Shown: piece by piece, positions 1 through 64,000 of the stretch
Layout of the letters: the number at the start of each line of letters is the position of its first letter
Position numbering within the stretch: position 1 is the first letter of the stretch
Assembly (NCBI RefSeq): GCF_014698825.1
Contig: NZ_JACJTT010000004.1
Coordinates: forward strand, 124,001-188,000
Direction of reading: 5' to 3'
Origin: Richelia sinica FACHB-800
Lineage (GTDB): Bacteria > Cyanobacteriota > Cyanobacteriia > Cyanobacteriales > Nostocaceae
Length of the DNA: 64,000 bases
Notes under the pieces: model-generated
What the model saw: only the letters and a program-made list of their open reading frames with translations
Databases searched by the model: none
What the model was told of the DNA's origin: nothing
Made by a program: the position numbers and the translations under genes

Positions 1-1
1 G

Positions 2-2080
2 TATTACGTGCCAGAAGAAAACATTGAAGCAGAAAAATCCCAACCCCATTCCCAAACTAGATTACCAAATGAAAATATCCCCTTAGTTTGGGCCCAAAGT
101 TTATATTTTGTGGGACAAATGTTAGATGAAGGTTTAATAGCTATAGGTGATATTGACCCTTTAGGTAGACATTTGAGTGTGGGTAAACAGCGTGATGTTT
201 CTGTGCAAATTGCTTTATTAGCAGAAGATGAAGATTTACAGGCGCAGTTAGAAGTTTACGGGATTGAGACTCAAACACCCAATCAAGTTGAACCAATTCA
301 AATTAGACAAGCTGGGGAACTGGCACAAATTTATACCCAAATTGGCCGCAATGATAAATTGGGTTTAACTGGTCGTCCAGTGCGAAGATTAAGAACTCTG
401 ACTATTTCTAGAATCTTTCAAATTCGCAATCAAACACTTGTTTTCTTACCTGCTTTTTTAGATTCACAGCAGTTTTATTTAACATTAGATTATCATTTTT
501 TAGTTGACCAAATTAGAGGCGAACTGGCTTATATTCAGAAGTCTTGGAGTGATTTAGGTCGTCCAACTTTGACCTTAATGATTACCCGCACTATGTTGGA
601 AACTGGTGCAGAAGCATTATTAGAATTAATGCAGGAGTTGAAAAACGGCGTGTGTGGTGGAGTGAGAGTGAAGTTAGGAAGATTAAATCAGTTAATGCTC
701 ACCGCCGCTATTCAAAGAATAGATTTTATTCCTGAAGAAGAATTATCGCCTGCTCTAATTAAAAATGCAGGACTACGTTGCTACTATCTCACTTCCTATC
801 CAGAAAAAAATTGGCGATTAGGACACACTCAAGAGTTCCAAATGGAGTGTGAAACTAACTTAAGTTTATTGCTAAATCACTTACGAGAATCAGAAAATAT
901 TTATGAGCAAACAGAATTATTACAAACTCTAAAAAGATTACAAGGATTAGAATTTGATACCGGATATGGTGGGCCTAATTATCCAGTTACCGTTGGTGAT
1001 TTACTGGATGAAATTTACACCAAAGCAGGGTATTTAGGCTTGTGGGCTGTAGTCCGTCGGGCTGCGGCTTTGTTGCAAATGGTGGATATTGGTTTATCGG
1101 ATGCAGTCACCAGTTTGTTAATTCGGGGTAAGCAAATTGCTGTGGGCAGGGCTTACAGTGAATACTCCCTGATAGTTGTTCCCATGTCTCACACAGAAAT
1201 CGCTGACAAAATCAATAATTTTTGTCGTGAAGACATTCGCGATCGCGTCCTGACCCAAGAAATTTTAATTTATCTCGGTGTCTTAATCAAATCAGAACCA
1301 GAATTATTCCAAGGACTGCTGACACTGCGGGTCGGTTATCTCATCCTGCTAATTACCAGCGAATTAGCCCAGGAATTACACGCCACCCAAGACGAAGCTT
1401 ACGACCATTTAATGCAGTTGTCACCCTACGAAGTGAAAACCCGCTTACAGAAAGTTTTAACAGGCTACAGTCGCATGAGTAACCTGTTACGTCAGCAGGA
1501 ATCATTACACGTCAAGCAAAAAGAAAGTGATATTGCCTGGGTCGTCCTACCCATCATTGCCACAGAAATGGAAGTTCCATCGGGAGGATGGCGGAGATTT
1601 CGTCAAGCTGAAGGTGCATTAAATCGAGTCCCCCAGGACTTCTTTAAACAAGTGTGGTTGTTAATGCACCATTGTAAAGGCATTGTGATTGGCGATAAAT
1701 TAGAACGACGCAACCGTCTAGAAGGGGATTTGATGATTTCCGAAATGACAGCAGGAGAACGGAATTTTGCCCTGCGAATCGAACACCTGCTGAATAAAAT
1801 CGAAGCACCAGAATATCGTCAAGTCAATATTGAAGCATTAATGGAACTGAGTGCGATCGCTGCAAACAACCCCAACCTGCAAATTGAAGAATATATCGTT
1901 TTAGATGTATTAATAGGTCACGCAGTGCGGTTAGCATGGTTAGAGAATCATCCCGATCGGGGCGATCGCTACGATGAAGATAAAGCCTCCGCATGGCGGT
2001 ATTTTTACAACACCTCACCCCTTGATTCCGCTGGCTACATCTTAAAAGCCTTCCGATTCCTCACAGAATTTGTCAAATAA
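2..2080 (+). CDS. GH15 / phosphorylase-kinase regulatory-subunit-like protein, C-terminal part (5' end outside window)
   Basis: The reading frame is open to the left edge, so the GTG at 8 is probably an internal valine and about 690 C-terminal residues are visible. The segment near residue 26 (LVWAQSLYFVGQMLDEGLIA, then IDPLGRH) closely matches the region of eukaryotic phosphorylase kinase alpha/beta subunits that follows their GH15-like catalytic-fold domain. Cyanobacterial homologues are usually annotated as glycoside hydrolase family 15 protein, of about a thousand residues from memory. The visible part would be the PHK-type C-terminal region; the (alpha/alpha)6 glucoamylase-like domain would lie upstream. 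The substrate is unknown, and a role in polysaccharide metabolism is only inferred. No membrane segment is evident. An inverted repeat lies just after the stop codon. Confidence 0.75.
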   Translation, partial: YYVPEENIEAEKSQPHSQTRLPNENIPLVWAQSLYFVGQMLDEGLIAIGDIDPLGRHLSVGKQRDVSVQIALLAEDEDLQAQLEVYGIETQTPNQVEPIQIRQAGELAQIYTQIGRNDKLGLTGRPVRRLRTLTISRIFQIRNQTLVFLPAFLDSQQFYLTLDYHFLVDQIRGELAYIQKSWSDLGRPTLTLMITRTMLETGAEALLELMQELKNGVCGGVRVKLGRLNQLMLTAAIQRIDFIPEEELSPALIKNAGLRCYYLTSYPEKNWRLGHTQEFQMECETNLSLLLNHLRESENIYEQTELLQTLKRLQGLEFDTGYGGPNYPVTVGDLLDEIYTKAGYLGLWAVVRRAAALLQMVDIGLSDAVTSLLIRGKQIAVGRAYSEYSLIVVPMSHTEIADKINNFCREDIRDRVLTQEILIYLGVLIKSEPELFQGLLTLRVGYLILLITSELAQELHATQDEAYDHLMQLSPYEVKTRLQKVLTGYSRMSNLLRQQESLHVKQKESDIAWVVLPIIATEMEVPSGGWRRFRQAEGALNRVPQDFFKQVWLLMHHCKGIVIGDKLERRNRLEGDLMISEMTAGERNFALRIEHLLNKIEAPEYRQVNIEALMELSAIAANNPNLQIEEYIVLDVLIGHAVRLAWLENHPDRGDRYDEDKASAWRYFYNTSPLDSAGYILKAFRFLTEFVK

Positions 2081-2087
2081 ATTTAAC

Positions 2088-2128
2088 ACCCTGGCCATCA
2101 TGTTTCCAACAAACACCACCGCCAGGGT
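2088..2128. terminator. Inverted repeat between convergent genes, possible bidirectional terminator
   Basis: ACCCTGGC at 2088-2095 pairs perfectly with GCCAGGGT at 2121-2128 across a 25-nt loop. Read on the minus strand, the stem is followed by an AT-rich run (TTAAATTTATTT), which suits the end of the DUF1232 gene. On the plus strand no T-run follows. Confidence 0.45.
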
Positions 2129-2155
2129 ATGACAAAATTAGATGATTTAATCAAA

Positions 2156-2470
2156 CTACTTAATAGAAACAGCATCAACATCAATGGTGTTTGTGCTAGT
2201 CGTATTATCTTGATTTTGCTCACTACTACTCTGATTAGCATCACTCTGGCGATTTTTCCAGCTTTCCACCACTAATCCAGACACTTCCGACACCAGCAGA
2301 GTCAAAAGTAAAACATCGTCCAGTTCACCAACAATCGGGATAAAATCTGGAGCAATATCAAATGGGCTGACAAGATAAACTAATGTACCGATAATTACCC
2401 ACCAACGATATTTAGGGTTTCGTAGCAAATTACGATACCAAGAGTACAGAGATTGAACGGAAAATTTCAT
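2156..2470 (-). CDS. YkvA/DUF1232 family small membrane protein
   Basis: This 104-residue protein carries the DUF1232 signature: a hydrophobic stretch around residues 24-40 containing YLVSPFDIAPDFIP, followed by VGELDDVLLL. Members are small membrane-associated proteins of unknown biochemical role, found in many bacteria. The C-terminal tail (about residues 72-104) is Gln/Ser/Asn/Thr rich and looks disordered. It starts with ATG at 2470. It faces the upstream GH15-type gene convergently, and the exbB-like gene starts about 200 bp away on the other strand, so it appears monocistronic. The family call is solid; the function is unknown. Confidence 0.8.
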   Translation of the reverse strand: MKFSVQSLYSWYRNLLRNPKYRWWVIIGTLVYLVSPFDIAPDFIPIVGELDDVLLLTLLVSEVSGLVVESWKNRQSDANQSSSEQNQDNTTSTNTIDVDAVSIK

Positions 2471-2671
2471 GTTTGTAGCCTCAAGTTACCTTTTATTTTG
2501 ACAAATTATGCTTTAAACTTCCGGTGGGATAAACCGCCATAGTGTGTATTGAAGATGCTACTTGTCAGATAAAACTGACTCACTGTAGCTCACCCAAATG
2601 CCGAAAATGGCAATTAAAATCAAAATGCCTTGGCATAGTTGCTTTAGTAATGGAGGGAGGAAACTAACACA

Positions 2672-3487
2672 GTGGATATTTTAGAACTTTTCCAGAAAGG
2701 CGGGCCAGCAATGTGGCCCTTACTCACCTTGTCAATTTTGTCCCTAAGTGTAATTTTTGAGCGTTTATGGTTCTGGTTACGAATCTTGACGCAAGAAAAA
2801 GAAATAGTAGATCGTGTAATTGATGCTGCTGGTGAAAATTGGGAAATCGCTGCGACAATTGCCCAACAAGCAGTAGATCAACCCATTGGACGCTTTCTCT
2901 ATGCACCTTTACGCTTACAGAAAAGCGATGCCGAAACATTTCGACTAGCTTTAGAGTCTACTGCGGCTGAAGAACTAGCAGGAATGCGAAGGGGAGAAAA
3001 ACTACTAGAGGCTGTCATTGCCCTGTCGCCTCTGTTAGGGTTATTAGGTACTGTTTTAGGTCTGATTCAATCTTTGCGTTCAATTCGACTGGCTGATTTA
3101 GGCACAGAGGCTGCGGCTGGGGTAACAACAGGTATTGGGGAAGCTTTAATTAGTACCGCCGCAGGGTTAATAGTTGCAATTGTCAGTTTGGCATTCTATC
3201 GGTTATTTCAAGGCTTTGTTGTCAACCAAGTTAAAGTTTTTAACAAAGCAGGAAATGATATGGAATTGCTCTATCGTCAGTCTCCTCCAGACATGAGCAA
3301 AATCTCCTCAATTTTAGAACAAGAAGCAGCAAAGGAAAGTTTCACTCGTCCTCGGAAGCGGAATAAAAACAAATACTTGGATCATAACGAAACATCTTTA
3401 GAAGATAACGTAGCCACACTCCCCCCAGAAGATACTTTGACTAATGTAACTACTAATTCTGCTACACAACCAGAAGATGAAAGTTAA
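2672..3487 (+). CDS. exbB: MotA/TolQ/ExbB proton channel family protein
   Basis: The 271-residue protein has the ExbB/TolQ layout: one N-terminal membrane helix (about residues 14-36), a cytoplasmic segment, then two long helices (about 115-135 and 150-175). The second and third helices contain the conserved small-residue pattern [12 protein letters not shown] and [17 protein letters not shown]. ExbB forms the proton-conducting channel that energises TonB- or TolA-type transenvelope machinery. The GTG start at 2672 follows a strong GGAGG. It overlaps the exbD-like gene by 11 bp, so the two are translationally coupled. The last 60 or so residues are charged and low in complexity. No tonB or receptor gene is nearby, so the client is unknown. 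Confidence 0.9.
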
Positions 3488-4193
3488 CCTACATACCCCA
3501 GTTGAAGAAGTACAAATTCAAATCATTCCTTTAATTGATGTTGTCTTTTGTATTCTCACATTTTTCTTACTTGCAGCACTCCAATTTACTCGTCAACAAG
3601 CCATCAATGTTGACTTACCTAAAGCGAGTACAGGTACAACTTCTGCTGCTAGTGCGGAAAGTAAAAATAACATTTTACCAGTTACCATTGATGCCATAGG
3701 TCAAACTTACATCGAAAAAGAACCTGTTAGACCAGAAGAATTAGAAGTCAGGTTAAGACAGTATGTACAAGCAAATCCTAATGGTGTTTTGGTTCTGAAT
3801 GCTTCACGTACAGCTACTTATAATGATGTAATTACTACCTTAGATTTGCTGCGGAAAGTAGGAGGAAATCGGGTTTCTTTAGGAATTATCCCAGGGGCTG
3901 GTCAACCATTAACTGGCATACCCAACTTCCCTAATAATCCGGTAGTTCCTATTCCTAATACCATTCCTGGTACCAATCCCCAAGGTAACGTTAATCCAGG
4001 AATTCCTGGTGATTTGAATAATTTTCCTCCATCTGGCAGTGGAGTTAGTCCCAGTGGAACTGTTCCAGTAATTCCTAATTCTGGTATTCCTCAAGTACCC
4101 CCACCACCTGGTAGTTCTTTGACAGTTCCTAACTCTGGTGTTCCGCAACCACCTGTAAATCCCCAAGGTACCAATTCCAATCCCCAAAGGTGA
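3477..4193 (+). CDS. exbD: ExbD/TolR family biopolymer transport protein with Pro/Asn/Gly-rich tail
   Basis: The first 140 residues form a standard ExbD: a short cytoplasmic start, one membrane helix (about residues 18-38, with the conserved aspartate in [18 protein letters not shown]), and a periplasmic domain containing [20 protein letters not shown]. It partners the overlapping exbB-like gene. The remaining 95 or so residues are very rich in Pro, Asn, Gly and Ser, with repeats such as PNSGIPQ and PNSGVPQ. Such a tail is not part of the core family and may span or anchor in the periplasm. A strong hairpin terminator follows the stop codon, so exbB-exbD is a two-gene unit. Confidence 0.88.
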
Positions 4194-4222
4194 ATTGTAT
4201 TTTTCAAAATCAACATCTATAC

Positions 4223-4265
4223 TCCCCCTTCTTTCTCTTTCATAGGTGAAGCAGGGGGAATTTTT
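4223..4265 (+). terminator. Rho-independent terminator after exbD
   Basis: TCCCCCT at 4223-4229 pairs with AGGGGGA at 4253-4259 across a 23-nt loop, followed by a run of Ts at 4261-4265. It lies about 30 bp after the exbD stop codon. Confidence 0.75.
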
Positions 4266-4482
4266 CAGTATTTTAGAATTTGTTTATTTATTATTTTATT
4301 TAGTCATTGCTATAATTTCTATCATTTCAATTTGACAACAAATCTTAAAAATAAAGATATATGAAATAAATTTTCTGCACCCAAAAAACTAGTGGTAGGT
4401 TATTGATAATAGGTGCAAAAGTCAAAAATTTCCTCACTATCATCAAATTATCTCTCTAATCGCCATTCACGTTTCAGGGGTT

Positions 4483-4851
4483 GTGGCAATGAATCTGACA
4501 ACATTATTAATTGTTTGGTTAGTCACTGCTATTAGCTTGTGGCTGATTAGTAAATTACCACTAGGAGTAGAAATAGATACTCCTGGTAAAGTCATTATTT
4601 CCGCAGCAGTTTTGGGTATTATTACCACAGTAGTGAAGCCAATTCTCAAGTTAGTGTTTGCCGTACCAAATTTAGTCACCTTTGACTTATTATCTGGTAT
4701 CTTTACATTCTTGATTGCTGTGGTTTGCTTCAGCCTTGCGGCTTGGTTAGTAGAAGGATTTCGCTTACGTTATGGTCTTTGGAGTGCTATTTTAGGTGCG
4801 TTCGCACTCACAGTAATTAACAATCTCATTTACAAACTTTTGGGTGTTTAA
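4483..4851 (+). CDS. Phage-holin-4_2-like (PF04020 type) small membrane protein
   Basis: The protein is 122 residues with four predicted membrane helices (about 4-22, 35-58, 66-90, 95-118). The pattern of short loops with VKPIL and TVINNLIYKLL matches the bacterial Phage_holin_4_2 / YvlD-like family. Despite the name, chromosomal members are not known to be lysis holins and their role is unclear. The start could be the GTG at 4483 or the ATG at 4489, two codons apart. It stands alone, between the terminator of the exbBD pair and a repeat-containing gap. Confidence 0.7.
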   Translation: MAMNLTTLLIVWLVTAISLWLISKLPLGVEIDTPGKVIISAAVLGIITTVVKPILKLVFAVPNLVTFDLLSGIFTFLIAVVCFSLAAWLVEGFRLRYGLWSAILGAFALTVINNLIYKLLGV

Positions 4852-4870
4852 AGCAACCTAAATCATAACT

Positions 4871-4968
4871 TATAGCCGTAGACAAGATGGTTATGACATG
4901 AACCACAACTAAAACCTGAACACTGAAAGGCTTTTAGCACTGTCACCTGTCACCTGTCACCTGCTATA
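4871..4968 (+). repeat. MITE-like dispersed repeat, copy A (TATAGC...GCTATA ends)
   Basis: The element starts TATAGCCGTAGAC and ends CACCTGCTATA, so its ends form a short terminal inverted repeat (TATAGC/GCTATA). The core contains ACACTGAAAGGCTTTTA. Near the right end the heptamer TGTCACC is repeated three times in tandem. A second copy in the same orientation lies at 44154-44251, and inverted copies at 37197-37268 and 56161-56244. It has no coding capacity. Confidence 0.8.
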
Positions 4969-5119
4969 AAGTCATGAGATGTGCTCAAGAGTCATCAACA
5001 TCAAGTTAGTAAAACTCTAGTTTTTGACTCTTGAAAGCCAATTTTAGATGTGGAAATTGTTGGTTTATGCTTCACTATTTGTGGTGGATACAAATCTCAA
5101 ATCTAAAATTGGTGATGAA

Positions 5120-5827
5120 TTATTCCTGAGTAGAGGGAGGAGCAACGGCAGCACTGGATTGTTGTTGACGCTGCTCTCGTTTTTTGCGATCAGCAACTAG
5201 CATGTCTGCCATGACAATGAGAGCTTGAGCCATTTTGTCCAGATTTGAGCGATATAAATCTAAATCCTTGATGATTTTTTCCTCAGGCAGATGTAAACCA
5301 TTAGCGATCGCTTTGAGTGCTTCTGTTCGTTGTTTGTCATCCTTGACAAATTCAGAATCAGCAGATTCTAATAAAGAGAATAATCCTATCGCCAAGAGGC
5401 GACTATATTTAAAATTGCCATTTTGAGCGATCGTTTGCAGTTGCGCTTGCAAATCACCATCTCGATCTAACGGTGTAGCTTGACTCAACCAAGCAATTAA
5501 ATCTTTCCCTGGTAAACTTTGAGCCACACCTTGCAACCTTAAAGCATCCTGTCGATAGCGGTGTGGGTCTGCTTCCACTGCTTGACAAAGTGCATTAAAA
5601 ATTGATTCTTGATCCTGTTCTGGTTGATAGCCTTGCATGAAGCGATCAAAAGTAGTGACAACGCCCAAGGCATAAATGGAATTGTAGCTAAAATCAGCAT
5701 TGACTGACAGCAGATGCATTTCCACCATCAACTCTTCTACCACCCGACGGTAAATCGTATTGATTGGACGGGTATGAAGGCTGTAGAAAGTTCGCTTTGT
5801 ATCAGAAACAGTACGGACGTTATTCAC
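5120..5827 (-). CDS. thf1: Thylakoid formation protein Thf1 / Psb29
   Basis: The 235-residue protein has the full Psb29/Thf1 signature: VRTVSDTKRTFYSLHTRPIN at residues 4-23, then YRRVVEELMVEMHLL and YALGVVTTFDRFMQGY. Psb29 acts at thylakoids in photosystem II assembly and repair, and interacts with FtsH proteases in cyanobacteria and plants. The C-terminal 30 residues (KKREQRQQQSS) are polar and probably a disordered or coiled tail. The start codon is GTG at 5827. The gene diverges from a CpcT/CpeT-family gene with a 143-bp shared upstream region. Confidence 0.95.
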   Translation of the reverse strand: MNNVRTVSDTKRTFYSLHTRPINTIYRRVVEELMVEMHLLSVNADFSYNSIYALGVVTTFDRFMQGYQPEQDQESIFNALCQAVEADPHRYRQDALRLQGVAQSLPGKDLIAWLSQATPLDRDGDLQAQLQTIAQNGNFKYSRLLAIGLFSLLESADSEFVKDDKQRTEALKAIANGLHLPEEKIIKDLDLYRSNLDKMAQALIVMADMLVADRKKREQRQQQSSAAVAPPSTQE

Positions 5828-5970
5828 AAGGAAAATCTTAAGGGCGACGTATTCTTATTCTCTAGTTTAAATGCTACTTTGCCAAGTTATAGATTCATCG
5901 GCGTTGGTTCAAAAAATTTCTGGAAAAATTACGTGTCATAATAAAGGCTGTTCGAGAATTTACTACATTT

Positions 5971-6567
5971 ATGAGTTTGTCACCACAGCTAATCACTTTA
6001 GGTCACTATCTGGCTGGGGAATTCGACAATCGAGAACAGGCCATAGCCGAACCAATTTGGTACGTCCATTTACGTTTGTGGCAAAGAATAGTCCCTCTAT
6101 TTCTGGAAGATAGTATTACTCTGTTTGCAGAGCAAGCCAACATTGTCAAACTTGACCAGCCTTACCGACAGAGGATTATGCGGTTAAGGGTCTCACCTCA
6201 TGGTGACAATTCTCTGCAAGTCCAGTATTACATGCCGAAAAATCCAGATGCTCTCAGAGGTGCAGGAAGCAACCCTGCTTTACTTCATCATTTATCCCCT
6301 GATGCTTTAGATTTGCTACCAGGCTGTATACTTTCAGTGACTCAAAGCACAGTTACCCCAAAAGAATATAAATTCGTTGCGTCCCAACCCACAGGTAGCC
6401 TTTGCCGCTTTACTTATCTTGGTAATACTATACAGGTGTCTTTAGGATTTGAGGTGACAGCAAACCAATTCCTTAGCTACGACAAAGGAATTGATTCAGA
6501 GACCGGAAAAGCCACTTGGGGAGCAGTGACCGGCCCTTATCGCTACACCAAAAGGCTAGAATATTGA
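5971..6567 (+). CDS. CpcT/CpeT family chromophore (bilin) lyase
   Basis: The 198-residue protein matches the CpcT/CpeT family (DUF1001): an early LGHYLAGEFDNREQAI motif, then WYVHLRLWQR, then a beta-barrel-like body with PYRQRIMRL and a CRFTYLG segment. Family members attach phycocyanobilin or phycoerythrobilin to Cys-153-type sites of phycobiliprotein beta subunits. Nostocales carry more than one paralogue, and I cannot tell whether this is the functional CpcT or a less characterised relative, so no symbol is given. It diverges from thf1, consistent with a photosynthesis setting. The ATG at 5971 was chosen because the family motif begins directly after it. Confidence 0.82.
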   Translation: MSLSPQLITLGHYLAGEFDNREQAIAEPIWYVHLRLWQRIVPLFLEDSITLFAEQANIVKLDQPYRQRIMRLRVSPHGDNSLQVQYYMPKNPDALRGAGSNPALLHHLSPDALDLLPGCILSVTQSTVTPKEYKFVASQPTGSLCRFTYLGNTIQVSLGFEVTANQFLSYDKGIDSETGKATWGAVTGPYRYTKRLEY

Positions 6568-6612
6568 GTATTTGTCTATAATTTAGGCTTAATTTCTCAG
6601 CCAAAATTTTGA

Positions 6613-6981
6613 TTAACTAGTGGTGGTACTGGATTGAATGTTTAAAGCTTCTGCTTCAGTTTCAAAAATTTCAAATACCGTATCCATCATTGTCACTTCA
6701 AAAACCAACTTGGCTTCTGGGTGAACATTACAAATACGGAAACTACCTTTGACTCTATCAGCATCACGCATTCCGGCTACCAAAGAAGTTAAACCAGAAC
6801 TATCAATAAAGTTAACTTGAGCTAAATTGACAACTACATGACGACTGAGTTTAGAAATACATTCCTGTAATTTCAGGCGAAATTGCCATGCAGTAGTGAT
6901 ATCTAGACGACCCGAAGGTGTTAAAACAATCACAGTCGTGCCGTCTTCGGTGGTATGGGTTTTTTGGTCTATATTAATCAC
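6613..6981 (-). CDS. STAS-domain anti-sigma factor antagonist
   Basis: This 122-residue protein is a single STAS domain of the SpoIIAA/RsbV type. The phosphoacceptor loop reads IDSSGL, with the serines at residues 61-62, and the beta strand before it is VVVNLAQVNF. Such proteins bind anti-sigma kinases when unphosphorylated and release sigma or output partners. The GTG start at 6981 is preceded by a good GGGAGG. No RsbW-like kinase or PP2C phosphatase is nearby, so the partner must be encoded elsewhere. The C-terminus ends in a Ser/Thr run. Confidence 0.88.
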   Translation of the reverse strand: MINIDQKTHTTEDGTTVIVLTPSGRLDITTAWQFRLKLQECISKLSRHVVVNLAQVNFIDSSGLTSLVAGMRDADRVKGSFRICNVHPEAKLVFEVTMMDTVFEIFETEAEALNIQSSTTTS

Positions 6982-7381
6982 AGTACCTCCCTTGAAGATT
7001 ACCCTGAAGATAAACTACTGGTTGATATTGAATGTCAGCGGTGAGTCAGAATCAACTGCTCTAATGTCAACTGGTAGTGAGATTGAATTTAGTCATTTTT
7101 ACCAGAGTACAAGTTACTTGGCTCACTTGTTCAAAAATGGTATAGCACAGATTTGTAAATTTACAAAGTCGCTATGATAAGTACCACTATGTTGGCAAAG
7201 TGGATACATGTAGTAGTTTAACTCACTCAGCGCATACTGAATTAGCCAATGAAGTAAAGGAGTAGGCAATAACTGGGAATTATTGACTGATGTGCAGAGT
7301 CATCAATACAAAATCGCCTAATTTCAATTCCAAATTGATGAACTCGGCACACCTGTTAGCGTCAATACTCACAACTCAGAA
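6982..7381. other. 400-bp intergenic region, no gene recognised
   Basis: The region lies between the STAS gene's start and the hemF copy 1 stop, both genes being on the minus strand. I see no convincing coding frame. GCCTAATT at 7316-7323 and AATTAGGC at 7380-7387 form a widely spaced inverted repeat overlapping the hemF stop; without a T-run I do not call it a terminator. Confidence 0.5.
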
Positions 7382-8422
7382 TTAGGCATGTTTCCAGTTA
7401 ATCCAATCTTGAGGCTTGAGGAAGGTGTCATATAATTCTGCTTCTGGGGAATTGGGTTCTGGTTGATAGCCATATTCCCAACGTACTAGGGGAGGAAGGG
7501 ACATAAGAATGGATTCTGTCCGGCCATTGGTTTGCAGACCAAAAATTGTACCCCGGTCATAAACCAAGTTAAATTCCACATATCTGCCGCGACGATAAAG
7601 TTGGAAATTTCTTTCGCGATCGCCATACTCCATACCATGTCGCCGTTCGACAATCGGTGTATAAGCTGGTAAGAAGGCCTTGCCACTATCTTGAATAAAG
7701 GCAAATAAATCTTCCCAACTCCGCTGTGGTATGGGTTTGAGTTGGTTACTGTAAACCGCAGCAGGACCTTGAGGATCGGGTCCACGGTACAAAGTACCTT
7801 GACCATCTTGGTAGTCAAAGAACAAGCCACCAATGCCTCTAGTTTCACCGCGATGCTTCAAATAGAAGTATTCATCACACCAACGCTTAAATACTGGGTA
7901 ATATTCAGGATAATGTTGGTCACAAGCTTGCTTGAGAGTGCTGTGAAAATGGGCAGCATCCTCAGCAAAGGGATAGTAAGGTGTTAAATCGGCTCCGCCA
8001 CCAAACCACCACACTGGGCCGGCTTCAAAATAGCGATAATTGAGGTGGACAGTGGGCACATAGGGATTGCGGGGATGTAATACCAAAGAAGTACCAGTGG
8101 CATAAAAACCATGACCTGCGGCTTCTGGACGTTGAGCGAGAATGGAAGGAGGGAGATGAGAACCCCAAACTTCAGAAAAGTTTACACCTGCTTGTTCAAA
8201 AATAGCCCCTTCTCGCAAAATACGCGATCGCCCACCACCACCTTCTGGACGTTCCCAACTATCTTCTTGAAACTTACCAACACCATCTAAAGTCTCTAAA
8301 GCTTGAGTGATTTCCTCTTGCAGCTTTTTCATAAATTGGCTCACCCTAGCCTGAGCATCTGGTGCTGGCAGAGACTTAGAGGATTCTGTTGTGAGAGTGG
8401 GGGTTTGCGCGTTGATCAACAT
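7382..8422 (-). CDS. hemF: Oxygen-dependent coproporphyrinogen III oxidase, copy 1
   Basis: HemF converts coproporphyrinogen III to protoporphyrinogen IX using O2, upstream of both heme and chlorophyll. The 346-residue length is normal. The family core is intact: [42 protein letters not shown] and the C-terminal [17 protein letters not shown] with [16 protein letters not shown]. An N-terminal extension of about 25 residues is polar and variable. A second hemF lies 6 kb away (14553-15623); the two are clearly alike through the core but differ in the first 40 residues and in charge pattern. This copy stands alone with long gaps on both sides. Confidence 0.96.
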
Positions 8423-8644
8423 AGATTCCCGAACCTAAAGTTACAATTGCCCAAAAGCGACAAATTTTTGAGTTACTAAATTTTTCGGCAATCAGAGCCA
8501 AAAATCTTGCTCAATTTGCCAAAATTGCTTTTCTTTTACTGGTCGAGCATTTACACATCGATGGGCATGACTAGAGCTATTGTCCCTCAAATGCGTATAG
8601 GCTTGTATATTAACCAAGTTTTTTTTGAAATTCTGGCTCAAAAT

Positions 8645-8666
8645 ATTCTGGTAGTCGTACCAGAAT
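8645..8666. promoter_or_regulatory. Perfect inverted repeat (9-bp arms), possible operator
   Basis: ATTCTGGTA at 8645-8653 is the exact reverse complement of TACCAGAAT at 8658-8666, with the 4-nt loop GTCG. No T-run follows on either strand, so a protein-binding site is more likely than a terminator. It lies about 220 bp upstream of hemF copy 1. Confidence 0.4.
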
Positions 8667-8810
8667 TCAGTTACTTAGTCTAGAAGATGGGGAGTCACAA
8701 TAGCTATTAGTTTACAAACCGTTATTTATTGTCAATACTTCCCATTCAAGGAAGTATTTCCCCATTTTCCCCAGCAGACAAATTGAATTAATCGCAAATT
8801 AACTTTTGTA

Positions 8811-8826
8811 ACCGGAAATTTCCGGT
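8811..8826. promoter_or_regulatory. 16-bp perfect palindrome upstream of the SRPBCC gene
   Basis: ACCGGAAATTTCCGGT is fully self-complementary and ends 32 bp before the GTG start at 8859. The position and symmetry suit an operator for a dimeric regulator; I do not recognise the regulator. Confidence 0.4.
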
Positions 8827-8858
8827 ATTCATCAGCTTGATAATGCAGGATCACGAAA

Positions 8859-9377
8859 GTGCAAGGTTGCTTATCTAAATTTATTCAGCGTCAGAAACGC
8901 CGGTTTTGTGCCTCTCTAGTGCGAACCTATCGAGAAATTAGTTCTGCTTCTGTCGATGAATTATGGCAAAAAGTCGTTGACCTAACAGATGTTTCTTGGC
9001 ATCCCATGCTTAAAAGTACCAATGTCCCCTATGGGCTAGTACCGAAACCAGGATTGATTTTTCAGGCAATGACACGCTTTTGGCCTATTCCCATTCGCAT
9101 TTTTGTCGAGCGAGTCAATCCTAAACAAATGCTAAGTATCCGCGTCTTAGCAATTCCCGGCATAGAGGAGAGAGTGATTTATCAAGTTGAGTCCACAGTT
9201 TGCGGAACTTACCTTTCCTATTCTGTGACCTTACGTGGCTGGTTATCACCTTTGATTTGGTCTTTATCTCGTCCCTATGTAGATAAAGTCGCACGTTCCC
9301 TAGTGGAAGCAACAGAAAAGGCAGCCCTATCTCCAGGCAAGAAAAAATCCCTCAACGATAGTTGTTTTGATTTTTAG
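8859..9377 (+). CDS. SRPBCC (START/polyketide-cyclase-like) family protein
   Basis: The 172-residue protein looks like a single SRPBCC helix-grip domain: an early strand-helix (REISSASVDELWQKVVDLTDVSWHP), mid-domain strands, and a long C-terminal helix (RPYVDKVARSLVEATEKAAL). Such domains bind hydrophobic ligands, and the ligand here is unknown. There is no signal peptide. The GTG start at 8859 was chosen because no in-frame ATG precedes the domain. The first 20 residues are basic and may be a short extension. A perfect 16-bp palindrome lies just upstream. The family is fairly sure; the function is not assignable. Confidence 0.65.
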   Translation: MQGCLSKFIQRQKRRFCASLVRTYREISSASVDELWQKVVDLTDVSWHPMLKSTNVPYGLVPKPGLIFQAMTRFWPIPIRIFVERVNPKQMLSIRVLAIPGIEERVIYQVESTVCGTYLSYSVTLRGWLSPLIWSLSRPYVDKVARSLVEATEKAALSPGKKKSLNDSCFDF

Positions 9378-9543
9378 GGGAGAAGCTAGATGACAGGAAA
9401 CAGGTGACAGGTGAAAGTATATATCCTCCCTGCCGCCCCCTGCTTGTGCATCTCTATCTCTACGTCCCCAAGAAAGTTAAGATTCAAGTAGGTGTGAATT
9501 AAAATTTTTTAAATTTTTTAAAGGCGGTAACGGTAAACACGCT

Positions 9544-10614
9544 ATGTATGATGTCCTAGATTCCCAGTCAGTCCTAGAAGTATTGCGACCAGTTCAAGAC
9601 CCAGAACTGCGTAAAAGTCTGGTAGAACTGAATATGATTCGCAATGTCAAAATTGACGGTGGTAAGGTTAGCTTTACTTTGGTGTTGACTACTCCCGCCT
9701 GTCCTTTAAGAGAATTTATTGTTGAAGACTGTCAAAAAGCTGTGAAAAAGCTGCCTGGCGTAACTGATGTCAGCGTGGAAGTCACAGCAGAAACACCCCA
9801 ACAAAAAGATTTACCAGACCGCACTGGTGTGACAGGGGTGAAAAATATTATCGCGGTGTCTAGTGGCAAAGGTGGTGTTGGTAAAAGCACTGTAGCAGTG
9901 AATGTGGCTGTTGCTCTAGCACAAACAGGGGCCAAAGTTGGTTTATTAGATGCGGATATTTATGGGCCCAATGACCCGACAATGTTGGGTTTATCAGATG
10001 TGGAAATTGCTGTTCGCAGCACAGAGAAAGGTGACATTCTCGAACCTGCTTTTAATCATGGTGTGAAGCTGGTTTCCATGGGATTTTTAATTGACAGAGA
10101 CCAGCCTGTGATTTGGCGGGGGCCAATGTTGAATGGGGTAATTCGCCAATTTCTCTATCAAGTTGAATGGGGCGAATTGGACTACTTGATTGTGGATATG
10201 CCCCCAGGAACTGGGGATGCTCAATTAACTTTAACTCAAGCTGTGCCCATGGCCGGGGCAGTAATTGTCACTACACCACAAACTGTGGCACTGTTGGACT
10301 CTCGCAAGGGTTTGCGGATGTTCCAGCAGATGAATGTCCCAGTGCTGGGAATTGTGGAAAATATGAGCTATTTTATTCCTCCTGACCAACCAGATAAGCA
10401 ATATGACATTTTTGGTTCTGGTGGTGGTTCAAAAACAGCAGCAGAATTGGGCGTGCCATTGTTAGGATGTGTACCACTGGAGATTTCTACACGTGTTGGT
10501 GGTGATAGTGGTGTACCTATAGTCGTAGCAGAGCCAGATTCAGCTTCTGCCAAAGCCCTCAAAGCGATCGCTCTTTCTCTGGCAGGAAAAGTATCTGTGG
10601 CGGCTTTGACCTAA
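9544..10614 (+). CDS. mrp: Mrp/NBP35-family ATP-binding iron-sulfur carrier (ApbC-like)
   Basis: The 356-residue protein has an N-terminal MIP18/DUF59 domain (about residues 6-80, with VQDPELRKSLVELNMI) and a deviant-Walker P-loop domain beginning with SSGKGGVGKST near residue 105. LDADIYGPN and VDMPPGTGDAQLTL are further family motifs. Mrp proteins carry Fe-S clusters to apoproteins. The CxxC that usually follows ENMSYF in bacterial ApbC is absent here, where the sequence reads IPPDQPDKQ; other cyanobacterial Mrp proteins share this as far as I recall. The gene stands alone, about 95 bp upstream of rodA on the same strand. Confidence 0.93.
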   Translation: MYDVLDSQSVLEVLRPVQDPELRKSLVELNMIRNVKIDGGKVSFTLVLTTPACPLREFIVEDCQKAVKKLPGVTDVSVEVTAETPQQKDLPDRTGVTGVKNIIAVSSGKGGVGKSTVAVNVAVALAQTGAKVGLLDADIYGPNDPTMLGLSDVEIAVRSTEKGDILEPAFNHGVKLVSMGFLIDRDQPVIWRGPMLNGVIRQFLYQVEWGELDYLIVDMPPGTGDAQLTLTQAVPMAGAVIVTTPQTVALLDSRKGLRMFQQMNVPVLGIVENMSYFIPPDQPDKQYDIFGSGGGSKTAAELGVPLLGCVPLEISTRVGGDSGVPIVVAEPDSASAKALKAIALSLAGKVSVAALT

Positions 10615-10710
10615 GCACAAACCATAAGAAATATTAATGATTGTCTGTTTCCTGGGTCTGAACCTGGGATACAGCACTGGATATCGCAAAGCTCAAGTCT
10701 CTTTCGCACA

Positions 10711-12024
10711 ATGTTATTAAAACGTTCGCTCCCGAAATTTCGCTGGCAATATTGGGTGAAGCCCTGGCAAAATATTGATTTGTTACTATTTTGCCTACCT
10801 GTGGCCGTCAGCATCTTTGGTGGCTTAATGATTTTGAGTACAGAACTCAAACAGCCGGTGACAGATTGGTGGTGGCATTGGTTAATTGCAGGCATTGGGG
10901 CAGTTATTGCCTTGTTTTTGGCTCGTTTCCGTTATGAAAATCTTTTACAGTGGCACTGGTTCACCTATGGGATGACCACTGTGAGTTTGATTGCTGTGAT
11001 GGTGGCTGGTACTAGTGCTAAGGGTGCCCAAAGATGGATTAGTGTGGCCGGCTTTAATGTCCAACCCTCGGAATTTGCCAAAGTTGGCATCATTATCACC
11101 ATCGCGGCAGTGTTACATAAAACCACAGCTGCCAAAATCGAAAATGTGTTCCGTGCCCTAGCGATTACAGCTATACCGTGGGGATTAGTATTTTTACAGC
11201 CAGATTTGGCTACTTCCCTAGTATTTGGAGCGATCGTTTTAGGAATGCTCTATTGGGCTAATGCTAATCCTGGTTGGCTCATACTTTTAGTGTCACCCAT
11301 ACTAGCGGCAATTTTATTTAGTTTTGCTTGGCCACTATCCACACCGATAGTTTTGTTCAAAGATATATTTTTGACACCATTGGGATTATTGTGGGCCTTG
11401 ACGATGGGGGTTCTGGGTTGGTTAACTCTACCCTGGCGAAAATATGGTATCAGTGCCATTGGTTCCTTGTTTCTCAATCTCTTGGGTGGGGAATTAGGAA
11501 TTTTTCTGTGGAACCATGTGTTGAAGGAATACCAAAAAGACCGTTTGAGTGTATTTATGAACCCAGACCATGACCCTCTAGGGGCTGGTTATCACCTTAT
11601 TCAATCTCGTATTGCTATTGGTGCTGGGGAAATTTGGGGTTGGGGCTTATTTAAGGGGCCAATGACTCAACTGAATTTCGTCCCTGAACAGCATACGGAT
11701 TTTATCTTTTCGGCAGTGGGTGAAGAATTTGGTTTTATTGGTTGTTTAGTGGTTCTATTTGTTTTCTGCTGGATTTGTCTGCGTCTCCTCCATGTTGCTC
11801 AAACTGCCAAGGATAACTTTGGTTCTCTGTTGGCTATTGGTATGTTATCGATGATTGTGTTTCAACTGATTGTGAATGTGGGGATGACAGTTGGTTTAGC
11901 ACCTGTCGCGGGAATTCCTTTACCTTGGATGAGTTATGGTCGTTCAGCGATGCTAACTAATTTTATTGGTTTAGGGATAGTGGAGTCTGTAGCTAATTTC
12001 CGTCAGCGGCAAAAGTATTATTAA
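10711..12024 (+). CDS. rodA: Rod-shape-determining peptidoglycan polymerase RodA (SEDS family)
   Basis: The 437-residue polytopic protein of the RodA/FtsW/SpoVE family has about ten membrane helices. GAQRWISVAGFNVQPSEFAK and the C-terminal VAGIPLPWMSYGRSAMLTNF are the SEDS signatures; the usual GGSS is GRSA here. NPDHDPLGAGYHLIQSRIAIGAG is the large extracytoplasmic loop motif of RodA. SEDS proteins polymerise glycan strands together with a class B PBP, which is not encoded in this window. An extra hydrophobic stretch at about residues 205-260 is longer than in enterobacterial RodA (about 370 residues). The ATG at 10711 gives a short cytoplasmic N-terminus. Confidence 0.92.
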   Translation: MLLKRSLPKFRWQYWVKPWQNIDLLLFCLPVAVSIFGGLMILSTELKQPVTDWWWHWLIAGIGAVIALFLARFRYENLLQWHWFTYGMTTVSLIAVMVAGTSAKGAQRWISVAGFNVQPSEFAKVGIIITIAAVLHKTTAAKIENVFRALAITAIPWGLVFLQPDLATSLVFGAIVLGMLYWANANPGWLILLVSPILAAILFSFAWPLSTPIVLFKDIFLTPLGLLWALTMGVLGWLTLPWRKYGISAIGSLFLNLLGGELGIFLWNHVLKEYQKDRLSVFMNPDHDPLGAGYHLIQSRIAIGAGEIWGWGLFKGPMTQLNFVPEQHTDFIFSAVGEEFGFIGCLVVLFVFCWICLRLLHVAQTAKDNFGSLLAIGMLSMIVFQLIVNVGMTVGLAPVAGIPLPWMSYGRSAMLTNFIGLGIVESVANFRQRQKYY

Positions 12025-12250
12025 GGTATTAACAGGTAACAGGTTTGATTGAGTGAATTGGATGGTACTAACCTGTTGATGGCAAAATATAGTTTTCAAG
12101 ACATTGAGTGATGGGGTTGAGCATAGTGCTAGACCCCTATTTTTGTGGAGGAAGACAGGGAGAGGAATACGGAGGGCAATTTGTGACAATTGAGCATATT
12201 ATCTTAACGTAATACCAACGGGTTTGCTTACTCTGAGTTTCTTGGTAGTT

Positions 12251-13021
12251 ATGAACAACAAAATTATCCCTACAGCGGCTTTTCTATTCTTAATCTCTTT
12301 ACCTAGTGCGGTACAAGCAGCTAATTATGAACACATAAGACAGTTATTAGCCACAAAACAATGTGAAAATTGTGACCTCAGCAATGCTGGTTTGGTCATG
12401 GCTGATTTATCTGGTGCCAATTTAAGCGGTGCCAATTTAAGTGGTGCCAATCTCAGTCGTGCGAATTTGACTGGTGCGGATTTGCGTGGTGCTAACTTGA
12501 GTGGTGCTAGTTTGTTTGGGGTGAACTTAAGTGAAGCAAAACTGAGTGGTGCGAATTTGACTGGTGCGGATTTAAGAAATACTTATTTAATGAATGCAGA
12601 GTTGCAAGGTGCCAGTCTCAATGGTGTGAACTTTCAAGGTGCTTTGGGCATACCTTCGCAAATTGCTAAACCAGAGGATTTTTATGCTTGGGGTGTAGCG
12701 GAGGCAGAAAAAGGCAACTTACAAGCAGCTATTGATTATTTTAGTCAAGCGATCGCTCTCAAGCCTGACTATGCTGGTGCCTATTTGTCCCGTGGTGTGG
12801 CCAGATACCAAAAGTTAGATAGACAAAAGGCTTTAGCAGATGCTCAAGAAGCAGAAAAATTGTTTGCATCTCAAAATAATCCCGATGGTTTGAATACAGC
12901 CCAAGCTTTTGTGAAGGAACTACAAACTCCTTATACTGAAAAGGTCAGCACTGGTAGTCCCAGCTTTTTTGATTTTGTGGGTAGTATTGGTTCTGTTTTA
13001 CTGCAATTTTTGCCTTTTTGA
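12251..13021 (+). CDS. Exported pentapeptide-repeat protein with TPR motif
   Basis: I chose the ATG at 12251 over an upstream TTG because it begins a clean signal peptide (MNNKIIPTAAFLFLISLPSA, cleaved after VQA). The mature protein starts with HIRQLLATKQCENCDLS, then about 17 pentapeptide repeats of the A(D/N)LSG type (roughly residues 45-135). A tetratricopeptide-like pair follows (AAIDYFSQAIALKPDYAGAY and RGVARYQKLDRQKALADAQ). The CxxC before the repeats is common in cyanobacterial members. A periplasmic or thylakoid-lumen location is likely. Pentapeptide repeats form a right-handed beta-helix used for protein contacts; the partner is unknown. A strong terminator follows. Confidence 0.8.
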   Translation: MNNKIIPTAAFLFLISLPSAVQAANYEHIRQLLATKQCENCDLSNAGLVMADLSGANLSGANLSGANLSRANLTGADLRGANLSGASLFGVNLSEAKLSGANLTGADLRNTYLMNAELQGASLNGVNFQGALGIPSQIAKPEDFYAWGVAEAEKGNLQAAIDYFSQAIALKPDYAGAYLSRGVARYQKLDRQKALADAQEAEKLFASQNNPDGLNTAQAFVKELQTPYTEKVSTGSPSFFDFVGSIGSVLLQFLPF

Positions 13022-13051
13022 TGGCGAACAAAATTTCAATTATGCAAAATT

Positions 13052-13090
13052 TTTAGGGTGTATTGTCTACACCCTAAATGGATTTTTTGA
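13052..13090 (+). terminator. Rho-independent terminator after the pentapeptide-repeat gene
   Basis: TTTAGGGTGTA at 13052-13062 pairs with TACACCCTAAA at 13068-13078 (11-bp perfect stem, 5-nt loop), followed by TGGATTTTTTG. It lies 31 bp after the stop codon. Confidence 0.8.
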
Positions 13091-13196
13091 ACAGGTTTTA
13101 TGGTGATTGATTCACTAAACTTGCGGTATCAAGATATTTTTTGATAGAGGGCAGAGAAAAGCGCACAGTTTAGGGGTTTTTAAGAGATGTTGATGA

Positions 13197-14273
13197 TTAA
13201 CGAACTGTGCCTTTCAAGGCTTCTGTATTAACTGGTTTGATGAAGAATATCCGCAGCAAATTGACAACTATGGCAGTGATCAAGGGAATTTTACGCATCA
13301 GTTTCAAGAACTTAGGTTGAGAACTGCGCTCAATAGCGGATATTTTTAAGTTGTAATTTGAGCAGCTATGCAGAAGAGGGAAAAATTGGGGATGTTGGGT
13401 ATTGAGCATAACTGGAAATGCTCTACCTGCGGTGTCATTGGTATTGATAACTACTTGACTGTCAAAGTCTGTGGGGTCAATTCCCAATGAATGATAAAAA
13501 CTTGCCCGTTCATGCACTGTCAAGGTGTGGGTAGCAAAGACTGAGAGGAGGAAAAATCTGCTCCAAAGTCTTGCTTTCCAGTTGTTCCACATTTTTGGTT
13601 GGGAACGTAGTAAAGCTTTGAAGATATCACCATGGCGGTTTTCATCCTGACACCAACTTTCAAAGTAGCGGAAAATTGGATAAAACTGATTTTCTGGGTG
13701 TTTTTGTAAATGGTGATAAATCAAAATGTAGCGCCAATAGCCAATCTTTTCTGATAAATAAACGGTGTAAATTACCCATTCAATGGGGAAAAATGTATAA
13801 GTACGGGTTTTGGTAATATCAGCTAAATCTAGGGATAGTTTAAAATCACCCATGGCTTTATTCAGAAATCCAGCATGGCGGGCTTCATCTCTGGCCATGA
13901 GGTGAAATAGTTCTGATAATAATGGATTGCGTTTTTTGAGTTGGCGAGATAGTTCTTTAAACAGCAGAAATCCAGAAAATTCAGAGATACAAGAGCGTTC
14001 TAAATATTCAATAAAACCACGGCGGGCTTTACCTTCAATATGTTCCCAAGATTTGGCAAATTCTTCATCTCGCACAAAGTGGTTACGGTTATAGTCTGCC
14101 CGCATTTCTGCCACCATGGCTTGTAACTCGTTTTCTTGGGCGGAAAGATCCAAGCTGGCAGCGGTGTCAAAGTCTGTGGTGTAAAACCGAGGGGTGAGAA
14201 TAGTTTCTTGACTGGGCTGCTTAATTCCCTCTTTCGGTGCTTTGGGGGCTGATTGGGGGATGCTACTAACCAT
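13197..14273 (-). CDS. acsF: Mg-protoporphyrin IX monomethyl ester oxidative cyclase AcsF
   Basis: AcsF (ChlA, CHL27 in plants) forms the isocyclic ring of chlorophyll and needs O2 and a di-iron centre. The 358-residue protein has both iron-binding motifs: ARDEARH with E130 and H133, and CQDENRH with E211 and H214. The upstream ligand region ERSCISEFSGFLLFKEL is also present. The hydrophobic C-terminal segment (about 327-350) may be a membrane anchor. The gene diverges from hemF copy 2, hemN and a desaturase gene, a setting that suggests the low-oxygen paralogue (AcsFII/ChlAII), but sequence alone does not let me separate types I and II. Confidence 0.94.
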   Translation of the reverse strand: MVSSIPQSAPKAPKEGIKQPSQETILTPRFYTTDFDTAASLDLSAQENELQAMVAEMRADYNRNHFVRDEEFAKSWEHIEGKARRGFIEYLERSCISEFSGFLLFKELSRQLKKRNPLLSELFHLMARDEARHAGFLNKAMGDFKLSLDLADITKTRTYTFFPIEWVIYTVYLSEKIGYWRYILIYHHLQKHPENQFYPIFRYFESWCQDENRHGDIFKALLRSQPKMWNNWKARLWSRFFLLSVFATHTLTVHERASFYHSLGIDPTDFDSQVVINTNDTAGRAFPVMLNTQHPQFFPLLHSCSNYNLKISAIERSSQPKFLKLMRKIPLITAIVVNLLRIFFIKPVNTEALKGTVR

Positions 14274-14303
14274 GGTTGCTCCGTTAATTAGCTAAATACT
14301 TAG

Positions 14304-14319
14304 ATAACTAACAAGTTAT
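14304..14319. promoter_or_regulatory. Inverted repeat in the acsF/hemF copy 2 divergent region, possible operator
   Basis: ATAACT (14304-14309) and AGTTAT (14314-14319) are exact reverse complements with a 4-nt centre, about 30 bp upstream of the acsF start. The size suits a MarR-type or similar dimeric regulator. A second, imperfect dyad (TTAATCGATGTTAA) lies at 14510-14523 on the hemF side. Function is inferred only from position. Confidence 0.35.
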
Positions 14320-14552
14320 GATAAGAGTCATCATTTGGCTAGTCCCTGGAGTTGAAAGTTTTGCTAAGACGGATTGTTAGCATTTATATACAATGGCGAA
14401 AATCAACTTGGGCAAGGGTTTTAGGCATTAAGATTGGCAAAATCGGCGCTGGAATTTTATTAAGTTTTGAAAAAAAACATTTTTTATTGGCTTAATAACT
14501 ATAAAGTGATTAATCGATGTTAAACTCTTAAACAGTTGAAAGGAATTGCGGC

Positions 14553-15623
14553 ATGGGAGCTTACTCAAAGAATCATCTGCGGGAATCCACAAATCTAGAT
14601 ACATTGGTTAATTCAGCTAATAACCCACCTGTAGATTCACGCCAACGGGCCAAGCAGTTTATGCTGAATATACAGGATGAAATTTGCGCCGCCCTGGAAG
14701 AACTGGATGGAGAGGCCCGTTTTCGTCAAGACTGCTGGCAACGTCGAGAAGGTGGAGAAGGACGTACCCGTGTGATTCGGGAGGGTCGAGTATTTGAGCA
14801 AGGTGGGGTAAATTTTTCTGAAGTTTGGGGAGATAGTCTACCACCTTCGATTTTGAGTCAACGCCCAGAAGCTGCGGGACAAGGCTTTTTTGCTACTGGT
14901 ACTTCCATGGTGCTGCATCCTCGCAATCCCTATGTCCCAACGGTGCATTTAAACTATCGTTATTTTGAAGCTGGGCCTGTGTGGTGGTTTGGTGGTGGGG
15001 CTGATTTAACGCCTTATTATCCCTTTACAGAAGATGCTATTCATTTTCACCAAACTTTTAAGTCTGCCTGTGACCAACATCATCCTGAATACTATGCCAC
15101 TTTTAAACCTTGGTGTGATGAGTATTTCTATTTAAGACATCGCCAAGAACAACGGGGAATTGGTGGTATTTTCTTTGATTATCAAGATGCCAGTGGCAAG
15201 TTGTATGTAGGTTCTCAGTCTGATAGTCCGGCAGCACTTTATAGTGAAAAAGTGGGGACAGTCACTCGGAATTGGGAAGATTTATTTGCTTTTGTTCAAT
15301 CTTGTGGCAAAGCATTTTTACCTGCTTATTTACCCATTGCCCAATTAAGACAAAAAATGGCATATGGGGAAGGTCAGCGTCAATTCCAACTCTACCGTCG
15401 GGGTCGTTATGTAGAGTTTAATTTGGTATACGATCGCGGTACGGTATTCGGTTTACAAACCAATGGTAGGGCGGAATCTATTTTAATGTCTCTGCCACCT
15501 TTAACCCGGTGGGAATATGGGTATGAACCAGAGGCAGATTCACCAGAAGCCCAATTAACTAAGTTTTTCCTTCAGCCTCAAGATTGGGCCAGTGGTTTGA
15601 TAGCGGCAGAATACAGCATTTAG
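14553..15623 (+). CDS. hemF: Oxygen-dependent coproporphyrinogen III oxidase, copy 2
   Basis: A second complete HemF of 356 residues, with [45 protein letters not shown] and [15 protein letters not shown] all conserved. It is highly similar to copy 1 throughout the core but has its own N-terminus (about 35 residues) and C-terminal tail, so it is an established paralogue rather than a recent tandem duplicate. The ATG at 14553 follows an AAAGGA. It leads a plus-strand group with hemN (137 bp downstream) and a desaturase gene, and diverges from acsF. Having O2-dependent and O2-independent enzymes in one group suggests a shift between oxygen regimes, perhaps with a different O2 affinity for this copy. 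Confidence 0.95.
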
Positions 15624-15759
15624 TGGAAAAATAGTGAGTTCAGTTGTTTTGGTAATTGGTAATTGGTGAGAAAAATAAGTTGAAATTTAGCCATCAATTA
15701 TCAATTACTAATCATAGGTTGAATCAGAATTTGATGTGTATTTTTGATGCGATGGGCAC

Positions 15760-17157
15760 ATGAAAGTTTTATCACAAACAGTTAAATTTGATGCTGATTT
15801 ACTCAAGAAATATGATCAGCCTTTACCCCGTTATACTAGCTATCCCCCAGCTACAGAGTTAACAGAAAATTTTAGCCATGTAGATTTTACAAATGCGATC
15901 GCTGTTGGCAATGAGAAAAATACCCCTCTATCAGTCTATTGCCACATTCCCTTTTGTGATAGCCCTTGCTATTTTTGCTGTTGCAATACTGTAATTACAC
16001 CACACAAGGTCTTAGCAGAACCATATCTCAACTATCTGATTCGCAATATTCATCAGGTGGGGTCGTTGATTGATAGCGATCGCACTGTACAACAGTTACA
16101 TTGGGGTGGAGGTACTCCTAACTATTTATCTCTCAGTCAAGTTGAGACTTTGTGGAGAGCATTAACTGACCATTTTCGCTTTGATGATAATGGGGAAATT
16201 TCCATCGAAGTTAATCCGCGCTCCCTTGACCGAAACTACCTATTTTTCCTCAAGCAATTAGGCTTTAATCGCATTAGTTTTGGGATTCAGGATTTTAACT
16301 ATCAAGTACAACAAGCAGTAAATCGCATTCAACCAGAATCCATGTTATTTCAAGTCATGGATTGGGTGCGGGAAGCTGGATTTACTAGCGTTAATGTTGA
16401 CCTGATTTATGGTTTGCCATATCAAAATTTGGAAACTTTTAAAGATACTGTTCGCAAGACTATTAAATTGAATCCTGACCGCATTGCGGTTTTCAACTTT
16501 GCCTATGTACCTTGGTTAAAGCCTGTTCAGCGTTTACTTCCTCAAGCAGCATTACCATCACCAGGGGAAAAACTAGATATCATGCGGATGACCATTGAGG
16601 AATTGACAGCTAATGGTTATGTCTTTATTGGCATGGATCATTTTGCCAAACCCAACGACGAATTAGCGATCGCTCAACAAAATGGCCAACTACATCGCAA
16701 TTTTCAAGGATATACCACTAAACCAGAATCAGATTTGTTTGGTTTTGGTATGACATCCATTAGTATGCTGCAAGATGTCTACACTCAAAACCAGAAACAA
16801 TTAAAGCGTTATTATCAAAAAGTAGATCATGGAGAATTACCAATTGAAAAAGGAGTAAAACTCCACCAAGATGACATTATCCGGCGGACAATTATTATGG
16901 AATTGATGTGCCAGTTCCAACTTTCACCAGAGGAAATAGAGAAAAAATATCACTTACATTTAGATTTCAAGTTTGCGGAGTATTTTCAACAAGCAAAATT
17001 ACAATTACAACATCTAGAGACGGATGGGTTAGTGAAGCTATCTACCGATAAGATTGAGGTTACACCTGCGGGAAGATTACTGATTAGGAACATAGCCTCT
17101 ATATTTGATGCCTATCTTCCTAGTCGTAGCTTGACTGATTTTTCTAAATCAATTTGA
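15760..17157 (+). CDS. hemN: Oxygen-independent coproporphyrinogen III oxidase HemN (radical SAM)
   Basis: HemN performs the same conversion as HemF without O2, using a [4Fe-4S] cluster and SAM. The cluster motif is C66-DSP-C70-YF-C73 with a further C75, inside YCHIPFCDSPCYFCCCN; this matches true HemN (CxxxCxxCxC) rather than HemW. HWGGGTPNYL, EVNPRSL and FGIQDFN are further family motifs. The length of 465 residues is typical. An extra cysteine (C74) replaces the usual glycine in CGCN. It lies downstream of hemF copy 2, and a desaturase gene follows. In Synechococcus sp. PCC 7002, hemN is in a low-oxygen operon with acsFII, ho2 and desF. Confidence 0.95.
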   Translation: MKVLSQTVKFDADLLKKYDQPLPRYTSYPPATELTENFSHVDFTNAIAVGNEKNTPLSVYCHIPFCDSPCYFCCCNTVITPHKVLAEPYLNYLIRNIHQVGSLIDSDRTVQQLHWGGGTPNYLSLSQVETLWRALTDHFRFDDNGEISIEVNPRSLDRNYLFFLKQLGFNRISFGIQDFNYQVQQAVNRIQPESMLFQVMDWVREAGFTSVNVDLIYGLPYQNLETFKDTVRKTIKLNPDRIAVFNFAYVPWLKPVQRLLPQAALPSPGEKLDIMRMTIEELTANGYVFIGMDHFAKPNDELAIAQQNGQLHRNFQGYTTKPESDLFGFGMTSISMLQDVYTQNQKQLKRYYQKVDHGELPIEKGVKLHQDDIIRRTIIMELMCQFQLSPEEIEKKYHLHLDFKFAEYFQQAKLQLQHLETDGLVKLSTDKIEVTPAGRLLIRNIASIFDAYLPSRSLTDFSKSI

Positions 17158-17213
17158 AACCAAGTAACCTACAATTCAAAATCTCAAATCTACAATCTCA
17201 AATTCCAAATCTC

Positions 17214-18065
17214 ATGACCAATTTCATCTCCAATTCACCAGGGAAACCGGAACCACTCCATCTCAACTGGACAGCAGTAGCATTTTTCGGGGTAATTCAT
17301 GGATTAGCAATGTTGGCCCCTTGGTTTTTTTCTTGGGGTGCATTAGGTGTAACTATATTTCTCCACTGGTTATTTGGTAGCATTGGTGTGTGTTTAGGCT
17401 ACCATCGACTGTTGAGCCATCGCAGCTTTAAAGTCCCTAAATGGTTAGAATATGCGATCGCTATTCTTGGTGCATTATCCATTCAGGGAGGGCCGATTTT
17501 CTGGGTCGCTGGCCATCGTTTACATCATGCCTACACCGAACACGAAGATAAAGACCCCTATTCTGCTCAACGGGGTTTTTGGTGGAGTCATATGCTGTGG
17601 ATTTTTTATCCCAAATCTGAGTTTTTCGACTACGATTATTATCAAAAATATGCCCCTGATTTAGCGCGAGACCCATTTTATTGCTGGCTAAATCGCTATT
17701 TCTTAGTTTTGCAAATTCCCGTAGCCATACTGCTCTATTTTATGGGTGGTTGGCCATATATCATCTATGGTGTATTTGTGAGAGCCGTGGTTCTCTGGCA
17801 CACAACTTGGCTAATTAATTCTGTTACCCATATGTGGGGATATCGCACCTTTGACAGTAATGATAATTCCCGCAACCTTTGGTGGGCAGCTATTCTTACC
17901 TATGGTGAGGGTTGGCATAACAATCACCATGCCTATCCTCATGTGGCAAAATGCGGTTGGCGTTGGTGGGAAATTGATTTAACTTGGTGGGTAATTGGAC
18001 TGTTAAAGACTATGGGTTTAGCTAAGGATGTCAACTTACCCCCGGCTTCAGCTTTCTCAGAATAG
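17214..18065 (+). CDS. Acyl-lipid desaturase, delta-9 type (desC/desF-like)
   Basis: The 283-residue membrane desaturase has the three His boxes: HRLLSHRS, HRLHHAYTEHEDKDP and HNNHHAYPH. These bind the di-iron centre of delta-9 acyl desaturases. Hydrophobic segments lie before the first box and between the second and third. I chose the ATG at 17214; an in-frame TTG at 17154 overlapping the hemN stop would add residues translated from an ATCTCAAATC-type repeat. The desaturase following hemN resembles the acsFII-ho2-hemN-desF operon of Synechococcus sp. PCC 7002, so desF is plausible, but substrate and regiochemistry are not readable here. Confidence 0.9.
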   Translation: MTNFISNSPGKPEPLHLNWTAVAFFGVIHGLAMLAPWFFSWGALGVTIFLHWLFGSIGVCLGYHRLLSHRSFKVPKWLEYAIAILGALSIQGGPIFWVAGHRLHHAYTEHEDKDPYSAQRGFWWSHMLWIFYPKSEFFDYDYYQKYAPDLARDPFYCWLNRYFLVLQIPVAILLYFMGGWPYIIYGVFVRAVVLWHTTWLINSVTHMWGYRTFDSNDNSRNLWWAAILTYGEGWHNNHHAYPHVAKCGWRWWEIDLTWWVIGLLKTMGLAKDVNLPPASAFSE

Positions 18066-18129
18066 TTGAATTCACAACAAATTTTATAAAATCTATAGGA
18101 GTAGGTAATACAGCCTATCCTATCTCTTG

Positions 18130-18150
18130 GCTGCGATCGCAGCTTTTTTA
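18130..18150 (+). terminator. Terminator after the desaturase gene, built on a HIP1 octamer
   Basis: GCTGCGATCGCAGC (18130-18143) is a perfect palindrome that can fold as a 5-bp stem with a GATC loop, followed at once by six Ts. It contains the HIP1 octamer GCGATCGC, so a chance origin of the stem is possible. Confidence 0.6.
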
Positions 18151-18339
18151 TTTTGAGGAATTATTTTTATGACCTTCTGTCCTGCCTCTATCAAAAGTAT
18201 TAGTATTGGTTTTTACTTACACCCTGAATTTTCAATTATTTTCTAAATCTTAACCGGATCTTATTTAGTCTTTAGACAAAAATACTTAATGTTACTGATG
18301 GAATTATTCTAGTTCCAACATAATCACCATTTACCAACA

Positions 18340-19716
18340 ATGAACTTATCAAGACGTAAATTCTTCTCATTAGCTGGTGCTAGTGCTGTTGGCGTAACCA
18401 TGCTTTCTCCTTTGGAAGCCTTCTATGCCAAAGTTGCCAATGGTCAACGTGTGCGTGGGACTGGATATGGCCCTTTAGCAGCCAAACTGCCTGAAAATGC
18501 GGATGAACTCATGGGTGTTGTGCTGGGAGGAATTGATTTAGGTAGAACTCCTTTACTGGAACTTCCCCCAGGTTTTAACTACACAGCTATCTCCTATACA
18601 GGGCAAATGATGAGTGATAATACGCCTGTACCTGGATTGCATGATGGTATGGCGGCTTTCCCAGGTGAAAACAATAGGACTATTATCGTCAGAAATCATG
18701 AACTGGGTTTCACAGCTAACGGGGTAATTGCATCTAAGCAATATGACCGCACTGCCGGAGGGACAACAACTCTGGTTGTGGGGCCAAATCGTCGAATAGA
18801 AAAACATTTTGCTTCTTTAGCGGGAACTGTTCGTAACTGTGCTGGTGGCCCAACTCCTTGGGGTTCTTGGGTAAGTTGTGAAGAAACTTTAACTATTCCT
18901 ACTCCTAATAATCCTAATAATCTAGCTACTAAGAAACACGGCTATAACTTTGAAGTACCAGCAACTGAAGATGTGCTAGTTGCTGACCCTATTCCTCTGG
19001 TAGCTATGGGACGATTCAACCACGAAGCGATTGCAGTAGACCCGAAAACTGGTTGGGTTTATCAAACAGAAGATGAAGGAAATAGTTGCTTCTATCGTTT
19101 CCGTCCTAATCAGAAAGATAATCTCCAAAGTGGTGGAGTGCTAGAGGCTTTAGTCATTGAAGGAATGCCTAAAGTTAATACTCGCAATAATTTTCTGCAA
19201 TACAAAAATAAACCTTTACCTGTTAGTTGGGTAAACATAGATACGGTTGACCCTGTTAACAATGATTTTAATCTTTCTGTACGGAAACAGGGACAAGATA
19301 AAGGTGCAGCTATCTTTAGTCGTGGAGAAGGTTGTTGGTATGGCAATGGTTTAGTTTATTTTACCTGTACTAATGGTGGTAATATAGGACAGGGCCAGGT
19401 ATTTGCTTATAACCCTGACAATAATACTCTTACCTTGGTTGTTGAATCTATAAATTCTAATGAATTAAATGCTCCTGATAATATTACTGTGGCACCATTT
19501 GGTCATCTCTTCATTTGTGAAGATGGTAGCGGTACAGAATATGTACATGGGGTGAACAAAAGAGGTGAAATTTACCGGTTTGCAACCAACGCTATCAATG
19601 GCAGTGAATTTGCTGGTGTTTGTTTCTCTCCTGATGGCAAAACTATGTTTGTCAATATCCAAACCCCAGGAATTACTGTAGCTATTTGGGGACCTTGGAC
19701 AGGAAGAAATGCTTAA
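18340..19716 (+). CDS. PhoX-like DUF839 family protein, Tat-exported
   Basis: The 458-residue protein begins MNLSRRKFFSLAGAS, a twin-arginine signal with SRRKFF, so export in folded form is likely. The body matches the DUF839/PhoX family: GMAAFPGENNRTIIVRNHEL, TPWGSWVSCEET, and CFSPDGKTMFVNIQTPG near the end. PhoX enzymes are Ca/Fe-dependent alkaline phosphatases with a beta-propeller fold. VSCEET and VRNHEL supply typical metal-ligand glutamates and histidine. Family members include enzymes of unproven phosphatase activity, so the activity is inferred. It is monocistronic; no Pho box was identified upstream. The next gene on the same strand starts about 75 bp downstream. Confidence 0.85.
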   Translation: MNLSRRKFFSLAGASAVGVTMLSPLEAFYAKVANGQRVRGTGYGPLAAKLPENADELMGVVLGGIDLGRTPLLELPPGFNYTAISYTGQMMSDNTPVPGLHDGMAAFPGENNRTIIVRNHELGFTANGVIASKQYDRTAGGTTTLVVGPNRRIEKHFASLAGTVRNCAGGPTPWGSWVSCEETLTIPTPNNPNNLATKKHGYNFEVPATEDVLVADPIPLVAMGRFNHEAIAVDPKTGWVYQTEDEGNSCFYRFRPNQKDNLQSGGVLEALVIEGMPKVNTRNNFLQYKNKPLPVSWVNIDTVDPVNNDFNLSVRKQGQDKGAAIFSRGEGCWYGNGLVYFTCTNGGNIGQGQVFAYNPDNNTLTLVVESINSNELNAPDNITVAPFGHLFICEDGSGTEYVHGVNKRGEIYRFATNAINGSEFAGVCFSPDGKTMFVNIQTPGITVAIWGPWTGRNA

Positions 19717-19791
19717 TCGTTCTCTGTGAGAATAGGTTAATTCAGTTTTGTAGAGATGTTCTAGGGGAATATCTCTACAAATAATTGGCAG

Positions 19792-20292
19792 ATGAATATA
19801 AAGTTTAGACAATTGAGAATAGTCATGCACAAAAGCATCGTTAAATTTGGCATGTCAATTTTGCCATGTTCATTAATAATTTTATCTTTGCCCCAAGCAG
19901 CTTTATCTGAATCTGGTAATTCAACAGCAAATGCAGCCAGAGATTTTCTTTGTTATATGCAAAGAAGTGATGGGCAAGTTATCAATCTGACCAAACTGTG
20001 TGGTATTAAAAAAAATCCGGTTCTCAAATCGACAATTTCATCCACAGATCAGCAATTTTTACAACAGTACAAATTTTTCTTAAAAAAAAGATTAGGTGGT
20101 TCGCCTTTGATTAGTAGTGCTCTCTCACAGGCAGAATCATCTCCAGAGAATGTAGTTAAACGTGCTAGGGGAATTTGTGGGGTAATTCAAAGCAGAGATT
20201 CAGCTAATTTAGATGCAATTTCTCGCAATATTGATGCCGATCTTATGAATACTATGGCTGTGGAGTATTACTGTCCTGAATTAGATGATTAA
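19792..20292 (+). CDS. Small secreted protein of unknown function
   Basis: I do not recognise the family. The protein has 166 residues from the ATG at 19792, or 155 from the ATG at 19825. Either start leads to a signal peptide (SIVKFGMSILPCSLIILSLP, cleaved near AALS). The mature domain has four cysteines (DFLCYMQ, KLCGIKK, GICGVIQ and a C-terminal YYCPELDD), enough for two disulfides in the periplasm. The end resembles small DUF732-like exported domains, but I cannot support that firmly. It sits between the PhoX-like gene and the GspE-like gene, only 29 bp from the latter. Confidence 0.6.
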   Translation: MNIKFRQLRIVMHKSIVKFGMSILPCSLIILSLPQAALSESGNSTANAARDFLCYMQRSDGQVINLTKLCGIKKNPVLKSTISSTDQQFLQQYKFFLKKRLGGSPLISSALSQAESSPENVVKRARGICGVIQSRDSANLDAISRNIDADLMNTMAVEYYCPELDD

Positions 20293-20321
20293 TTAAATAT
20301 CATTCTCTGTTGTAAATACTT

Positions 20322-21959
20322 ATGTTTAATGCAATTACTAAATCGCCTTGGCAACGGCTAAAACAATCGGAAATTAACTGTGAAGAGGCTTTAAGGTTAA
20401 TAGTCAATGAAGATAAAAATGTTTGCTTTGCTGCCTTAGATGCAGAAGTGAGCAACCGCTTTTTTAAATTATTTCCTCATGTCCAAGATATTCCCCCTGT
20501 TGTTCCCCTATTATTGTGGCGGAATTGTTATTATTTAGGGAGTCCAGTGGCTCTCACACCAAATATAATTCAGAAACTGAGCGATCGCACCCACACCGAT
20601 ATCAAAATCATCTCGATTTCGGAAAAAAGCTATAAAACCTGGTATCTCACCCAAAATCTCGACCTCAGCAAAATCAATGATGATACCTTAGTTAACCCCT
20701 TAACCAAAGAATCAGAACCAGAAAACATTTCTGAAGTCACAGAACTCTATCTTTCCAAAGCCTCAGACCAAATTGAACGAGTCAAAACCATCATTAGTGG
20801 TGCTTTACGCAACCGTGCCAGTGATATTCACTTAGAACCCATTCCCGATGGGTTAAGGGTGCGCTATCGCATCGATGGTGTATTGCGAAATATTACTACT
20901 TTACCCCTGGAACTCAGCCGCAGAGTAGTTGTGGCCCTGAAGGTGATGTCTGACTTAGATATAGCTGAAAGTCGTCGTCCCCAAGATGGACGTATTGGGG
21001 AAAAATATAACTCTGGTGACTCACTCAACTTAGGGTTAGACATGCGGGTAAGTACCCTCCCTTGTGTTGGTGGTGAAAAGGTCGTGATTCGTTTACTACC
21101 CCAGCGTAACCCCTTCACAGATATGGATAAACTGGGCTTTTCTGGTGCCACATTGCAAACATATACCAAATGGTTAAGTCAACCCCAAGGGATGATTATT
21201 CTCACCGGCCCCACCGGTTCCGGTAAAACCAGCACTTTGTACACAAGTTTGCAAAAGGTAGCCACAGAGTCAGTTAATGTCGTCACAGTGGAAGACCCGG
21301 TAGAATATGTTTTACCAGGAATTACCCAAACCCAGGTGAATGAAGCCGCAGGCATGACCTTTGCGGCAGGTTTACGGGCAATTTTGCGTCAAGACCCAGA
21401 TGTGATTATGTTGGGGGAAATTCGGGATGCAGAAACGGCAGAAACGGCAATTAGGGCGGCTTTAACTGGACATTTGGTGTTTACTACTTTGCATACTAAC
21501 GATGCTGTGGGTACAATTCCCCGGTTAAAAGATATTGGCCCCGACCCCGGTTTAATTAGTGATGCCCTGTTGGGTATTGTGGCCCAGCGTTTAGTGCGTC
21601 GGGTATGTCCCTACTGTGCAGAACCTTATACACCTAATGCGGCTGATTTACGCAAACTGGGCTTAGAAGCAACATCAACCACAACTACAGGTTGGAGACG
21701 AGGTAAGGGTTGTCCTCAATGTTTTAATTCTGGCTATTTGGGTAGGGAAGCAATTGTGGAGTTATTGGATGTGGATGACCGGGTACGAGAGTTAATTTAT
21801 GAGGGAACGATGACTCAGTTACATCGTTATCTCCAAGAAATTAACTTTGTTTCTTTTCGTGTGTCTGCTATTCAAAAGGTGACAACTGGGGTGACGACGA
21901 TAGAGGAGATATTGAGGGTGTTACCTCACAGTGTTTTTGCTTATCAACATGCTCATTAA
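20322..21959 (+). CDS. GspE/PulE/PilB-family secretion or pilus assembly ATPase
   Basis: The 545-residue protein has the type II/IV ATPase motifs in order: ASDIHLEP and YRIDGVLR (about 165-190), Walker A GPTGSGKTST (near 300), the Asp box VEDPVEY, Walker B and His box (VIMLGEIRDAETAETA, LVFTTLHTND), and the zinc tetracysteine CPYC...CPQC near 430-465. The N-terminal domain is shorter than in PilB (about 670 residues). No pilC, pilT or gsp genes are adjacent, so this is an orphan ATPase that may serve a type IV pilus or be a paralogue. The start lies 29 bp after the preceding gene, so the two may be co-transcribed. Confidence 0.88.
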   Translation: MFNAITKSPWQRLKQSEINCEEALRLIVNEDKNVCFAALDAEVSNRFFKLFPHVQDIPPVVPLLLWRNCYYLGSPVALTPNIIQKLSDRTHTDIKIISISEKSYKTWYLTQNLDLSKINDDTLVNPLTKESEPENISEVTELYLSKASDQIERVKTIISGALRNRASDIHLEPIPDGLRVRYRIDGVLRNITTLPLELSRRVVVALKVMSDLDIAESRRPQDGRIGEKYNSGDSLNLGLDMRVSTLPCVGGEKVVIRLLPQRNPFTDMDKLGFSGATLQTYTKWLSQPQGMIILTGPTGSGKTSTLYTSLQKVATESVNVVTVEDPVEYVLPGITQTQVNEAAGMTFAAGLRAILRQDPDVIMLGEIRDAETAETAIRAALTGHLVFTTLHTNDAVGTIPRLKDIGPDPGLISDALLGIVAQRLVRRVCPYCAEPYTPNAADLRKLGLEATSTTTTGWRRGKGCPQCFNSGYLGREAIVELLDVDDRVRELIYEGTMTQLHRYLQEINFVSFRVSAIQKVTTGVTTIEEILRVLPHSVFAYQHAH

Positions 21960-22082
21960 CTCTTTTTTCCTTACACCCTGCATTATCTTCCCACTCAACA
22001 GCATCAATTAGGTAGATATTCCCCCACAAACCCGTCACGATGTCTAAGATGTAAGTAAAGAAAGATTTCGTAGCTGAAGAGC

Positions 22083-25000
22083 ATGAAACGCATCGTCTTA
22101 ATTGCTGGGTTTGAATCGTTTAACGCTGACTTGTACCGGAAAGCCGCTTTTTTGGCTAATTCACGGGTACAGGAGTTGGATATTCGGGTGTTTAGCGATC
22201 GCGATATTAACACTAAACGCAGCGAGGTAGAAGCCGCACTCCAAGGTGCAGACGTGTTTTTTGGCAGTTTACTCTTTGATTATGACCAAGTGGTATGGTT
22301 ACGGGAACGTGTCGCTAATATTCCCATTCGTCTTGTCTTTGAGTCTGCACTAGAATTGATGAGTTTAACTAAGATTGGTGCCTTTGCTATTGGTGACAAA
22401 CCCAAAGGAATGCCAAAACCAGTTAAATTCATTCTCGATAAATTCAGCAATGGCAAAGAAGAAGATAAACTTGCTGGTTATATTAGTTTTCTGAAAATCG
22501 GTCCCAAACTCCTCAAATTTGTTCCCGTTCAAAAAGTTCAAGACCTCCGCAACTGGTTAATTATCTACGGTTACTGGAATGCTGGAGGTACAGAAAATGT
22601 TGCTGCCCTATTTTGGACATTAGCAGAAAAATATTTAGATTTACGAGTTGGTGAAATTCCCCCACCCATCGAAACACCCAACATGGGGTTACTTCATCCA
22701 GACTACCCAGGCTTTTTTACATCACCAAAACAATATTTAGATTGGTATCACAAAAAAGAAAAGGGCAGAAAGAATTTACCTGTCATTGGTATTCTCCTTT
22801 ATCGTAAACATGTTATTACTAAACAACCTTATATTCCCCAATTAATTAGCAAATTTGAAGCATCAGGTTTAATTCCCTTACCCATTTTCATCAACGGTGT
22901 AGAAGGACATGTAGCTGTCCGCGACTGGATGACCACCGACTATGAAACACAACAACGTCAACAAGGAAATATTGAAACTCCTTCTCTGTCCTCCGAAGCA
23001 GTGAAAGTTGATGCAATAGTTTCTACTATTGGGTTTCCCCTGGTGGGTGGGCCTGCGGGTTCCATGGAAGCAGGACGACAGGTGGAAGTTGCTAAACGCA
23101 TTCTTAGCGCCAAAAATTTACCTTATATTGTGGCTGCACCTTTGCTAATTCAAGATATTTATTCTTGGACACGTCAAGGTGTGGGAGGTTTGCAAAGTGT
23201 AGTTTTATATGCACTACCAGAATTAGATGGTGCAATTGATACTGTTCCCCTTGGTGGTTTAGTAGGAGAAAATATTTATTTAGTTCCTGAACGGGTACAG
23301 CGTTTAATTGGCAGAATCAAAAACTGGGTGGCATTACGTCAAAAACCTGCCTTTGCCAGAAAGATAGCCATTATTTTATATGGGTTTCCCCCTGGTTACG
23401 GTGCAGTGGGTACAGCAGCATTATTAAACGTTCCCCGCAGTTTAATTAAATTGCTTCACGCTTTAAAAGCACAGGGTTATCAAGTTGGTGATATTCCTGA
23501 AGATGGTGAAGAATTAATTCGTCAAGTAAAAGCAGCAGATGAAGAAATGGAAACATGGGAAAAAAATAAACCTTTTCCCATTGATGCCAATACAGTTAAT
23601 GCTCGTAAATTAGAAAAATGGTTAGGATATCTCCGCACTTCTCGCATTGAAAAACAATGGAAATCTTTAACCAGTAGTGGGATTAAAACCTATGGAGATG
23701 ATTTACATATTGGTGGTGTGCAGTTAGGAAATGTGTGGATAGGTGTACAACCACCATTGGGTTTACAAGGCGACCCCATGCGGTTAATGTTTGAGCGCGA
23801 TTTAACACCCCATCCCCAATATGCAGCATTTTATAAGTGGTTACAAAAAGAATTTCAAGCAGATGCAGTTGTCCATTTCGGAATGCACGGTACTGTTGAA
23901 TGGTTGCCTGGTTCCCCTTTAGGAAATACAGGCTATTCTTGGTCAGATATTTTGTTAGGAGATTTACCAAATTTATACATATATGCTGCTAATAATCCTT
24001 CGGAATCGATTTTAGCTAAACGCCGTGGTTATGGGGTATTAATTTCTCATAATGTTCCCCCCTATGGTCGGGCTGGTTTATATAAGGAATTGGTAGCATT
24101 ACGGGATTTAATTGCTGAATATCGGGAAGATCCGCAAAAGAATTATGTCTTAAAAGAAGGAATTTGTAAAAAGATTCTGGATACTGGTTTAGAAGTTGAT
24201 TGTCCATTTATAGAGGCGAAAAAGTTAGGTATTCCCTTTACACCAGAAAATATCAGGATGTTTAGTGCCCATGCTTTTGATGATTATTTGGTGAAGTTGT
24301 ATGAGTATTTACAGGTGTTAGAAAATCGCCTGTTTTCTTCTGGTTTGCATGTTTTGGGTGAAGCACCAAATGAGGAAGAGTTACAAGGTTATCTCAATGG
24401 GTATTTTGGTGAAAAAATAGAACTAGAAAGGCAAGAAGAAGCAAAGTTTATTACAGATTTGCTCAATCAATCTACTGATGAATTAACTAATCTTTTACGA
24501 GGTTTAAATGGTGAATATATTCCTCCTGCACCTGGTGGAGATTTGTTACGGGATGGTGCAGGTGTGTTACCAACTGGTAGAAATATTCACGCTTTAGATC
24601 CTTATCGAATGCCTTCTCCTGCTGCCTATGAACGGGGTAGAGAAATAGGACAGAAAATCATTGCTCAACATTTACAAGAACATGGCAAATATCCTGAAAC
24701 AGTCGCAGTTTTATTATGGGGTTTAGATGCCATTAAAACCAAGGGTGAATCTTTGGGAATTTTATTGGAATTAGTGGGTGCTGAACCAGTAAAAGAGGGA
24801 ACAGGAAGAATTGTGAGATATGAATTAAAACCTCTGGATAAAGTAGGACATCCCCGCATTGATGTGTTAGGAAATTTATCAGGAATTTTCCGCGATAGTT
24901 TTGTGAATATTATCGAATTATTGGATGATTTATTTCAACGTGCTGCGGATGCTGATGAACCAGAGGAACAGAACTTTATTCGCAAACATGCGTTGACATT

Positions 25001-25748
25001 GAAAGCGCAAGGTGTGGAAAATGCTTCTGCGCGATTATTTTCTAACCCAGCAGGTGATTTTGGTTCTTTGGTCAATGATAGAGTCGTGGACGGTAACTGG
25101 GACTCTGGAGATGAATTAGGGAAGACTTGGGAAAGCCGCAATGTGTTTAGTTACGGAAGACAGGATAAAGGACAAGCAAGACCGGAAGTTTTGCAGACTT
25201 TGTTAAAAACAAGCGATCGCATTGTTCAAGAAATAGATTCGGTAGAATATGGTTTAACTGATATTCAGGAATATTATGCCAATACTGGGGGATTGAAAAA
25301 AGCCGCAGAACAGCAAAGCGGGAAAAAGGTACAAGCTAGCTTTGTGGAAAGCTTCTCTAAAGATACAACACCCCGCAATTTAGATGATTTACTGCGAATG
25401 GAATACCGCACCAAATTATTAAACCCCAAATGGGCCGCAGCAATGGCTAATCAAGGTTCTGGTGGTGCATTTGAAATTTCCCAACGCATGACAGCTTTAA
25501 TTGGTTGGGGTGGTACTGCTGATTTTCGAGATCATTGGGTCTATGACCAAGCCGCAGATACCTATGCTTTAGACCCAGAAATGGCGGAAAAATTACGCCA
25601 AGCCAACCCAGAAGCATTTAGAAATATTGTCAGCAGAATGTTAGAAGCCCATGGCCGCGGTTTATGGAATGCTGATAGTAATAGGTTGGAAAAGTTGCGT
25701 CAATTATATGAGTTAAGTGATGAAGAATTGGAAGGTGTAACGGTTTAA
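22083..25748 (+). CDS. chlH: Magnesium chelatase subunit H, BchH-like 1221-residue form
   Basis: This is the large porphyrin-binding subunit that inserts Mg2+ into protoporphyrin IX with ChlD and ChlI. The core contains HFGMHGTVEWLPGSPLGNTG, AANNPSESILAKRRGYG and GYWNAGGTENVAALFWTLAE, all diagnostic of BchH/ChlH. At 1221 residues it is shorter than the main cyanobacterial ChlH (about 1330), and its start (MKRIVLIAGFESFNADLYRK) differs from that form. It is therefore probably the second, BchH-type paralogue known from several cyanobacteria. A CobN-like role is less likely given the close match. It stands about 4 kb from the acsF/hemF/hemN cluster. No chlD or chlI lies in the window. Confidence 0.88.
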   Translation: MKRIVLIAGFESFNADLYRKAAFLANSRVQELDIRVFSDRDINTKRSEVEAALQGADVFFGSLLFDYDQVVWLRERVANIPIRLVFESALELMSLTKIGAFAIGDKPKGMPKPVKFILDKFSNGKEEDKLAGYISFLKIGPKLLKFVPVQKVQDLRNWLIIYGYWNAGGTENVAALFWTLAEKYLDLRVGEIPPPIETPNMGLLHPDYPGFFTSPKQYLDWYHKKEKGRKNLPVIGILLYRKHVITKQPYIPQLISKFEASGLIPLPIFINGVEGHVAVRDWMTTDYETQQRQQGNIETPSLSSEAVKVDAIVSTIGFPLVGGPAGSMEAGRQVEVAKRILSAKNLPYIVAAPLLIQDIYSWTRQGVGGLQSVVLYALPELDGAIDTVPLGGLVGENIYLVPERVQRLIGRIKNWVALRQKPAFARKIAIILYGFPPGYGAVGTAALLNVPRSLIKLLHALKAQGYQVGDIPEDGEELIRQVKAADEEMETWEKNKPFPIDANTVNARKLEKWLGYLRTSRIEKQWKSLTSSGIKTYGDDLHIGGVQLGNVWIGVQPPLGLQGDPMRLMFERDLTPHPQYAAFYKWLQKEFQADAVVHFGMHGTVEWLPGSPLGNTGYSWSDILLGDLPNLYIYAANNPSESILAKRRGYGVLISHNVPPYGRAGLYKELVALRDLIAEYREDPQKNYVLKEGICKKILDTGLEVDCPFIEAKKLGIPFTPENIRMFSAHAFDDYLVKLYEYLQVLENRLFSSGLHVLGEAPNEEELQGYLNGYFGEKIELERQEEAKFITDLLNQSTDELTNLLRGLNGEYIPPAPGGDLLRDGAGVLPTGRNIHALDPYRMPSPAAYERGREIGQKIIAQHLQEHGKYPETVAVLLWGLDAIKTKGESLGILLELVGAEPVKEGTGRIVRYELKPLDKVGHPRIDVLGNLSGIFRDSFVNIIELLDDLFQRAADADEPEEQNFIRKHALTLKAQGVENASARLFSNPAGDFGSLVNDRVVDGNWDSGDELGKTWESRNVFSYGRQDKGQARPEVLQTLLKTSDRIVQEIDSVEYGLTDIQEYYANTGGLKKAAEQQSGKKVQASFVESFSKDTTPRNLDDLLRMEYRTKLLNPKWAAAMANQGSGGAFEISQRMTALIGWGGTADFRDHWVYDQAADTYALDPEMAEKLRQANPEAFRNIVSRMLEAHGRGLWNADSNRLEKLRQLYELSDEELEGVTV

Positions 25749-25754
25749 TGGTAG

Positions 25755-25781
25755 GGTGCGTTACGCTATCGCTAACGCACC
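25755..25781. terminator. Hairpin after chlH, repeat-type terminator
   Basis: GGTGCGTTA (25755-25763) pairs with TAACGCACC (25773-25781) across a 9-nt loop. It starts 6 bp after the chlH stop codon and lies between convergent genes. The GGTGCGTTA...TAACGCACC pattern is a dispersed element in cyanobacteria, so it may be both a repeat and a terminator. Confidence 0.55.
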
Positions 25782-25798
25782 ACATTTCAACAAATATT

Positions 25799-26209
25799 TT
25801 AAAACAGTTCAATAATACAATCTCTCAATATCTCAATTAACTCTTCTTTACTCACTTTATCATCAGCAACTTGCATTGTTAATTGATATGCTTCCTCTGG
25901 TGTCAGATTTAATTCATAATCATTCAAGTTCAAAAACGTCACCATTACATCAAAAGCAGTGCGTTTATTTCCATCTATAAAAGCATGATTTTTACAAATG
26001 TGAAACAAATATGCTGCTGCTTGTTCATAAATTGTCGGATGTAATAATTCTCCGCCAAAACTTGCTTGAGGTTGATAAATAGCAGAATCTAATAAACCTT
26101 CATCTCGGATACCATGTAATCCACCATAAAGGTTAATCTGCTTTTTATGTATATTTAATACATCTTCTTTATTAATGAATTTAGGATTATGCCAGTTTTC
26201 TATACACAT
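25799..26209 (-). CDS. doc: Doc/Fic-type death-on-curing toxin
   Basis: The 136-residue protein is a single Fic-fold Doc domain. The catalytic motif HAFIDGNKRT (H75 to T84) matches HxFx(D/N)GNKR, and the early GGLHGIRDEGLLDSA segment is also typical of Doc. Doc of phage P1 phosphorylates elongation factor Tu. All motif residues are intact, so it is probably active. The start overlaps the end of the upstream 210-residue gene by 23 bp, a coupling typical of toxin-antitoxin pairs. That partner is not a Phd-like protein, which is unusual. Confidence 0.9.
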   Translation of the reverse strand: MCIENWHNPKFINKEDVLNIHKKQINLYGGLHGIRDEGLLDSAIYQPQASFGGELLHPTIYEQAAAYLFHICKNHAFIDGNKRTAFDVMVTFLNLNDYELNLTPEEAYQLTMQVADDKVSKEELIEILRDCIIELF

Positions 26210-26819
26210 AATCCCATTTTTCCGTAGATGCTAAAGAAATCAGCATAGCTTCTGATTCTTGGGGTGTGATATCTCCCAAATTAAAAGCATTAATCTCTTG
26301 TTCCGTGAACAGATTTGTCTTTAAACAAGCCTTGATAAGTGATTGTAGTAAGTGCTTTAAAGATTCCCTAATAATTAATAATTTATAAAAATCTTTATCT
26401 ACAATCTGTACATTTTCTATTTTAGATTGATTAAATTGTTCTACAATATTTATTGTTATTTTTTTGAGGATTTCTTGATTTTTGGTAATTAAGTATAAAT
26501 CAAAGTCTATAAATTCTATATCTATACTTTCTTTCATTATAAAATAATGTTTTACATATAGTAACAAAGGTAATTCTCCCTTGGTTGATTGTTCACAAAT
26601 TACCTGATATAGTTTGCTTTTATTAATCAACTTTTCAATTAACTTTCCTAATTCCTCTTTAAGTTGAATAAGAGATATTTCCTGAATATTAGCAAATTCA
26701 ATCATCTCCGCCATTTTTTCATCGTGCGGGTTAGCATCATTTAAGCATTTTTCCAGGACTTCTATCCTTTCCTGAATGCTGTCAATCATCTCTTGGGGGA
26801 ATGTCAAAGTATATACCAT
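26187..26819 (-). CDS. Unrecognised 210-residue protein overlapping doc, candidate antitoxin
   Basis: I do not recognise this family. The N-terminal 75 residues are helical and charged (QERIEVLEKCLND, LKEELGKLIEKLINK) and could dimerise or form a coiled coil. The middle (about 95-150) alternates hydrophobic strands and helices (IEFIDFDLYLITKNQEILKK). The C-terminus reads NAFNLGDITPQESEAMLISL. No membrane segment or ribbon-helix-helix is apparent. It is the upstream gene of a two-gene operon with doc, overlapping it by 23 bp, which is the antitoxin position. It is AT-rich like its neighbours. An antitoxin role is inferred from gene order only. Confidence 0.55.
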   Translation of the reverse strand: MVYTLTFPQEMIDSIQERIEVLEKCLNDANPHDEKMAEMIEFANIQEISLIQLKEELGKLIEKLINKSKLYQVICEQSTKGELPLLLYVKHYFIMKESIDIEFIDFDLYLITKNQEILKKITINIVEQFNQSKIENVQIVDKDFYKLLIIRESLKHLLQSLIKACLKTNLFTEQEINAFNLGDITPQESEAMLISLASTEKWDYVYRKLA

Positions 26820-26916
26820 GCTTTACGTATTTCTCTGGTGATATTATGCGCTTTCCTAAAACTATTTTAACTAACAAATACATAATAATCTAGTCTACCA
26901 CTTCCTCTAAGATAAA

Positions 26917-26983
26917 AGGTTGGGTTAAACGAAGTGCAATCCAACACATTTACAATTAAAATTTAATTACCACATAAGAGAAA
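26917..26983 (+). repeat. Direct repeat copy 1 flanking the Uma2/AIPR segment
   Basis: The segment contains AGGTTGGGTTAAACGAAGTG, then ACACATTTACA, AAAATTTAATTA and CACATAAGAGAAA. It matches 29755-29821 with scattered substitutions. Its start resembles the AGGTTGGGTTGA end of the palindromic element at 40779-40985, so it may be a degenerate fragment of that family. Confidence 0.6.
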
Positions 26984-27034
26984 AAGTGTCGTCCTGTTTA
27001 TTTATCTAATAATCAGGTGGCTTTAATATAGGGT

Positions 27035-27598
27035 TCAAATTTGTAATTCAAATCCTGGTAATACATCTTCTCCAGAAAGTACAGCAGGAAGTTGGACAAT
27101 TTCTACAGGTTTTCCGATTCTATAAATTTCTACTTCTTTATCTTGGGGGTTAATTAACCAACCCAAACGCAAACCATTTTCTATATATTCCTGCATCTTT
27201 TCTTGCAGGGTTTTCAATCTATCGGTTTTTGATCTCAGTTCAATGATAAAATCTGGTGTAAGTGGGGGAAATTTTTCTCGTTCTTCTTCTGTTAATGCTT
27301 CCCAGCGTTCTAACTTTATCCAAGCAACATCAGGTGAACGTTTTGCACCATTGGGAAGTCGAAATATTGTTGAGGAACTAAATACTATTCCTAGTTTTGT
27401 TTGGTAATTCCAATTACCTACTTTGATAATTAAGTCAGCTTCACTACGGCCGCTTTCTCCTCCTACTGGTGGCACAATAATTAATTCTCCCTGTGCATTT
27501 AGTTCTAAGCTTACATCTTTATTGGCCATACAGAGTTGGTAAAACTGATCATCTGTAAGGCGAATAATTGGATCGAGGTTTAAGGTGACTGTATTCAT
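27035..27598 (-). CDS. Uma2 family endonuclease (DUF820), copy 1
   Basis: The 187-residue protein is a typical cyanobacterial Uma2/DUF820 protein with a PD-(D/E)XK-type fold: LTDDQFYQLCMANKD at the start, then SGRSEADLI, RSPDVAWI carrying the acidic residue, FIIELRSKTDRLKTLQEKM with the second acidic residue and lysine, and YIENGLRLGWLINP. The family is greatly expanded in Nostocales, and no cellular function is established. It has no partner gene in the same orientation. The second Uma2 gene at 29837 is only distantly similar. Confidence 0.85.
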   Translation of the reverse strand: MNTVTLNLDPIIRLTDDQFYQLCMANKDVSLELNAQGELIIVPPVGGESGRSEADLIIKVGNWNYQTKLGIVFSSSTIFRLPNGAKRSPDVAWIKLERWEALTEEEREKFPPLTPDFIIELRSKTDRLKTLQEKMQEYIENGLRLGWLINPQDKEVEIYRIGKPVEIVQLPAVLSGEDVLPGFELQI

Positions 27599-27710
27599 TT
27601 AACTACTCTTAGCCTTAAATCTGGGAGTATTTTGGTAGGCATTCCCAACCAGAGTTTGGAAATGATAGAATTCTTATCTTCATTCTAGAATAATTTTAAC
27701 CTGGTAAGCA

Positions 27711-27731
27711 TTCCCAGTCTCTGACTGGGAA
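27711..27731. repeat. Hairpin repeat of the TTCCCAGTC/GACTGGGAA family
   Basis: TTCCCAGTC and GACTGGGAA are perfect 9-bp arms with the 3-nt loop TCT. The context GGTAAGCATTCCCAG...GGGAACGAGGG is a dispersed cyanobacterial repeat that I recall from Nostocales genomes. A weaker relative lies about 65 bp upstream. Confidence 0.65.
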
Positions 27732-27828
27732 CGAGGGAAACAATGTTATACAAGATTTTTACGTAAGCTGCATTTTTGTATGTATTTTTATACAATAAAT
27801 GTGGATTTATGTGAATCTCTTTTACACA

Positions 27829-27857
27829 TTGACATACTGCCAACAAGTTAATGTAGT
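27829..27857 (+). promoter_or_regulatory. Candidate promoter for the AIPR gene
   Basis: TTGACA at 27829-27834 is a perfect -35 box. TGTAGT at 27852-27857 is a 4/6 match to a -10 box at 17-bp spacing. The first start codon lies about 80 bp downstream. Confidence 0.4.
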
Positions 27858-27968
27858 GAAGTAATAAATTTAACTACTTTTAATTATAAAACAGTATAAT
27901 ATGATTTATATCTGTTTGTTAGTATCATCTGACAACTTGTGACATTTAAAACTTTAGGATTACTTAAC

Positions 27969-29741
27969 ATGGCTGTTAATGACATCTTGTTTTTAGAAAA
28001 TACTCTAGAACAAAAGAAAAATCTAACTGCTACTTCATTATCAAAAAGCGATTTTTTTGAACTATTTACATTTGAGCAGATTTTAAAAAAATTTGATCTA
28101 TCAAATGATGAATTATTATCTGGTAAAACAGGAAAAGGAGATGATGGAGGAATAGATGGTTTTTTTGTTTTTATTGAAAATAGGATAATTGATGATTTTA
28201 TGGTATTGGATAATAATGAAAAAGCAACCATAAAAATTAGTCAAAGAAATCCCTCAATAGAACTATATTTAATTCAGGCAAAAGAAACACCTTCATTTAG
28301 TGAACAAGTATTTGATAAAGTTATATCAACTATTATGACTATTTTTGATTTTAGAAAAGAAATATCCGAATTGAGTAAAAATTACAATCAAGAGTTGATT
28401 AAGAATCTAGACAAATTCAGACAGGCTATTAAACAAGCTGTACACGCTAATTTATCCGTTAATTTTTTCTATGCAAGCACAGGCGATAGAAACGAAATTC
28501 ATCCCAAGGTTTTCAGTAAAGCTGATCTTTTTAAACAAACTATCTCTCAATACTTGCCAGGATCTAGAGTGAGTGTAGAATATTGGGGCGCACGTGAACT
28601 ATTAGAACAATCACGACAAGAAGTTACTTACACTCTAAATTTAAACTTTTTGAAAAATATTTCCAGCCATGGTCAATACGTTTTGCTCTCTAGTCTGAAA
28701 GATTATTATAATTTTGTCACAGATGAGCATGGCAACTTACGTCGATATATTTTTGAGTCCAATGTTCGTGACTACCAAGGAGATGTTGGAGTTAATCAAA
28801 ATATTCGCAATACTTTAGAAAGAGAAAATGACATAGCAGATTTTTGGTGGCTAAATAATGGTGTAACAATTCTTGCGTCTAAAGAATCTATTTCTGGTGA
28901 TACTATTCAACTTGATGATGTACAAATAGTTAATGGACTTCAGACTACTACTGAAGTGTATAAATATGTACGCAAACAAGACAAAACAAAAAATATTGAT
29001 AAGGCAATTTTAATCAAAGTTATTGTAATTCAAGATCCTGAAACTAGAGACAGAATTATAAAAGCAACCAATTATCAAACTCCTATTCCAACTACTCAAA
29101 TATCAATCGTAACTCAGTCTATTCAAAGAGACATTGAACATTATTTCTTAAATCATAATTGGTTTTATGATCGCCGTAAAAACTATTACAAAAACATAGG
29201 TAAACCTATTGATAGAATTATAAGCATAACATATTTAGCTCAAGCAGTCATGGCAATAGTTTTATTTGAACCGCATAAATCATCAACAAAAGGAAGTCCA
29301 TCTTTAATTATAACCAAAGATTACGAAAGAGTATTTAATCAACGTTTTCAACCAGATGTATATCTATTTTGTGCTAGTACATTAAAGAATATTGAGACAT
29401 TTATTCGGAACAATGAATCTGAACAATCAAATGTTTTGAAAGATATTGATAGGCGTGAAATTCAAACAATTTGTACACCTGAAAATCTTTATACATTAAG
29501 GTTTCATATTGCAATGCTTCTCACATCTAAATTAGCAGGTAAGTCTAATTACAAACCAGATGATATAAAAAGCCTTGTCTTGGAAGAATTATCAAAAGAT
29601 ATTCTCAAACAAACCATATCTTTACTTATTAATTTTACAATTTCATATGCAAGAAAATATAAATATTCATTGCATGATGTCAAATCCATCGTCAAAGACA
29701 AAAATTTTACTCAGTATTTGCAAAAACAATTGATTTCTTGA
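27969..29741 (+). CDS. AIPR-family (abortive infection phage resistance) protein with nuclease-like N-terminus
   Basis: From the ATG at 27969 the protein is 590 residues; a GTG at 27939 would add ten. The central region has AIPR signatures: NNGVTILASKE, VQIVNGLQTTTEVYK and ATNYQTPI. AIPR proteins were named from phage-abortive-infection loci. The N-terminus looks like a PD-(D/E)XK nuclease: E31/E36, D63 in DDGGIDGFFVFI, and Q103-A-K105 in LYLIQAKE, the QxK variant seen in Mrr-like enzymes. No methyltransferase or helicase partner is adjacent; Uma2 genes flank it. Codon use is strikingly AT-rich, consistent with transfer. The defence role is inferred from the family. Confidence 0.82.
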   Translation: MAVNDILFLENTLEQKKNLTATSLSKSDFFELFTFEQILKKFDLSNDELLSGKTGKGDDGGIDGFFVFIENRIIDDFMVLDNNEKATIKISQRNPSIELYLIQAKETPSFSEQVFDKVISTIMTIFDFRKEISELSKNYNQELIKNLDKFRQAIKQAVHANLSVNFFYASTGDRNEIHPKVFSKADLFKQTISQYLPGSRVSVEYWGARELLEQSRQEVTYTLNLNFLKNISSHGQYVLLSSLKDYYNFVTDEHGNLRRYIFESNVRDYQGDVGVNQNIRNTLERENDIADFWWLNNGVTILASKESISGDTIQLDDVQIVNGLQTTTEVYKYVRKQDKTKNIDKAILIKVIVIQDPETRDRIIKATNYQTPIPTTQISIVTQSIQRDIEHYFLNHNWFYDRRKNYYKNIGKPIDRIISITYLAQAVMAIVLFEPHKSSTKGSPSLIITKDYERVFNQRFQPDVYLFCASTLKNIETFIRNNESEQSNVLKDIDRREIQTICTPENLYTLRFHIAMLLTSKLAGKSNYKPDDIKSLVLEELSKDILKQTISLLINFTISYARKYKYSLHDVKSIVKDKNFTQYLQKQLIS

Positions 29742-29754
29742 GTTAATTAATTGT

Positions 29755-29821
29755 AGGTTTAGTTAAATGAAGTGCGACCTAATACATCTACAGTAAAATT
29801 TGATTAACACATTAAGAGAAA
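29755..29821 (+). repeat. Direct repeat copy 2 flanking the Uma2/AIPR segment
   Basis: The segment contains AGGTTTAGTTAAATGAAGTG, ATACATCTACAGTAAAATT and AACACATTAAGAGAAA, matching 26917-26983 in order. It ends 15 bp before the start codon of the second Uma2 gene. The two copies bracket Uma2 copy 1 plus the AIPR gene (about 2.8 kb). Confidence 0.6.
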
Positions 29822-29836
29822 CATTCTAGAAATTTT

Positions 29837-30397
29837 ATGATTGCCAATCATGATGTTTACATTACTCCCGAACAATATTTAGCACTAGAAGAGAAAAGCC
29901 CAGTAAAACATGAATACATTAACGGCTATATCTACACAATGGCTGGAGCTTCTGACCCTCATGTTACTGTAACATTAAATATCGCTTTTCTCATTCGGAA
30001 TCACATTCGCGGTAGTGGATGTCGAGTTTTTACAAGTGACATGAAAACCAGAATAGAATCTATAAATCGTTTTTACTATCCTGATGTGATGGTCACTTGT
30101 GATGAGAGAGATAAAGCCAATTTAGTTTATAAAAAATTTCCCTGTTTAATTATTGAAATATTATCTGATTCTACAGAAGCATTTGATCGTGGTGATAAAT
30201 TTGCAGATTATCAAAATATAGAGACTTTACAAGAATACGTTTTAGTTAATATTAAAAAACCTAAAATAGAATGTTTTCGCCGTAATTCTCAAGGTTTGTG
30301 GGTATTACAATCTTACACAGAATCATCTTTTGATTTACAAAGTATTAATTTCCATGGAAATATGGATGATTTATATGAAGATGTGAGTTTTATATAG
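29837..30397 (+). CDS. Uma2 family endonuclease (DUF820), copy 2
   Basis: The 186-residue protein has the Uma2 layout: YITPEQYLALEEKSPVKHEY, then NGYIYTMAGAS, YYPDVMVTCDE with the first acidic residue, CLIIEILSDSTEAFDRGDK with glutamate and downstream lysine, and KFADYQNIETLQEYVLVN. It belongs to the common EYINGEIYAMAGA-type branch of the family, unlike copy 1. The cellular role is unknown. A degenerate direct repeat lies directly upstream of its start. Confidence 0.88.
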   Translation: MIANHDVYITPEQYLALEEKSPVKHEYINGYIYTMAGASDPHVTVTLNIAFLIRNHIRGSGCRVFTSDMKTRIESINRFYYPDVMVTCDERDKANLVYKKFPCLIIEILSDSTEAFDRGDKFADYQNIETLQEYVLVNIKKPKIECFRRNSQGLWVLQSYTESSFDLQSINFHGNMDDLYEDVSFI

Positions 30398-30570
30398 CAC
30401 CAAACCAAGTTGAATTTTCTGAGTTTCGTACATCAACCCAACCTACAATTTTAGTTGGTGGAAATTTCCTAACTCCCTTGTCTACAGCTATATCAAAACA
30501 ATCTTATCTTCTCCTCTCTGGGTGAGACAATTGTGAATCTTGGCGGGCAAAATGCCCACCACCAATGATG

Positions 30571-31719
30571 CTACTTACTCAAAACTTCCTTCAAAGCTTC
30601 AACCAACCTATCCACACTTTCAGGACGGCTATTAAAACCCATCAAACCCACACGCCAAACCTTACCAGCTAGTTCTCCCAAACCGCCACCAACTTCAATG
30701 TTATGCTCAAGTAATAACTGCCGTGCTACAGCTTTCCCATCCACTCCATCAGGAATGCAAACAGTAGTTAAAGTTGGTAATCTGTATTCCTTCGCAACGT
30801 GCATTTTTAAACCAATACTTTCTAACTGTTCCCACAGATATTCCACATTCTTTTGATGGCGTTGCCAGCAGCTAGCTAAACCTTCTTCTGCGACTAAACG
30901 CAAAGCTTCCCTTAAACCATAATATAAATTAATTGGGGCTGTGTGGTGATAGGTGCGATCGCTTCCCCAATATTTCCCTAACAACAACATATCTAAATAC
31001 CAGTTTGCTACCTTAGTCTCCCGCTTCTGTACCTTCTCCATGGCCCGGGGACTCATGGTAAAGGGAGAAGCACCAGGAGAACAACCCAAGCCTTTTTGAC
31101 TGCAACTATAAGCTAAGTCCACACCCCACTCATCTAAAAAGATGGGAACACCACCCAAGCTGGTAACAGTATCTAGTAATAGCAATGTGCCATGTTTGCG
31201 GCATAATTCCCCTACTCCTTCCAAGGGTTGACGGGCACCGGTGGAAGTTTCTGCGTGGACTAAAGCAAAAATAGCTGGTTTATGAGTTTCTAAAGCTGTT
31301 TTAATTTCATCTAAAGAAAATACCTGTCCCCAAGGTTTAGTTATGGTGCGAACATCTCCACCATACCTTCCTGCCATATCCACGAGACGATTACCGAAGT
31401 AACCAGCGACACCAATCAATACCACATCTCCTGGTTCTACGGTGTTAGCTAAGGTAGCTTCCATGGCAGCTGTACCTGTGCCACTAACGGCGATGGTATG
31501 GGGGTTTTCTGTTTGCCAGACGTAGCGCAATAAAGATTGAATTTCGTCCATCAGGGCTAAAAATGAGGGGTCAAGATGCCCTAATGGGGTGGTATTCATG
31601 GCTTGTAAGACCGCAGGATGGGCGTTAGAGGGGCCAGGGCCTAATAATAAGCGGTTGGGGACTTCTAGGGGTGAGAGTTGTAAACGTTGACTATCGTTGA
31701 TGGAAATTGTAGATGTCAT
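30571..31719 (-). CDS. Alanine-glyoxylate-type class V aminotransferase
   Basis: The 382-residue PLP enzyme begins with the family motif RLLLGPGPSNAHPAVLQAM and has GTGTAAMEATLAN, LLLDTVTSLGGVPIFLDEWGVD and SCSQKGLGCSPGASPF. The lysine in SQKGLG is the expected PLP Schiff-base residue. This pattern fits alanine/serine-glyoxylate aminotransferase, which removes glyoxylate from the photorespiratory pathway in cyanobacteria. The exact amino donor (Ala or Ser) cannot be read from sequence. It is transcribed alone, divergent from the HPP-family gene. The start codon is ATG at 31719. Confidence 0.9.
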   Translation of the reverse strand: MTSTISINDSQRLQLSPLEVPNRLLLGPGPSNAHPAVLQAMNTTPLGHLDPSFLALMDEIQSLLRYVWQTENPHTIAVSGTGTAAMEATLANTVEPGDVVLIGVAGYFGNRLVDMAGRYGGDVRTITKPWGQVFSLDEIKTALETHKPAIFALVHAETSTGARQPLEGVGELCRKHGTLLLLDTVTSLGGVPIFLDEWGVDLAYSCSQKGLGCSPGASPFTMSPRAMEKVQKRETKVANWYLDMLLLGKYWGSDRTYHHTAPINLYYGLREALRLVAEEGLASCWQRHQKNVEYLWEQLESIGLKMHVAKEYRLPTLTTVCIPDGVDGKAVARQLLLEHNIEVGGGLGELAGKVWRVGLMGFNSRPESVDRLVEALKEVLSK

Positions 31720-31876
31720 ATTTGATTTCGAGGCTAAATAGTAATTAATGGCATGATAAAGCGATTAGATTACCGATGTTTTCATCAGCCTCAAAATTGT
31801 CTATCATTCGTGAGAAGAAGCCATATTCCTCAAGTCTTAAAGTAGATGTAACAGGTTGTTAAGGCGATATGGTCTC

Positions 31877-32392
31877 ATGAGTGAAAAACGTTCTAGTTTA
31901 AAACCATTACCAGGGGCAAATCGTCAACTGAGGCGTAGGTTAGACTGGAAAGGAGAAATAGCCTTAGCTACAGCACCGACCGCTGTCGTTTTGTTGGTTA
32001 TGTATTTTGTCGAAGCACTCACTCAACAACGCCTATTATTTGCTTCTTTAGCTTCCAGCGCCTTTTTAATTTATCTTGACCCCCAACATGGTACAAATGC
32101 TATCCGCACTTTGATAATTGCTCAAATGATGGCTGCTGGTATTGGTTTTAGCACTTATATATTTTTTGGTGGTGGCTATATTTCCGGTGGACTGGCTATG
32201 GTGACAGCTATTTTCTTAATGATATTCCTCGATGTTATGCACCCACCCGCTGTTGCTACATCTCTCAGTTTTGCTCTTAAAGCCAATAATGTTAATAACT
32301 TGGTATTATTTGCTTGGGCATTAGCAATTACATCTATTCTAGTAGGTTTAGAGCGTTACGCTCTGTGGTTATTAGCACATTATCGAGATTAA
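31877..32392 (+). CDS. HPP family membrane protein
   Basis: From the ATG at 31877 the protein has 171 residues; an upstream TTG at 31856 would add seven. It has four membrane helices (about 30-50, 55-75, 85-120, 140-165) and the family motif LDVMHPPAVATSLSF, whose HPP names the domain (PF04982). Some plant and cyanobacterial HPP proteins act in nitrite transport into the plastid or cell, but this one cannot be assigned a substrate. The first 25 residues are basic and cytoplasmic. Its neighbours give no metabolic hint. Confidence 0.85.
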   Translation: MSEKRSSLKPLPGANRQLRRRLDWKGEIALATAPTAVVLLVMYFVEALTQQRLLFASLASSAFLIYLDPQHGTNAIRTLIIAQMMAAGIGFSTYIFFGGGYISGGLAMVTAIFLMIFLDVMHPPAVATSLSFALKANNVNNLVLFAWALAITSILVGLERYALWLLAHYRD

Positions 32393-32457
32393 TCATCTCA
32401 GGTAATGGCGACTTAAGAATAAATCGCCAACCCATAACAACTAATTCCCCTACAGGA

Positions 32458-33534
32458 CTATTTCCCTAAACTCGTCATCCTATAAAAACGCCCATTTTGA
32501 GAAAATCTTTCTGCCATCACTTGTTGATACACAGCTTCATAACCATCTGTCATTTGTTCCACACTAAAATTATTTTCCACATACCGTCGGCAGGCATAAC
32601 GGTTTAACCTTCTGACTTTGTAAATGGCATGTATACATTCTTGGATATCTGTACATAGAAAGCCAGTTTCTCCATGGGAAATTACTTCTTCTGTTGAACC
32701 TAAGCGCATGGCAATAACTGGCGTACCTGTAGCCATAGATTCTGCCATTACTAACCCAAAAGGTTCTCGCCAAGTAATGGGAAATAGAGTGGCTACAGCA
32801 CCTCCCATCAACGCATTTTTTTGTGCATGATTAGCTTCACCTAAATATTGAATTTGTTCCCCATCAATATGGGGTTGAATTTCTTTTTCAAAAAATTCTT
32901 TATCTACCACATCTACTTTACCTGCCATCTTTAATCGCCAACCTGATTTTTTGGCAATTTCAATTGCTAAATGTGGGCCTTTTTCCGGTGACATCCGCCC
33001 TAAAAATGCTAAATACAGTGGTTCTGTGGGTTGAGGATAAAAGTCATAGCTATTAACATCTATGCCATTGTAGACAGTTGCGACATAATTCAAGCCCAAA
33101 TTGGGTTGTCGTTGAGCATCAGAAATAGAAATATAGGGCTGTTTATTGGCGTAAGTAAATATCTTTTCATTATCTGAAGTAAAAATGCCATGCAATGTAT
33201 GTACTATGGGCGTTTTGACTAAATTAATGTATCCTAAAGTCGCATGTCCCATGTGAGAATGAATAATATCAAAATCATCGGCTTTCTCAAATACAGCAGC
33301 CAGTTGCATTAGTTCATAAATGCTGTAATCTTTGATAGTAGAATCAAGTCTTAAGGCACGGGGATGAACAGAAATTAATTGCGCTAAACTCAGAGAATCT
33401 CCAGATGCAAATAGTGTGACTTCATGCCCTCTCCGCACTAATTCATCAGTTAATAACCCCACTACCAACTCTATGCCACCATAAGCAGGAGGTGGTACTC
33501 TCTCCCACAGTGGTGCAATCTGAGCAATCCTCAT
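32458..33534 (-). CDS. Family 4 glycosyltransferase
   Basis: The 358-residue GT-B-fold enzyme has an N-terminal acceptor domain (RIAQIAPLWERVPPPAYGGI, ELVRRGHEVTLFASG) and a C-terminal donor domain (LGRMSPEKGPHLAIEIAKKSG, then WREPFGLVMAESMATGTPVIA). The two glutamates of EPFGLVMAE form the E-x7-E motif of retaining GT4 enzymes. The AYGGIE start is common in cyanobacterial GT4 proteins of unknown acceptor. There is no signal peptide. The start codon has an AGGAG six to eight bases upstream. No other polysaccharide genes are adjacent. Confidence 0.88.
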   Translation of the reverse strand: MRIAQIAPLWERVPPPAYGGIELVVGLLTDELVRRGHEVTLFASGDSLSLAQLISVHPRALRLDSTIKDYSIYELMQLAAVFEKADDFDIIHSHMGHATLGYINLVKTPIVHTLHGIFTSDNEKIFTYANKQPYISISDAQRQPNLGLNYVATVYNGIDVNSYDFYPQPTEPLYLAFLGRMSPEKGPHLAIEIAKKSGWRLKMAGKVDVVDKEFFEKEIQPHIDGEQIQYLGEANHAQKNALMGGAVATLFPITWREPFGLVMAESMATGTPVIAMRLGSTEEVISHGETGFLCTDIQECIHAIYKVRRLNRYACRRYVENNFSVEQMTDGYEAVYQQVMAERFSQNGRFYRMTSLGK

Positions 33535-34006
33535 AATCTAACTCCTGAAAATGAAATGTAAATTGATTGGTGTTACTTGTGTAATTGACAATTAATGGAT
33601 GGCGATAACTGTATTAGTTAATATCGATCAACACCAATAACAGAAACAATCGCTTCAAAATCTTATGCGTTGACTTTGATATTTTTTGTCTATCTCAGGT
33701 AGGTAAATCACCTTCCCCCTGAGAAATAAATTAGTCAAAAATATAGTGGCAGCAAAAATTAAAAATTCTGTTTATTTTCCTAAAAAAGCAAAATTACCTG
33801 AAAATTGCCTTTATTTATTCTGGGGAATAAGTGGCGAAGAAGAGATGAAAATACATATCTAATTTGGGCGTAGAACTTGTTAATTAGCTTTTGTATCTTT
33901 TCAACATCATCAATTTTTACCCATTGCTACAGTAACTCATGCAGTCAATTGACTTTCTGCACAAAAACTGCTAGTGTAAATACCGAAAAATCATTACCAA
34001 AGCAAC
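33535..34006. other. 472-bp intergenic region between divergent GT4 and potC
   Basis: The region is AT-rich with no supported gene, palindrome or known repeat. It should hold promoters for both neighbours. A 79-codon frame starting at 33877 overlaps potC in another phase and shows no coding character. Confidence 0.45.
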
Positions 34007-34810
34007 ATGAATATATCTCAGCACAGCAAAAAACCGCGTGTCCCTTGGCAGGCGGTTTTCTCAGCCATGATATTTGTATTCATGTACTTACCAATTTTTG
34101 TACTGGCTTTCTATAGCTTTAACAAATCGCCCTACAGTGCAACTTGGCAAGGCTTTACTTGGCAATGGTATCAAAAATTATTCAATGATGAGCGGATTTT
34201 ATCAGCGTTAAACCATAGCTTGTTGGTAGCTTTTGGTGCTGTGGGTATTTCCGCTGTGTTGGGAACCTTGATGGCTGTGGGATTAGCTCGTTACGAATTT
34301 CCTGGGAAAAAAATCTACCAGAGTATTGCCTATCTACCATTATTAATCCCCGACATAGCGATCGCTGTAGCTACCCTCGTTTGTTTAGCTGCCTTTGCCA
34401 TTCCCCTCAGTCTATGGACAATTGTTGCTGCCCATGTGGTCTTTTGTCTGGCCTACATTGGCTTGGTTGTCTCCTCCCGTTTCAATAATCTCGACCCCCA
34501 CCTGGAAGAAGCTGCACTAGATTTAGGTGCAACCCCCCTTCAAGCCTTCATTCAAGTCCTCTTACCCCAACTCATGCCAGGGATAATTTCTGGCTGTCTA
34601 CTCGCCTTTGTTCTCAGTTTAGATGACTTCCTCATTGCCAGTTTCACCGCTGGTAGTGGTGCTAGTACCCTACCCATGGAAATCTTCAGCCGCATTAGAA
34701 CCGGAGTCAAACCAGATATCAACGCCCTCAGCGTTATGTTAATTTCCATCACCGGGATTGTCGCTTTAATTGCCGAATTAATTCGCGCTTCAGGTGAAAA
34801 TCGTCCCTAA
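34007..34810 (+). CDS. potC: Spermidine/putrescine ABC transporter permease PotC, orphan
   Basis: The 267-residue inner-membrane permease has six helices. The ABC permease EAA loop is intact (EEAALDLGATPLQAFIQVLLPQ), and the N-terminal motif YLPIFVLAFYSFNKS and C-terminal LSLDDFLIASFTAG match PotC. In the usual operon PotA (ATPase), PotB and PotD (binding protein) accompany it; none is present here. It may work with components encoded elsewhere. It ends 30 bp before a near-consensus promoter belonging to the next gene. The start is ATG at 34007, with a long AT-rich upstream gap. Confidence 0.88.
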   Translation: MNISQHSKKPRVPWQAVFSAMIFVFMYLPIFVLAFYSFNKSPYSATWQGFTWQWYQKLFNDERILSALNHSLLVAFGAVGISAVLGTLMAVGLARYEFPGKKIYQSIAYLPLLIPDIAIAVATLVCLAAFAIPLSLWTIVAAHVVFCLAYIGLVVSSRFNNLDPHLEEAALDLGATPLQAFIQVLLPQLMPGIISGCLLAFVLSLDDFLIASFTAGSGASTLPMEIFSRIRTGVKPDINALSVMLISITGIVALIAELIRASGENRP

Positions 34811-34841
34811 GTAGGTTAATTGCCTCCAGTGATTTACCCCC

Positions 34842-34869
34842 TTGACAAAACCGTGGTTTTGTTTATAAT
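34842..34869 (+). promoter_or_regulatory. Near-consensus promoter with a dyad filling the spacer
   Basis: TTGACA (34842-34847) and TATAAT (34864-34869) are perfect -35 and -10 boxes with a 16-bp spacer. ACAAAACC (34845-34852) and GGTTTTGT (34855-34862) form an 8-bp inverted repeat with a 2-nt centre lying between the boxes. It would drive the kinase gene starting 220 bp downstream. The dyad could alternatively end potC transcription, but its 2-nt loop makes that less likely. Confidence 0.6.
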
Positions 34870-35090
34870 TTATTTATAATGGGAATCTGTGCGCGCATAT
34901 ATATAAGATATACATAAATTCCAAATCAATTTCAACTCAGTTTTTCCCTTCCCCCACATAAATCAATTCAACAAATTCATTTCCATCATCTTTTCTTCAT
35001 AGAGAAACTGTCACTTCTATAAATAAATCGATTTTTGCAAATGGATAATATTGGGGCTAACTTTGGACAAGATCCCATCTTCCCTTCATT

Positions 35091-36932
35091 ATGCAAATCT
35101 GCCAAAATCCCAATTGTTCCAACCCCTTCAACCCCATAGGCAATAGATTTTGCATCAGTTGTGGACAAACCAACTTTGGACAACTGTTGAGAAACCGCTA
35201 TCAAGTCCTGCGGCTGATTGGTGAAGGTGGGTTTAGTAGAACTTATGCTGCACAAGACGTAGATAGACTTGATGCACCCTGCGTCATCAAACAATTTTTC
35301 CCCCAAGTGCGGGGAACAGGACAACGTGCTAAAGCCGCAGATTTTTTCAAAGAAGAAGCCATTCGCCTTTATGAATTAGGAGAAAATCATCCCCAAATTC
35401 CCCGTTTGTTAGCTTATTTTGAACAAGCCACCAGTTTGTATTTGGTTCAAGAATTTATCAACGGGTCTACCCTTCTCCAAGAAGTTCAACAAAAACCCTA
35501 CAGCGAAGCGCAAATTCGCCAACTTTTAGCGGATTTATTACCAGTTATTGACTTTATTCACCAAAACAATATTATCCATCGGGATATTAAACCAGAAAAC
35601 ATTATTCGTCGTGACACAGACGGTAAACCAGTATTAATTGACTTTGGTGGTGCCAAACAAGTCACCCAAACAACTATGGGTAGACAAGCAACAATTATCT
35701 ATACCGTTGGTTACGCACCCACCGAACAAATGGCAGGGTTTACTTGTCCAGCTAGCGATTTATATGCTTTAGGTGTCACCTGTGTGCGGTTACTCACCCA
35801 AGATTTACCTGTTCAAGATGATTACGGTCAACTTAACGATCCTCTATATGATCCCATGAATGGGGAATGGTTGTGGCAAGAACGTTTAGAAGAAAAAGGC
35901 ATCACCATTAGCGATAGTTTAAGAAAAATTTTAAATAAATTACTCGAACATCTCCCCAATGATAGATATCAGTCAGCGGCAACAGTGCTAGAAGATTTAA
36001 ACTCATCAGACTTCCCGGTCGCACTCAAATTTTCTTCCCTTCCCCAACCACCATTAGCTCAACCACAACCTACAAAAATTATTGTCCCCTTACCTCCCCT
36101 CAAAACCTTTGATTTTTACGTCGTCACCGTAGACACCAAAGGTAGAGAAGTCAACCGTGACAGACTTAGTGCTAAATACTTTGAGGAGGAATTAAGTAGA
36201 AATGTTGATCTAGAAATGGTCTCTATTCCTGGTGGAAAATTTTTAATGGGTTCTCCCAATTTAGAAGGTGATGCAGATGAACGTCCTCAACATCAAGTCA
36301 CCATCAACCCTTTCTTTATGGGGAAATATCCCATTACTCAAGCACAATGGAAAGCCGTTGCAGCTTTACCCAAAGTCAAACAAGCTTTAAACCCCTACCC
36401 GGCAAAATATAAAGGTGCAAATCTACCAGTAGAAAATGTATCTTGGTACGAAGCGGTGGAATTTTGTTTACGCTTGTCTGCAAAAACTGGAAGAGACTAT
36501 CGTTTACCCAGCGAAGCAGAATGGGAATATGCTTGTCGTGCTGGTACAACCACTTCTTTTCATTTTGGGGAAGCAGTCACTGCAGAATTGATTAATTGTA
36601 ATGGTGGTGATATTTACGCGGTGGAACCCAGAAGTAAATTTCGCAGAGAAACCACCAATGTAGGTAGTTTTGAAGTAGCCAATGCTTTTGGTTTATATGA
36701 TATGCACGGGTTAGTGTGGGAATGGTGTGCTGACCCTTGGCATAATAACTATGTAGATGCACCCAATGATGGCAGTGTGTGGGAAGATGGGGGTGATAAA
36801 CATAGGCGAGTATTGCGTGGTGGTTCTTGGAATTTCAGTGCTGAACTATGTCGCAGTGCTAGTCGCAGTTGGAATGAAGTGGATGGTGGGTTGAGAATTT
36901 GCGGTTTTCGAGTGGTATTTTCGGCAGAATAG
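35091..36932 (+). CDS. Ser/Thr protein kinase fused to a formylglycine-generating-enzyme (SUMF1) domain
   Basis: The 613-residue protein starts with a small zinc ribbon (C4, C9, C21, C24), then a Hanks-type kinase (about 35-300) with GEGGFSRTY, VIKQF (the lysine), IHRDIKPENI and DFGGAK. After a proline-rich linker (about 315-340), an FGE-like domain spans about 385-610: MVSIPGGKFLMGSP, LPSEAEWEYACRAG, VWEWCADPW and LRGGSWN...GFRVV at the end. The kinase motifs are complete, so activity is likely. FGE-fold domains in such fusions may bind ligands rather than make formylglycine, and may also be targets of diversity-generating retroelements; no reverse transcriptase is visible here. Confidence 0.9.
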   Translation: MQICQNPNCSNPFNPIGNRFCISCGQTNFGQLLRNRYQVLRLIGEGGFSRTYAAQDVDRLDAPCVIKQFFPQVRGTGQRAKAADFFKEEAIRLYELGENHPQIPRLLAYFEQATSLYLVQEFINGSTLLQEVQQKPYSEAQIRQLLADLLPVIDFIHQNNIIHRDIKPENIIRRDTDGKPVLIDFGGAKQVTQTTMGRQATIIYTVGYAPTEQMAGFTCPASDLYALGVTCVRLLTQDLPVQDDYGQLNDPLYDPMNGEWLWQERLEEKGITISDSLRKILNKLLEHLPNDRYQSAATVLEDLNSSDFPVALKFSSLPQPPLAQPQPTKIIVPLPPLKTFDFYVVTVDTKGREVNRDRLSAKYFEEELSRNVDLEMVSIPGGKFLMGSPNLEGDADERPQHQVTINPFFMGKYPITQAQWKAVAALPKVKQALNPYPAKYKGANLPVENVSWYEAVEFCLRLSAKTGRDYRLPSEAEWEYACRAGTTTSFHFGEAVTAELINCNGGDIYAVEPRSKFRRETTNVGSFEVANAFGLYDMHGLVWEWCADPWHNNYVDAPNDGSVWEDGGDKHRRVLRGGSWNFSAELCRSASRSWNEVDGGLRICGFRVVFSAE

Positions 36933-37196
36933 AAGACAGAAGTTCAGAAGTTCAGGAGTTCAGAAGTATGCCTTCGGCACGCTGCGCGAACAGGAGTCAG
37001 TAGGGGCGGGTTTACAGATATCATCAACTATAAACGAGAATTTTGGTAAACCCGCCCGTACAGAATAATTCATAGCATTACTATTTAATTCTTGCATTTT
37101 TAAACTCCTCTTAGCGTAGCTTCTCTGAAAAAGGCACGCTTTAGCGATACGACTACGCTCGACTTCGCTCAGTACAAGTCGAGCGTAGTCGAGATA
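36933..37196. repeat. Repeat-filled gap: short tandem repeats, HIP-like palindromes and a 15-bp-arm hairpin
   Basis: The start consists of degenerate AGTTCAGA/AGTTCAGGAG tandem units (36940-36967), then a palindromic unit, ATGCCTTCGGCACGCTGCG. GACTACGCTCGACTT at 37151-37165 is exactly complementary to AAGTCGAGCGTAGTC at 37176-37190. These belong to the short repetitive families of Nostoc-like genomes. No gene is supported in 36933-37501. Confidence 0.7.
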
Positions 37197-37268
37197 CAGT
37201 GTTAAAAGCCTTTGGCTGTCTAAGTTTTATCGTTAGTTAATGTCCTAACCGCGCTGTTCATTGCTATA
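37197..37268 (-). repeat. MITE-like dispersed repeat, copy C (inverted, no heptamers)
   Basis: Its sequence CAGTGTTAAAAGCCTTTGGC ... ATGTCCTAACCG ... GCTATA is the reverse complement of the core of copies A and B. It lacks the TGTCACC heptamers and the TATAGC end. Its GCTATA end directly abuts the -35 box of the pgi promoter. Confidence 0.75.
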
Positions 37269-37297
37269 TTGACAGTTAAATCTATTTTTGCTATGAT
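37269..37297 (+). promoter_or_regulatory. Candidate pgi promoter
   Basis: TTGACA (37269-37274) and TATGAT (37292-37297) are separated by 17 bp, a near-consensus sigma-70-type promoter. The start codon of pgi is 204 bp downstream, which leaves a long leader. The -35 box begins directly after the end of MITE-like copy C. Confidence 0.55.
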
Positions 37298-37501
37298 GAA
37301 TTCGATAAGGAAGAACTACGATACAATAAAATATTAATTACTAGCCAGTAATACGCAAGCAAAAATATTCAAATCAAAAATATTTACCTCCATTCCCTTG
37401 CTGCCTATCAATCTCGTGATGACAAACTGTATAAGACAAAGCAGGGATCGCCAAAACCATACATTAAACTGGAGTTTGACCAATATATTTGAGATTTCCC
37501 T

Positions 37502-39088
37502 ATGGATGCTAGGGTACTTTGGCAACGATACCAAGATTGGTTGTATTACCACCAAGGCTTAGGACTGTATCTAGATATCAGTCGGATGCAGTTTAGCGAT
37601 GCCTTTGTGGAGTCGTTGCGGCCGAAATTTGACAAGGCATTTGCGGATATGGCAGCCTTGGAGAAGGGAGCGATCGCTAATCCGGATGAAAACCGCATGG
37701 TAGGACACTACTGGCTGCGGAATCCAGATTTAGCACCATCTCCAGAACTGACACAAGAAATAGTCCAAACCTTAGAACAAATCGAAGCCTTTGCGGAAAA
37801 GGTGCAAACAGGTGCTATTCATCCTCCCAAATCTAGCCGCTTTACCGATATTATCTCCATAGGCATAGGTGGTTCTGCCTTGGGCCCCCAATTCGTGGCA
37901 GAAGCCCTGTCCCCTGATTTTCCCCCTCTGAAAATTCACTTTATCGATAATACCGACCCCTCAGGTATTGACCGGGTACTCACCCAACTGAGAAATAACC
38001 TTTCTAGCACTTTGGTCGTAGTGATTTCTAAATCCGGCGGTACTCCTGAACCCCGCAACGGCATGATAGAAGTCAAGAAAGCCTACGCTGGACAAAACCT
38101 AGATTTTGCCCAATATGCAGTTGCTATTACCAGCGTTGATAGTAACTTGGATAAAATTGCTAAATCTGAAGGTTGGCTAGCCAGATTTCCCATGTATGAT
38201 TGGGTGGGCGGACGTACCTCAGAAATGTCTGCGGTGGGCTTAGTACCGGCAGCCTTACAGGGAATAGATATTCGTGCCATGTTGGATGGTGCCAAGGAAA
38301 TGGACGATGCCACCCGCATCCCTGACCTGAAAAAGAATCCCGCTGCACTACTCGCTTTATCCTGGTACTATGCAGGCAACGGTAAAGGCGAAAAAGACAT
38401 GGTAATCTTACCTTACAAAGATAGCCTGTTGCTCTTTAGCCGTTATTTGCAACAGCTAGTCATGGAATCATTGGGTAAAGAAAAAGACCTAGATGGCAAA
38501 ACTGTCTATCAAGGTATTGCCGTTTATGGTAACAAAGGTTCCACCGACCAACACGCCTATGTGCAACAGTTGCGGGAAGGTGTACCCAATTTCTTCGCTA
38601 CCTTGATAGAAGTATTAGAAGACCGTCAAGGGGCATCCCCAGAAATAGACCCTGGTGTCACATCCGGTGACTATCTCTCTGGTTTTCTCTTGGGAACACG
38701 CCAAGCACTGTATGAAAATAACCGTGATTCCATAACAGTCACCATTCCTCAAGTTAATGCCCGCACAGTTGGTGCTTTAATTGCCTTGTATGAACGGGCA
38801 GTAGGGTTTTATGCTAGCTTGGTGAATATTAATGCTTATCACCAACCAGGTGTAGAAGCTGGTAAGAAAGCTGCTGCGGCTATTCTGGAATTACAACAGA
38901 AAGTCATATCTGTGTTGCAACAAGAGAAAAAGGCCCTTTCTCTGGAAGAAATTGCTCACAAAGTTGGCACTCCTGAACAAGTTGAATCAATTTACAAAAT
39001 TCTCCGCCATCTTCAGGCTAATCAAAGAGGTGTGGTGTTAACAGGTGATTTGAGTAAACCAGGCAGTTTAACAGTTTCTCTGGCGTAA
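37502..39088 (+). CDS. pgi: Glucose-6-phosphate isomerase
   Basis: The 528-residue enzyme interconverts glucose-6-phosphate and fructose-6-phosphate, linking glycolysis, the oxidative pentose phosphate pathway and gluconeogenesis. Conserved parts include [55 protein letters not shown] and [16 protein letters not shown]. The length and N-terminus match cyanobacterial Pgi. It is monocistronic. A near-consensus promoter and repeat-rich DNA lie upstream, and a hairpin region follows the stop codon. Confidence 0.96.
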
Positions 39089-39139
39089 AACAGCATATTA
39101 CCTAAGAGTGTTGTTATTTCAGCAACAATTCTTCATGAT

Positions 39140-39182
39140 TAAGCATCCTCCTCAAGGCCTATTTGTCTGATGGGGATGCTTA
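39140..39182. terminator. Hairpin between pgi and the nuclease gene
   Basis: TAAGCATCC (39140-39148) pairs with GGATGCTTA (39174-39182) across 25 nt, about 50 bp after the pgi stop and between convergent genes. Neither side has a long T-run, so the terminator call is tentative. Confidence 0.45.
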
Positions 39183-39248
39183 TATCGTTGGTGGTGATAT
39201 AATTGACATTGGGTTTAATGAAGACAATTTATTTCCAGGGTGCTTTTT

Positions 39249-40724
39249 TTAATTAATAGATAAGTCACGTAAGTAATAAAATCTATCAGTTGTCCAGTCA
39301 CTACCTTTTTCTCTACCTAAATAACCAGTTAGAGGCGATGACAGTTCTATTAAAATTTCGTGTATTTCTTCTGGTTTTAATTGCTGTTGGGGCTGTGACC
39401 CAAAATATGCCCCATGTAAAGCTGCAACTCCAGCAGACTCGGTTCCTGAGTTTTGCAGATAGTTTTTGACCACTTGAATTATGTGCGATCGCAACTTGAT
39501 ATTTTGCTCTATTTTATTAAGATAAGCATTAATTTTATCATCGGCTGCTGAACCAAATGGTTCGTTTTGCAAATATGGTTTTAAATTTAATAAATCTATT
39601 GCTCCTGGGAATTTAGCTTTAAATTCAACTAGTCTTTGTAATGTTTCTGGACGAATAACGTTCATTTCATTTCCCTTTGCTGTCAATTCAGCATCTGTTG
39701 TTAATTCTCCAGCAGCCATAATAATTTTGATACAACTATTGTATTGTTGTTGTAAATGCTTCAAGCCTAGTTTTACCAGTTGTGCTGCTGTACCATCAGG
39801 AACTTTTTCTGTCTTTGTTGCTTTACATTCTCCTACCACAAGGTAGGGATATTCACAATAAAAATCCAAACCACCAGCACCACCTAATTTTTCAGGGTCT
39901 AGATTAGCTTTGGAATTCATATTAGAAGCAGAAAAGCCAATTTTTACTAAGCTTTTACGTACTAATTTTTCAAATTCATTACCATCACTAGAGTTGCCAA
40001 CTTTAGCAATTTTCTTGATCCAAATTAAATCCCCATCTACTCTATCTTGATTGTACTGACTGTTCCAACCTAATAAAACTCTGATTTCATGTGTTAACTG
40101 CTGTGCTACTGTGTTGGTGATTGATATTTTTGATAATGCATTGTGTAATTCTTCTAGCTGAGGATGCAAAGGTGGTTCTAGATTTTCTAATTGACGTTGA
40201 TACTGTTTAAATCTTTGTTCAGTTAATATAGGTTGAGTTTCTGAACCAGTAACATTATGTATGGCAATAAATCTACCTAGTTTATCTTGACTACCTGGAT
40301 TAATTGTAAATTCATAAAATTGAGGTAAATGATAAACACGCAAATAAGCCAGAAAAATATTTTGCTGTTTTTCTAAAAGTGCATAAAATACTTCTGGTGT
40401 CCAAATAGTTAATTTAGAAAAGACATCTAATGATTTAGTTTTATCTATAATTTGACAAAATTCACATTTACCCCACATTTTAACTGCAACTGTTTGAGAA
40501 TTAGTTGACTTGATAGCGGTTTGAGCAGTAGGTAAAAAACTTTGACTATAGTATTTTTCAATTGGTATTAATAAGTTTGTATGAGCAACAGGATAAAGAG
40601 CAAATTTCTGCCCTGGACGAAGAAACATATTAGGTAAAGCTGCTATTGTTCTGCCCTGTATTAAAGCTTCAATATCTGCAACAGGTAAACATAATGCTGT
40701 GGGTAGTGAAAAAACTTGACTCAT
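39249..40724 (-). CDS. PD-(D/E)XK nuclease-domain protein, third gene of the candidate system
   Basis: I do not recognise the whole 491-residue protein. Residues 250-305 form a clear restriction-endonuclease-like core: E250/E252 in NEFEKLVRKSLVKIGF, D287 in GGLDFYCEYPYLVV and E299-C-K301 in GECKAT. The N-terminal 175 residues form a separate domain containing a CxxC (C87, C90) in MWGKCEFCQI. The C-terminus (about 345-491) is helical and unassigned. It lies downstream of the ATPase and winged-helix-like genes on the same strand, separated from the ATPase by 320 bp holding a palindromic element. Nuclease activity is inferred from the intact motif. Confidence 0.7.
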   Translation of the reverse strand: MSQVFSLPTALCLPVADIEALIQGRTIAALPNMFLRPGQKFALYPVAHTNLLIPIEKYYSQSFLPTAQTAIKSTNSQTVAVKMWGKCEFCQIIDKTKSLDVFSKLTIWTPEVFYALLEKQQNIFLAYLRVYHLPQFYEFTINPGSQDKLGRFIAIHNVTGSETQPILTEQRFKQYQRQLENLEPPLHPQLEELHNALSKISITNTVAQQLTHEIRVLLGWNSQYNQDRVDGDLIWIKKIAKVGNSSDGNEFEKLVRKSLVKIGFSASNMNSKANLDPEKLGGAGGLDFYCEYPYLVVGECKATKTEKVPDGTAAQLVKLGLKHLQQQYNSCIKIIMAAGELTTDAELTAKGNEMNVIRPETLQRLVEFKAKFPGAIDLLNLKPYLQNEPFGSAADDKINAYLNKIEQNIKLRSHIIQVVKNYLQNSGTESAGVAALHGAYFGSQPQQQLKPEEIHEILIELSSPLTGYLGREKGSDWTTDRFYYLRDLSIN

Positions 40725-40778
40725 TTCTATAAGTAGTTCAAAATTATTGGCAAAAGAATATGTTTTTATAACCTAGTT

Positions 40779-40985
40779 ATACCAATTTAAAAAATGATTG
40801 TTACAGATGTAGGTTGGGTTGAGGTACGTATCCCTGCGCGACGCTGCGTGAACACGCAGTGTGCCGTTCGCGGTAGCGTTGCGTAGCAAAGGCATAACCC
40901 AACACTCTAAAACCTTGTAAACGTTGGGTTTCACTTTGTTCAACCCAACCTACGCATCTGTCGCATTCTTTTATGGAATTGGTAT
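40779..40985. mobile_element. 207-bp palindromic MITE-like element (ATACCAATT...AATTGGTAT)
   Basis: The outer ends ATACCAATT (40779-40787) and AATTGGTAT (40977-40985) are inverted repeats. Inside, CAGATG with AGGTTGGGTTGA (40804-40822) is mirrored by TCAACCCAACCT with CATCTG (40940-40960). The centre carries copies of the GTTCGCGGTAGCGTTGCG-type palindrome. It has no coding capacity, so it would have moved in trans. It occupies almost the whole gap between the ATPase and nuclease genes. Confidence 0.75.
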
Positions 40986-41044
40986 TACTACCTTAATCAA
41001 TGAGGGTTTAGTATTCCTAAACCCATAAAAAATGAGATAACCTG

Positions 41045-42919
41045 TTATAGATTTAATTCAATTACCCGATTATTCACAACGCTTTGGGGAATTCTCATTG
41101 GTAAGTCTTCATCTGTTAAATTATCAGGTTCTTGACCGGAAGGGTCACTTAAAATTTCCCTAATCAAAGGATTATTGATAGCTATTTGCTGCTGTTCTAT
41201 AAATCCAAAAATTTCGTCATCTGTTAATTCATAAATCTCTCTATGATTCCACACAAACCAGATAGCTATGAGAGGTTTAATATCTTGACTCTGTAAACTC
41301 ACCCATTCTCCACCCTTTTCTTTCAAAAGCCTTCGCAAATTTTCTCTAGCTAATGTGGCACTAGCAGCAATTGTTTTTGAACGTACCAAGCAACCACGAG
41401 TTAAATCAAAAGTTTGATAATCGATTAGTTTACGCAAAGCTGTAGTAATTCCTACACCCCCTGCTATCTGTACTACATCTACACCAATTTTGATTTGCTG
41501 TTGATTACCAACAATTTTAAAATCAATATGTTTTTGGTTAGGTATTTCCTCAATTTTCTCAATTGTTACCCCTTCTATTGTTTTACCTATTAATCTTTCA
41601 AAGGCAAATTTCAGAGATTGGGCAATTATTGATTCATCTTCAATGAGAGAATCTATATAAGCTTGTGTATGTACTAGTTCACTTTGGTAGTATGGTTTAA
41701 CGGAATATATTTTTATTTCTACTATCGGTGGATCAGGGTTGGGTATTTTTTCATCAATAAAATTATCTGCACACCATTTTAAAACTGATCTAACTGTAGG
41801 CTTAGATTTGCCCAGAACTTTAAGTTTACCTGCGTCAAATGGGTATAAGGGATGTGGTGGAGTTTGTTGATTTTCTTGGTAAAAATCTTGTAGCCAAGTT
41901 TTAACCAGATTCACAATATCATCAGAATTGAGATATTTTAATGCTATTGGCTGTCTATCTGGTTGTTCACTCACTAACCGATCAATTACTGCTTCAGCTT
42001 GGGGTAATACCCTGATTTGTTGATTCCATGTATCAGGATACATGGCTAATAATAAAACACCTCGTTTGATACTTTGATATAAATCTTTGACTAAAGTAGC
42101 AATGACTTGTGCTGTGGTTAAGCCAAAATCTGAAATGTTACCATCATCTAATTCATCAAAGCAAATCACCGGAATTTTATAATAATTAGTTATATCTAGC
42201 AGTTGGCGAGCAATATTCATTGATACAATTTCTTTATCATTACTTTTAATATTAGGCAAACCCATTGCATTAGTGTAAGTTTGTGATAACTCTAGCCCAG
42301 ATAACCAATAGCTAGCATAATTAACATGGTCTGATGAAAGTGTCCACAAAATAGCTTTTACTATATATGGATTAGGGATTTCTGGCTTATGTTTTAGGAT
42401 AGCTTGTGTCAGTTGTCCAATGAATTTATTTGAGCGTTCACGTAACCACTTGGGATATATATCAGAAATATACTGTTGCGGTGAATATTTACGTTGTATG
42501 GCTTCGTTAATTAATGAAGCCGCAATTTCTTGTATTTGCATAACATTTTGTTTGCCAAATGCCCTTAGGCTAGAGGCAACATTTTGGAGAAATTCATATT
42601 TAATTTGATTCAAGTTATCATATTTACCCATGTAAATAAATACATAATTATCTTGCGGCTGTAATCGATGTCTAATGCGACTAATAATATGGCTTTTCCC
42701 TAAACCTTTCTCTGCTGTAATGGTTATACCTACTGTTTGATACTGTCCTTGATTAATTTTTTCAAGGGCATCGAATACAGCGTTAGAAGCATGAGAGTTA
42801 ATAGAAGGAACATCTGGAAAGCTTTTTCCCCATATTTGCTGTGGTCTCACTACCATATGTCCTGCAAATGGGTTGTGAGATTTAAGTAATTCATCAATAC
42901 TAGATGTGTTATTAGTCAT
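41045..42919 (-). CDS. P-loop (AAA/STAND-like) ATPase, second gene of the candidate system
   Basis: The 624-residue protein opens with NPFAGHMVVRPQQIWGKSFPDVPSIN, then a Walker A variant AEKGLGKS (residues 69-76, alanine for the first glycine) and Walker B VICFDELDD (251-259). The spacing suits ORC/Cdc6-like or BrxD-like P-loop ATPases. A winged-helix-like segment (about 370-400: LKVLGKSKPTVRSVLKWCADNF) follows. The C-terminal 200 residues contain IKIGVDVVQ, an FDLTRGCLVRSK motif and GEWVSLQSQDIKPLIAI, perhaps a second nuclease-like or effector fold. The start is 36 bp after the 223-residue gene, so they form an operon. The ATPase call is strong; the role is unknown. Confidence 0.75.
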   Translation of the reverse strand: MTNNTSSIDELLKSHNPFAGHMVVRPQQIWGKSFPDVPSINSHASNAVFDALEKINQGQYQTVGITITAEKGLGKSHIISRIRHRLQPQDNYVFIYMGKYDNLNQIKYEFLQNVASSLRAFGKQNVMQIQEIAASLINEAIQRKYSPQQYISDIYPKWLRERSNKFIGQLTQAILKHKPEIPNPYIVKAILWTLSSDHVNYASYWLSGLELSQTYTNAMGLPNIKSNDKEIVSMNIARQLLDITNYYKIPVICFDELDDGNISDFGLTTAQVIATLVKDLYQSIKRGVLLLAMYPDTWNQQIRVLPQAEAVIDRLVSEQPDRQPIALKYLNSDDIVNLVKTWLQDFYQENQQTPPHPLYPFDAGKLKVLGKSKPTVRSVLKWCADNFIDEKIPNPDPPIVEIKIYSVKPYYQSELVHTQAYIDSLIEDESIIAQSLKFAFERLIGKTIEGVTIEKIEEIPNQKHIDFKIVGNQQQIKIGVDVVQIAGGVGITTALRKLIDYQTFDLTRGCLVRSKTIAASATLARENLRRLLKEKGGEWVSLQSQDIKPLIAIWFVWNHREIYELTDDEIFGFIEQQQIAINNPLIREILSDPSGQEPDNLTDEDLPMRIPQSVVNNRVIELNL

Positions 42920-42955
42920 AATAGTGTGAGTTTGTTGTGTACGAAATAATGATAT

Positions 42956-43627
42956 TTAAACGTTCAAAAGTTTGGCGTAACAACGTAATCCATCTAATTC
43001 TGTGGTGACAGAATCTTCTATTTTGTCAGGGGCACTATCTTCTATACTTCCTCCTTGTAATTGGAAAATATCATCAGCTTGCATTTCTAATAGCCAATCA
43101 TTAAAATTTGTTCTATTTACTCGCTCTCCTATAGTTCTTCTCAGCCGATAAATCGGAACTAAATGATTAAAGTTATATTCATAATTCAATTTTTCATAAA
43201 CTTTTAAAGCTACATTTTTAAACTCTTCGTAAGAACTAATCAACCCAGGTTTAGTCCCATTACCTGATGCAGCTGATGCAGTTACTAAAATCTCAGTCTG
43301 ACGCAACCAGCGTAATAATGAATTTCCTATCCAAGCACCAACATTTTTGTCAAATTTAAACTCCTCATTACCTAAACTTGCACCCAATACCTCTAAACCA
43401 GTAGGTGATGTGAGAGTGTAACCAGTTTTGGAAATTGCGATCACACCTTCTTTCTCTAGTTCCTCAAAAATCCGCTGATAATCCCCTATTTTCTCACCTT
43501 TCGCTACAATCCGCTTGCTTATTTGACCCTTCTTTACTTCTTGCTGTACCCCTCCCAAGTCCCACAAAGCAAGTAACAACCGGGTTTTGACGTGCAGGTT
43601 CTGTAAATTCTTGCTTCCAGCACTCAT
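42956..43627 (-). CDS. Winged-helix-like 223-residue protein, first gene of the candidate system
   Basis: Residues 12-75 look like a winged helix: KTRLLLALWDLGGVQQEVKKGQISKRI, then YQRIFEELEKEGVIAISKTG and a wing YTLTSPTGLEVL. The C-terminal half is helical (EEFKNVALKVYEKLNYEYN, VPIYRLRRTIGERVNRTNF) and ends in MQADDIFQLQGG, resembling domains that follow P-loop ATPases in DNA-linked systems. I do not recognise a named family. It is the first gene of a minus-strand group with the ATPase 36 bp downstream. It could recruit the ATPase to DNA or act as autoregulator. Confidence 0.6.
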   Translation of the reverse strand: MSAGSKNLQNLHVKTRLLLALWDLGGVQQEVKKGQISKRIVAKGEKIGDYQRIFEELEKEGVIAISKTGYTLTSPTGLEVLGASLGNEEFKFDKNVGAWIGNSLLRWLRQTEILVTASAASGNGTKPGLISSYEEFKNVALKVYEKLNYEYNFNHLVPIYRLRRTIGERVNRTNFNDWLLEMQADDIFQLQGGSIEDSAPDKIEDSVTTELDGLRCYAKLLNV

Positions 43628-44065
43628 TTTTAGTATCCTATTTAACTTTTTAAATTATTATAAATATTTTGTTGACTACTTTGACAACCGTAAAATCAAT
43701 GTTGATTGTCTGAAAATTCTTTGAATTAAAATATATTTTCTTGGATAAAAAAAACCACAATTTTACTAACTTTTCAATTTGCACTGAAAAATAATGTCAA
43801 TAATATGTTATGCAATACCTTTCTAGACAAACAAGATGAGGAGATTCTTTCTAAATATTAAAAACTTTGACATTGAGGCTTTTTACAACTTGGCAATCCC
43901 AATAGACATGTGGTGCGATTAAATATGTGTTGTCTATAATCCTTGTAGAGACTTTTCTACATCCATTTTCGGAGATGTCTAATATATGTTCATGGTGTAT
44001 TGATCAACAATTTCTTGTTGGTATAAGTCACCGAATTTATCTCCTGTATCCATTCAAAACCCCAC

Positions 44066-44112
44066 GACTATAAAAAATTGAGGTGATGGACATCAGTGAA
44101 CTCCATCACCTC
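44066..44112 (-). terminator. Rho-independent terminator of miaB
   Basis: GAGGTGATGGA (44080-44090) and TCCATCACCTC (44102-44112) are perfect 11-bp arms with an 11-nt loop. Read on the minus strand, the stem is followed by AATTTTTTAT. It lies about 170 bp downstream of the miaB stop, beyond MITE-like copy B. Confidence 0.75.
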
Positions 44113-44153
44113 CAGCAATTTTTATCCTCAAATCACCAACTCAACAGGATAGG

Positions 44154-44251
44154 TATAGCCGTAGACAATGCCGTTAGGACATGAAGCAAAACTAAAACTC
44201 AGACACTGAAAGGCTTTTATAACTGTCACCTGTCACCTGTCACCTGCTATA
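44154..44251 (+). repeat. MITE-like dispersed repeat, copy B (three heptamers)
   Basis: It starts TATAGCCGTAGACAATG and ends CACCTGCTATA. Like copy A it carries ACACTGAAAGGCTTTTA and three tandem TGTCACC-type heptamers. It lies between the miaB stop and the miaB terminator, so it would be transcribed with miaB. Confidence 0.8.
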
Positions 44252-44283
44252 TTAACAAGGTGAACAAGAGAATTGTATCTGCA

Positions 44284-45648
44284 TTAGACGGGTATTGCTT
44301 CCCGTACCTGAACAGCTTCACCAGTCAAGCTAAATGCACGCACTTCGGTGATTTTCACTGACACTATTTGTCCTTTGAGTTCTTGAATATCACCAGTGAA
44401 AAAGGTGAGACGATTTCCCCTTGTCCGGCCCATCACTTGGGTGGTGTCTTTGGGATTTTGGTCTTCTACTAATACCTCTTCAACACGACCCAAGTAACGC
44501 TGCGATCGCTCTGCTGCTTTTTGTGCCACCAGATGATTTAATCGTTGTAGGCGATCGCTTTTTACCTCTTCGCTTAATTGATTTTCCCACACAGCCGCAG
44601 GTGTACCAGGACGAGGAGAATAAGCCGCAGTATTTAACTGGTCAAAACCAATATCATCTACAAGTTTGAGAGTATTTTCAAACTGCGCTTCTGTTTCCCC
44701 AGGAAAACCCACAATTGCATCTGCACTAATAGAAGCATCAGGCATATACTCACGGATAGTATCAATAATCCGGCGATATTTTTCCTGAGTGTAACCCCGT
44801 GCCATAGCCTTCAACACATCATTATCACCAGATTGGAAAGGTATATGGAAATGTTCGCAAACCTTGGGCAACTCTGCACAAGCCTTAATCAACCTTTCCG
44901 TAAAATAACGGGGATGGCTAGTGGCAAATCGGAATCTTTCAATTCCTGGCACATCATGGACGTAATAAAGCAAATCCGTCAAAGTATGTTTGTAGCGACC
45001 CTCTGGAGTCACACCAGGTAAATCTCGACCATAAGCATCAATATTTTGACCGAGTAAAGTAACTTCCTTGTAACCTTGTTTTCCTAAAGTTTCAATTTCC
45101 GCACGAATAGCTTCTGGTGTCCGGGACTGTTCCACACCACGCACATTAGGAACAACACAATATGTACAACGCTCATTACATCCATAAATCACATTTACCC
45201 AGCCAGTGATTTTGCTATCCCGTCGGGGTTGGGTGATATCCTCCATGATATGCACCGCTTCTGTAGCCACAACCTGATTACCTTCAAAAACCGATTCTAA
45301 TAAATCTTTGAGACGGTTAGCGTGTTGAGGGCCCATCACCAAATCTAACTCTGGCACACGGCGTAACAGCGATTCCCCTTCCTGCTGGGCCACACAACCA
45401 GCAACAATTAAAGTTAAATCAGGCTGCTCATGCTTACGTTTGGCCTGTCTACCTAAATAAGAATATACCTTTTGTTCGGCATTATCCCGAATTGTACAAG
45501 TGTTGTAGAGAATTACATCTGCACAATTAGGGTCTTCTGACCACTCAAAGCCCATGTCTTCTAAAATACCAGCCATACGCTCTGAGTCGGCTTTATTCAT
45601 TTGGCAACCGAAGGTGGTAATGTGGTAGCGGCGGTGAGAACTGGTCAT
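44284..45648 (-). CDS. miaB: tRNA-2-methylthio-N6-dimethylallyladenosine synthase MiaB
   Basis: The 454-residue radical-SAM methylthiotransferase modifies A37 of certain tRNAs. The N-terminal UPF0004 domain begins [16 protein letters not shown], with further cluster cysteines in [10 protein letters not shown] and VAGCVAQ. The radical SAM motif is [11 protein letters not shown] (CxxxCxxC), and a TRAM domain lies at the C-terminus ([28 protein letters not shown]). All domains are complete. It is monocistronic, with a strong terminator about 170 bp downstream. Confidence 0.96.
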
Positions 45649-46025
45649 TGGTAATTACGGAGATTTTTATATCTCTCTACAGTGTAGCAAAGCTAAGACT
45701 CTGGACGATTTGAGACCTTGAAAAATCAAGGCTACGCTCTTATGACTAAAAGTTCTGAAGTAGCTCACCCGAAGACACTGCTGATAGCCCAGCCATACTC
45801 CTGTTCGCGTAGCGTATTCCTCAAGCCTTGTGTCTTTAAAAAACTGTTGGTAAGTTTAACAGGTGTCAGCAATCCAGCCGGGGTTATAAAATCCTAGCAG
45901 AAACAACAATTACGTTGGTTGACCTTGCCATGATACGTCTGCTCATTCCACAAATTAGGTAATTAAACTTGCACCTAAGAAACATTTGTCGGATGTTCTG
46001 TAATGACTAAATTAAACGATTTACC
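45649..46025. other. 377-bp divergent region between miaB and lspA with a repeat fragment
   Basis: No gene is supported. ACCTTGA and TCAAGG (about 45714-45729) form a small hairpin with an A-rich loop. CCATACTCCTGTTCGCGTAG near 45794 is one unit of the tandem repeat found at 46625-46720. Confidence 0.5.
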
Positions 46026-46502
46026 ATGCGCCTAAAAAATCGCCTCTTCTGGATAGCCGCCTTAATTGCTTGTGTGATTGATCAAATTACCAAATATTGG
46101 ATTTTACAGACCTTTGCCTTGAAACAAACTCTACCATTATTACCGGATATTTTCCATTTTACCTATGTAAAAAATTACGGTGCAGCCTACAATTTATTCA
46201 GTGAAAAAGGCGAATGGTTGAGGTGGCTATCCTTATTCATCAGTTTATTATTAATCGGTATTGCCTATTTTGGTCCCGCCTTAGCTGTGTGGGAACAATG
46301 GGGTTATGGATTAATTTTAGGCGGAGCAATGGGCAATGGTATTGATAGATTTCGACTTGGTTATGTAGTTGATTTTCTCGATTTTCGCCTGATTAATTTT
46401 GCCGTATTTAATATGGCTGATTCGTTTATTACTATTGGTATTATTTGTTTGTTTATTGCTTATTGGCGCAATACACCCAGTTCCCAGAGGAAAACCAGAT
46501 AA
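46026..46502 (+). CDS. lspA: Lipoprotein signal peptidase (signal peptidase II)
   Basis: The 158-residue inner-membrane aspartic peptidase has four helices. It cleaves the signal peptide of prolipoproteins after lipidation. The family motifs are CVIDQITKYWI, FTYVKNYGAAYNLFS, GNGIDRFRLGYVVDFLDF and FAVFNMADSFITIG; D116 and D132 are the expected catalytic aspartates. The start is ATG at 46026. Downstream is repeat-rich DNA, then the FHA-PBP gene on the same strand. No biotin transporter gene (bioY), often adjacent in cyanobacteria, is present. Confidence 0.95.
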   Translation: MRLKNRLFWIAALIACVIDQITKYWILQTFALKQTLPLLPDIFHFTYVKNYGAAYNLFSEKGEWLRWLSLFISLLLIGIAYFGPALAVWEQWGYGLILGGAMGNGIDRFRLGYVVDFLDFRLINFAVFNMADSFITIGIICLFIAYWRNTPSSQRKTR

Positions 46503-46871
46503 AAGCACCATAAACAGGGGGAGTAATGCTAAAAATATCAATCCCTTCTGTCTTTCTGCTCACATATTGGAACTTCTGCAACTGTTGATACTTCTGTAAC
46601 TTCTATGACATTCTGGAACTTCTGGAACTCCTGTTCGCGCAGCGTGGCGTTAGCCATACTCCTGTTCGCGTAGCGTGCCGTAGGCATACTCCTGTTCGCG
46701 TAGCGTGGCGTTAGCCATACTTCTGTAACTTCTGAACTTCTGGAACTTCTGAACTCCTGAACTCCTGACCCCCGAAACTCCTTTTTGCTTGAGAGTAAAA
46801 TGGTGTAAGAATAGCATCAACAAGGCCCATTCGCCAGATTTTGCATTAAACGCTGTAATGTGATATAGCCG
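46503..46871. repeat. Short tandem repeats: ACTTCTGGA-type units and CTCCTGTTCGCGTAGCGT units
   Basis: The gap holds two intertwined repeat types. Degenerate 8-10-bp units (ACTTCTGGA, ACTTCTGTA, ACTCCTGA) fill about 46568-46628 and 46719-46768. Between them are three tandem units of about 34 bp carrying CTCCTGTTCGCG(C/T)AGCGT and GCGTTAGCCAT or GCCGTAGGCAT. These match the short repetitive sequences known from heterocystous cyanobacteria. A 98-codon minus-strand frame over this area is a translation of the repeats, not a gene. Confidence 0.75.
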
Positions 46872-49142
46872 ATGAGTTCCCCCCAACACCCGCAAAAGCC
46901 ACAAACCATACTGGGTCAACTGACTCAGGCTGTAAATACTATTCAAGCTAGGGTTGATTTTTCTAAACTGGCCCTGAAACCTAATGCTAAAGTACCGGAA
47001 ATTTGGGTGCAGGATGCGGGGGCAGATAAAGCTGAAGTATATCCATTATTAGGCGATCGCTATATTCTTGGCCGTAGTTCTAAATCCTGTGATATTGTCA
47101 TCCGTAATCCAGTTGTTAGCCAAATTCACCTTTCCTTATCACGGGATTCGTCTCAACCCACACCAGTTTTCATCATTAAAGACGAAAACTCCACCAATGG
47201 CATTTATCGTGGTAAGCGTCGCATCACTTCCCTAGAACTACGCCATGGTGATATTTTCACCCTCGGCCCACCAGAATTAGCTGCATCAGTGCGCCTACAA
47301 TATGTTGACCCTCCCCCTTGGTATGTCAAAGCTATTTCCTGGGGAGTCTGTGGCGTTGGTGGTGTCAGTGCCCTCTTAGCTTTAGTAATTGGCTTTGAAT
47401 GGACGAAATTTACTGTGCGGCCTTTACCAACCGCAACTCGCGCCCCTGTAGTCGTTTATGCCCGTGATGGCTCTACACCCCTACGGGAACCACGGACGAC
47501 GGCTCACATCGATATGAAAGAGTTGACTGATTTTGGCCCCTATTTACCTGCGGCTGTGGTGGCTTCGGAAGATAGCCGCTATTACTGGCATTTTGGGGTA
47601 GACCCATTGGGTATTTTACGTGCAGTCTTAATTAACAGCCGCAGCGGTGATGTACAACAAGGTGCAAGTACAGTTACTCAGCAGGTAGCTCGCAGTTTAT
47701 TCCGGGAATATGTCGGCCGCCAAGATTCTCTAGGACGGAAATTACGAGAAGCTGTGGTTTCCTTGAAACTAGAAACTTTTTACAGCAAAAATGATATTTT
47801 GCTGATGTATTTAAACCGGGTATTTCTAGGAGCAGATACCTCTGGTTTTGAAGATGCTTCTCGTTATTATTTTGAAAAATCAGCGAAAGAATTAACCCTC
47901 TCGGAAGCAGCTACTTTAGTAGGTATTTTACCTGCTCCCAATGCCTTTGATTTTTGCGGCAATGGGCCTAATAAATTGGCCGCTTCAGAATATCGCAACC
48001 GGGTAATTAAGCGGATGCTGGAAATGGGCAAAATATCCCAAGAAGATGCCAACCGTGCCAGACGTTCCACGGTGCGAGTTAGCCCCAAGGTTTGTGAACA
48101 ACAAGCTAAAACCATTGCTCCCTATTTTTATAATTATGTCTTTCAAGAATTAGAAGCTCGCTTGGGAGAGGGAGCAGCGAGGGAAGGTAATTACATTATT
48201 GAAACCCAGTTAGACCCAGCCATTCAAGCCCAAGCAGAAGCAGCGCTGCGTAATTCTGTGAATACTGCTGGTGGTAGTTTTGGGTTTTCCCAAGGGGCAA
48301 TGGTGACTCTTGATTCCAGCACTGGGGGTATTTTAGCTATGGTGGGAGGAACTGACTATAAAAAAAGTCAGTTTAATCGTGCCACCCAAGCCCAACGACA
48401 ACCAGGTTCTACTTTCAAAATTTTTGCCTATACCGCTGCCATTGAGCAGGGTATATCACCTTTTAAAAGCTATTCTTGTGACTCGTTAAGATGGCAAGGT
48501 TTTACTTATAAACCCTGTCGTTCTGGTGCTGGTGGCAGTTTGGATATGACCACAGGTTTAGCTTTGTCTGAAAATCCCATTGCTTTAAGATTATCTAGGG
48601 AAATTGGTCTGAACAAGGTGGTAGAAATGGCCCAGCGTTTAGGAGTGCAGTCCCATCTTGACCCTGTACCTGGGTTGGTATTGGGTCAAAGTGTGGTGAA
48701 TGTTTTAGAAATGACTGGGGCTTTTGGTGCTATTGGTAATCGTGGTGTGTGGAACCCTCCCCATGCTATTAGCCGGATTTTAGATAGTAGCGATTGTCAA
48801 GACCGTAAAAATTTAAAAACCTGTCGTGTCATCTATTCAGTTGACCAAGACCCCAATAGCAACAAACGAGTTCTCAAACAGGATGTTGCTAATCAAATGG
48901 TCAGTATGATGCGTGGAGTCATTACCAACGGTACTGGTCGTGCAGCTGCCTTGGGGTTAGGAGAAGGGGGAAAAACGGGGACAACTAATGATAATGTTGA
49001 CCTGTGGTTTATTGGCTTTATTCCTAGCCGCAGACTGGTAACTGGGATTTGGCTCGGTAACGATGATAACTCTCCCACCTCTGGTAGTAGTGCTCAAGCG
49101 GCTCAGTTGTGGGGTAATTATATGGGTAGAATCACAAAGTAG
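46872..49142 (+). CDS. FHA domain fused to a class A penicillin-binding protein (PBP1)
   Basis: The 756-residue protein begins with a cytoplasmic FHA domain (about 62-145: YILGRSSKSCDIVIRNPVVS and ENSTNGIY), followed by one membrane helix (about 158-180). The glycosyltransferase-51 domain has ASEDSRYYWHFGVDPLGIL, GASTVTQQVARSLF and ILLMYLNRVFLG. The transpeptidase domain has SxxK at S513-T-F-K516 (PGSTFKIF), SEN and KTGTT, all intact. It makes and crosslinks peptidoglycan. The FHA domain recognises phosphothreonine peptides, so control by Ser/Thr kinases is likely. The hpnK gene starts 8 bp downstream, so they are co-transcribed. Confidence 0.93.
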   Translation: MSSPQHPQKPQTILGQLTQAVNTIQARVDFSKLALKPNAKVPEIWVQDAGADKAEVYPLLGDRYILGRSSKSCDIVIRNPVVSQIHLSLSRDSSQPTPVFIIKDENSTNGIYRGKRRITSLELRHGDIFTLGPPELAASVRLQYVDPPPWYVKAISWGVCGVGGVSALLALVIGFEWTKFTVRPLPTATRAPVVVYARDGSTPLREPRTTAHIDMKELTDFGPYLPAAVVASEDSRYYWHFGVDPLGILRAVLINSRSGDVQQGASTVTQQVARSLFREYVGRQDSLGRKLREAVVSLKLETFYSKNDILLMYLNRVFLGADTSGFEDASRYYFEKSAKELTLSEAATLVGILPAPNAFDFCGNGPNKLAASEYRNRVIKRMLEMGKISQEDANRARRSTVRVSPKVCEQQAKTIAPYFYNYVFQELEARLGEGAAREGNYIIETQLDPAIQAQAEAALRNSVNTAGGSFGFSQGAMVTLDSSTGGILAMVGGTDYKKSQFNRATQAQRQPGSTFKIFAYTAAIEQGISPFKSYSCDSLRWQGFTYKPCRSGAGGSLDMTTGLALSENPIALRLSREIGLNKVVEMAQRLGVQSHLDPVPGLVLGQSVVNVLEMTGAFGAIGNRGVWNPPHAISRILDSSDCQDRKNLKTCRVIYSVDQDPNSNKRVLKQDVANQMVSMMRGVITNGTGRAAALGLGEGGKTGTTNDNVDLWFIGFIPSRRLVTGIWLGNDDNSPTSGSSAQAAQLWGNYMGRITK

Positions 49143-49150
49143 AATTACTA

Positions 49151-50002
49151 ATGCCCCGTTTTGCAATTATCAATGCTGATGATTTTGGCTTTTCTCATGG
49201 TGTCAATGCAGCGATTATCAAAGCCCATGAGGAAGGCATTTTAACTAGTACAAGTTTAATGGTAAGTGGTGATGCGGCTACAGAAGCGATCGCCTTGGCC
49301 AAAAATTACCCCTCTCTAGCAGTCGGGTTACATCTGGTGTTAGTCTGCGGTAAGTCTGTTCTTCCCCCAGAGAAAATTCCCCATTTGGTTGACTCCCAAG
49401 GTAACTTTCCTGATGACCCGACTCTAGCAGGGTTGCGTTATCAATTTAATGCCCTGGTCCGTGAAGAATTGCGTCAAGAAATCCGGGCCCAGTTAGAGAA
49501 GTTCCGTGAGACCAATTTACCTCTATCCCATGTGGATGGACATTTACATCTTCATGTTCATCCTGTGGTTTTGCAAATTTTGACAGAGTTAGCACCAGAA
49601 TTTGGCATTAAATTTATTCGCTTACCGAAGGAAGAACTGAGGATTAATTTGCAAATTGACCGGAGTAATTTATTTAATAAAATTCTTTGGTCAATAGTCT
49701 TTGGACAGTTACATCGTTATGGTACATCTTTATTAACTGCCCATCATATTCAATTCGCTGATTGCGTTTATGGTTTATTACAAACTGGGTCAGTGAACGA
49801 GCAATATTTATTAGAGTTGATACCCCAAATTTCTGCTGATTTAATCGAAATTTATGCCCATCCCGCCATTTTCCACCCTGGTGAACCTTTAAATGGCCCA
49901 GAGGGTGTAGGGGAAGTAGAATTAGCAGCTTTGTTGAGTGAAAAAGTTCGTGATACTTTAGCTACCCATCAATTTCAGTTAGTTAACTGGAATTGTTTGT
50001 AG
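49151..50002 (+). CDS. hpnK: ChbG/HpnK family polysaccharide/sugar deacetylase (YdjC fold)
   Basis: The 283-residue protein has the YdjC/ChbG motifs: FAIINADDFGFSHGVN at the start (metal-binding Asp), LAVGLHLVL, and LSHVDGHLHLHVHP with the histidine ligands. The late ILTSTSLMVSG and EIYAHPAIF segments match HpnK, the hopanoid-associated deacetylase subfamily. Such enzymes remove acetyl groups from N-acetylglucosamine-type sugars using a metal ion. No hopanoid genes are adjacent, and it is coupled to the FHA-PBP gene (8-bp gap). A cell-envelope sugar substrate is therefore plausible but unproven. Confidence 0.85.
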   Translation: MPRFAIINADDFGFSHGVNAAIIKAHEEGILTSTSLMVSGDAATEAIALAKNYPSLAVGLHLVLVCGKSVLPPEKIPHLVDSQGNFPDDPTLAGLRYQFNALVREELRQEIRAQLEKFRETNLPLSHVDGHLHLHVHPVVLQILTELAPEFGIKFIRLPKEELRINLQIDRSNLFNKILWSIVFGQLHRYGTSLLTAHHIQFADCVYGLLQTGSVNEQYLLELIPQISADLIEIYAHPAIFHPGEPLNGPEGVGEVELAALLSEKVRDTLATHQFQLVNWNCL

Positions 50003-50410
50003 TTGCAATAAGTAGGGAAAGTAAGGTAATTAGGCTGAGAAAAATGTACTACTTTTGCAGTGGCTTGAGTATGAATTCATGCTTTCACTTTGGCAATTTT
50101 TTATATTTAATTTTTCACTTATCTTATGTATTGGTAGCGTGTAAAATCCTGCTACTAAGTTATGTATTTTCTCTATTCTCGAAATATAAATTGATCAAAT
50201 AGGATATGTGGCGAATACGCTAAATTTTGCCAATTTGCCTATGGTTTATACCAAGAATCCCAACTTCCACAACATAGCCCAACTGAGAAACCCTTGTATC
50301 AGCTAGGTTTCTTAATTTTGCATTTTTAACTTTTAATTGTTCCTGGGTATTACTGGTTGCCTAGATGTTTGCAATATTACTATTTCATGGTATGGTTGGT
50401 TTGATACTTT

Positions 50411-50462
50411 AACCCCCAAAGTATTGACTAAATCAGTACCGCCAGCCAGTTTGGGGTTTTTG
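50411..50462 (+). terminator. Hairpin with T-run upstream of the secretion operon
   Basis: AACCCCCAAA (50411-50420) pairs, with one bulged C, with TTTGGGGTT (50450-50458), followed by TTT. It lies about 410 bp after the hpnK stop, so it may end that transcript or attenuate the downstream operon. Confidence 0.5.
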
Positions 50463-50477
50463 TAAAGATATCTTTAC
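50462..50477. promoter_or_regulatory. 16-bp perfect palindrome upstream of the secretion operon
   Basis: GTAAAGATATCTTTAC is fully self-complementary and starts where the preceding hairpin's T-run ends. It resembles an NtcA site (GTA...TAC) but has 10 bp between the half sites instead of 8. It may bind another dimeric regulator of the operon that starts about 125-150 bp downstream. Confidence 0.4.
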
Positions 50478-50626
50478 GCATACAAAATATGCAAGATTAA
50501 ACACAGACTCCTAAGTTGTATAAAGCTATGTAAAGTTAACTGGAAAATAATCTGTCTAAAATCCTGTTTTTACTATCGTGATTTAACAATAATTCATAAA
50601 AAGTGGTACATCTGATTACAAGTGAT

Positions 50627-51376
50627 ATGAACCCAGTTCTGCAATTAGGCGATCGCACACTGACAGCAGCAGAAATTTTACCATTACTAGAGCAATACCA
50701 ATTGATACCGCTCTTAGTAAAAGAGGTGGTAATTGACCAAGCAATTGCACAGATTGAGTTGACCCCAGAGGAAGAAAAACAAGCCTGTGCTCAATTAGCC
50801 CAACAGGCCCAGGGGATGAGTCCTCAACAATTGCAGCAGTTGCAACCAATGGCGATACGGCAATGCAAACTGGAAAAGTTCAAAGAAATCACTTGGGCAA
50901 AGGAGTTAGACTCTTATTTCTTTCAACGCAAGCCCCAATTAGATCGGGTCATCTATTCCCTGATTAGCACCAATGATGTGGGTATTGCCCAAGAAATCTA
51001 CTTTCGCATTCAAGAGGGTGAACAAACCTTTAGTGAATTAGCAAGGGAATATGCCCAAGGCCCAGAAGTACACACCGATGGTTTAGTGGGGCCAGTGGAA
51101 CTTCAATCCCTCAATCCGGCTTTAGCTAAAGTCCTCTCTGCTAGCCAACCCCAGCAACTCTTACCACCCACCCAAATAGGTAACTGGGTAGTAATTGTCA
51201 GGTTAGAAAAAACCATTCCTGCCCAGTTAGACCAACCGATGCGGCAAAGGTTAATTAACGAAAGGTTTAACACTTGGCTGCAAACACAAGTAACTGCCCA
51301 AAAATGGCAAATTAAAGCCTTAGACCAACCCTCAGTAGCCGTGCCCTTGACAGTCGAAGCCGAAATCAGTGCCTGA
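50627..51376 (+). CDS. Parvulin-type peptidylprolyl isomerase of a type I secretion operon
   Basis: From the ATG at 50627 the protein has 249 residues; a GTG at 50603 would add eight. The N-terminal part is SurA-like and helical (LLEQYQLIPLLVKEVVIDQAI). The C-terminal PpiC/rotamase domain spans about 110-200: YSLISTNDVGIAQEIYFRIQ, TFSELAREYAQGPEVHTDG and VGPVELQSLNPALAKVL. No clear signal peptide is present, so it is probably cytoplasmic. It is the first gene of an operon with an ABC exporter and an HlyD adaptor, so it may fold or hold the export substrate. Confidence 0.85.
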   Translation: MNPVLQLGDRTLTAAEILPLLEQYQLIPLLVKEVVIDQAIAQIELTPEEEKQACAQLAQQAQGMSPQQLQQLQPMAIRQCKLEKFKEITWAKELDSYFFQRKPQLDRVIYSLISTNDVGIAQEIYFRIQEGEQTFSELAREYAQGPEVHTDGLVGPVELQSLNPALAKVLSASQPQQLLPPTQIGNWVVIVRLEKTIPAQLDQPMRQRLINERFNTWLQTQVTAQKWQIKALDQPSVAVPLTVEAEISA

Positions 51377-51414
51377 GTCAAGACCATTTGACGACAATTT
51401 AATGCAGATAGATT

Positions 51415-54400
51415 ATGACTTATACGAAGAACTCATTTGCAGATTTTCTCTCCTCAGTAGCAGGATATAATAAATTACCACTGGAAGTAGTTAATACCAT
51501 CACCTCACCTTCTTCCCAACAAATACAAGCTTGGCGCTTTCGCATTGGTCAGAAAATCATTGGTAAGGAAAAAATACCGGAACGAGTGGCCATCATCTAT
51601 GAAGGGAATGTGCGATTGTTGGGATATCATCCCCAAACCCAAATGCCCATTACCTTGAAAATCCTCCAACCAGGAGAAATGATTGGGGAAATTAGTTTGT
51701 TAAGGGACATTCCCTGCGAAACAGCGATCGCTTCCACAGAGGTGGTATGTTTAACTTTAAGTGCAGAAGAATACCTCCAACTCCTCAACAACTATCCAGC
51801 CTTTGCCCAAGCACGTCAGCAGTCCAGCCACATCATCGAAATTTTTGATGTTCTCAGCATTCAATTAGAACGGCAGGCCCAGGCTAATTTCAACCTCAAG
51901 GATATCAGTCAACAAGTCCTATCCGACTCGCAAATTTATTATTTACCACCAGGCAGAACATCCTTACAAGAATTAGAAAGTGACCGGCGCATTTGGTTTG
52001 TCAGCGGTGGTGGGACAGTCGCCAATCTTCCCTTGGGTTCCTGCATTGAAGCCAATAATTTCCAAAATTTTGTCGAAGTTACCAGCAAAACTCCAGCCCG
52101 GTTAATCGGTATTAACACTTCAGATTTATTATTTCTCAATAGTCAACCGGAAGCACCAGCAGCCATTATTCCCGAAGTGGTAGATAGTGGTAGCAAAACA
52201 CCATTAGATATTCCCTACGCACCATCAGACGAAATTCTCCTATCTGGTAAAGTCGCCCCCAAAGTTAATCCCAAGTCCAAAAAATACCCATTCTTTAGTG
52301 GTCAAGGAGAATTAAACTCCACCATCGCCTGTTTTCAGATGGTGTCTAAGCAATTAGAAATCCCCTTTCGACGGGAAGTTTTACGACGCATCCTCACAGA
52401 ACAACTCAAACGCCAAGGGTCAATTTCCTTTCCCCTGTGTGCATATATTAGTGAGTTAATTGGGCTGAAATCTCAATTAATAGATGTGCCCACGGTGGCT
52501 ATTCCTCGCATTCCCACCCCGGCATTAATTCGCTACCAAGATAGTTTTGCGGTTCTCTACACTGTCGATAATAATGAAGCAGTAATAGGTGTACCATCCC
52601 AAGGCATTGTCACCTGTACCATTGGCCAATTACTAGAACAAATAGAACCCCAAGAAGATAACTTACAACCACAGTTAAGAGTTCTTCTAGTCAATACAAC
52701 CAAGGATACACCCCAAGAACGCTTTGGGTTACGTTGGTTTCTTCCCTATGTATCTCGCTATCGTCGGGTACTGATTGAGGTTTTTATTGCCTCCTTCTTT
52801 GTTCAGTTAGCAGCCTTAGCTAACCCCCTGGTAATTCAGTTAATTATTGATAAAGTCATTGTCCAAAATAGTATTAGCACCTTGAATATTTTAGGTGTAT
52901 TACTATTAGCAGTCGGGGTATTTGAAGCAGTTCTGACTACTTTACGGACTTATTTATTTGTGGATACCACCAACCGCATAGATATGGGGTTGGGTTCACA
53001 AATTATTGACCATTTACTGCGACTACCACTGCGCTATTTTGAAAAGCGACCCGTGGGTGAGTTGTCCACAAGAATCAATGAACTAGAAAATATTCGTCAA
53101 TTTCTCACCGGTACAGCTTTAACGGTTGGTTTAGATGCGGTATTTTCGGTGGTGTATATCATCGTCATGCTGTTCTACAGTTGGCAGTTAACCATCGTTG
53201 GTTTATCCACAATTCCTGTGTTTGTGGTGATTACTTTAATCGCTTCACCCACAGTTAGCCGTCAATTACGCACCAAAGCCGAACGCAACGCCAATACCCA
53301 ATCCTATTTGGTGGAGGTGATGTCTGGGATTCAAACAGTCAAGGCTCAAAATATTGAATTGCGATCGCGCTTTTCCTGGCAAGAACGTTATGCTCGTTAT
53401 GTAGCCTCTGGCTTTAAAACTGTCATTACCTCTACCCTCGCTAACTCTACCAGTAACTTCCTCAACAAACTCAGCAGTTTACTCGTATTGTGGGTAGGTT
53501 CCTATCTCGTTCTCAAACAAGAATTAACCTTAGGGGAATTAATCGCTTTCCGCATTATCTCTGGTTACGTTACCAGTCCAGTTCTCCGTTTGGCACAAAT
53601 TTGGCAGAACTTCCAAGAAACTGCATTATCTCTAGAACGATTAAGCGACATTGTAGACACACCCCAAGAAGCAGAAACAGATAGAGATAACATTCCCTTA
53701 CCTGCCATTGTTGGTGCAGTCAAATACGAAAACGTTTCCTTCCGCTTTGCCGCTAGTGGCCCCTTGCAGCTAAACAACGTCAACGTAGATATTCCCGCAG
53801 GTCAATTTGTCGGCATCGTCGGTCAAAGCGGTTCCGGGAAAAGTACGATGATGAAATTGCTGCTGAGACTATATGACACAGAATCAGGCAGAATTTTAGT
53901 AGATGGTTACGACATCAGCAAAGTAGAACTTTATTCCCTACGGCGACAAATTGGTGTAGTTCCCCAAGATACATTACTGTTTGATGGCACAGTTCAAGAA
54001 AACATCTCCCTCACCAACCCCGATGCCACCACAGAAGAAATTATCGAGGCTGCCAAAGTAGCTGCGGCCCACGACTTTATTATGGGGCTACCTAACGGTT
54101 ATAATACCAGAGTAGGTGAAAGAGGTTCCGCACTTTCCGGTGGACAAAGACAGAGAATTGCGATCGCTCGTTCTGTTCTCCAAAAACCCAAACTTCTAGT
54201 ATTAGACGAAGCTACCAGCGCCCTCGACTATCCCACCGAACGCCAAATCTGTCTCAATCTAGCTAGCGCCTTTAAAGGTAGCACTGTTTTCTTTATTACC
54301 CACCGCCTCAACACCGTTAGCCATGCCGATAACATCATTGTTATGGATAGTGCCAGAGTCATTGAACAAGGCACTCATCAAGAACTCATGGCAGCAAAAG

Positions 54401-54444
54401 GTCATTACTACTACCTCTATCAACAGCAAGAAGTTAACTTGTGA
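51415..54444 (+). CDS. Type I secretion ABC exporter with cyclic-nucleotide-binding and degenerate C39 domains
   Basis: The 1009-residue protein has four parts. A cyclic-nucleotide-binding-like domain lies at about 40-130 (LQPGEMIGEISLLRDIPCETA). A C39-peptidase-like domain lies at about 290-410; the catalytic cysteine is missing from its expected place (GQGELNSTIACFQ), so it is probably a substrate-docking domain as in HlyB. Six membrane helices follow (about 440-715), then the ATPase: Walker A GQSGSGKST, signature LSGGQRQRIAIARS and LLVLDEATSAL. It would export unfolded proteins or peptides. The ppiC gene precedes it by 38 bp and hlyD follows; no substrate gene is evident. Confidence 0.92.
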   Translation: MTYTKNSFADFLSSVAGYNKLPLEVVNTITSPSSQQIQAWRFRIGQKIIGKEKIPERVAIIYEGNVRLLGYHPQTQMPITLKILQPGEMIGEISLLRDIPCETAIASTEVVCLTLSAEEYLQLLNNYPAFAQARQQSSHIIEIFDVLSIQLERQAQANFNLKDISQQVLSDSQIYYLPPGRTSLQELESDRRIWFVSGGGTVANLPLGSCIEANNFQNFVEVTSKTPARLIGINTSDLLFLNSQPEAPAAIIPEVVDSGSKTPLDIPYAPSDEILLSGKVAPKVNPKSKKYPFFSGQGELNSTIACFQMVSKQLEIPFRREVLRRILTEQLKRQGSISFPLCAYISELIGLKSQLIDVPTVAIPRIPTPALIRYQDSFAVLYTVDNNEAVIGVPSQGIVTCTIGQLLEQIEPQEDNLQPQLRVLLVNTTKDTPQERFGLRWFLPYVSRYRRVLIEVFIASFFVQLAALANPLVIQLIIDKVIVQNSISTLNILGVLLLAVGVFEAVLTTLRTYLFVDTTNRIDMGLGSQIIDHLLRLPLRYFEKRPVGELSTRINELENIRQFLTGTALTVGLDAVFSVVYIIVMLFYSWQLTIVGLSTIPVFVVITLIASPTVSRQLRTKAERNANTQSYLVEVMSGIQTVKAQNIELRSRFSWQERYARYVASGFKTVITSTLANSTSNFLNKLSSLLVLWVGSYLVLKQELTLGELIAFRIISGYVTSPVLRLAQIWQNFQETALSLERLSDIVDTPQEAETDRDNIPLPAIVGAVKYENVSFRFAASGPLQLNNVNVDIPAGQFVGIVGQSGSGKSTMMKLLLRLYDTESGRILVDGYDISKVELYSLRRQIGVVPQDTLLFDGTVQENISLTNPDATTEEIIEAAKVAAAHDFIMGLPNGYNTRVGERGSALSGGQRQRIAIARSVLQKPKLLVLDEATSALDYPTERQICLNLASAFKGSTVFFITHRLNTVSHADNIIVMDSARVIEQGTHQELMAAKGHYYYLYQQQEVNL

Positions 54445-54550
54445 TTAATTCCTTCAGTTATTAATGATTAATGTCATCCATCAATCATTAATAACTGATA
54501 AATCATCACCATATTTAATCTCAATTACTATTCTCAAATCACAAAAAAAT

Positions 54551-56116
54551 ATGACACAAATTAATGGTAAACACCGTAATAGCAGTAATAGTAATGGAGT
54601 CAACTCAGACTCCAGAGTTTTAACATCTACCAAAAAATACAAAACAGATAATTTGATTAATTCATATCAAGAAGAATTTGAGCAATCTGTAGTCCTCAAA
54701 CAATCACCGATTTGGTCACGCACCATCATGCTAACTTTGATTAGTTTAGCTACCTTTGGTGTTGTTTGGGCTTGTTTTGCCAAAATTGAGCAAGTAGTAC
54801 CTGCCACAGGTCAATTAAAGCCAGAAGGCGCAGTTAAAGAAGTACAATCTCCTGTGAATGGAGTAGTTAAATCTGTTTATGTTAAAGATGGAGACAAAGT
54901 TAAAGAAGGGGATTTACTTTTAACCTTTGAATCTGTAGCTACCCTCGCTGAATTAAACTCCCTCAACAAAATTCGCACCGCTTTAATTAACGAAAATAAT
55001 ATTTATCGTCGATTAATGGGAGCCAGTACAGGTATAGAATCTGAATTAGTTTTTCTACGGGGAAGATTACCGGCTGAATCAGCTTTTCTCCTCAAAAGTC
55101 GTGCAGCTTTAGTATCAGATAATGAATTACTCCGGTCGCAATTACGGAATGCAGAATCCGCAGATGTTGGTAGTGATGAACAACAACGTTTATCTGTTTC
55201 CAAAAGAGAGTTAGATTCCCGTGCCATGGCAGCACAAATAGATATTGAAAAAACTAAAAAAGAACTAGCTCAAAATCGCGTCAGACTGGAAAATAGTCAA
55301 AGTAGCTTACAAATTCAACAAGGGGTTTTAAATAAAATCAAAATCCTCGCTGAAGAAGGTGGTATTTCCCAAATTCAATATTTAAATCAACAACAGAACG
55401 TCGAAAAAATTAAAGCTGATATTGCCCAAGCACAGGAAGAAGATAAACGTCTCCGGTTAGAAATAGAAAAAGGCAAACAACAATTAACGAATACAGTCGC
55501 AGTTACTGATAAAACTATTTTAGAAAAGATCAGTGACAATAAAAAGCGGATTGCAGAAATTGATAGCCAATTCATGAAAATTATTTTAGAAAATGAGCAG
55601 AGATTGGCAGATGTAAATAGCAAAATTGCTCAAACTCAATTAAATGTTAAATATCAGGAATTACGCGCCCCTGTATCCGGCACCATCTTTGATTTACAAG
55701 CTAAAAATCCAGGTTTCGTAGCTAGTGCTACGAATAAGTTACTACAAATCGTCCCTACTGATAAATATGTAGCTGATGTTTTCATTACCAATAAAGATAT
55801 TGGTTTTGTACGTCCAGATATGAAAGTAGATGTACGAATTGATTCTTTTCCCTTTAGTGAATTTGGTGATATCAAAGGTAAGGTAATTAGCATAGCTTCT
55901 GATGCTTTACCACCCGATGAAACTCATCAGTATTATCGCTTTCCTGCCCGCATTAGTTTAGATAGCCAAAACTTAGAAGTCAAGGGAAGAAAAATCAATT
56001 TGCAATCAGGTATGTCTATTAGTGCCAATATTAAAGTGAGGGAAGAACGCACTGTAATTAGTTTATTCACCGAATTATTTACCAAGCAAGTTGAAAGTTT
56101 AAAGGAAGTGCGATAA
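54551..56116 (+). CDS. HlyD family membrane fusion (periplasmic adaptor) protein
   Basis: I chose the ATG at 54551 (521 residues); an upstream ATG at 54464 would add 29 atypical residues. One membrane helix (about 57-78) anchors it. The lipoyl half-motifs flank a long coiled-coil hairpin: VPATGQLKPEGAVKEVQSPV and VVKSVYVKDGDKVKEGDLL before it, and YQELRAPVSGTIFDLQ after it. The coiled coil (about 140-370) would reach a TolC-type outer-membrane channel. It completes the exporter; the channel is encoded elsewhere. The start lies about 105 bp after the ABC gene. Confidence 0.92.
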   Translation: MTQINGKHRNSSNSNGVNSDSRVLTSTKKYKTDNLINSYQEEFEQSVVLKQSPIWSRTIMLTLISLATFGVVWACFAKIEQVVPATGQLKPEGAVKEVQSPVNGVVKSVYVKDGDKVKEGDLLLTFESVATLAELNSLNKIRTALINENNIYRRLMGASTGIESELVFLRGRLPAESAFLLKSRAALVSDNELLRSQLRNAESADVGSDEQQRLSVSKRELDSRAMAAQIDIEKTKKELAQNRVRLENSQSSLQIQQGVLNKIKILAEEGGISQIQYLNQQQNVEKIKADIAQAQEEDKRLRLEIEKGKQQLTNTVAVTDKTILEKISDNKKRIAEIDSQFMKIILENEQRLADVNSKIAQTQLNVKYQELRAPVSGTIFDLQAKNPGFVASATNKLLQIVPTDKYVADVFITNKDIGFVRPDMKVDVRIDSFPFSEFGDIKGKVISIASDALPPDETHQYYRFPARISLDSQNLEVKGRKINLQSGMSISANIKVREERTVISLFTELFTKQVESLKEVR

Positions 56117-56160
56117 ATTTGCAGATTATGTCAATTGCCTCATCCCTAAGAATCCGATAC

Positions 56161-56244
56161 TATAGCAAGTGACTGTGCTAAAAGCCTTTGGGCATCTTAG
56201 TTTTAGCTGTAGTTAATGTCCTAACCGCCTTGTTTACGGCTATA
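56161..56244 (-). repeat. MITE-like dispersed repeat, copy D (inverted, one heptamer)
   Basis: TATAGCAAGTGACTGTGCTA ... ATGTCCTAACCG ... ACGGCTATA is the inverted form of copies A and B. It has both TATAGC/GCTATA ends but only one heptamer unit. It lies between the hlyD and lysS genes, next to the lysS terminator. Confidence 0.8.
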
Positions 56245-56304
56245 TAAAAAATATCCCAGGCTGTTGGTATGAAATTTTTCATTACAATACCTAACAACCT
56301 GGGA
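56245..56304 (-). terminator. Terminator of lysS
   Basis: TCCCAGG (56254-56260) with TGTT pairs with AACA and CCTGGGA (56298-56304). On the minus strand the stem is followed by TATTTTTTATATA, fitting the end of lysS. It may also serve hlyD from the other side, although no T-run follows on the plus strand. Confidence 0.7.
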
Positions 56305-56329
56305 TCAGCTTAAGCCCTAAGAGTCAAAA

Positions 56330-57919
56330 CTAGACTTGTGCTTTTGCTTTTTCTAAGTTCAAATTCACAACATCTTGCAAGCGAGAAATGACGAATTCTT
56401 TCTCCAAATAAGAGAACAAACCACCAGCTTTTGGACCTCTTTCTTTATTGAGGAAAGACAGGTAAATAGCTTTAAAAGCATTGGCTTGTTGAACTTGCAA
56501 CTCTTTAGTAGTGGAGAAAATCAAAGTTTGTAATGCTTCTGCTTCCCAATTACCGATATTCTGCAAATTCTCACTTAATTTTTGCAGATAAGTAACTTGT
56601 TCTTCAGTCAATTCATTAGCTTTTTCCGGCACTTGTTCCAGATACAAAACTAATTTCTCTTCTTCATCTGCATAGTCTTGTAACCATTTTTGAGCAGAAG
56701 CAATTCGTTGATTGATAATGTGTTGGTCATACTCATTTAAAGGCTGTGGACTACGCTGCACAACTTCTTCTTGAATATTCAAACGGGGAATTTGCAACAA
56801 AGAAATCAATGTACTGTAATCAAAGGGTTGGAATGCTTTCACTTCATCCCCTAACTGGGCATAAAATAAAGGCATTAATTCTTCCGTTAATTCCCCTGTG
56901 CCATTAGCTTGATACTTATTAATTAAAGTATCGTAATCTCTAAACAAGCGAGTAATAGTTTCGTAATTGGGTGCAAAATTAATTACAGTTCTTGGCTGAG
57001 TCCGCAACATTAAAAAGCGTAATAACTCAGGTGGTAATAAATCAGCAATTTCCTTGGCACTAGAACCCACACCCTTAGATGAACTCATTTTCGTACCATT
57101 GACGAGAATAAATTCATAGGGAGAATGGAAAGGTGGTTGCTTTTGTAAAACTTTGCGACAAATAGCATTAGCGACATCTCTGGAACCACCTTTTTGAGAG
57201 TGGTCTTTTCCTGCCATTTCGATAGTTACACCCACTACTTCCCACTTAGCGACCCATTCCACCTTCCAAGGTAATTTACCATTACCGTTAAATGGAGAAA
57301 CCCAACCAGAATGACCACAACCTTTGACATAATTGGTGGCATCAGGTTTGCAGGTGTAAAATACTTCAGAACCGTTGTAATCTGTAACTTCTGTTGTGGC
57401 GATTTTGCCGCAATTTTCACAAATAACTTGAAAAGGATACCAGTTACTGGGTCGGTCTGCCTTACTTACTTCTTTATATGCTTCTCTTACCAGGTGAGCA
57501 TTTTTCAAGAAAGTATCGATGTGGGTATTGAGTTTACCAGAACGATATAAATTTCGTAAAAAATAGGTTTCTGGTTTAATTCCTAAATAGTCGAAAACTT
57601 CAAAAAATTCGCCGATGAAATACTTAGCGTAATCACTAGCACCTTCACCAGGAGAAGGTACATTACACAAAGGAAAACCTAAATAAGGAGCAAATTTTTC
57701 CTGATCTAAATATTTAGGGACTGTATCCAATGCGTCATAGTCATCCACACCGTACAAGAACTTCACGGGCTTACCTGCGTGTTTCAAGGCACGGTAAATA
57801 ACATCATGGATAACCACACCCCGCAATGACCCGACGTGTACCCTTCCTGATGGAGTCTTAGAATCATTAACTACCTGGTAGCCTTGTGCATCAGCAGCAA
57901 TTTTATCAGCCCAAAACAT
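56330..57919 (-). CDS. lysS: Class I lysyl-tRNA synthetase
   Basis: The 529-residue enzyme charges tRNA-Lys. It is the class I (Rossmann-fold) type: the HIGH-like motif HVGSLRGVVIHD follows TPSGR near residue 24, and the KMSKS-like motif KMSSSKG lies near residue 277. A zinc-binding region (ICENCGKI, then YTCKP and KGCGHSG) matches the family. Most bacteria, including most cyanobacteria as far as I know, use the unrelated class II LysRS; the class I form is typical of archaea, spirochaetes and alphaproteobacteria. It may replace or supplement a class II enzyme encoded elsewhere. It appears monocistronic, with its own terminator. Confidence 0.93.
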   Translation of the reverse strand: MFWADKIAADAQGYQVVNDSKTPSGRVHVGSLRGVVIHDVIYRALKHAGKPVKFLYGVDDYDALDTVPKYLDQEKFAPYLGFPLCNVPSPGEGASDYAKYFIGEFFEVFDYLGIKPETYFLRNLYRSGKLNTHIDTFLKNAHLVREAYKEVSKADRPSNWYPFQVICENCGKIATTEVTDYNGSEVFYTCKPDATNYVKGCGHSGWVSPFNGNGKLPWKVEWVAKWEVVGVTIEMAGKDHSQKGGSRDVANAICRKVLQKQPPFHSPYEFILVNGTKMSSSKGVGSSAKEIADLLPPELLRFLMLRTQPRTVINFAPNYETITRLFRDYDTLINKYQANGTGELTEELMPLFYAQLGDEVKAFQPFDYSTLISLLQIPRLNIQEEVVQRSPQPLNEYDQHIINQRIASAQKWLQDYADEEEKLVLYLEQVPEKANELTEEQVTYLQKLSENLQNIGNWEAEALQTLIFSTTKELQVQQANAFKAIYLSFLNKERGPKAGGLFSYLEKEFVISRLQDVVNLNLEKAKAQV

Positions 57920-58075
57920 TTGCCATATATCTTTTCACAATCCCTCTATTTTAACTCTATGTTGGTATTTTGGCGGCGATGTTCAGGGAATTAAGGAATA
58001 TACTCTAAAATTGCTGACCGAGTTGATAATTGCTCACTTATTGCTGTAAATTTAGACGCAAATATATTTTGTTAA

Positions 58076-58945
58076 TTAGTTAACTACTAAAGGCAAAGAA
58101 ATTTGTATTCTTTGAAATTCCTGTGTGGTATCAACAATGGGAGAGGTGAGTATTTCTAGTTTTCCTCCCATTAACTCCACTAAAATTTGATTGAGAAATA
58201 GTTTCATGCCGACAGATAAAGTAACTTTTTCTTTTGGTAAATCAGATTGCATAAAGTCTATTGGCTCACTCAATGTGAGGGCATGTGTAGGAGCATCTAT
58301 CCAGATGTTTACTAATTTATTTTGTGGTGCAATATTACTAGCAAGATAAATACTACCCTCTTCCATTTGGGCGATGATAGTTTCAACTAAATTTAATAAT
58401 ATTTGTTTGAGCCAAGAACCATCTGCTAAAACGTAAATATCAGGTTCAGGGTAGGAGAAATTTACGGGAAAATTACGATTAGCCGCTAGTAAATGAGTCA
58501 ATTTATAAACTTGTTCTATATATTCAACTAATTGTATAGGTTGAAGATTTAATTGATTTTTGCCGTGTTCGGTTCTGGCAACATTGATAATTTCATCAAT
58601 GATATTTACTAGTTTTAATGCTCTATCGTGAGCTTGAGCGATAAATTCCCGTTCTTCTTCTGGATTTTCACATAAATCGGCCAAAATTAATTGATGTAAC
58701 CCAATTAAACCATTGAGAGGCGATCGCAACTCGTGGCTAGTCCTGGCTAAAAAACCAGATTTAAACTGGCTCATTTCCCTTGCCATATGATAGGCTAGCT
58801 GGGTTTGTTGTAGCTGTTGTTGTAATCTGGGCGTATTGTCTGCTGGTGGACTCGACTGGTGGGTGGATGAGCGTACTGTTACCCGACTAATACCAACACC
58901 CAAGAATGTCCCTAAGCCTAGATATAACCAGTTACTAAAATCCAT
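58076..58945 (-). CDS. Membrane-anchored sensor histidine kinase with degenerate ATPase domain
   Basis: The 289-residue protein has an N-terminal membrane helix (about 4-20), a short linker and a HisKA domain with H71 in TSHELRSPLNGLIG, so the phosphorylatable histidine is present. The ATPase domain is unusual: the N box reads ADGSWLKQILLNLVETIIAQ, lacking the second conserved Asn, and no G1 (DxGxG) is visible. The region before VELMGGKLEI lacks the GLGL-type G2. It may be an inactive or divergent kinase. It lies 17 bp downstream of tsaC, so the two are probably co-transcribed. No response regulator is adjacent. Confidence 0.8.
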   Translation of the reverse strand: MDFSNWLYLGLGTFLGVGISRVTVRSSTHQSSPPADNTPRLQQQLQQTQLAYHMAREMSQFKSGFLARTSHELRSPLNGLIGLHQLILADLCENPEEEREFIAQAHDRALKLVNIIDEIINVARTEHGKNQLNLQPIQLVEYIEQVYKLTHLLAANRNFPVNFSYPEPDIYVLADGSWLKQILLNLVETIIAQMEEGSIYLASNIAPQNKLVNIWIDAPTHALTLSEPIDFMQSDLPKEKVTLSVGMKLFLNQILVELMGGKLEILTSPIVDTTQEFQRIQISLPLVVN

Positions 58946-58962
58946 AACAGTAGATGTTCTCC

Positions 58963-59559
58963 CTAATTTACTGAATTATCCAAGGCGATCGCTCCTTGGC
59001 GCAAAATTTGCCAATTGCTACCCATCCATTTAGCAACAGTGGAAGGTACGCCTATTCCAGATATTTCCTTTTGTTGTGCCGCAATATCCAGAGTTAAAGC
59101 CTGTGGAAACTGGGCTGCAATTTCTGTCATGGTCTGTAACGGTGGTTGACCGGATAAATTGGCGCTAGTAGTAGCGAGAGGCCCAGTTTGCGCCAAAATA
59201 GTTCGAGCAATTGGATGATTAGGAACTCTGATCCCGATGGTGGTGGGGTCGGATGGATTAATTTCCTTTGGCAACAGGCTACTGGCTGGCAGGACTAAAG
59301 TTAAAGCACCAGGCCAATATTTACTGACTACATTGCGCCAAATTTCATACTCTATCTCACTACCTTGAACATAGGACCATAAATCTTCTGCACTAGCAGC
59401 CATGAGAATTAACGGTTTATCCAAACTCCGCTGTTTAGCTGTATAAATTAACTCTGCTTGTTCAGGGATCGTGGCTAATGCGGGCACGGTATCTGTAGGA
59501 AAGCTGACGAGTTTTCCTGCTTTGGCACCAGCAATTAAAGTTTCGAGGGCAACATTCAT
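58963..59559 (-). CDS. tsaC: L-threonylcarbamoyladenylate synthase (TsaC/Sua5/YrdC)
   Basis: The 198-residue enzyme makes threonylcarbamoyl-AMP, the first step in t6A37 tRNA modification. The family motifs are present: VSFPTDTVPALA at residues 18-29, then AKQRSLDKPLILM, KYWPGALTLVLPAS and IGIRVPNHPIARTIL followed by TTSANLSGQPP. The length fits TsaC rather than the longer Sua5. It lies between an upstream hydrolase gene (39-bp gap) and the degenerate histidine kinase gene. Confidence 0.93.
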   Translation of the reverse strand: MNVALETLIAGAKAGKLVSFPTDTVPALATIPEQAELIYTAKQRSLDKPLILMAASAEDLWSYVQGSEIEYEIWRNVVSKYWPGALTLVLPASSLLPKEINPSDPTTIGIRVPNHPIARTILAQTGPLATTSANLSGQPPLQTMTEIAAQFPQALTLDIAAQQKEISGIGVPSTVAKWMGSNWQILRQGAIALDNSVN

Positions 59560-59598
59560 AAGTTATGAGGAAAAATTTTTAACGAGTAGATTTTGAGT

Positions 59599-60570
59599 TT
59601 AAGATTGCCAGTCTCCTAACTGAGTTTGTAAGAAATAACGCACATGTTGGACAAAATCAGGCCCCCATTGCCTTGTACCATGTCCTAAACCAGGCACTAC
59701 ATAACAATCACCATCGGGAAAATTTTCAGCGCAAATGCGGGCATCCTGAGTGTTGACCAGAGGGTCATTAGCGCCGACTAAAAACCTGGCCCGACGGGGC
59801 AATTTTACCCTGTCAATGTAAGTCATAGGGTTACAAAGATTAGCATACTCATCCAAAGACTTCAAATGTTTAGTTAATTTGAGGATTTGGAAGAGGGCAT
59901 TTAATTCTGGCTGTAGTCGCAAAACTGTACTTTCGGCAATTCTGCCCAGAGGTGAAGCCGCTAAATCTGGTAATAATAAATGACCCCAACTTTTCGCAAA
60001 AGATTTGATGTCAGCATGACCTATCACCCCTAGTAATCTTTCCCCTAGACTGTTGGCTGTAAAAGCATAGGCACTTTCCAAAACTCCCATGCTGACTCCA
60101 AATAATGCCAAGTGATGAAGACTAATGCCATATTTTTCTGCACAAAATTGATGGACAGTATTGATATCAATAGCAATTCGACTAAACAAGGTAAATAATA
60201 GTTCTGTATCAAAGGCAATGCCTTGTTCTACTAGGGGTTTAATTTCCTGTTGAACTAACGCTGTAAACGTGCGGACTAAACTTCTTTCACCAGCAAAGGG
60301 AGTATCAAATAAGGCAACTGCTATGCCCATTTGTGTCAAAGTCGAAATAATGAAAGCATTCCAGCCATAGGGGGCACACATACCTTGTAAGCCAATGACA
60401 AGGGGTATACCTGATGCAGGTCGATGACTGGGGAGAAAAATAGCTACAGGAAAGCCACTTAATTTGTCATCAATTTCCGCCATTCCCGTGTAAGAAAAAG
60501 GGTGATAAAACCAGTAACGATGACCGTCAACACCATCAAAATTTATCTGATCTGGCCCATATATAGGCAT
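59599..60570 (-). CDS. Alpha/beta-hydrolase family protein
   Basis: I chose the ATG at 60570 (323 residues) over a TTG at 60609. The nucleophile elbow is GVSMG, within LFGVSMGVLESAYAF, and a late PGLGHGTRQWGP supplies the catalytic histidine. LVGANDPLVN is the expected acid segment. The first part, PIYGPDQINFDGVDGHRYWF, resembles no named subfamily. No signal peptide is present. The substrate is unknown; esterase or lipase activity on an unknown compound is possible. It is the first gene of a minus-strand group with tsaC and the degenerate kinase. Confidence 0.75.
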   Translation of the reverse strand: MPIYGPDQINFDGVDGHRYWFYHPFSYTGMAEIDDKLSGFPVAIFLPSHRPASGIPLVIGLQGMCAPYGWNAFIISTLTQMGIAVALFDTPFAGERSLVRTFTALVQQEIKPLVEQGIAFDTELLFTLFSRIAIDINTVHQFCAEKYGISLHHLALFGVSMGVLESAYAFTANSLGERLLGVIGHADIKSFAKSWGHLLLPDLAASPLGRIAESTVLRLQPELNALFQILKLTKHLKSLDEYANLCNPMTYIDRVKLPRRARFLVGANDPLVNTQDARICAENFPDGDCYVVPGLGHGTRQWGPDFVQHVRYFLQTQLGDWQS

Positions 60571-60773
60571 ATTTTTGGAATAAATATGATTATTTGGAGT
60601 TTTAATCAACTATACAAAATATTTCCCTGGCCTTGTTTCTCTTCTTCAATCAGGCTGGGAACATGCGGCTGCTTCGTAGTTTATTTTTTTCCCTACTTTG
60701 CCAATTTGTCAATTTCAGCTATTTTTGGTACATAAAAATTAAGCAACTTTAAAAGTTAGCTTTTATCCCTCAT

Positions 60774-61052
60774 GTGACATCCAGCATAGTGAGTGCAAAA
60801 CGTCTGCCAGAAACTACCGCCCATGTCAAAATTACTCGCCAATCTTGGCAACTCGGCTTTATTGAAGGAGAAGTGAGTGCAGGTGATTTTGAATGGCATT
60901 TCCAGTGGCATTTTCGCCGAGGAGAACTTTCTGTGAAGCCTTCTCAAGGTAGGGCTTTAATTAAGGAACCTCTGGGTCGCTTTTTAGAAAAACAGGATTA
61001 TCAATTGGAACCTGGAGGAGATTATGCGTTTACGATTCGGGCAGAACTGTAA
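60774..61052 (+). CDS. DUF3146 family small protein
   Basis: The 92-residue protein fits the cyanobacteria-specific DUF3146: RLPETTAHVKITRQSWQLGF, then EGEVSAGDFEWHFQWHFR and RALIKEPLGRFLEKQDY. The start is GTG at 60774 or a second GTG at 60789, which would remove five residues; both keep the domain. It contains no membrane segment. Function is unknown. It faces yqgF convergently across a 55-bp gap. Confidence 0.65.
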   Translation: MTSSIVSAKRLPETTAHVKITRQSWQLGFIEGEVSAGDFEWHFQWHFRRGELSVKPSQGRALIKEPLGRFLEKQDYQLEPGGDYAFTIRAEL

Positions 61053-61107
61053 TGATTGAGGGTGATGAGAGCGATCGCTAATCTAACACCTCAAATTCCA
61101 ACACACC

Positions 61108-61560
61108 CTATTTCTCAGGCAAATTACCACTAGTCAACCGATTGAGGTAACGTTCAATTAACAGGATGGCCACAATGTCATCAATGGGTCGAGGGGGTTG
61201 ACGCATTCCCTTAGGTAAGAGTTTGGTGAGTCCTTGGGGAGGATACATTTGCCAATAGCGATCGCGTGCCTCTAAAGTGGTGTAACGTTCATCGACAAAA
61301 ATAATATTTACTGATGAAGTTAATTCTTGATTAAGTTGCTGTTTCCACTTTTTCGCTGTGGTTTGGTCGCCCATCACCATGAAAGAAACAGGAAATTGTT
61401 GGGTTAAAGTTTGAATTTGGGCGATCGCTTCCTTGGCTGATACCACCTGATGATAATACAATTGCCGATCCACACCCATCACGGCAATACCGCATTTATC
61501 TCGTCCTGGGTCAAAACCTAAAATTACTGGTTGTGTTGGTAGTTGCTGATTACTCATCAT
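61108..61560 (-). CDS. yqgF: YqgF/RuvX pre-16S rRNA processing nuclease
   Basis: The 150-residue RNase-H-fold protein has the YqgF motifs: GFDPGRDKCGIAV with the catalytic aspartate, VMGDQTT, VDERYTTLEARDRY and DDIVAILLIERYL with the C-terminal aspartates. It processes pre-16S rRNA in other bacteria. ATG codons at 61560 and 61557 are both possible. The start overlaps the stop codon of the DUF3084 gene (ATGA), so the two are translationally coupled. Confidence 0.88.
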   Translation of the reverse strand: MMSNQQLPTQPVILGFDPGRDKCGIAVMGVDRQLYYHQVVSAKEAIAQIQTLTQQFPVSFMVMGDQTTAKKWKQQLNQELTSSVNIIFVDERYTTLEARDRYWQMYPPQGLTKLLPKGMRQPPRPIDDIVAILLIERYLNRLTSGNLPEK

Positions 61561-63047
61561 GTACTAAATAAAATTTGTCCATTGAAAATAGCCACTAACT
61601 TAACTCGCAATGGGCCGGCTGTATATGTATCTTCCGCAGCAATGGCTTTAATTTCTAGTGGTTGATTAGATTGCTGTAACTGGGTCATAAACCTTAAGAA
61701 AGTACCATCTATTTCTACACTTTCCACAATTCCGGCATTGCGGGCCCGAAATTGGGAAGCAGAAATCAGCAAATCTAAACGTTGTCGCAGTTCATAAACT
61801 GTCATATTTTTCATATCTGCCGTGCTAGTGGCAAGGATTTGACCAGCAGAAAATACCAGTTGATTTCTAGCTGCATCAGCAAAAAACTCGATTTGCTTTT
61901 CTCCCCGCACATAATTGCCCGCAGAAAACACCCGCACTACATATTCTCGACCATCTGCAATTTGTTTAACTAACTGCTCAATTTTTTCTTGGGTGACACG
62001 CAAGATATCCGCGCGATTAGTTGTAGCACCAGGTTCAGTTAATTCTATATTGGCGTTGCGGTTAGCTGCCTGCAAAATTTGGATAATGGCGTTGCGGGCT
62101 GCCTGGGGTTGAGTTACCCTAACTACCCCAGCTGCTAACACTTGACCCCGAACTAAAGCTAATTTGCCCATTCTGAGGTCGCGATAGGACTGATAATATT
62201 TTTCTAATCTGGCAACTTCTCGTTCTAAATATGCTTGTTGTTTTTCTAATTCTTTCAGCCGCGATTCCCTTCTAGCAATCACTTGTTCTCGTTCTTTAAT
62301 CGCTTGATTCCGACTTTGAATCAGTTTATCTAGTTGGGCGATTTTTTCGTCTCTTTGTTCAATCACTTCTTGCCGATTAGCCAATTCGCGATCGCGTTTT
62401 TCAATAGCGGCTTTGGCTTCATCAATCGCTTTTTTCGCCTCTGCATACAGACGCTGACGTTCTGCCCGCAATTGTTCGACTGCTGCCTGTAAAGCTTGGC
62501 GTTGATTATTCACACTTTGCAATTGAGCTAAAGCCCGTTCATACTGAATCACCACTTCACCCAATTGGCTTTGGGTATTTTGCAGTTGGGCTTGAGTTTT
62601 AGCTTGACGGCTAATGGTGCGATTCAATTGTGCTTGGGTGGCTTGCTGTTTAGCATTGGCCGCCTGTAAAGACTGATTAATTCTTTGTAAATCTTGTTGA
62701 GCCTGGGTTTGTTCTTTTTTGGCTTGGTCGAGTTGACCTTCTACTTGACTTTTCTGGGCTTCTGCTGTTTTTAGCTGTTCCCGCTTGTGGCGCAGATCCC
62801 GTTGAATATCTTCTAACTCAAATACCCCCTTGCGTAACCCTTCATCGGCGGCAAATAAAATGGCCAAAGTCGAAGCGGAAATCAGGCCACCAGTAAAAAT
62901 AGTGACGATGACAGCCGTGTTTTTCGGTCTGAGGTTAAAAAGAGAGAGACGTGCCTTGCCGACTTTCGTGCCAATGCGATCGCCTACGGTGGCTATCACG
63001 CCTCCCAAAATTAAAATTGCTGCAATCAGGATGTACCCGGTGGTCAT
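61557..63047 (-). CDS. DUF3084 membrane protein with long coiled coil
   Basis: The 496-residue protein belongs to cyanobacterial DUF3084. It has two membrane helices (about 3-20 and 46-68), then a coiled coil (about 75-290) rich in Gln, Ala, Lys and Glu with heptad character, and a C-terminal globular domain (ALVRGQVLAAGVVRVTQPQAARN and YVVRVFSAGNYVRGEKQIE). It may scaffold envelope processes; no enzymatic motif is evident. It is coupled to the following yqgF gene. An ATG at 63047 begins the first helix. Confidence 0.82.
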   Translation of the reverse strand: MTTGYILIAAILILGGVIATVGDRIGTKVGKARLSLFNLRPKNTAVIVTIFTGGLISASTLAILFAADEGLRKGVFELEDIQRDLRHKREQLKTAEAQKSQVEGQLDQAKKEQTQAQQDLQRINQSLQAANAKQQATQAQLNRTISRQAKTQAQLQNTQSQLGEVVIQYERALAQLQSVNNQRQALQAAVEQLRAERQRLYAEAKKAIDEAKAAIEKRDRELANRQEVIEQRDEKIAQLDKLIQSRNQAIKEREQVIARRESRLKELEKQQAYLEREVARLEKYYQSYRDLRMGKLALVRGQVLAAGVVRVTQPQAARNAIIQILQAANRNANIELTEPGATTNRADILRVTQEKIEQLVKQIADGREYVVRVFSAGNYVRGEKQIEFFADAARNQLVFSAGQILATSTADMKNMTVYELRQRLDLLISASQFRARNAGIVESVEIDGTFLRFMTQLQQSNQPLEIKAIAAEDTYTAGPLRVKLVAIFNGQILFST

Positions 63048-63053
63048 CTTCAG

Positions 63054-63224
63054 CTACCGTTCACGTAGTGTGCTGTAGGCATAATGCTTCCAGATACAGC
63101 CTACTACTTTCCAGCCTTGTCTGTGGGGGATATGAATGTTGGCTAGGGCAGAAATTACCCAATTGATCAGTTTACCTCCGATTGTGGGTGTAATTTCTCG
63201 CCACCAAACCTGTACCATCTCCAT
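63054..63224 (-). CDS. Possible 56-residue protein between ntcA and DUF3084
   Basis: A complete small frame starts with ATG at 63224, preceded by AGGGGG, 13 bp after the ntcA stop. It would encode MEMVQVWWREITPTIGGKLI and onward to IPHRQGWKVVGCIWKH; there is also an in-frame ATG at 63218. The last residues (YAYSTLRER) come from a TTCACGTAGTGTGCTGTAGG repeat related to the tandem repeats elsewhere. It may be a real small protein with a repeat-altered end, or chance. I recognise no family. Confidence 0.4.
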   Translation of the reverse strand: MEMVQVWWREITPTIGGKLINWVISALANIHIPHRQGWKVVGCIWKHYAYSTLRER

Positions 63225-63237
63225 CCCCCTGTTGAAG

Positions 63238-63909
63238 TTATGTGAATTGTCTACTTAAGGTTACAGGTTTATGCACAGTAATCTTCTTTTTGTGAATCGA
63301 TATCATCTTTTTCTCTCTTAAGTCACCAAGTAAGCGAGTCACAGTTACACGAGTGGAGCCAATTGCTTCCGCGATCGCTTGGTGGGATAACTTCAGATCA
63401 ATGGTAATGCCATCAGCACAAGGTACGCCAAAATCTCGACAGAGAATCAACAAAAAGCTCACCAACCGTGAACCCATATCTCGATGAGCAAGGGTTTCGA
63501 TCATCATCTCTGTTTGTAGAATCCGCGAAGACAAACCCCGCAGCATCAACATTGATAATTCTGGATTTTCCTTGAGTGCTTGTTCCACTTGTTCAATTGG
63601 CGCTGAGAGTAATTCTACAGCAGTAAATGCAACTGCATGGTAAAAACGGTCCGATTTGTTGCCCGTTAGCAATGACAAAACACCAAAAACACTATTTTCC
63701 CGCAGCAGCGCTACCGTTATTTCTTCTCCTGCCTCATATACCCTGGAAAGTTTCACAGCACCCTTGAGAAGAAAATAAACTCGTTCGGCAGGATCGCCGG
63801 GGAAAAAGATCGTTTTATTGCGTTCAAAAGTTTCGACAACTGGCGGAAAAGCTCCGGTTGCCATCTGACGAAACACATTTGCTAGGGCTTTATCTTGTGT
63901 CACGATCAT
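63238..63909 (-). CDS. ntcA: Global nitrogen regulator NtcA
   Basis: The 223-residue CRP/FNR-family regulator senses 2-oxoglutarate and activates nitrogen assimilation and heterocyst development genes by binding GTA-N8-TAC sites. I chose the ATG at 63909 ([20 protein letters not shown]), preceded by GGGAG, because it matches known NtcA. The effector domain includes [20 protein letters not shown] and [17 protein letters not shown], and the HTH is [20 protein letters not shown]. The sequence is as conserved as expected for Nostocales. Only 91 bp of upstream DNA lie in the window, so its autoregulatory promoter is not fully visible. Confidence 0.97.
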
Positions 63910-64000
63910 CTCCCTTCCCCTACCCAATGCCGGAAAAACAAAAACTGATTACCTAAGAATACACCTGAAAAATCAATAAATCACCGTCAACCTTTCTGTT

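Follow-up and report, generated by a model that had tools for sequence, protein, structure and literature searches.

A divergent low-oxygen-type tetrapyrrole gene cluster with a second hemF and a predicted operator dyad in Richelia sinica FACHB-800

The stretch of DNA analyzed, referred to as the window, is 64 kb of the Richelia sinica FACHB-800 genome. Positions 13197 to 18065 contain genes that most likely act together in tetrapyrrole synthesis at low O2, under a regulator that is probably not ChlR. Judging from gene content and promoter DNA, there is a good probability that the genes form a tetrapyrrole and lipid unit of second isoforms, with a divergent promoter and two predicted dyad operators, and that the window has lost ho2. 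The new element here is the predicted dyad, ATARCT-N4-AGYTAT, which is present near each of the two start codons of the divergent promoter.

Results

The acsF gene of the unit (acsF3) is located at 13197..14273 on the minus strand and matched the AcsF equivalog TIGR02029 with 548 bits (cut-off 192). The remaining genes are on the plus strand. hemF2 (14553..15623; NF003727, 457 bits against 297) encodes an O2-dependent coproporphyrinogen III oxidase from the lineage linked to acsFII and hemN2 (15760..17157; TIGR00538, 709 bits against 325) a radical-SAM coproporphyrinogen dehydrogenase. They are followed by a desF-type desaturase gene (17214..18065). The preliminary description had acsF diverging from a second hemF copy, hemN and a desaturase gene, and the coordinates, strands and profile matches agree with it. 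In locus L149 the set is co-directional, while in the window acsF is on the opposite strand to hemN and desF. The desaturase ORF was called as 17154-18065(+) with a TTG start at 17154, but the start is likely the ATG at 17214. Its product matched a desaturase profile below that profile's cut-off, and the tentative DesF-type label was given on 71% identity to the desaturase encoded in the Picosynechococcus PCC 7117 cluster. A 136-bp gap at 15624..15759 is the place of ho2 in relatives; in L014, L015 and other loci a heme oxygenase (HO) gene separates hemF2 from hemN2. Neither ho2 nor chlR was found in the window, as had been stated earlier. An Rfam scan of the 64-kb window at gathering scores gave zero matches and a sigma-70 promoter scan of 14200-14620 found nothing.

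The genome encodes three AcsF, two HemF and two HemN proteins plus one HemN homologue of 25% identity. The housekeeping copy hemF1 (7382..8422, minus strand) is 70% identical to hemF2. The genome search placed ho2 on contig C12 (13113-13721), in a second cluster that also carries hemN.

Phylogenetic trees were built as quick searches with support by SH-aLRT alone. The window AcsF was placed among 65 type II rows, with the four type I rows split off at SH-aLRT 100. All 18 invariant D/E/H columns are retained, as are both DExRH motifs. By this tree it is a type II enzyme and type I identity was ruled out. HemF2 fell in a clade of 37 rows (SH-aLRT 95) apart from most housekeeping HemF, in a midpoint-rooted tree with acsF-linked labels assigned by hand. 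The stem branch is short (0.017) and nine acsF-adjacent HemF fall outside the clade. Four of the 37 rows (L019, L033, L055, L060) are without strictly adjacent acsF in the DNA examined, and three of the four were labelled acsF-linked. Of the 160 near-invariant columns of the other 66 HemF rows, HemF2 retained 155; a later column check counted 0 departures at near-invariant columns in AcsF3 and HemF2. The family profile and conserved columns identify HemF2 as an O2-dependent coproporphyrinogen oxidase. HemN2 matched the HemN profile, contains the CX3CX2CXC motif and groups with the HemN of the G035 and G077 clusters (support 95). A Gly74Cys change inside this motif is unique among 40 HemN rows, in which two genes are each represented twice because their loci overlap (L161/L202, L173/L205). 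The type II AcsF, the desaturase match and the HemF2 lineage bear out the low-oxygen type first given to the cluster.

The left dyad (ATAACT-AACA-AGTTAT, 14304..14319) is 30 bp from the acsF3 start codon. The right dyad (ATAACT-ATAA-AGTGAT, 14495..14510) has one mismatch and is 42 bp from the hemF2 start codon. Both are putative operators, seen as a footprint over 13 intergenic regions. In the 5.8 Mb genome the exact pattern ATARCT-N4-AGYTAT occurs only twice, one of these places being the left dyad. At one mismatch or fewer the dyad was present in 32 of 44 cluster promoters compared to 0.4 expected from dinucleotide shuffling, and in 19 of 31 when the 13 source regions were left out. Only a spacing of 4 worked (34/49 regions, other spacings 0-3/49). 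Among the 49 regions were the control from PCC 7117 and L018 and L067, which duplicate each other; the 44 promoters are these regions minus the control, one of the duplicates and three non-divergent pieces. The dyad was found upstream of 30 of the 37 HemF2-clade genes compared to three of 57 other HemF genes, and these three group with acsF-linked copies. It was upstream of none of the four type I acsF genes.

Across 99 family genomes the strict dyad occurred at 32 places, 22 of them at acsFII/hemF2/ho2/hemN or bchE promoters. Twelve of the 22 are acsF3/hemF2 promoters and partly circular, as the pattern was drawn from such promoters, and ten are others. BchE was confirmed by profile at two places; before bchE the dyad is 228-620 bp from the start codon compared to 30-42 bp in the window. 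The remaining ten of the 32 places, inspected by ORF alone, are away from low-O2 genes, and profiles name an XDD3 surface protein and CruF among them. The C12 cluster has dyad sites at two mismatches only.

Co-occurrence was tabulated in 120 genomes sampled evenly across the order, with lists transferred by hand. Two HemF matches, which were counted as hemF2 without tree placement, were present in 18 of 69 genomes with AcsFII and in none of 51 without it. Genomes were scored as AcsFII-positive if they had at least two AcsF matches and a best E-value at or below roughly 1e-147; G028 and G070 were added to these, and G010, G026, G030 and G039 were counted as negative. The pairing of HemF with HemN had been proposed earlier as a possible way to span a range of O2; hemF2 and hemN looked more like alternatives in these tables, in tests that ignore kinship (six of the 11 hemN-less hemF2 genomes are one family). 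Five genomes (G034, G057, G076, G093, G110) have a single hemF, sited beside acsFII, so adjacency to acsFII does not by itself mark a hemF as a second copy.

The unit resembles the chlAII(acsFII)-ho2-hemN-desF cluster with chlR of Synechococcus 7002 and Picosynechococcus in having AcsFII, HemN and a DesF-type desaturase together and in being made of second isoforms. It differs in being divergent rather than co-directional, in the added hemF2 and absent ho2, and in having a different dyad in place of an adjacent chlR and a ChlR box. A hemF/chlAII pair in opposite directions has been on record for Anabaena 7120 since 2015 (PMC4500134, Table 1 footnote e). This pair would be all1357 (hemF2) and alr1358 (cyclase), matched to the footnote from gene numbers and likened to the window on the hemF and cyclase gene names alone. 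The two genes were reported to rise together in a delta-cse mutant, 17.9-fold and 4.2-fold, respectively (PMC7065334). Candidate locus tags alr1878, all1880 and their neighbors were rejected, alr1878 being hemC. The chlAII-ho2-hemN cluster of Synechocystis 6803 has low-O2 enzymes for the same steps; as described in PMC4500134 it is without hemF2 and desF and is under ChlR control. Tolyporphin gene clusters of filamentous cyanobacteria also have a second HemF beside tetrapyrrole genes. That HemF2 is given as 38% similar to canonical HemF and occurs alongside hemABCE and tol genes (PMC10459692), while HemF2 of the window is 70% identical to its HemF1 and the neighboring ORFs are not hemABCE/tol-type genes.

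Discussion

ChlR is the regulator named for low-O2 acsFII-ho2-hemN genes in a review (PMC4500134). The unit could be a ChlR-regulated microoxic operon of the ordinary kind seen in Synechococcus 7002, whose gene set it shares except for ho2 and hemF2, with a diverged ChlR reading the dyad. The same review lists chlR for Anabaena 7120, by BLAST (PMC4500134, Table 1), which leaves room for a diverged ChlR acting on the dyad. Both the dyad and a one-mismatch ChlR box are present in the regions of L084 and L038. The genome search for chlR did return two HxlR-type homologues of PCC 7117 ChlR, but their identity to it is low, at 42% and 44% across some 90 residues, and they are encoded elsewhere in the genome. 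Read from the first Met, each has one Cys before the helix region compared to two in PCC 7117 ChlR. ATAACT-N4-AGTTAT at one mismatch, which would suggest autoregulation, was absent from their loci (L153/L154). A MarR_2 search of the genome gave ten places, three above the cut-off and none in the window. The ChlR box TTMCC-N3/4-GGWAA was absent within two mismatches from both strands of the divergent region and of the C12 promoter, while the positive control L149 has it. In relatives, ChlR of 68-78% identity is found beside other clusters with one-mismatch boxes and without the dyad; chlR was sought there in the DNA around clusters alone and copies elsewhere in those genomes are possible. The four chlR-adjacent loci (L053, L017, L124, L149) have exact or one-mismatch boxes and are without the dyad even at two mismatches. 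Control by ChlR is thus considered unlikely, and the regulator of the dyad-bearing unit is probably another protein.

The preliminary description took HemF to stand in place of heme oxygenase, and ho2 is indeed absent between hemF2 and hemN2 in the window. There is almost no chance that HemF2 functionally replaced it. The two enzymes catalyse different reactions, the genome has ho2 on C12, and relatives carry ho2 between hemF2 and hemN2. Among 30 distinct loci with room for it, 13 have HO after hemF2, and acsF/hemF loci keeping hemN also keep HO in eight of nine distinct loci, the window being the sole exception (counts after removal of four duplicate loci). Substitution was rejected on this co-occurrence. 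In the direction of change that we infer, the window lineage lost the ho2 held by its relatives, a loss that may be affordable because the C12 cluster holds ho2 and hemN. The unit could also be a redundant duplicate in decay, with ho2 gone, hemN2 damaged by Gly74Cys, and the unit's tasks left to HemF1 and the C12 cluster. The mosaic gene content across relatives, the unique HemN2 change and a hemF remnant in G130 are in keeping with this. It is nevertheless quite improbable against the intact near-invariant columns of AcsF3 and HemF2 and the retained operators. A link to heterocysts had been proposed earlier, and a heterocyst-specific unit would supply pigments for the anoxic nitrogen-fixing cell. 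Its nearest named relatives include Trichormus, Calothrix and Nostoc, which form heterocysts. Cluster carriers also include Hydrococcus, Hyella, Symploca and Leptolyngbya PCC 7375, which are not known to form them. In the delta-cse mutant of Anabaena 7120 the all1357/alr1358 pair rises as nif genes fall (PMC7065334). The proposed link appears weak on these data, a heterocyst-only unit was rejected, and a heterocyst-specific role is very unlikely.

A low-O2 unit under a regulator other than ChlR would work as follows. AcsFII would form the chlorophyll E ring, HemF2 and HemN would carry out coproporphyrinogen oxidation and DesF fatty-acid desaturation. Both arms would be read from one divergent promoter, with the two dyad copies letting one regulator control both. 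The same predicted operator before ho2-hemN of the second cluster type and before bchE in related genomes would extend this control. As the isoform for low O2, HemF2 may relate to HemF1 as AcsFII does to AcsFI and HO2 to HO1. The O2 response, the sign of regulation and the O2 affinity of HemF2 are parts of this model that we infer.

Taken across much of the order, there is an even chance that an unrecognised non-ChlR regulator reads ATARCT-N4-AGYTAT and runs a low-O2 regulon of acsFII, hemF2, ho2, hemN and bchE, with HemF2 as a dedicated low-O2 isoform. Such an isoform would act at a step for which HemN and ordinary HemF have been taken to suffice at low O2, and the HemF isoform pair would join the AcsF and HO pairs. 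The dyad offers an exact DNA bait for finding its regulator. A conserved second operator would imply that many cyanobacteria have a further sensor of O2 or redox state.

Gene content of the unit

The window (G000:C34:124001-188000) comes from a genome of 5.8 Mb which is 99.99% complete. acsF3 (13197-14273, minus strand) diverges from hemF2 (14553-15623), hemN2 (15760-17157) and the desaturase gene desF (ending at 18065), all on the plus strand. The four genes lie where the preliminary description placed them, and AcsF, HemF and HemN scored above curated profile cut-offs. The desaturase ORF opens at a TTG within the hemN stop, and ATG 17214 is the likelier start. All 18 invariant D/E/H columns are kept in AcsF3, and HemF2 keeps 155 of 160 columns that are near-invariant among other HemF proteins. 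In HemN2 residue 74 is Cys where all 39 other HemN rows have Gly; the site falls within the radical-SAM cluster motif, after its third Cys and before its fourth, so the activity of HemN2 is less certain. The unit is followed, 4 kb further on, by a gene for magnesium chelatase H (22083-25748), and hemF1 (7382-8422, minus strand) precedes it by 5 kb.

The genome encodes three AcsF, two HemF, two HemN plus one 25% homologue, and two heme oxygenases. Contig C12 holds a second low-oxygen cluster of acsF2 (minus strand), ho2 and hemN1 (both plus strand). The ho2 gene reported as not visible is indeed missing from the window unit and exists elsewhere in the genome.

Phylogeny and gene order

The AcsF tree (69 rows) split into types I and II with a support of 100, and the window AcsF is type II. 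It falls in a 35-row type II subgroup (support 99), while AcsFII of Picosynechococcus PCC 7117 and the C12 copy form a separate 12-row subgroup (support 99) without it. The HemF tree (103 rows) places the window HemF2 among 37 rows that form a clade of their own (support 95, short branch), leaving 66 rows outside it. A hand-set acsF-linked label is carried by 36 of the 37 rows, and 33 are strictly acsF-adjacent. Nine acsF-linked HemF fall outside this clade, therefore acsF/hemF pairings arose, or switched partner, more than once.

Two HemF were found in 18 of 69 genomes with AcsFII compared to 0 of 51 without, in a sample of 120 from the order. HemF2 had been proposed to stand in place of heme oxygenase. 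This was not borne out, as heme oxygenase follows hemF2 in 13 of 30 distinct acsF/hemF loci (hemN in nine). HemF2 looks like an alternative to HemN rather than to HO2: within the AcsFII genomes, 11 of 17 without hemN had two HemF compared to 7 of 52 with it (Fisher p = 1e-4, uncorrected for kinship). Five AcsFII genomes (G034, G057, G076, G093, G110) have a single hemF, sited beside acsFII.

The 30 loci derive from a table of 34 with at least 4 kb downstream, less four duplicates. Sixteen of the 34 rows (three duplicates included) had none of these downstream genes. The window desF is missing from the table, probably from its overlap with hemN. Only the window has hemN without heme oxygenase among the 30. 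Two genomes of the same family (G035, G077) have acsF divergent from hemF2-ho2-hemN2, with desF also in G035. The order hemF2-ho2-hemN2 was seen in Westiellopsis, Hydrococcus and Leptolyngbya PCC 7375, hemF2-ho2-desF in Nostoc carneum, Calothrix membranacea and N. linckia FACHB-104, and hemF2-desF in Trichormus NMC-1 and Anabaena UHCC 0204. Clusters of other families without hemF2 have acsF divergent from ho2-hemN-desF (L034, L038, L040). The divergent acsFII/hemF2 promoter is the constant part and the remaining genes vary from locus to locus. In G130 all that remains of hemF2, between acsF3 and hemN2, is a stretch of 70 residues (L166, 1560-1769).

A conserved dyad in the divergent promoter

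Alignment of 13 acsF3-hemF2 intergenic regions, the window included, gave two conserved dyads, one close to each gene (in the window, 14304-14319 and 14495-14510). ATARCT-N4-AGYTAT occurred with at most one mismatch in 34 of 49 regions; every other spacing from 1 to 9 gave 0 to 3. The count in 44 of those regions was 32 compared to 0.4 in dinucleotide shuffles. The dyad was present in 13/13 regions that suggested the pattern and 19/31 of the remainder. Three related loci (L027, L028, L029) have ATCACT-N4-AGTGAT, with both halves changed and symmetry kept. The dyad lies upstream of hemF in 30/37 of the HemF2 clade, 6/9 acsF-adjacent copies outside it and 3/57 others; in the HemF tree these three (L072, L022, L127) cluster with copies linked to acsF. 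It was found in none of four type I acsF promoters examined.

Both window dyads are less than 60 bp from start codons, a position that would fit a repressor role. A scan found no promoter elements near them. The right-hand dyad has one mismatch, and the C12 promoter has two-mismatch sites only. The window genome has two exact ATARCT-N4-AGYTAT places, one in the acsF3/hemF2 promoter. The other (C77:50999; L201, 5000-5015) is flanked by a 977-aa ORF and a PAS-GGDEF-like ORF, and its centre, TTTG, differs from the consensus. An 872-aa ORF resembling a PAS histidine kinase adjoins acsF2 of the second low-oxygen cluster (L011, 2763-5381); a similar ORF stops 150 bp ahead of the dyad in L165.

The strict pattern ATARCTATARAGYTAT occurred at 32 places in 28 of 99 family genomes (reversed control, four) and at none in the window genome. 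Sorted by neighboring genes, 12 places were at acsF3/hemF2 (one, in G130, with a hemF remnant only), six at hemN/ho2 or acsF2 of other low-oxygen clusters, four at bchE and ten elsewhere. BchE was identified at two places by profile TIGR02026 (525 and 652 bits, cut-off 481, proteins truncated by the locus end) and at the other two by 92-94% identity. The dyad is 228-620 bp from the bchE start codon, so control of bchE is less sure. bchE, encoding the oxygen-independent cyclase, is found in the family at L194, L197, L198, L199 and L204; the same dyad lies upstream in the first four, and bchE adjoins hemN2 in L194 and L204.

Comparison with ChlR

The positive control, PCC 7117 (L149), has chlR, acsFII, ho2, hemN, desF and an exact TTACC-TGG-GGTAA box. 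chlR had also been described as not visible; the genome search found two HxlR-type homologues, at only 42% and 44% to PCC 7117 ChlR over about 90 residues. The ChlR box, in the published form quoted in PMC5295598 and PMC13421787, was absent from both strands of the window and C12 promoters even at two mismatches. Proteins 68-78% identical to PCC 7117 ChlR adjoin the clusters of L053, L017 and L124. At these three loci a ChlR box with one mismatch is present, and no dyad occurs even when two mismatches are allowed. This contrast is drawn from four chlR loci only, and the split is imperfect. Among the 49 regions, L029, the L036 piece, L084 and L038 contain one-mismatch ChlR boxes as well, the last two together with the dyad.

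Relation to published work

The divergent hemF/acsF arrangement is already known, an oppositely oriented hemF/chlAII pair having been noted for Anabaena 7120 in 2015 (PMC4500134). According to PMC7065334, hemF2 (all1357) was up 17.9-fold and the cyclase gene alr1358 4.2-fold in an Anabaena 7120 delta-cse mutant, with nif genes down. Turning off FurA lowered alr1358 2.2-fold and EMSA was negative (PMC4788461). In Acaryochloris marina under microoxia AcsF, HO and HemN were up and the one HemF listed was not (PMC5295598). Searched as five 14-letter forms, the dyad sequence led to a single, unrelated paper in open-licence literature, where searches for hemF copies or low-oxygen HemF turned up no paper on a low-oxygen HemF isoform. 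Judged by its sequence, the unit is a modified version of the known microoxic tetrapyrrole cluster: it carries a HemF isoform and a conserved putative operator unlike that of ChlR, and lacks ho2. This putative operator is the part of the finding that merits pursuit.
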